Shown here: piece by piece, positions 1 through 18,423 of the stretch
Layout: each line of letters opens with the position of its first letter
Numbering within the stretch: the first letter of the stretch is position 1
NCBI GenBank assembly: GCA_946479805.1
Contig: CAMLHP010000028.1
Location: 1 to 18,423 of the forward strand
DNA from: an uncultured Gemmatimonadota bacterium
GTDB lineage: Bacteria; Gemmatimonadota; Gemmatimonadetes; Gemmatimonadales; GWC2-71-9
Reading direction: 5' to 3'
DNA length: 18,423 nt
Position numbers and translations under genes: made by a program
Notes under the pieces: model-generated
The model's database searches: none
Told to the model about the DNA's origin: nothing
Seen by the model: only the letters and a program-made list of their open reading frames with translations

Positions 1-100
1 GCACGCTGGGCCAAAGCCGGGTGAAGCCATCGGTGTACTTGAGCCCGATGGCCCAGCCGACCTCGAACAGTCCCGCGACAATCAGAATGAGCCAGGCCAT
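1..100 (-). CDS. sugE: SugE/Gdx-type SMR exporter, N-terminal part (runs off the left edge)
   Basis: Only the first 33 codons lie in the window; the gene continues beyond base 1. The peptide begins [20 protein letters not shown] and continues [13 protein letters not shown], a close match to the first helix and loop of small multidrug resistance proteins of the SugE/Gdx branch. Glu13 is the conserved proton- and substrate-binding acid of the family, and the K-Y-T-x-G-F-T-R loop is typical of SugE. Known Gdx proteins export guanidinium from the cytoplasm as antiparallel dimers coupled to proton import. A GGAG motif lies about 6 bases upstream of the ATG. Only 22 bases separate it from the stop of the lipoprotein gene upstream, so it is either cotranscribed with that gene or has a promoter inside it. 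There is no room for a guanidine riboswitch in the gap. Confidence 0.85.
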
Positions 101-122
101 GAAATCTCCGTTGCTGATCCGG

Positions 123-911
123 CTAGAGAGGCCAATGCCAGTCGACTGCATCGCTCTCGAAGAAACGCAGGTCCCAGTCCCATATGGGACACCCTTCGGA
201 ACTGAGCGCCGCCGAACCAATGACGTCTCCAGCCTGAACCGGCGCCTCAAGCGTGATGGCAGTGCAGGTTCCCCACGGCTCGTCATGTCGCAGATCGAGC
301 GTCAGCGTGCCCCCCTCGACCGCACCAGAGAAGTGGCCGTAGTCGTCGCCTCGGGACATCTGATAGTTGATCCGCCACCGGCCCCTGATCGAATCGCTGA
401 TTTCATCAATCCAGAGGCCAAATCTGCCGAACGAGAAGGAATCTTCCGGGTCGTAGCCCCATGTGCAGTACTGCCCCGCCGCCACCTTCGCGGGTGGGGC
501 AACCTGATCCAGTTCATACTCGACAGCCAGCACCGTGTCTGGGGCTTCCACATTCACCGGCAATGCACGCTCGCGAATGTCGATGTTCTGCGAGTGTCCC
601 TGACACTCGGGGGCAACGAGGTGGACATTGATGCTGTCGATCATCGCTTCACTGAAGTATCCGAGGTGGACCGCGAAGCGGCCAAGGCTGTCGGTATACG
701 CGTAGCCACTGGTGCCTGACTTCGTCGAGTCAGGGTCAGGCCAGACGTCCCATGTGACCATGCCGAGCGGCACCGGGGTACCATCGGGGCCGTGCACGAT
801 CCCGGTCAGGTACGCTCCCGGCTCACCGGAAGGCTCTGTCGAATCGCTGCAGCTCGCCAGCAGGACCACCAGCGCTGCCGCCGCCATCGTCAGGCGCCGT
901 ATCGAGGTCAT
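123..911 (-). CDS. lipoprotein with carboxypeptidase-like regulatory (beta-sandwich) domain
   Basis: A 262-aa secreted lipoprotein. I chose the ATG at 911 because AGGAGA lies just upstream and the protein then opens with a clean lipoprotein signal: basic MTSIRR, a hydrophobic run, and the lipobox L-A-S-C with the lipidated Cys at residue 21. A low-complexity [11 protein letters not shown] linker follows. Residues of about 33-110 ([17 protein letters not shown] and later [12 protein letters not shown]) resemble carboxypeptidase-like regulatory or CnaB-like beta domains. The remainder, with W-rich and beta-type sequence and paired Cys, is not recognised. No catalytic motif is visible, so a structural or binding role at the cell surface or periplasmic face is an inference. 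It is the first gene of a possible pair with the SugE gene. Confidence 0.8.
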
Positions 912-983
912 GCTTTCTCCTGGAAGGAAGGCCAACGGGAGACGCCCGTGGCAAAGGCGCGCCCACACCGCGGCCGTCGCGCC

Positions 984-1055
984 TCTCAGCTCTCAATTCT
1001 CAACTCCCACGCCTCACGCCTCACGCCCCACGCCCCACGCCCTATGCCTTATGCC
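984..1055. repeat. degenerate heptamer tandem repeat between the lipoprotein and amidase genes
   Basis: Read on the plus strand, seven consecutive 7-base units of the form YYAYGCC cover 1007-1055 (CCACGCC, TCACGCC, TCACGCC, CCACGCC, CCACGCC, CTATGCC, TTATGCC). They are preceded, after a 2-base offset, by three related units TCTCAGC, TCTCAAT and TCTCAAC (984-1004). The array overlaps the last codons and stop of the amidase gene, which ends at 1042. Read in the direction of the flanking genes, most units contain TAA, TAG or TGA, and the 7-base period shifts these through all three frames. I found no other copy in the window. Confidence 0.75.
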
Positions 1056-2613
1056 TCTCATATGCATGCGCCAACCCCAGCACCTGCACATCCTCACCCG
1101 GCAGCCCCACCACCGACAGGTTGAGCGATGGCATCCCGTCCGGATCGCGCCCGCTCGGCACCGACACCTCGGGCAGTCCCAGGAAGTTGCCGAATCCCAG
1201 CGGCGTCCGCACATCGGGCCAGCCTTCTTCCAGGCTGAACGCGTTGAACGGCATCGTGGGATAAACCAGCGCTGTCACGCCTGCGGCCCGCATCGCCTGC
1301 TCCAGCACCTCCACAACCTCGGCCCGTGACCGCGCGAACGACTGTCCAGCCGGGTCGCTTTCCATCGGCTGGCTGAACAGCGGCACGCACTCCTCGAAAG
1401 TCTCGGGCAGCACGTCGTAGAACTCGCGGTACGCCGGATAGCCCCGGCGGATCGCCTCAAGCGGGTGGTCGCTGCGACCGGCGAAGTAGAGATACAGCGC
1501 GTTGGCCGTGGGCCCGGGCGATCGCGAGTCGGGTGACACATCCCCGCGCCGCTGGGCCGCTTCGGTGAACTGCCTCCGATAGCTGGCGAGCGTCACTGGC
1601 GACTCGAACGGCTCGACAATGGCGCCGGCGGCGCCGAGGTCGGTCACCGCACGATTCCAGGTGGAGAGCGCAGCAGCCGTCATCTGCGTCTCCGGCACGT
1701 GCGCCTCCACCAGCCCCAGCCTTGCACCTTTCAGCGCATTGTCACGCAGCGAGGCGAGCCTTGCTCCATCCCAGCCCGAAGCGAGCGCCAGCGGATCCGA
1801 CGGCTCCGCACCGGCGATGGCCGCCAGCATCAGCGCCGCATCCGCCACCGTCCGCGCCAGCGGCCCGTGGGTGTCGAGGTAAGGCCAGGTGGGAACTACA
1901 CCGGTGCGCGGCACCAGCCCGAAGGTCGGCTTCATCCCCACCACGCCGCTGCACACCGCGGGAATCCGGTTGGAGCCTCCGTCATCAGTGCCCAGCGCTG
2001 CGAAAGCCATTCCGCAGTACACCGCCGCTGCCGAACCCGCGCTCGAGCCACCCGGAGTCCGAGCTCCGCTGCGGTCGGAAGGATTGATCACCTGGCCGGT
2101 GTGGCTGCTGGTGCCGACGCCGCGATAGGCAAAGTCGTCGGCCGCGGTCTTGCCCAGCACGACGGCGCCGGCGGCGCGGAGCCGAGCCACCTCCACCGAA
2201 TCGCGCCCCACCGCTTCCGGAAACAGCCCGGCCCACTCGGCGCTGGACGCCGTCGTGGGAAGGCCGTCCATGTCGTAGATCGACTTGGCGAAGACCGGTA
2301 CGCCATCGAGCGGTCCCCGAAGCTTGCCGGCCCGGCGCCGGGCATCGGCCGCCTTCGCGTCGTCCAGCGCCGTGATGGAGAGCGCATCGATGGCGCGGAG
2401 CGCCATCCCTTCGGTCCGGCACCGCTCCAGCGCAGCGGCCGTGACCTCCGCTGCCGACCAGCGTCCGGCACGGAAGCCTGCGAAATACTGCGCGACTGTT
2501 CCATCGAGGGGATCGGCGTCGCGTCGGGTGAGCGACCAGGCGGATTGCGGCAAGGCGGTCATCGCGGTGAGGGCGGCGAGCCGGGAAAGCGCCTCACGTC
2601 GTGAAAGTGTCAT
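1042..2613 (-). CDS. amidase-signature family hydrolase with Tat-type signal
   Basis: A 523-aa serine amidase. The amidase-signature triad is complete: Lys110 in VPVFAKSIYD, cis-Ser190 in PGGSSAGSA and nucleophile Ser214 in GTDDGGSNRIPA. The 24-residue gap between the two serines matches fatty acid amide hydrolase (217 to 241). Family members hydrolyse amide bonds of varied small molecules or act as GatA; the substrate here cannot be told. It is probably not GatA, because the N-terminus MTLSRREALSRLAAL looks like a twin-arginine signal (SRREAL) followed by a hydrophobic stretch ending near residue 27, so the enzyme is likely exported folded. It starts 21 bases after the cytochrome gene. The nearest Shine-Dalgarno, GGAG, is about 18 bases away, so translation may depend on coupling. 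Its 3' end lies inside the heptamer array. Confidence 0.9.
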   Translation of the reverse strand: MTLSRREALSRLAALTAMTALPQSAWSLTRRDADPLDGTVAQYFAGFRAGRWSAAEVTAAALERCRTEGMALRAIDALSITALDDAKAADARRRAGKLRGPLDGVPVFAKSIYDMDGLPTTASSAEWAGLFPEAVGRDSVEVARLRAAGAVVLGKTAADDFAYRGVGTSSHTGQVINPSDRSGARTPGGSSAGSAAAVYCGMAFAALGTDDGGSNRIPAVCSGVVGMKPTFGLVPRTGVVPTWPYLDTHGPLARTVADAALMLAAIAGAEPSDPLALASGWDGARLASLRDNALKGARLGLVEAHVPETQMTAAALSTWNRAVTDLGAAGAIVEPFESPVTLASYRRQFTEAAQRRGDVSPDSRSPGPTANALYLYFAGRSDHPLEAIRRGYPAYREFYDVLPETFEECVPLFSQPMESDPAGQSFARSRAEVVEVLEQAMRAAGVTALVYPTMPFNAFSLEEGWPDVRTPLGFGNFLGLPEVSVPSGRDPDGMPSLNLSVVGLPGEDVQVLGLAHAYERHKA

Positions 2614-2634
2614 GATGAGAGAGTAACCGGCTCC

Positions 2635-3165
2635 TCATTGGGGTACTGGATTGGTCAGCAGCCGCGCCCGAAACTGGGAGTGACAAGCAATGCATCCGCG
2701 CTGCACCGTGTTCAGCTGGGTCAGCACCTCGTCGGTCTGCCCCGCCGCAGCGGCCTCGCTCAGCAGCACCGACTGGTCGTGCACTTCCAGATCCAGCCGC
2801 TCGAACTCGGCCATCTCGTCGCCCAGTATTCCGTGGATCCGTTCGAGATCCTCTTGGGCAATTGGCGCGTGCGCCGCGATCGCGGTGGCGCTCCTTGCCA
2901 CCATCGAGTCGTTGTCGGTCATCAAGCCGTAGGTGATCGACGTCATCAGCGATCCCAGGCGCTGCATGATCGGCAGCAGTGCCTCGCCCTCGCCTTCAGC
3001 CTCGTGCGCATGATCGGCTGCCGGCTGAGCGCCCGAGTCGCCGTCAGCGGCAGGGGTGACCGCATGGTTGCCGGAAGCCTCGCCAGCTGGGTCCCGACCG
3101 CCATCGCTGCAAGCTGAGGCAAGTACCAGGACGCCAGTCATCATCAGTACGGCAATTGCTCGCAT
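2635..3165 (-). CDS. lipoprotein monoheme cytochrome, class II (cytochrome c'-like)
   Basis: A 176-aa protein. I chose the ATG at 3165 because it has an AGGGAGGGG ribosome site and gives a lipoprotein signal ending A-S-A-C (Cys19). Residues 20-61 are a linker rich in Ala, Asp, Glu and His. The rest is helical and ends with one heme-c motif, C158-I-A-C161-H162, 15 residues from the C-terminus. That placement is the hallmark of class II cytochromes (c', c-556), which are four-helix bundles. The sixth ligand could be a Met of the first helix (Met67 or Met74), or absent as in c'. Class II cytochromes carry electrons or bind NO; which applies here is unknown. It lies between the FMN reductase (84 bases upstream) and the amidase (21 bases downstream), in the same direction. 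Confidence 0.8.
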   Translation of the reverse strand: MRAIAVLMMTGVLVLASACSDGGRDPAGEASGNHAVTPAADGDSGAQPAADHAHEAEGEGEALLPIMQRLGSLMTSITYGLMTDNDSMVARSATAIAAHAPIAQEDLERIHGILGDEMAEFERLDLEVHDQSVLLSEAAAAGQTDEVLTQLNTVQRGCIACHSQFRARLLTNPVPQ

Positions 3166-3249
3166 GACCCCTCCCTGTCGCTGAATGAGGATTCCCGCCC
3201 TGCCCCTTCCTGCCACTCCACCCTCGATTTGCCGGGAAGGTGCCCTGCC

Positions 3250-3822
3250 CTACGCCGGCCTCGGGAGCACGGTGTAGACCCGCTCGATGAACACATACAG
3301 GTCCGACATGTACCCTCGCAGGAACTCCCTGGTTGAGTCGACCGTGACTTCGCCGTCATCGGTTATCAGCTCGTCGGTGAACTGGATATAGGCCTCCGGA
3401 GCATTCATCTGAGGCGAGTTGCAGAAGCTGAGGATGCTGCGGAGATGCTGCTGGCCCACCGCGGTCCCGATCTTCCCCGGTGACGTCCCGATCACGGCCG
3501 ACGGCTTCTGGGCGAACGCATTGGAGCCGTAGGGCCTGCTGGCCCAGTCGATCGCATTCTTGAGTGCACCCGGTATCGAGCGGTTGTACTCCGGCGTCAC
3601 GAAGAGCGCGGCATCGCGCGTCGTAATGCACTCCTTGAAGGAGCGCGCCACCGGCGGGTAGTCCTTGTCGAAGTCGCGATTGTAGAGCGGCAATTCACCG
3701 TACTCTATCTCTTGCATCGTCAGCCCGGCGGGGGCGAGGGCGACCAGCGCCCGGGCGAGCCTGCGGTTGATCGAGTGCTTCGACAGGCTGCCGACGAAAT
3801 AGCCAACTGTGTATGGGGTCAT
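3250..3822 (-). CDS. NAD(P)H-dependent FMN reductase (flavodoxin-like fold)
   Basis: A 190-aa cytoplasmic flavoprotein of the NADPH-dependent FMN reductase family (relatives: chromate reductase ChrR/YieF, azoreductases). The FMN phosphate loop is visible at residues 11-19 (GSLSKHSIN). The family signature PEYNRSIPGALKNAIDW at 77-93 contacts the isoalloxazine ring, and IGTSPGKIG at 111-119 forms the next flavin loop. The length is typical. Such enzymes pass two electrons from NAD(P)H to quinones, chromate, azo dyes or free flavin; the physiological acceptor is not evident. GGGGAG lies about 6 bases before the ATG. It follows the SnoaL-like gene by 71 bases and precedes the cytochrome gene, so these minus-strand genes could share a transcript. 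Confidence 0.88.
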   Translation of the reverse strand: MTPYTVGYFVGSLSKHSINRRLARALVALAPAGLTMQEIEYGELPLYNRDFDKDYPPVARSFKECITTRDAALFVTPEYNRSIPGALKNAIDWASRPYGSNAFAQKPSAVIGTSPGKIGTAVGQQHLRSILSFCNSPQMNAPEAYIQFTDELITDDGEVTVDSTREFLRGYMSDLYVFIERVYTVLPRPA

Positions 3823-3893
3823 TCAGCGCTCCCCGACGTTGGTAGGCAGTCGACGATACCCCACCCCAACGGGCGAGGTATCCCCGGGGCTGG

Positions 3894-4340
3894 TTACTTC
3901 CCCAGCCCAATCTGCTTCATGAACGTGACCAGATCATACATGAGATTCTCCTCGACGATCTGGCCGTCGTCCCACCGCGCCACCGTGTAGAACTCGATGT
4001 CGAAGCTCTTCCCGGTCGGCGGGATAACGGTTCCATCGGGGCTCGTCATCGGTCCCTTCATGGTCCCGCGAAAGCGGGCGACGGAACAGGTCCAGTCCCC
4101 TGAGGCGAAGAACACCCGGTAGGGGTTGTTGTCGAGCTTCTGGTCCGGGAAGGTCTTCCAGAACGCGATCGACTCCTTCACATGATCTTCGATGCCCACC
4201 GTCGGCTCGGGCTGCCCCGGCCAGCGCACAATCACGTCCGGCTTGTGCCGGTCCCGGAACACCTTGATGTCCTGGGCGTTCCAGGCATCGTCAAGGGTCT
4301 GCATCAGTTCCATGTTGCTCTGCGCGACGTCCTGAGACAT
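3894..4340 (-). CDS. SnoaL-like (NTF2-fold) protein
   Basis: A 148-aa protein with the pattern of SnoaL-like ester or polyketide cyclase relatives: N-terminal helices (MELMQTLDDAWNAQDIKVF), the D-V-I-V-R-W-P-G strand, then FRGTMKGP, the GKSFDIEFYTVARWDDGQI strands and a final helix (YDLVTFMKQIGL). NTF2-fold proteins of this type are small cone-shaped enzymes or binding proteins. The name does not establish cyclase activity, and no polyketide genes are nearby. There is no signal peptide, so it is cytoplasmic. The start is well supported by AAGGAGGAG about 3 bases upstream of the ATG. It is the first gene of the leftward group and is divergent from the SRPBCC-ArsR operon. Confidence 0.8.
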   Translation of the reverse strand: MSQDVAQSNMELMQTLDDAWNAQDIKVFRDRHKPDVIVRWPGQPEPTVGIEDHVKESIAFWKTFPDQKLDNNPYRVFFASGDWTCSVARFRGTMKGPMTSPDGTVIPPTGKSFDIEFYTVARWDDGQIVEENLMYDLVTFMKQIGLGK

Positions 4341-4524
4341 AGCTCCTCCTTGGTCCAGTGAGTCAGTTCAAGCGGTGCTTCTGGCCGTGCAGACTCCCAC
4401 CGGTTGCGTCACCTCCCTGCAGATCCGCAAACCCAGCCGCGTCTCCTGGACAATCCAAAGCTATCACAAGCGCCAGGCCCAGGAGTGCCCAACCTGGAAT
4501 CACCAGACGGCGCTGGCCGTTGAC

Positions 4525-4588
4525 GCGCAACACAGGAGTTGCGCATCCCGGCCCGGTACCCTATATATACGCAATGCAACTGTTGCAT
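4525..4588 (+). promoter_or_regulatory. promoter and two candidate operators of the SRPBCC-ArsR-SRPBCC operon
   Basis: A sigma70-like promoter is readable: -35 TTGCGC (4539-4544), a 17-base spacer, and -10 TATATA (4562-4567), putting the start near 4574. One inverted repeat, GCGCAAC / GTTGCGC separated by 6 bases (4525-4544), overlaps the -35 box. A second, ATGCAAC / GTTGCAT separated by 1 base (4574-4588), sits exactly at the predicted start. Both share the half-sites GCAAC and GTTGC. These are classic positions for repression, and the ArsR protein of the same operon is the obvious candidate ligand. The rest of the 287-base divergent region (4341-4627) shows no gene. Confidence 0.65.
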
Positions 4589-4627
4589 ATCACACGGCCA
4601 CTGAAGCTACGGGAGCACCAGCCGCCA

Positions 4628-5098
4628 ATGACCATCAAGACCGAAGCAACCCCCACCACGGACCGGATCGAGAAGCAGTTCGAGGTCAGCGCCACCCGTT
4701 CCCGGGTTTGGCGCGCACTTGCCGACTCCAGCGAGTTCGGCGCCTGGTTCGGAGTGAAGCTCGATCGTCCCTTCACGCCCGGCGCCACCGTGCTCGGCCA
4801 GCTCACCATCAAGGGCTACGAGCACGTCACTTTCGAGATCCAGATCGAGAAGATGGAGCCCGAGAGCTACTTCTCCTATCGCTGGCATCCGTATGCGGTC
4901 GATCCCGCTATGGACTACACCGCGGAGCCAACCACGCTGGTCGAGTTCCGGCTGGAGGAAACCGGCAGCGGCACCACCATCGCCATAACCGAGTCCGGCT
5001 TTGACCGGCTGCCGGCATCGCGGCGGGTGGAGGCGTTCCGGATGAACCAGTCGGGCTGGGCCGGCCAGTCGAAGAACCTGGCCGCCTATGTCAGCTAG
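4628..5098 (+). CDS. SRPBCC / AHSA1-like ligand-binding protein (first of the pair)
   Basis: A 156-aa START-like protein. The pattern IEKQFEVSATRSRVWRALAD is the first strand and helix of the AHSA1/SRPBCC fold. WFGVKLDRPFTPG, the central strands (FEIQIEKMEPESYFSYRWHP) and the C-terminal helix (ASRRVEAFRMNQSGWAGQSKNLAAYV) complete the domain. The fold has a deep hydrophobic cavity; the ligand is unknown. The open frame extends 90 codons further upstream, but that extension would cross the promoter and operators. The ATG at 4628 begins where the family normally starts, with only a weak, distant GGGAG. The downstream arsR start lies inside the last codons of this gene, so the two are translationally coupled. 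ArsR-SRPBCC pairs are widespread and poorly understood. Confidence 0.85.
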   Translation: MTIKTEATPTTDRIEKQFEVSATRSRVWRALADSSEFGAWFGVKLDRPFTPGATVLGQLTIKGYEHVTFEIQIEKMEPESYFSYRWHPYAVDPAMDYTAEPTTLVEFRLEETGSGTTIAITESGFDRLPASRRVEAFRMNQSGWAGQSKNLAAYVS

Positions 5099-5453
5099 GG
5101 GCAGCTCTGCCGCACTCAAGGCCGCGCCGGTCTTCGCCGCCCTGGGCGACACCACCCGGCTCGGCCTGGTGCGCCGGCTTTCGACCGAGGGACCGCTCTC
5201 GATCACCCGCCTTAGCGAGGGCAGCGGCATGACCCGCCAGGCAATCACCCGCCACCTGGATGCGCTGGGAAACGTGGGACTGGTGCGCGACGCCAGAAAG
5301 GGCCGGGAGCGGGTGTTCTCGCTCGATCTCAAGCGACTCGAGGCTGCGCGGCAGTATCTCGACCAGGTCTCGGCGCAGTGGGATGCGGCAGGAGCGAGGC
5401 TGAAGGCATTCGTGGAACGGGAAGAACCCCAGGCAACTGCAATCAACGACTAG
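5088..5453 (+). CDS. ArsR-family transcriptional regulator of the SRPBCC operon
   Basis: A 121-aa winged-helix repressor. VFAALGDTTRLGLVRRLSTE is the typical first helix pair of ArsR proteins. ITRLSEGSGMTRQAITRHLDAL is the helix-turn-helix with its recognition helix, and GLVRDARKGRERVFSL is the wing. There is no Cys anywhere in the protein, so the metal sites of ArsR/SmtB/CmtR are absent and a small organic ligand or a protein partner is more likely. The ATG overlaps the end of the preceding SRPBCC gene by 11 bases, and the next gene begins 13 bases after its stop. The inverted repeats around the operon promoter are the probable binding sites (inference). Confidence 0.88.
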   Translation: MSARGSSAALKAAPVFAALGDTTRLGLVRRLSTEGPLSITRLSEGSGMTRQAITRHLDALGNVGLVRDARKGRERVFSLDLKRLEAARQYLDQVSAQWDAAGARLKAFVEREEPQATAIND

Positions 5454-5466
5454 CGAGGGAACATTG

Positions 5467-5919
5467 GTGGACATAAGGCATCGCATCGGCATCACCGCAC
5501 CTGCGGCGAAAGTCTATGATGCGCTGGCAACAACCGAGGGGATAGCTGGCTGGTGGACCAGGGACACGACTGGGCAATCGATGGTTGGCGGCGTTGTGAC
5601 CACCCGATTCATGGACCACGGGGCCGAGAAGGGACGGATGGACCTCGAGGTGGTCACCCTGGATCCGGGGAAGGAAGTCGGGTGGCGGGTCGCGGCCGGA
5701 CCGGAGGAATGGATAGGCACCGACGTCACGTTTCGGCTGACCCACGACAACGGCATGACGATCGTCGATTTCGGCCACCGCAACTGGAAGGAGCCGGTGG
5801 AGTTCATGGCCCACTGCAGCATGAAGTGGGCAACCTTCCTCCTGAGCCTCAGGGATCTGGTGGAGACCGGCGAGGGACGGCCGGCGCCCGGTGACCTGAA
5901 GATCGACAACTGGAACTAG
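5467..5919 (+). CDS. SRPBCC / AHSA1-like protein (second of the pair)
   Basis: A START-like protein of 150 aa when begun at the GTG at 5467, which sits 6 bases after GAGGGA. A TTG at 5464 is an alternative start but too close to that site. VDIRHRIGITAPAAKVYDAL and TEGIAGWWT give the usual first strand, helix and WW turn of SRPBCC domains. WRVAAGPEEWIGTDVTF and the helix KEPVEFMAHCSMKWATFLLS complete the fold. It differs clearly from the first SRPBCC protein, so the pair is not a recent duplication. It ends the operon and converges on the NTF2-like gene with only 13 bases between them and no clear terminator hairpin with a T-run. Confidence 0.85.
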   Translation: MDIRHRIGITAPAAKVYDALATTEGIAGWWTRDTTGQSMVGGVVTTRFMDHGAEKGRMDLEVVTLDPGKEVGWRVAAGPEEWIGTDVTFRLTHDNGMTIVDFGHRNWKEPVEFMAHCSMKWATFLLSLRDLVETGEGRPAPGDLKIDNWN

Positions 5920-5932
5920 CAGCCACGGGCCG

Positions 5933-6394
5933 TCAGGGGCCGCGGCGGCGGGAGGACCAGTGGATGGCGCGGATCTGCCATCCCGCCGATGAGCGCGTCA
6001 GGACCGCCAGCTCCGCCCCTGCACTGTTGATCGGCCGGCCGTCGAACGCACCCGTCGCCTCGGAAGTCGACGTCACCCAGGCCACATCTCCGGCGAGCGT
6101 CACCTGCATGGGGCCGGCCTTGCTGGGGACCGATGCGGCGAACCGGATGTCCGACGGGAGATGATGCGCCCGGTATTCGGCGCGCGACTCGGCGCCGCCG
6201 GCTTCGAGGATGACAGCATCGTCGGCCAGCAGCGAAAGGACGGCAGCGGAGTCACCTTGCGCCAGCGCCTCGTGGAACTGGTGAAGCGTTGCCCGGACGG
6301 CGAAGGTGTCGGACATGGCCTCCTGCGCAGCAGCTGTGCCGGACAAGCCGGCGAGCGCGGTGGCCGCGATGACGAGAATCGTGGTGCTGCGCAT
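5933..6394 (-). CDS. exported NTF2-like (SnoaL/DUF4440-type) protein
   Basis: A 153-aa protein. Residues 1-23 are a Sec signal peptide (MRSTTILVIAATALAGLSGTAAA), predicted to be cleaved before QEAM. The mature part is a DUF4440-like NTF2 fold: FAVRATLHQFHEALAQGDSAAVLSLLADDAVILEAGG is the typical helical start, followed by strands ending AGWQIRAIHWSSR. Such proteins are often annotated as ketosteroid isomerase-like; no catalytic Asp/Tyr set can be assigned, so function is unknown. A GGAG lies 6 bases before the ATG. It is unrelated in sequence to the cytoplasmic SnoaL-like protein at 3894-4340. Confidence 0.8.
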   Translation of the reverse strand: MRSTTILVIAATALAGLSGTAAAQEAMSDTFAVRATLHQFHEALAQGDSAAVLSLLADDAVILEAGGAESRAEYRAHHLPSDIRFAASVPSKAGPMQVTLAGDVAWVTSTSEATGAFDGRPINSAGAELAVLTRSSAGWQIRAIHWSSRRRGP

Positions 6395-6514
6395 TCAGGC
6401 TCCAGGATCGAAGGCTTCGGGCAAACAGATACGTCAAACGTAATGCAACGCTGGAACGCGACCTGGGAGCACCTGCACCCGCCGACTGACCCAGGTCATC
6501 AAGACGTCGGCCCC

Positions 6515-6736
6515 TCACGGCTCCGCCGCCAGCGAATCCAGCCTCGCGTTCCGTGCCGTTGCCGAATCGCTTGCTCCGAGCGCCCCCTCCACACCCGACG
6601 CCCCCGGCAGCGCGGACTGGCCAATAATGCTGTCCCGCTCGCGCTCGGTGCGCTCGGCGGCGGGCTTGTCGGAGCTGCCGCAGGCGGCGACCAGTAGCAC
6701 GGCAAGAATCAAGGTTCGCGTGGCGGGCAGCGACAT
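6515..6736 (-). CDS. small lipoprotein, function unknown
   Basis: A 73-aa lipoprotein when begun at the ATG at 6736, which has GGGAGG about 6 bases upstream. The open frame extends 19 codons further but that extension looks noncoding. The signal LILAVLLVAAC ends in the lipobox V-A-A-C (Cys19). The mature 55 residues are hydrophilic and probably helical, with the charged run ERTERERDSI followed by small-residue-rich segments (SALPGASGVEGALGASDSA). I do not recognise the family. It is transcribed away from the efflux operon, with 158 bases between the two starts. Confidence 0.65.
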   Translation of the reverse strand: MSLPATRTLILAVLLVAACGSSDKPAAERTERERDSIIGQSALPGASGVEGALGASDSATARNARLDSLAAEP

Positions 6737-6817
6737 GGCAACCTCCCTCGCTCGGTTGGGGACCCTTGAACCTTGCCCGGATGGATGAGCCACCGGAAGC
6801 CCGAGCCTCGATCAGGC

Positions 6818-6848
6818 TTGACCTGCGGCATTAACAACTATATAGTTG
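6818..6848 (+). promoter_or_regulatory. efflux operon promoter with palindromic operator over the -10 box
   Basis: -35 TTGACC (6818-6823), a 17-base spacer, and -10 TATAGT (6841-6846) form a strong sigma70-like promoter for the tolC-like gene at 6895. A perfect 14-base palindrome, CAACTAT / ATAGTTG (6835-6848), covers the -10 box, so a bound repressor would exclude RNA polymerase. The right half continues as TAGTTGAGAA. A closely related element, TAGTTAACAA, lies in front of the arsR gene at the far end of the operon. Confidence 0.7.
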
Positions 6849-6894
6849 AGAAACGATATTAGTTACTGACAGCACCACCGATCGAGGGCCATTA

Positions 6895-8238
6895 GTGCGC
6901 AACCTCTTGTTGGCGAGCGCCGGACTGCTCCTGCCGCTGGGCGCCCTGCATGCCCAGTCGCTTTCCCTGGGTGAGGCCATGCGGCGCGCCGACTCGGCGG
7001 CCTACGCCAACCGTATCGCCGTGGGTGAGGCCGGTGCCCGAAGCGGACAGGCCACCGCGGCATTGCAGGGCATCCTCCCAACCCTAAGGGTCGAGGGCGG
7101 CTTTACCCGAACCGACGATCCGCTGGGCGCCTTCGGGTTCCTGCTGCGCCAGCGCGCCGTTACTGCGGCCTCATTCGATCCCGCCCGGCTCAACTCGCCC
7201 CTCGCCCTCAACAACTGGAGCAGCGGTTTGGTGGCGGAGGTGCCGCTGGTCAATGTGGACGCCTGGTACGCCCGCGGAGCCAGCCAGGCGGCGCGGGATG
7301 CGGGCAAGGTGATGAGTGGATGGATCCGGGAAGCCAGCCGTGTGGATGTGGTGCGGTCCTACTACGGCGCGGTCCTCGCCGGCGAGCAGGTCCGCGCCCT
7401 CGAACAGGCGTCAGCCGCTGCTCATGGGCACCTCAAGCAGGCTGAATCGATGGTTGCGAATGGACTCGCGACGCGGTCCGACGCGCTCCTGGCAGGGGTC
7501 CAGGCAGGACAGCTCGACGCCGACCTGATAGCTGCGCGGAACAACGCTGCCCTCAGCCGGAAGCGGCTGGCCCTGCTGCTGGGCACCCCGGGTGACACCG
7601 CCTTTCTCCTTCCCGACAGCCTGCCGGGCGCAGTCCGGATCCGGGCCTTCGTCGCCGGGGCCAACGCCGCGGAATCCGGGGAACGACTGGACCTTCGGGC
7701 CACGCGCCATCAGCTCATCGCCGCTGAACGGGACGCCCGCCGCGCAACCGCGCGCTTCCTGCCGAGGGTGAACGCGTTTGGCCGCTACGACTGGAATGCC
7801 CCGTCGAGCCTCTTCGGCGGCGACCAAAGCTTCACTATCGGGCTGATGGCTTCGTGGACGCCCTTCGCCGGAGCTGGTGTATTGGGCGACAGGCAGGCGG
7901 CACGTGCTCGGGTCGACATCGCGCGCGCCCGGCTGGAAGCAGCCGAGGCAGCGGCGGCACTCGAGCGGGAGGCAACCGCGCGAAATGTTGAAGTGGCCCT
8001 CGCCCGGATGGCGATCAGCGAAAACGCGGTGCGCCAGGCGGAGGAGGCCCACCGGATCGTTGCCCGGAAGTACAGCGGGGGCCTTGCGACCGTGGCCGAA
8101 CTTCTGGGCGCCTCCGCCACCGAAACCGCGACCCGCATGGGCCTGGCCGACGCGCGCTTCCAGGCGATCGTGGCCGAGGCCGATCGACGTCAGGCGACCG
8201 GGGGTGACCTCCTGGCGCTGTCCGCCCTGGAGGAGTGA
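6895..8238 (+). CDS. TolC-family outer membrane efflux protein
   Basis: A 447-aa outer-membrane factor. The start is a GTG at 6895, 6 bases after GAGGG. A signal peptide (RNLLLASAGLLLPLGALHA) is followed by LSLGEAMRRADSAAYANR, the usual first helix of TolC-like proteins. The rest shows the two-repeat TolC architecture: long Ala/Arg/Glu-rich helices (about residues 120-225 and 335-440) and short beta segments (about 65-110 and 285-325). It would form the trimeric channel through which the RND pump expels its substrate. It is the first gene of the operon. Its last codons contain the GGAGGAG ribosome site of the adaptor gene, and the two genes are one base apart. Confidence 0.88.
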   Translation: MRNLLLASAGLLLPLGALHAQSLSLGEAMRRADSAAYANRIAVGEAGARSGQATAALQGILPTLRVEGGFTRTDDPLGAFGFLLRQRAVTAASFDPARLNSPLALNNWSSGLVAEVPLVNVDAWYARGASQAARDAGKVMSGWIREASRVDVVRSYYGAVLAGEQVRALEQASAAAHGHLKQAESMVANGLATRSDALLAGVQAGQLDADLIAARNNAALSRKRLALLLGTPGDTAFLLPDSLPGAVRIRAFVAGANAAESGERLDLRATRHQLIAAERDARRATARFLPRVNAFGRYDWNAPSSLFGGDQSFTIGLMASWTPFAGAGVLGDRQAARARVDIARARLEAAEAAAALEREATARNVEVALARMAISENAVRQAEEAHRIVARKYSGGLATVAELLGASATETATRMGLADARFQAIVAEADRRQATGGDLLALSALEE

Positions 8239-8239
8239 G

Positions 8240-9247
8240 ATGAGAACCCTGTTGCTCTGCTGCCTTGCCGCCGGTGCCGCCTCCTGCGGCTACGACGCGG
8301 CGCCCGAAGAATCCGCGGCTCCCAGGCGCGAGGGAACGCCGATCGCGGTGATCGACACCATGCTGCCCGCGATCTTCGAAGCGGCCGGCACCGCCGAGCC
8401 GCTTCGTTCAGCCACTCTCAGTACCAGGCTCATGGGCACCATCACCGACGTCGCTGTGCTGGAGGGCGACCGGGTGGCGCGGGGACAGGTGCTGGTTCGG
8501 ATCGACGCCAGCGAACTCGACGCTCGGCGATCCCAGGCGCGCGCGGCCTTCGCGGAAGCCGAGGCGGTGCGCCGCGATGCCGAGGCCCACGCGGCTCGTA
8601 TCAGCGGGCTGTATCGCGACAGCGCCGCCACTCGTGCCCAGCTCGACCAGGCCGAAACCGGGCTGGCCCGGGCGGTGGCTGCAATCGGCGCGGCCCGGGG
8701 CGCGCTGGCAGAAGTGGACGCGATGTCCGGTTACGCCGAGGTGAAGGCGCCGTTTGCCGGGACGGTGACCCGGCGAAATGTCGATCGGGGTGACTTCGCG
8801 GCGCCGGGAGCGCCACTCGTCACGGTGGAGGACGCCTCGCGCATGCGGATCCGGGCCGTCACCAGTCCCGGCGCAGTGAAGGGTTACGGCCGCGGCGACA
8901 CCGTGCAGGGTTCGATCGAGGGGACACCCATCACCGCCACTATCGAAGGCATCGTCCCCGACGGCGGGAATCTGGTGATGGTCAACGCGCTGGTGCAGAA
9001 CGATGGCCGGTTCGTGAGCGGCAGCGCAGCCCGCCTGGCGCTGGCGCAGTCGGCCCGTCCCGCGCTGCTGGTGCCGGCAGCCGCGATCACCGAGGAGGGC
9101 GACCTGACGGGAGTCCGTGCAGTGGCTGGCACAGGTGCCGAGTTGCGCTGGATAAGGATCGGGCGGGCGGTGGGCGACAGGGTGGAAGTGCTGTCAGGAC
9201 TGCAAGCGGGTGACAGCGTGCTGGTGGCAAACCCCGGGGCGCGCTGA
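8240..9247 (+). CDS. RND efflux periplasmic adaptor (membrane fusion lipoprotein)
   Basis: A 335-aa adaptor. The N-terminus RTLLLCCLAAGAASC ends in a lipobox-like A-A-S-C, so it is probably anchored to the inner membrane by a lipid. The barrel-sandwich (lipoyl) half-motifs are present: MGTITDVAVLEGDRVARGQVLVRID before the hairpin and GYAEVKAPFAGTVTRRNVDRGDFAAPGAPLVTVED after it. Between them lies a helical hairpin of about 90 residues rich in Ala, Glu and Arg. C-terminal beta-barrel and membrane-proximal domains follow (LLVPAAAITEEG, GLQAGDSVLVANPG). It links the RND pump to the TolC-like channel. The ATG directly follows the upstream stop, indicating coupled translation. Confidence 0.9.
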   Translation: MRTLLLCCLAAGAASCGYDAAPEESAAPRREGTPIAVIDTMLPAIFEAAGTAEPLRSATLSTRLMGTITDVAVLEGDRVARGQVLVRIDASELDARRSQARAAFAEAEAVRRDAEAHAARISGLYRDSAATRAQLDQAETGLARAVAAIGAARGALAEVDAMSGYAEVKAPFAGTVTRRNVDRGDFAAPGAPLVTVEDASRMRIRAVTSPGAVKGYGRGDTVQGSIEGTPITATIEGIVPDGGNLVMVNALVQNDGRFVSGSAARLALAQSARPALLVPAAAITEEGDLTGVRAVAGTGAELRWIRIGRAVGDRVEVLSGLQAGDSVLVANPGAR

Positions 9248-9249
9248 CC

Positions 9250-12200
9250 ATGGGAATCGCTGGCCAGGTCGCCCGCAGCTTTCTGCGTTCGCCACTGACG
9301 CCGCTCGTCACGCTGGCATCGCTGGCGATGGGCGCCATCGCGGTGCTCGGGACACCGCGGGAAGAGGAGCCGCAGATCTCGGTGCCGATGATCGACGTCA
9401 TCGCGGCCCTGCCGGGAGCGAGCCCTGCGGAGGTGGAGAACCTCCTGACCCGCCCGATCGAGAAGCAGATGTGGTCCATTCCCGGTGTCGAGTACATCTA
9501 CTCGATGGCGGCCGAGGGAATGACGCTGGTCACCGTTCGATTCAAGGTGGGCGAGGACCAGGATCGAAGCGTGAGCCGGGTGCACGCGAAGCTCATGTCC
9601 GCCATGGACCAGGCGCCACCCGGTGCCACGCCGCCCCTGGTCAAGCCGCACACCATCGACGACGTGCCGATCCTGGCGCTCACCCTGCACAGCTCGCGCT
9701 ACGGCTCCAATGAGCTGCGGCAGCTTGCCACCCAGCTGGTGGACGAGATCCGGACCCTGCCCTCCACCGCGGGGGCATTCGTCATCGGCGGCGAGCCACG
9801 CCAGCTCCGCGTGACCCTCGATCCGGCGGCGCTCGCAGCCAGCGGCGTCACCCCAGGCGAGGTGGTCCAGGCGCTCCAGGCCGCAAACGTCCGGCTGGAT
9901 GCGGGGGAATTCGCTGCCGCCGGGGAGGTGTTCCTGGTCTCGGTTGGTGCGCCCATTCGCACCGCGGAGGACGCCGGCGAGATCATCGTTTCCAGTCGCG
10001 GACGGACGGTCGCCCTGCGCAACGTGGCCCGGGTGGAGGAGGCCTTCGGCGAGCCCGCCTCCTACGTGAGTCACACTACTCGCGAGGCCGGCACCGAATC
10101 GGCCGTCACGATAGCCATCGCCAAGCGTCCCGGTGCCAACGCAAGCAGCATCTCCCACGCGGTGCTGGAGCGGGTGGAGCAGGCCCGCGACCGGCTGCTT
10201 CCCGCCGGCGTGGGTCTCGAAGTCACCCGTGACTACGGCGAGACCGCGAGCGAAAAGGCCAATGAGCTGATGCTGCACCTGCTCATTGCCACCCTCTCCG
10301 TGACCGCCCTGATCGGGATCTTCCTCGGCTGGCGCGAGGCGCTGGTAGTCCTGGTGGCGGTGCCGGTCACGCTCGCGCTGACGCTGTTCGTCTATTACGC
10401 CCTGGGCTACACCCTCAACCGCATCACCCTGTTCGCGCTCATTTTCTCCATCGGCATCCTGGTGGACGACGCCATCGTGGTGGTGGAGAACATCTACCGG
10501 CACCTTCAGCTCGGCGCCGGTGCCCCGGAAGTCGCGGCGGTCGAGGGCGTTGACGAGGTCGGCAATCCCACGATCCTGGCCACGTTCACCGTGATCGCGG
10601 CGATCCTGCCGATGGCCATGGTAAGCGGACTCATGGGCCCGTACATGCGGCCCATTCCTGTCGGGGCGTCGGCCGCGATGCTGGCCTCGCTGGCGGTGGC
10701 GTTCATCGTCACGCCGTGGCTTTCGCTTCGGCTGCTGCGCGTCCGGACCCAGGGCGGAACCAGCGCTGCGGACGGCCCTCGCCATGGCGAGTCGGCGGGG
10801 ACGCGCACGGCCCGGATCTACTCCAGGGTCATGACGCCCCTCATCGAGCGGCGCGGGCTGCGGCTGGCGTTCTACGGCGGCGTGGCCGCACTGCTGCTGC
10901 TTTCGGTCGGCCTGGTCGCGGTCAGGCTGGTCGAGGTCAAGATGCTGCCTTTCGACAACAAGTCGGAGTTTCAGGTCATCCTGGACTACCCGGAGGGCAC
11001 CACGCTCGAGCAGTCGAATGCCGGGGCGATGGCAATCGCCGGCTGGCTCCAGGGCGTGGAGGAGGTGCGGAGCACCCAGGTGTACGCCGGTACCGCGGCT
11101 CCGTTCAACTTCAACGGCCTGGTCCGGCACTACTTCATGCGGCAGGGCGCCAACGTCGCGGACGTCCAGGTCAACCTGGTCCCCAAGGACGAGCGCAGCC
11201 GCCAGAGTCACGCCATCGCTGTGGCTATCCGGCCCGCTGTGGATTCGATAGCTCGGAGGTTCGGGGCCAATGCCAAGATCGCCGAGATTCCGCCGGGTCC
11301 GCCCGTCCTCTCGACCCTGGTCGCCGAAGTGTATGCGGCGGATGACTCGATCCGGCTCGAGGCGGCCCGGCGGGTGAGGTCGGTGATGGAAACGACGCCG
11401 GGAGTGGTGGACGTCGACTGGACCGTCGAGGCAGCCGAAGGAAAGTGGCGTTTCGGCGTGGACCCGGTGCTGGCCGCCGAGTCTGGCGTGAGCGTCGAGC
11501 AGGTGGCCCAGGTGCTGGCGCTGTCGCTGTCCGGCCGGAACGCGGGGCTGGTGAATGCCCCGACCGCGCGCGAGGGAGTGGAGATCAGGGCGCGCCTTGG
11601 CCTTGCCGACCGTAGTTCCGTCGAGGGCCTGCTGGCGGTGCCGGTGGCCACCCCGCGGGGACCGGTGCCGCTGGCCCGCTTCGTCCGGGTCGAGCAGGCA
11701 ACCCGGGAGCCGGTTCGGGTCCGGAAGAACCTGCGGCCGGTCATCTATGTCACCGCCGACGTGGCGGGCAGGATCGAATCACCGGTTTATGCCATCCTGG
11801 CGATGAACCGCGCGCTCGACACGGTCGAGGTGGCCGGCGCGTCCATCGAGCGCTACAACGCGGTGGCACCGGAGCGTCTCGACCAGACCGCTCTCAAGTG
11901 GGATGGCGAGTGGCAGGTGACGATCGAGGTCTTTCGCGATCTGGGCCTCGCCTTCGCTGCGGTGCTGGTGCTGATCTATGTGCTGGTGGTGGGCTGGTTC
12001 AGGTCCTTCCGGGTGCCACTGGTCATCATGGCCCCGATTCCGCTCACGCTTATCGGCATCCTGCCGGGCCACGCGGTGAGCGGGGCATTCTTCACCGCCA
12101 CTTCGATGATCGGCATGATCGCGCTCGCCGGGATAGTGGTCCGCAACTCGATCCTGCTGGTGGACTTCATCGAGCTGGCGGAAGGACGGGGCCGGTCGCT

Positions 12201-12468
12201 GCGGGAAGCGGTGCTGGAGGCGGGCGCAGTGCGGTTCCGCCCGATCGCACTGACGGCGGCCGCAGTGGTCATCGGCGGAATCGTCATGGTGCTCGATCCG
12301 ATCTTCCAGGGTCTGGCAGTCGCGCTCATGAGCGGCGCGGTGGTGGCAACCCTGCTCACGATGATGGTGGTTCCCCTGCTGTACTGGGAGCTGCGCCGTC
12401 GCGAAGGCGGCGTGCAGCAGCGTTCGAAATTCGAATCGTCAACCGGGAGTTCTGGTCATGTGCAATGA
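9250..12468 (+). CDS. RND efflux pump, inner-membrane permease
   Basis: A 1072-aa pump, the usual length for AcrB/HAE-type RND transporters. The N-terminal helix is followed by the porter domain (VIAALPGASPAEVENLLTRP), then TM2-6 with the proton-relay pair Asp406-Asp407 in SIGILVDDAIVVVENIYRHL. The second half repeats the layout (MLPFDNKSEFQVILDYPEGT, later the TM8-12 block). In TM10 the residue matching the essential Lys940 of AcrB is Arg965 (GIVVRNSILLVDF). The substrate cannot be read from sequence; the GTPREEEPQ and DD features suit a hydrophobe exporter better than a heavy-metal CusA-type pump. The ATG is 2 bases past the adaptor stop with a poor ribosome site, so coupling is likely. The end overlaps the DUF2892 gene by 11 bases. 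Confidence 0.93.
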   Translation: MGIAGQVARSFLRSPLTPLVTLASLAMGAIAVLGTPREEEPQISVPMIDVIAALPGASPAEVENLLTRPIEKQMWSIPGVEYIYSMAAEGMTLVTVRFKVGEDQDRSVSRVHAKLMSAMDQAPPGATPPLVKPHTIDDVPILALTLHSSRYGSNELRQLATQLVDEIRTLPSTAGAFVIGGEPRQLRVTLDPAALAASGVTPGEVVQALQAANVRLDAGEFAAAGEVFLVSVGAPIRTAEDAGEIIVSSRGRTVALRNVARVEEAFGEPASYVSHTTREAGTESAVTIAIAKRPGANASSISHAVLERVEQARDRLLPAGVGLEVTRDYGETASEKANELMLHLLIATLSVTALIGIFLGWREALVVLVAVPVTLALTLFVYYALGYTLNRITLFALIFSIGILVDDAIVVVENIYRHLQLGAGAPEVAAVEGVDEVGNPTILATFTVIAAILPMAMVSGLMGPYMRPIPVGASAAMLASLAVAFIVTPWLSLRLLRVRTQGGTSAADGPRHGESAGTRTARIYSRVMTPLIERRGLRLAFYGGVAALLLLSVGLVAVRLVEVKMLPFDNKSEFQVILDYPEGTTLEQSNAGAMAIAGWLQGVEEVRSTQVYAGTAAPFNFNGLVRHYFMRQGANVADVQVNLVPKDERSRQSHAIAVAIRPAVDSIARRFGANAKIAEIPPGPPVLSTLVAEVYAADDSIRLEAARRVRSVMETTPGVVDVDWTVEAAEGKWRFGVDPVLAAESGVSVEQVAQVLALSLSGRNAGLVNAPTAREGVEIRARLGLADRSSVEGLLAVPVATPRGPVPLARFVRVEQATREPVRVRKNLRPVIYVTADVAGRIESPVYAILAMNRALDTVEVAGASIERYNAVAPERLDQTALKWDGEWQVTIEVFRDLGLAFAAVLVLIYVLVVGWFRSFRVPLVIMAPIPLTLIGILPGHAVSGAFFTATSMIGMIALAGIVVRNSILLVDFIELAEGRGRSLREAVLEAGAVRFRPIALTAAAVVIGGIVMVLDPIFQGLAVALMSGAVVATLLTMMVVPLLYWELRRREGGVQQRSKFESSTGSSGHVQ

Positions 12469-12667
12469 ACTGGTGATCCGGCGCATCGCCGGACTGTTCG
12501 TGATGGGCTCACTGGCACTGGGCTGGTGGGTTCACCCTGCGTGGTTCCTGTTCACCGCGTTCGTGGGCTTCAACCTGTTCCAGTCGAGCCTGACCCGGTT
12601 CTGCCCGCTCGAGCGCATACTGGGCGCCAGCCGCCTCTTCGGGTGCCGGCCCCGCGGGACCGAGTGA
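12458..12667 (+). CDS. DUF2892 (YgaP-type) small membrane protein
   Basis: A 69-aa membrane protein with two helices, about residues 9-24 (RIAGLFVMGSLALGWW) and 28-45 (AWFLFTAFVGFNLFQSSL), then the family hallmark F-N-L-F-Q-S-x-x-T-R-F-C-P-L-E-R-I-L. DUF2892 domains also occur fused to rhodanese in YgaP and are often near sulfur- or redox-responsive ArsR genes. Two Cys (in RFCPLE and LFGCRP) lie near the C-terminus. GGGAG sits 8 bases before the ATG, which is inside the RND gene. It closes the efflux operon. Its role there is unknown. Confidence 0.82.
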   Translation: MCNELVIRRIAGLFVMGSLALGWWVHPAWFLFTAFVGFNLFQSSLTRFCPLERILGASRLFGCRPRGTE

Positions 12668-12669
12668 CT

Positions 12670-12993
12670 TCAGCGCCTCCGCAGCAGCTTGCTCCTGCGG
12701 TCCAGGTCGCGCTCGAGCTGCCCGCAGGCGAGGTCGCAGAGCTGGAATACCTTGGGGTCGGATATGCAGTACCACGTGGTCGTGCCCTCCTTCCGGCGGG
12801 ACACGAAGCCCTGCTGGTGGAGGACCTGGAGGTGCTTGGAGACGTTCGCCTGCCCTCCACCAGTCCTTTCAGCCAGGCTGCCGACGGAGTCTTCGCCGCT
12901 GCGCAGCGCGTTGAGGAGCCGGAGCCGCATCGGCTCGGCCAGCGCCCTGAAGCGCTCGGCGACACTGGCGGCGGTGGCATCTGTCAGTTCCAT
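12670..12993 (-). CDS. ArsR-family regulator, Cys-containing, likely controller of the efflux operon
   Basis: A 107-aa winged-helix regulator (108 aa if the adjacent GTG at 12996 is used; the ATG at 12993 is better spaced from the weak GGG site). ERFRALAEPMRLRLLNAL, the recognition helix GGGQANVSKHLQVLHQQG and the wing VSRRKEGTTTWYCISDP are typical of the family. Three Cys are in the C-terminal part (residues 76, 86 and 90): one in W-Y-C and two as L-C-D-L-A-C on the dimerisation helix. That arrangement could sense thiol stress or a metal, but the CxC metal box of ArsR is absent. The gene converges on DUF2892 with 2 bases between stops, so the two transcripts must overlap. Confidence 0.88.
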   Translation of the reverse strand: MELTDATAASVAERFRALAEPMRLRLLNALRSGEDSVGSLAERTGGGQANVSKHLQVLHQQGFVSRRKEGTTTWYCISDPKVFQLCDLACGQLERDLDRRSKLLRRR

Positions 12994-13014
12994 CACGGTG
13001 CCCGGGTTAGTGAC

Positions 13015-13037
13015 TTGTTAACTACCAAGTAGTATAA
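13015..13037 (-). promoter_or_regulatory. candidate arsR promoter and operator
   Basis: Upstream of arsR, an inverted repeat ACTAC-CAA-GTAGT (13021-13033), with outer TTA and TAA, overlaps a good minus-strand -10 box TATACT (plus-strand 13031-13036). A poor -35 (TTCATT on the minus strand, 17 bases away) accompanies it. On the minus strand the right half reads TAGTTAACAA, matching TAGTTGAGAA at the efflux promoter in 8 of 10 bases. Autoregulation is the likely meaning. Confidence 0.55.
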
Positions 13038-13072
13038 GCCGGCTGGGCCCGGGAATGAAGTGCCGGCGCCGG

Positions 13073-13714
13073 TCACTGGTGGCTGACGCCGAAAGCGCGG
13101 CTGGCGGGATCGAATGTTATGATGGCGACATCGCCGGGCTCGAGCACCAGCGTGGTGTCGAGGATGAGCGACGGTGGCAGGGCGGTCTCCTCCCGCCGGC
13201 GGCGTTCCATGCGCTCGCGCTCGGACCGCCCCGCCTGAAGCTCCCGCCGCTCCTCATCGTCATCGTCGTCGTCATCATCATCGTGGTCGGCATCGCTGGC
13301 GGCCGGTGCCGAACCAGCCTCGCGCCTCACCAGCGACAGGTGGAGCGAATGATCGCCGCCCGCGACTTCGAAGTCGCGCAGGTAATGAATCGGGCGGTCA
13401 CTGCGGAGCCCCCCTCCGGTGATCAGCGACTGCTCCAGCCGGCGGCCGTCCACGCTCACCTCCAGCGCATAGGTGGCGAACCTGCCCTCGCATTCCACCT
13501 CTCGCCGCATGTGCTCGGGCAGGGCCGCGATCTCTTCTTCCGACAGCGTCCGGCAGGTCTCGATTCTTTCGGGGCGCGCGCTCCATGAGAGCCGGATCCG
13601 CGCGGCGTCACCCGTGTGCAGCGGGAGCGGGGTTGCGGAGCCGGCAGCAATCACAGCGACAGTGATCGCGCCCGCCACCACGCCACCAGCCCACCGCGCC
13701 AGGTGCGAGCTCAT
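13073..13714 (-). CDS. membrane-anchored, Asp-run protein coupled to the cytochrome b fusion
   Basis: A 213-aa protein I do not recognise. The ATG at 13714 overlaps the stop of the cytochrome b fusion as ATGA, with AAGGTG 7 bases upstream, so translation is coupled. Residues 9-28 are a signal or anchor helix, so the rest should face the periplasm. Residues 37-132 look like a beta domain with Cys54 and Cys75 (ETCRTL and VECEG), then VSVDGRRLEQSL and ending GDHSLHLSLVRRE. A highly charged region follows: D-A-D-H, nine Asp in a row (145-153), then E-E-R-R and Arg/Glu-rich sequence to about 176. The last 35 residues return to beta sequence. A metal-binding or electrostatic docking role is possible but unproven. 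It may be a partner or assembly factor of the fusion protein. Confidence 0.75.
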   Translation of the reverse strand: MSSHLARWAGGVVAGAITVAVIAAGSATPLPLHTGDAARIRLSWSARPERIETCRTLSEEEIAALPEHMRREVECEGRFATYALEVSVDGRRLEQSLITGGGLRSDRPIHYLRDFEVAGGDHSLHLSLVRREAGSAPAASDADHDDDDDDDDDEERRELQAGRSERERMERRRREETALPPSLILDTTLVLEPGDVAIITFDPASRAFGVSHQ

Positions 13715-15279
13715 CGCTTCACCTTCTTTCTGGCCAGGGGCACCGGCTCGCACTCGAGATCCGGTTCGCCCAGGTCCTCGTTAGCGCGGTCGAGTGCGGC
13801 GAAGCCCTCGACGATAGCGTCGAACTGGGCCAGCGCTTCCTTCGCAGCGCCGGGAGCCAGCGTCATCACCTTGACCCGGCGCCGGTCCACCCGCTCCTGC
13901 AGTTCCGCCTCGCGGTCGTTGAAGAGGCGCTCGCCCAGCCACTTGGGTCCTTCCCGGCTCACGCAATCGCGCGGGGGGCAGCCGCAGACAACCACGCCGG
14001 GAGCACCGCTCCGGACCAGCATCTCCACCACCGACGAGTGGAGGTTGCCGACGCAGGTGACCATGTGGAGGTGAGCCCCCCGCGAGCGGAGCGCATCGAG
14101 CTGCTGCTTCGGCGCCTGCGCGCAGCAGACCGCAACGACCGGCTTCGCTGCCAGGTGGCCGATGTCGGCACCGATCACCAGCCGCACATCGGCCAGCTGG
14201 TCGCGGCCGGTCCGGCCCGGTGGCCCCACACCCATCGGCGCGCAGGATCCCGCGCAGATCCCGCAACTCACGCAACGCACCGGGTCGACCAGCGCCACCA
14301 GTGTGGGCCGGTCGTCGTCGCGCGGCACCATGGTGATCGCTTCCCAGGGGCAGTCCTGCGGGCACTGGTTGCACCCGGTGCAGAGTCTGGGGTCCACCAC
14401 GCTGGGTGCCCAGTTCTCGATCCTCGGCCGGCGCGTCAGTCGCGGAACCAGCAGCAGCCCCAGCGCCGCCGCGATGCCGACGCCCCAGCTCAGCCCCGCC
14501 GGAGCCCGTTCGGAGAGAGGGAGCCACCACGACGAGAAAAGGTTGATCGGGGTCTGGGCAGGAATGCTGAATGGGTCCGCCGCGGGCCCGAGGCTGGCCG
14601 GGACCAGGATCGCGGCGATCGTGAGCACCGCGACGATGCTCCAGCTGAGCCGCCTGGGCGGCAGCAGCGTGGGCCGCGCCACCCGCGAGACATGGAGCCA
14701 GAGCAGCGCGCCCATCGCCAGCGGCAGGCCGATATGTACGAAGAGATTCACGAAGAAGAACGCGCTCGGGACCGGACGGTCGCCTGCGAAGATCCGGCTG
14801 AGCGGTTCGGAGAAGATCGGGAGCACGTCGAGCAGGCGAGCGCCCTCGCGTGCCAGCCGCTCGCCGAAGCTGTCCCACGCCATGACGAACCCGGTCCAGG
14901 CGCAGACCAGTCCGGCGCCCAGCATGACCAGGCCCGACAGCCACGCGAGGGTACGGGGGCCCCAGCTCCGCGCCTGCGCAAACATCCGGACCAGGTGCAG
15001 CACCGCGGCGACGATGAAGAGGTCGGAGGCGTAGCGGTGGAGGGTCCGCATCCAGCTGCCGAGCCAGGGATCGGCCGCGATCCGGGCCACCGATTCCGAG
15101 GGAGCACCGACCCGATACACGAAAATCAGGTAGGCCCCCGTTGCCAGCAGCAGCACCAGCATGGCAACGGCGATGGTCCCGCTCTGGTGGAGGGGATTCC
15201 AGCGCCACCCCCACGCGCGGTTGGCGCCGGCGTCGAGGGCGCCGAGCAGGCGGCGGGCACCACGTTCGAGAATTCTCAT
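13711..15279 (-). CDS. cytochrome b - 2x[4Fe-4S] ferredoxin - MvhD-like fusion protein
   Basis: A 522-aa redox fusion. Residues 1-200 are a cytochrome b N-terminal (four-helix, diheme) domain with ligands His81/His95 and His182/His196; both pairs are 14 apart, as in bc1 cytochrome b. Two more helices follow (about 212-231 and 264-280), which returns the chain to the cytoplasm if the N-terminus is cytoplasmic. Residues 300-346 hold two [4Fe-4S] motifs, C300xxC303xxC306xxxC310P and C336xxC339xxC342xxxC346. Residues 380-495 match the MvhD / hydrogenase iron-sulfur (delta) subunit family, with VCC (385-386), TC409, VCGC (432, 434) and C439. MvhD normally passes electrons through a [2Fe-2S] centre to HdrA-type partners. 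This protein could therefore connect the quinone pool to a cytoplasmic Fe-S enzyme; no HdrA or hydrogenase gene is in the window. It is divergent from the Rrf2 gene across a palindrome. Confidence 0.85.
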   Translation of the reverse strand: MRILERGARRLLGALDAGANRAWGWRWNPLHQSGTIAVAMLVLLLATGAYLIFVYRVGAPSESVARIAADPWLGSWMRTLHRYASDLFIVAAVLHLVRMFAQARSWGPRTLAWLSGLVMLGAGLVCAWTGFVMAWDSFGERLAREGARLLDVLPIFSEPLSRIFAGDRPVPSAFFFVNLFVHIGLPLAMGALLWLHVSRVARPTLLPPRRLSWSIVAVLTIAAILVPASLGPAADPFSIPAQTPINLFSSWWLPLSERAPAGLSWGVGIAAALGLLLVPRLTRRPRIENWAPSVVDPRLCTGCNQCPQDCPWEAITMVPRDDDRPTLVALVDPVRCVSCGICAGSCAPMGVGPPGRTGRDQLADVRLVIGADIGHLAAKPVVAVCCAQAPKQQLDALRSRGAHLHMVTCVGNLHSSVVEMLVRSGAPGVVVCGCPPRDCVSREGPKWLGERLFNDREAELQERVDRRRVKVMTLAPGAAKEALAQFDAIVEGFAALDRANEDLGEPDLECEPVPLARKKVKR

Positions 15280-15287
15280 GGGGGGTC

Positions 15288-15319
15288 TTGCGCAAAGTTT
15301 ATCATGTTCGCATGATAAA
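15288..15319 (+). promoter_or_regulatory. divergent control region with a perfect 9-4-9 palindrome
   Basis: The arms TTTATCATG (15298-15306) and CATGATAAA (15311-15319) are perfect inverted repeats around TTCG. They lie in the 64-base gap between the leftward cytochrome b fusion gene and the rightward Rrf2 gene. A possible Rrf2 promoter is TTGCGC (15288-15293) with a 17-base spacer and CATGAT (15311-15316), so the right arm covers its -10 box. I could not place a convincing leftward promoter. The arrangement fits an operator through which the Rrf2 protein controls both directions. Confidence 0.65.
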
Positions 15320-15343
15320 TACCAGCTTCATTCCGGATAATCC

Positions 15344-15766
15344 ATGTGGCCGACGAGCACCGTCCAGCAGGCGATCAGTGCCGTGCTCTGCATCGCTGAG
15401 GCGCGGGGTGAGCCAATGCGAGCCAGCGCCATAGCGGCGGCCACGGGCGCGGCGGGCAACTACCTGTCGAAGATCCTGCATTCGCTGGCGCGGGCCGGCG
15501 TGCTCAGCTCCGAACGAGGCCCCCGGGGCGGTTTTCGCCTGGCCCTGCCGGCGGACCAGCTCACCCTGGCCGCCATCGCCGAGCCATTCGAGCGGCAGGG
15601 CCAGCGGCGCTGCCTGCTCGGCCGCCCCACCTGCGGTGACGCCAACCCCTGCCCTGCCCACGAGCGATGGTCGGGGATTGCCGCCGGCATCGAGAGCTAC
15701 TTCCAGACTACCACCATAGCGCGCCTGCTGGACCAGGTTCCCGTTCAAGGCGCGAGCCGGGCCTGA
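15344..15766 (+). CDS. Rrf2-family Fe-S transcriptional regulator (NsrR-like)
   Basis: A 140-aa regulator. TVQQAISAVLCIAEARGEPMRASAIA is the usual Rrf2 opening, with Gln in place of the more common Ala/Tyr pattern. The helix-turn-helix is GNYLSKILHSLARAGVLSS with the wing RGPRGGFRLA. The cluster loop C90-LLGRPT-C97-GDANP-C103 (C-x6-C-x5-C, then PAHERW) has the three cysteines that hold a [2Fe-2S] or [4Fe-4S] cluster in IscR, NsrR and RsrR. Such clusters sense NO, redox state or Fe-S supply. The ATG at 15344 is set by the family's normal N-terminus; the ribosome site is weak. It lies directly upstream of the heme-copper enzyme genes and next to the palindrome, so it probably controls them (inference). 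Confidence 0.88.
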   Translation: MWPTSTVQQAISAVLCIAEARGEPMRASAIAAATGAAGNYLSKILHSLARAGVLSSERGPRGGFRLALPADQLTLAAIAEPFERQGQRRCLLGRPTCGDANPCPAHERWSGIAAGIESYFQTTTIARLLDQVPVQGASRA

Positions 15767-15791
15767 CTCCACCCGAACTCGAGGAAGCAGC

Positions 15792-15965
15792 ATGGATCCG
15801 TCCGTGACCCCACCCGATGCCGCAGATGAGCCGGTGCCCATCGGCCAGCGGCTGTTCGACAACATGTACCTGCTCCTCTTCCTCGGCGTGGTCGTCATGC
15901 TGGTGGTGTTCACCGCCTGGGGAATGTGGGAGATCATGTCCATGCCCGAAGGCACACTCCCTTAG
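15792..15965 (+). CDS. 57-aa single-helix protein, candidate subunit IIa of the heme-copper enzyme
   Basis: A short gene starting at an ATG that follows GAGGAAG by 5-6 bases and ending at a TAG that overlaps the ribosome site of the subunit II gene. The N-terminal 15 residues are acidic and Pro-rich (MDPSVTPPDAADEPVP). One strong transmembrane helix follows (about 24-43, NMYLLLFLGVVVMLVVFTAW), then a short tail with MWEIMSMPEGTLP. Its size, single helix and position just before subunit II match the small subunit IIa of ba3-type (B-family) enzymes, such as the 34-aa one of Thermus. There is no sequence motif to prove it. Confidence 0.75.
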   Translation: MDPSVTPPDAADEPVPIGQRLFDNMYLLLFLGVVVMLVVFTAWGMWEIMSMPEGTLP

Positions 15966-15974
15966 GAGGATCGA

Positions 15975-16580
15975 ATGCTGACGAAAGTCCATACCGGCCT
16001 CGATCCGGTCCCCGGGGTGTGGTGGAAGCCCGCGCACAAGGCGGAGATGGTCTGGGTGTCGATCGCCTTTGTCTGGTGCATCGTGCTGTTCGCAATGATG
16101 CCGCTCTGGCACCTGAAGGGCGGCCAGAACCCCGCCGGCGTGAGGACCCGGGTCGAGCCCAAGGCGTTCTACGCCCGCACCATGGAGTTCGCGAAGCAGT
16201 ATCAGGTGGGCACCGACGCAGGCATGCCGATAGCCGCGCCGCCCCCGGGCGCCGATGTCTATCTCGTGGCGCTCTCCTTCCAGTGGTACCCGGTGCTCCA
16301 GCTGGAGCAGGGCAAGGAGTACATGCTCCACCTCTCCGCGCTGGACGTCAATCATGGCTTCTCGCTCTACCCGCTCAACATCAACTTCGCGGTGGTGCCG
16401 GGGTTCGACTACGCGCTCCGGGTGACGCCGACGTCGTCCGGTGACTTCCGCATCATCTGCAACGAGTTCTGCGGCATCGGCCACCACACGATGGTGGGCC
16501 GGGTGATCGTGGTTGACTCCACGGGCGCCGCGGTTGCCGACAATCCCGACGCAACGATCGAGCATGGAGGCGCACTGTGA
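15975..16580 (+). CDS. heme-copper enzyme subunit II with CuA site
   Basis: A 201-aa subunit with one N-terminal transmembrane helix (about 25-46, MVWVSIAFVWCIVLFAMMPL) and a periplasmic cupredoxin domain. All CuA ligands are visible: His127 (DVNHGF), Cys162 and Cys166 with Glu164 between them (CNEFC), His170 and Met173 (GIGHHTM). One helix rather than two is typical of the B-family (ba3). It would accept electrons from a soluble cytochrome c or blue copper protein and hand them to the low-spin heme of subunit I. AGGAGGA lies 4 bases before the ATG, inside the end of the preceding gene, and the stop overlaps the next start as GTGA. CuA argues against a cNOR-like enzyme, whose small subunit carries heme c. 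Confidence 0.92.
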   Translation: MLTKVHTGLDPVPGVWWKPAHKAEMVWVSIAFVWCIVLFAMMPLWHLKGGQNPAGVRTRVEPKAFYARTMEFAKQYQVGTDAGMPIAAPPPGADVYLVALSFQWYPVLQLEQGKEYMLHLSALDVNHGFSLYPLNINFAVVPGFDYALRVTPTSSGDFRIICNEFCGIGHHTMVGRVIVVDSTGAAVADNPDATIEHGGAL

Positions 16581-18337
16581 CCACCTCGGCCCTCGACAGC
16601 ACGGCCGCCCAGGGCTGGCGTACCTGCCCGATCACCAGCCGCCGCATCGACCTCCAGGCGGAGAAGCTCATACGCGCCAACGCAGTCGTGGCGGTGGTGG
16701 CGCTCCTGGTCGGCGCCGTCGCCGCGCTGCTGCTGGCGCTGACCCGCTGGCAGGCGATCCATCTCCTGCCCGCCGAGTGGTACTACCGCATACTCGGCGT
16801 GCACGGGATGAACATGCTGATCTTCTTCATCATCTTCTTCGAGATGGCGGTGCTCTGGTTTGCCGCCACCGTGCTGCTGAATGCGCGTCCGGCCGCACCG
16901 AGGTACGGCTGGTTCAACTTCGGCATGATGCTGGTCGGTGCGCTGATGGTCGAGTGGATGCAGTGGAGCGGCAAGGCCGACGTGCTGTACACCTCGTACC
17001 CGCCGCTCAAGGCCCATCCGCTTTTCTACCTGGGCATCATCCTCTTCGCGGTGGGTGCGCTCAGCGTCGTGGGGCAGTTCTTCGCCACGCTCACCATCGC
17101 CAGGCGCGAGAAGACCTACACCGGCTCGATGCCGCTCGTGGTGTATGGCGCCATGACCGCGGCGATCATCGCCGTGATCACCCTGCTCCACGGGGCGATG
17201 GTCTACATCCCCACTTTCCTCTGGTCGATGGGACTGATCGACAGCGTCAACCCGCAGATGTACCGGCTCCTCTGGTGGGCGCTTGGCCATTCCGCCCAGC
17301 AGATCAACGTCGCCGCGATGGTGGCCATCTGGTACATGCTGGGCGCGCTCACGGTTGGCGCGGTGGTGCTCAACGAGAAGGTGAGCCGCTGGGCCTTCGT
17401 GCTCTACATCCTGTTCATATCGATGGCCTCGGCCCACCACCTGCTGGTGGATCCCGGCTTCGGGCCGGCATGGAAGATCGTGAACACCTCGTACTTCATG
17501 TACATGGCGGTGCTCGCGTCCATGATCCACGGGTTCACGGTGCCGGCCGGCATCGAGCTGGGGATGCGGCTCCGCGGCTTCACCAAGGGCCTCTTCGGAT
17601 GGCTCACCAGGGCGCCTTGGGGCGACCCCGGATTCTCGTCGCTCGTGCTTTCGGTGGTGGTGTTCGGATTCTTCGGCGGCATCACCGGCGTCACCATCGG
17701 AACCGAGCAGATCAACATCATCGCCCACAACACCCTGCGCATACCGGGGCACTTCCATGCGACGGTGGTGAGCGGAACTGCGGTGGCGTTCATGGGCGCC
17801 ACGTACTATCTCCTGCCGCTCATCTTCCGCCGCAAGGTTTCCTTCTGGCGGCTCGCGAAGATCCAGCCCTACATGTTTGCCGGCGGGCTGCTCCTGCTCG
17901 AGTTCGGCATGACCTTCGCCGGCAGCTTCGGGGTGCCGCGGCGCCACTGGGACATTTCCTTCGCGCAGTCGGCCCACGACGTGCCCTTCAGCCCGGTGGT
18001 TGACCTCTTCATGGCAATGGTCGGGATCGGCGGTATCATCGCCGCGACCGGGGCGTTCGCCTTCATCCTCATCGCCGTGTCGTCGGTGTTCTTCGGTGAG
18101 CGGATAACCGAGTTCCCGCGCGGCACCGCGGTTGCCGGCCTCCCGCAGGGCCTCACCAATCCCCCGGTCCACGGGCCGAACGTGGACGCGGCCAACGCCG
18201 AGCTGCACTCGCCCGCCCGTGGATGGGTGGGACCCACGCCGGGAACGCTGGTGCTTGTGGGCATCTTCTTCCTGGCGTTCATGCTCTACTACTTCACCAA
18301 CTGGAAGCTGCTGAGCTTCCTGTGGAAGATCGGCTAG
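16577..18337 (+). CDS. B-family heme-copper subunit I lacking the crosslinked Tyr: candidate nitric oxide reductase
   Basis: A 586-aa subunit, similar in size to Thermus ba3 subunit I (562). The start is a GTG overlapping the subunit II stop, with GGAGG upstream. Low-spin heme ligands are His76 (GVHGMNM) and His394; the high-spin heme ligand is His392 (IPGHFHATV). CuB ligands are His238 (WWALGHSAQQIN) and His287-His288 (SAHHLLVDPGF). The HNTxxxPGHFH stretch places it in the B-family. At His+4 on helix VI, where oxygen reductases carry the Tyr crosslinked to the CuB His and cNOR carries the FeB ligand Glu, this protein has Gln242. The cbb3-type alternative Tyr on helix VII (6 before His287) is Ile281. 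In the ba3 K-channel helix, Ser and Thr are kept (Ser315, Thr321) but the Thr312 equivalent is His318. The metal sites are intact, so this is probably a functional enzyme with another substrate, most likely NO. Automatic annotation would call it cytochrome c oxidase. Confidence 0.9.
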   Translation: MTTSALDSTAAQGWRTCPITSRRIDLQAEKLIRANAVVAVVALLVGAVAALLLALTRWQAIHLLPAEWYYRILGVHGMNMLIFFIIFFEMAVLWFAATVLLNARPAAPRYGWFNFGMMLVGALMVEWMQWSGKADVLYTSYPPLKAHPLFYLGIILFAVGALSVVGQFFATLTIARREKTYTGSMPLVVYGAMTAAIIAVITLLHGAMVYIPTFLWSMGLIDSVNPQMYRLLWWALGHSAQQINVAAMVAIWYMLGALTVGAVVLNEKVSRWAFVLYILFISMASAHHLLVDPGFGPAWKIVNTSYFMYMAVLASMIHGFTVPAGIELGMRLRGFTKGLFGWLTRAPWGDPGFSSLVLSVVVFGFFGGITGVTIGTEQINIIAHNTLRIPGHFHATVVSGTAVAFMGATYYLLPLIFRRKVSFWRLAKIQPYMFAGGLLLLEFGMTFAGSFGVPRRHWDISFAQSAHDVPFSPVVDLFMAMVGIGGIIAATGAFAFILIAVSSVFFGERITEFPRGTAVAGLPQGLTNPPVHGPNVDAANAELHSPARGWVGPTPGTLVLVGIFFLAFMLYYFTNWKLLSFLWKIG

Positions 18338-18345
18338 CGGGCCAG

Positions 18346-18423
18346 GTGGGCGATGAGCGCCGCCCGGGGTGGGCGCTCATCGCGCTCGCGGCGATCCTTT
18401 TGATCACCGCGGCGTGGTGGGCG
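18346..18423 (+). CDS. start of a further membrane protein gene (runs off the right edge)
   Basis: An open frame begins with GTG at 18346, nine bases after the subunit I stop, and continues to the end of the window: VGDERRPGWALIALAAIL then LITAAWWA, a charged start followed by one transmembrane helix. The ribosome site is weak and the first codons contain a strong hairpin, so the start is uncertain. The only ATG nearby (18353) is in another frame that stops after 16 codons. By position it may be an assembly protein or extra subunit of the heme-copper enzyme; too little is visible to name it. Confidence 0.45.
   Translation, partial: MGDERRPGWALIALAAILLITAAWWA
18351..18382. other. perfect 11-bp hairpin just after the heme-copper subunit I gene
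   Basis: CGATGAGCGCC (18351-18361) and GGCGCTCATCG (18372-18382) are perfect complements around a GC-rich 10-base loop, 13 bases past the stop of subunit I. The next T-rich run (CCTTTTG) comes about 15 bases later, so it is not a textbook intrinsic terminator. It overlaps the start of the next open frame and could stabilise the upstream message or lower translation of the downstream gene. Confidence 0.6.

Follow-up and report, generated by a model that had tools for sequence, protein, structure and literature searches.

The nitric oxide reductase eNOR has reportedly been purified from Rhodothermus, and the Rhodothermus marinus enzyme is said to be described in a PNAS paper. The class is defined by a glutamine in place of the cross-linked tyrosine of oxygen reductases; the same position is occupied by Asn in sNOR and CuANOR, Asp in gNOR and Glu in cNOR and qNOR, according to Table A4 in the available part of the source (PMC8756737). 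Passages of the same paper describe the eNOR subunit II as a cupredoxin, state that eNOR is mislabelled as cytochrome c oxidase and cite Hemp and Gennis (2008) for the class (PMC8756737), while a biochemical characterisation of eNOR is stated in an excerpt of another paper (PMC11388526). In Ardenticatena, eNOR and nirK are found in one operon (PMC4653789).

In this study, a stretch of 18,423 nucleotides (the window) was analysed, in which the original prediction had recognized a cytochrome-oxidase look-alike without the catalytic tyrosine, probably a nitric oxide reductase derived from the B-family. With high confidence, the locus as a whole is best explained as an eNOR subunit I with probable Rrf2 control and a redox partner that combines cytochrome b, Fe–S and MvhD parts. 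The heme-copper protein of 586 amino acids encoded at 16577..18337 (plus strand, GTG start) is, judged by its sequence, almost certainly a B-family-type subunit I of eNOR. It would represent a further eNOR, from a Gemmatimonadota-like bacterium, within an enzyme class that is already known.

The six metal-binding histidines that had been predicted (H76, H238, H287, H288, H392 and H394) are all found in this reading frame, as are Q242, I281 and H318. By analogy with the ba3 oxidase of Thermus, we take H238, H287 and H288 to be the CuB ligands, H392 to be the ligand of the high-spin heme, and H76 and H394 to be those of the low-spin heme. The alignment with Thermus ba3 is free of gaps at H238 and over the 15 residues that follow, and Q242, four residues after the CuB ligand, therefore occupies the position of ba3 Tyr237. 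In the ba3 numbering that we assume, S315 aligns with S309 and H318 with T312.

Conservation was assessed by two protein searches, with subunit I of the window and its Thermomicrobium roseum homolog as queries; the Gln motif was not used, and the best 120 of thousands of matches were taken from each. P0004, one of the matches to the window protein, has exactly the same sequence. Glutamine stands at position 242 in all 240 of these best-scoring relatives, and H238, H287, H288, Y253, S315, H318 and H392 are each likewise found in 240/240. H76 and E89 are present in 239 each (one gap), H394 in 239 (one Leu) and I281 in 238 (the other two have Val) of the same best 120 + 120. At position 281, the site of the cbb3 tyrosine six residues before the histidine pair, Ile or Leu is found in 95 of 95 aligned rows. 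Judged on these sequences, Gln242 is neither a chance substitution nor a sequencing slip. The absence of tyrosine at both sites and the exchange of ba3 Thr312 for His318, all noticed in the original prediction, are thus borne out, and since H318 is shared by all 240 best-scoring relatives it is no peculiarity of the window protein. Genome loci were also compared, using the best 80 of 448 confirmed candidates; these are not independent support for the glutamine because one of the patterns used to fetch them contains the Gln motif.

A maximum-likelihood tree was built from 62 rows, namely the window, 46 of the 80 loci, four plasmid homologs, three listed proteins and eight Tyr-bearing plasmid rows, without the broken L011 and without sNOR, gNOR, nNOR, bNOR and the purified Rhodothermus enzyme. 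In this tree, a single branch with 100/100 support separates the 54 Gln rows from the eight Tyr-bearing B-family rows, the program warning that long branches meet within the outgroup. The window groups with P0032 (Gemmatimonadales), L019 (titled Acidobacteriota) and L023 (Gemmatimonadetes), within a starred set of 16 rows that are mostly from Gemmatimonadota. The Gln clade of this tree, from which the purified Rhodothermus enzyme is absent, also holds homologs from Thermus, Thermomicrobium and Ardenticatenales, among others. Rhodothermus marinus eNOR was not found among the best 80 of 448 loci, and the species name is absent from the 120 + 120 protein matches listed, few of which are named.

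An ordinary ba3 oxidase is rejected by Gln242 at the tyrosine site and by the clade apart from the eight Tyr rows, and a cbb3 oxidase by I281, there being no tyrosine six residues before the histidine pair. For cNOR and qNOR, Glu would be expected where Gln242 is present, and for sNOR, gNOR and CuANOR (bNOR), Asn, Asp and Asn, respectively; these classes were set apart by the residues listed in the available part of one source (PMC8756737). Of the two families originally suggested, eNOR is thus favoured by the glutamine and sNOR is disfavoured by its asparagine. NO dismutases, described in the accessible text of one report as qNOR relatives in which one His is replaced by Asn (PMC3413370), were set aside on the grounds that all six His are kept in the window. 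The broader prediction of an NO reductase derived from the B-family is supported, in that Gln242, a CuA subunit II, the tree and the gene neighbourhood all fit eNOR.

In the proposed catalysis, CuA in subunit II would be the entry point for electrons. By way of the low-spin heme (H76/H394) they would reach the high-spin heme (H392) and CuB (H238, H287 and H288), where 2 NO + 2 e- + 2 H+ would yield N2O + H2O. Gln242 stands where oxygen reductases need a tyrosine for O–O bond breakage. A modified K-type channel comprising E24 of subunit II with Y253, S315 and H318 would probably supply protons from the cytoplasm; of these residues, E24, Y253 and S315 presumably correspond to subunit II E15, Y248 and S309 of ba3, in the numbering assumed here. 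E24 is the first aligned residue in the subunit II alignment in which it faces E15. The three subunit I residues of this channel-like set are invariant among the 240 best-scoring relatives, but the position of ba3 Y244 (Val249 in the window) is Val in 212 and Ile in 28 of them. It is very improbable that the enzyme instead reduces O2 in vivo with another donor taking over from the active-site tyrosine: the ba3-like fold and subunits, the annotation of homologs as cytochrome oxidases, and the SCO genes (42) and heme O synthase genes (35) in the best 80 of 448 loci, as in oxidases, would be expected of such an enzyme, whereas the loss of tyrosine at both the A/B and the cbb3 sites (Ile or Leu at 281 in all 95 rows), the uniform glutamine in the best-scoring relatives, the clade apart from Tyr-bearing B-family rows and the associations with nirS, nirK and nosZ argue against it.

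In the operon, subunit I is preceded, in this order, by an Rrf2 gene, the gene of a 57-residue protein and that of the CuA subunit II. The expected CuA subunit is indeed encoded at 15975..16580 (plus strand), as a protein with a CuA cupredoxin domain, the CuA motif CNEFCGIGHHTM and, as best PDB matches, Thermus ba3 subunit II (1.3e-18); the last four bases of its gene are shared with the start of subunit I. The pattern C-x-E-x-C-x3-H-x2-M is found in 81 of the 81 subunit II proteins checked, window included, and subunit II is present in all of the best 80 of 448 loci. Directly upstream of it, an open reading frame with one hydropathy-predicted membrane helix (15792..15965, plus strand, 57 amino acids) stands in a IIa-like position, with counterparts in 71 of the same best 80.

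The Rrf2-family regulator (15344..15766, plus strand) matches PF02082 (1.7e-24), and among the IscR, NsrR and TIGR00738 models it passes only the last, that of the Rrf2 superfamily; it scores 24 bits against the NsrR cut-off of 182, and its 60 bits to IscR are far below the cut-off. Since it has three C-terminal cysteines (C-x6-C-x5-C), the protein may carry an Fe–S cluster. An Rrf2 match occurs in 16 of the best 80 of 448 loci. Between the Rrf2 gene and the divergent cytochrome b gene lies a perfect palindrome at 15298..15319, TTTATCAT-gttcgc-ATGATAAA (that is, TTTATCATgttcgcATGATAAA), which is a probable Rrf2 operator. A 14-position pattern built from this palindrome and its relatives reaches scores of 10–14 at the equivalent place in 17 of the 20 loci whose cytochrome b gene is divergent (window included), exceeding all 48–59 background windows per locus; because it was drawn from these same loci, the pattern is a description and not an independent test. 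The L033 site, TTTATCATatccacATGATAAA, which was missed owing to an ORF start set too far upstream, brings the number to 18 of 20, and no such site is present in the remaining two, L071 and L081. The adjacent Rrf2 protein would probably control the operon at this palindrome, presumably in answer to NO, a response for which the specific models give no support.

Across the palindrome and the Rrf2 gene, and divergent from the eNOR operon, lies a gene (13711..15279, minus strand) for a protein of 522 amino acids that, by Pfam and NCBIfam, combines a bc1-like cytochrome b, two [4Fe-4S] sites and an MvhD/FlpD domain in a single chain. Its profile matches are cytochrome b/b6, HdrA and MvhD chains, and four heme-ligand histidines and 12 cysteines are invariant in 31 of 31 aligned rows. 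A further minus-strand gene (13073..13714) starts before the cytochrome b gene has ended; its product is small and has a membrane segment at the N-terminus. This small protein accompanies the cytochrome b, with homologs, which share two of its cysteines, in 49 of the best 80 of 448 eNOR loci. Two plus-strand frames beside or across it, 12526–13032 and 13055–13588, gave no credible match to any family, and we regard them as spurious.

The association of this cytochrome b protein with eNOR is close. Genomes were sampled from the phylum of G001 (Gemmatimonadota according to the title of L018; 121 genomes) and the class of G140 (Alphaproteobacteria according to the title of L060; 289 genomes), the best few candidates being scored where a genome had many (4–5 in Alphaproteobacteria). 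In Gemmatimonadota, where eNOR was called at 66% identity or more to P0001 and the next matches reached at most 36%, each gene occurs in 30 of 121 genomes, the partner being present in 29 of 30 eNOR-positive and one of 91 eNOR-negative genomes (Fisher p ~1e-25, kinship ignored). The exceptions are G138, with eNOR alone as a fragment at a contig end, and G128, with cytochrome b alone. The two genes lie on one contig in 28 of the 29 pairs, 861–1631 bp apart. In Alphaproteobacteria, eNOR was found in 18 and the cytochrome b in 19 genomes, the partner accompanying 18 of 18 eNORs and one of 271 genomes without (p ~1e-27, kinship again ignored). The orientation is divergent in most Gemmatimonadota loci, and in most proteobacterial loci the partner gene is downstream in the same direction. 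In Defluviimonas sp. SAOS-178_SWC (L001), a single plasmid carries the two genes. Among those of the best 80 of 448 loci with flanks of 5 kb or more on both sides, a cytochrome b-type protein lies nearby in 39 of 40, and in the exception, L091, it is found elsewhere in the genome (G147:C76), outside the fetched stretch. In the Gemmatimonadota genomes, the cytochrome b tracks eNOR (29/30) rather than nitrite reductase (nirK above cut-off or nirS in 7/30). The partner is not needed in every eNOR, since the Thermus and Thermomicrobium loci (L002–L004) lack it; the two plasmids behind L002 and L003, over their full length, also have none. A description of such a partner did not appear in the accessible portions of the open-access literature searched, a scope outside which the main eNOR paper falls, and the consistent tie between the two proteins may be new.

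It is proposed that the cytochrome b–Fe–S–MvhD protein wires a cytosolic reductant to eNOR. As a dedicated redox partner, it would most likely exchange electrons between a cytosolic donor, two membrane-spanning b hemes and the side, periplasmic or quinone, from which eNOR is fed. A paralog with a [2Fe-2S]–FAD–NAD(P)H reductase-like arm attached to its cytochrome b is found in nine of the best 80 of 448 loci and points to a cytosolic reductant; it stands beside the Fe–S/MvhD form in eight of the nine and alone in L093 (Castellaniella defragrans DSM 12141). The L093 arm is nearest to BenC (217.6 bits, below the cut-off of 430 of that model), and the other arms were judged by their similarity to it. 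Because one membrane cytochrome thus carries two different cytosolic arms, electron exchange with the cytosol is suggested to be the job of the partner.

A quinol-based route must be weighed against this. The text available from one source calls eNorB quinol-dependent, which would mean another electron route (PMC13274419). In a rival reading, which we consider rather unlikely, the divergent cytochrome b protein would itself oxidize quinol on the periplasmic side while its Fe–S arm takes the second electron inwards. The profile alignment does extend past the b6 part (positions 30–291 with yeast cytochrome b 24–310), and the putative bc1 PEWY site shows Asp in 28 of 31 rows, the next residue being Trp in 17 and Leu in seven of the 31; however, the acid at this site is Asn in the window protein and two other rows, Pfam scans of 29 ORFs of the window revealed no Rieske domain, and the NAD(P)H-reductase-like arm of the paralog argues for the cytosolic donor preferred here. 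A more general view is offered tentatively and with some doubt: beyond the Thermus/Thermomicrobium branch, most eNORs could be one half of a machine with two parts, namely the half at which electrons leave. The other half, a cytochrome b–HdrA/MvhD-like protein or the paralog with the NAD(P)H-reductase-like arm, would carry electrons through the membrane and so connect a cytosolic pool, either NADH or one of low potential, with NO reduction independently of complex III. At the boldest, the cytochrome b would keep a quinol site and NO reduction would drive a bifurcating reaction that places one electron on the cytosolic Fe–S arm. The near one-to-one link between the two proteins makes the electron source of eNOR testable by gene removal.

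The surroundings of eNOR bear on its physiological role. Within fetched flanks of at most 10 kb, NirS-like genes (at least 300 bits to the Thermus nitrite reductase) occur in nine of the best 80 of 448 loci, one of them (L032) confirmed by PF02239, and NirK-like multicopper oxidases occur in five. Two NirK-like proteins were compared with TIGR02376: that of L018, about 5 kb from eNOR, passed and that of L066 failed. Genes for a nitrite reductase and an Rrf2 protein lie near a plasmid-borne Thermus eNOR. In a separate set, NirK exceeds the cut-off in nine of 20 eNOR genomes. In the sampled Gemmatimonadota, nosZ is found in 17 of 30 eNOR-positive and 27 of 91 eNOR-negative genomes (Fisher p 0.015, uncorrected for kinship), nirK above cut-off in 6/30 and 7/91 (p 0.09) and nirS in 2/30 and 0/91 (p 0.06); with nirK and nirS combined (7/30 and 7/91), the link to eNOR is weak. 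In G139, one of the 17 nosZ genomes, the match is partial and below the cut-off. Three of the 121 genomes (G001, G024 and G109) combine eNOR and NosZ with a NirK above cut-off, nitrate reductase being outside the comparison. A large survey of Gemmatimonadota reported, in its accessible text, norB in some genomes and a complete denitrification pathway in none (PMC10581226).

It is quite possible, if short of probable, that the enzyme is induced through the neighbouring Rrf2 regulator and serves NO detoxification and not respiration, a role compatible with membership of eNOR. A nitrite reductase in just seven of 30 eNOR-positive Gemmatimonadota (nirK above cut-off or nirS), the adjoining Rrf2 gene and palindrome, and hemerythrin genes in 18 of the best 80 of 448 loci would accord with this role, whereas nosZ in 17 of the 30 genomes, nirS or nirK neighbours across several phyla and the conserved proton-channel-like residue set argue for respiration.

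If the enzyme is an eNOR, it would turn NO into the greenhouse gas N2O from genes that are commonly filed as cytochrome oxidase. Among the matches listed, homologs go under the names 'cbb3-type' or 'ba3-type cytochrome c oxidase subunit I', and a Gln-type subunit I is present in L091, titled UBA5574, in contrast to the listing of Accumulibacter UBA5574 without Nor in the available part of that report (PMC6446978). The expectation that ordinary norB surveys would miss this organism therefore holds for plain annotation but not for newer surveys: eNOR is not missed everywhere, since it is already included in two of them, as far as their accessible passages go (PMC12569097; PMC10359470), the first of which mentions 67 Nor sequences.

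The window shares with described eNORs the glutamine at the cross-linked tyrosine site, the six histidines, an upstream CuA subunit II and a ba3-like fold; it differs in its Gemmatimonadota-like host and in the divergent cytochrome b–Fe–S–MvhD gene, which is absent from the available passages on eNOR. The fold, the histidine ligands and the CuA subunit II are also those of Thermus ba3, from which the window differs by Tyr237 to Gln, Thr312 to His and Tyr244 to Val. The partner protein matches both the HdrA C-terminal ferredoxin and MvhD chains of heterodisulfide reductase/hydrogenase complexes and the cytochrome b of bc1/b6f complexes. Unlike in either, these pieces are fused into one membrane protein that adjoins an NO reductase, and none of the scanned ORFs of the window holds a Rieske domain. 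In their mode of working, NosR and NapGH would be comparable, as a membrane protein and cytosolic Fe–S module tied to one periplasmic N-oxide reductase; in contrast to these, the partner described here rests on a diheme-type cytochrome b.

An extra heme–copper-oxidase-like protein is encoded besides eNOR, a Gln-type heme–copper NO reductase, at 11 of the 80 eNOR genome loci considered (the best 80 of 448 confirmed candidates), namely at L020 (11807–13258), L024 (2321–3694), L039 (11704–13215), L053 (15563–16984), L059 (8748–10454), L063 (19716–21119), L072 (5602–7032), L083 (8867–10249), L089 (15311–16675), L090 (6457–7851) and L093 (13199–14635). Counterparts of His76, His238, His392 and His394 of the window subunit I are retained in these proteins at all 11 loci; both histidines of the CuB pair are absent from ten, and one is left in L053. 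The match to PF00115 was confirmed for L020, L053 and L072. The second protein is seemingly a CuB-less relative located near eNOR.

Cytochrome b fused to a [2Fe–2S]/FAD/NAD(P)H-reductase-like arm lies close to eNOR at nine of the same best 80 loci (L053, L056, L059, L063, L065, L073, L075, L080 and L093). The companion protein of the partner cytochrome b in the window (13073–13714, minus strand) carries a run of nine Asp residues that is absent from the ten homologs compared.

NO binding is frequent among cytochromes c′. A small window protein with a CxxCH site (2635–3216, minus strand) matched the cytochrome c′ model weakly, at 25.7 bits, below the cut-off of 26.5. The window also encodes an RND efflux set (6895–12468, plus strand), comprising a pump, a periplasmic adaptor and a TolC-like outer-membrane protein.

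In both Thermus thermophilus plasmid eNOR-type proteins (L003, 7983–9668; L004, 6007–7689), the low-spin heme ligand His394 is replaced by Lys. Accumulibacter UBA5574 is given as lacking Nor in PMC6446978, whereas genes for both subunit I and subunit II of a Gln-type eNOR lie on a contig titled UBA5574 (L091; DIME01000185.1).
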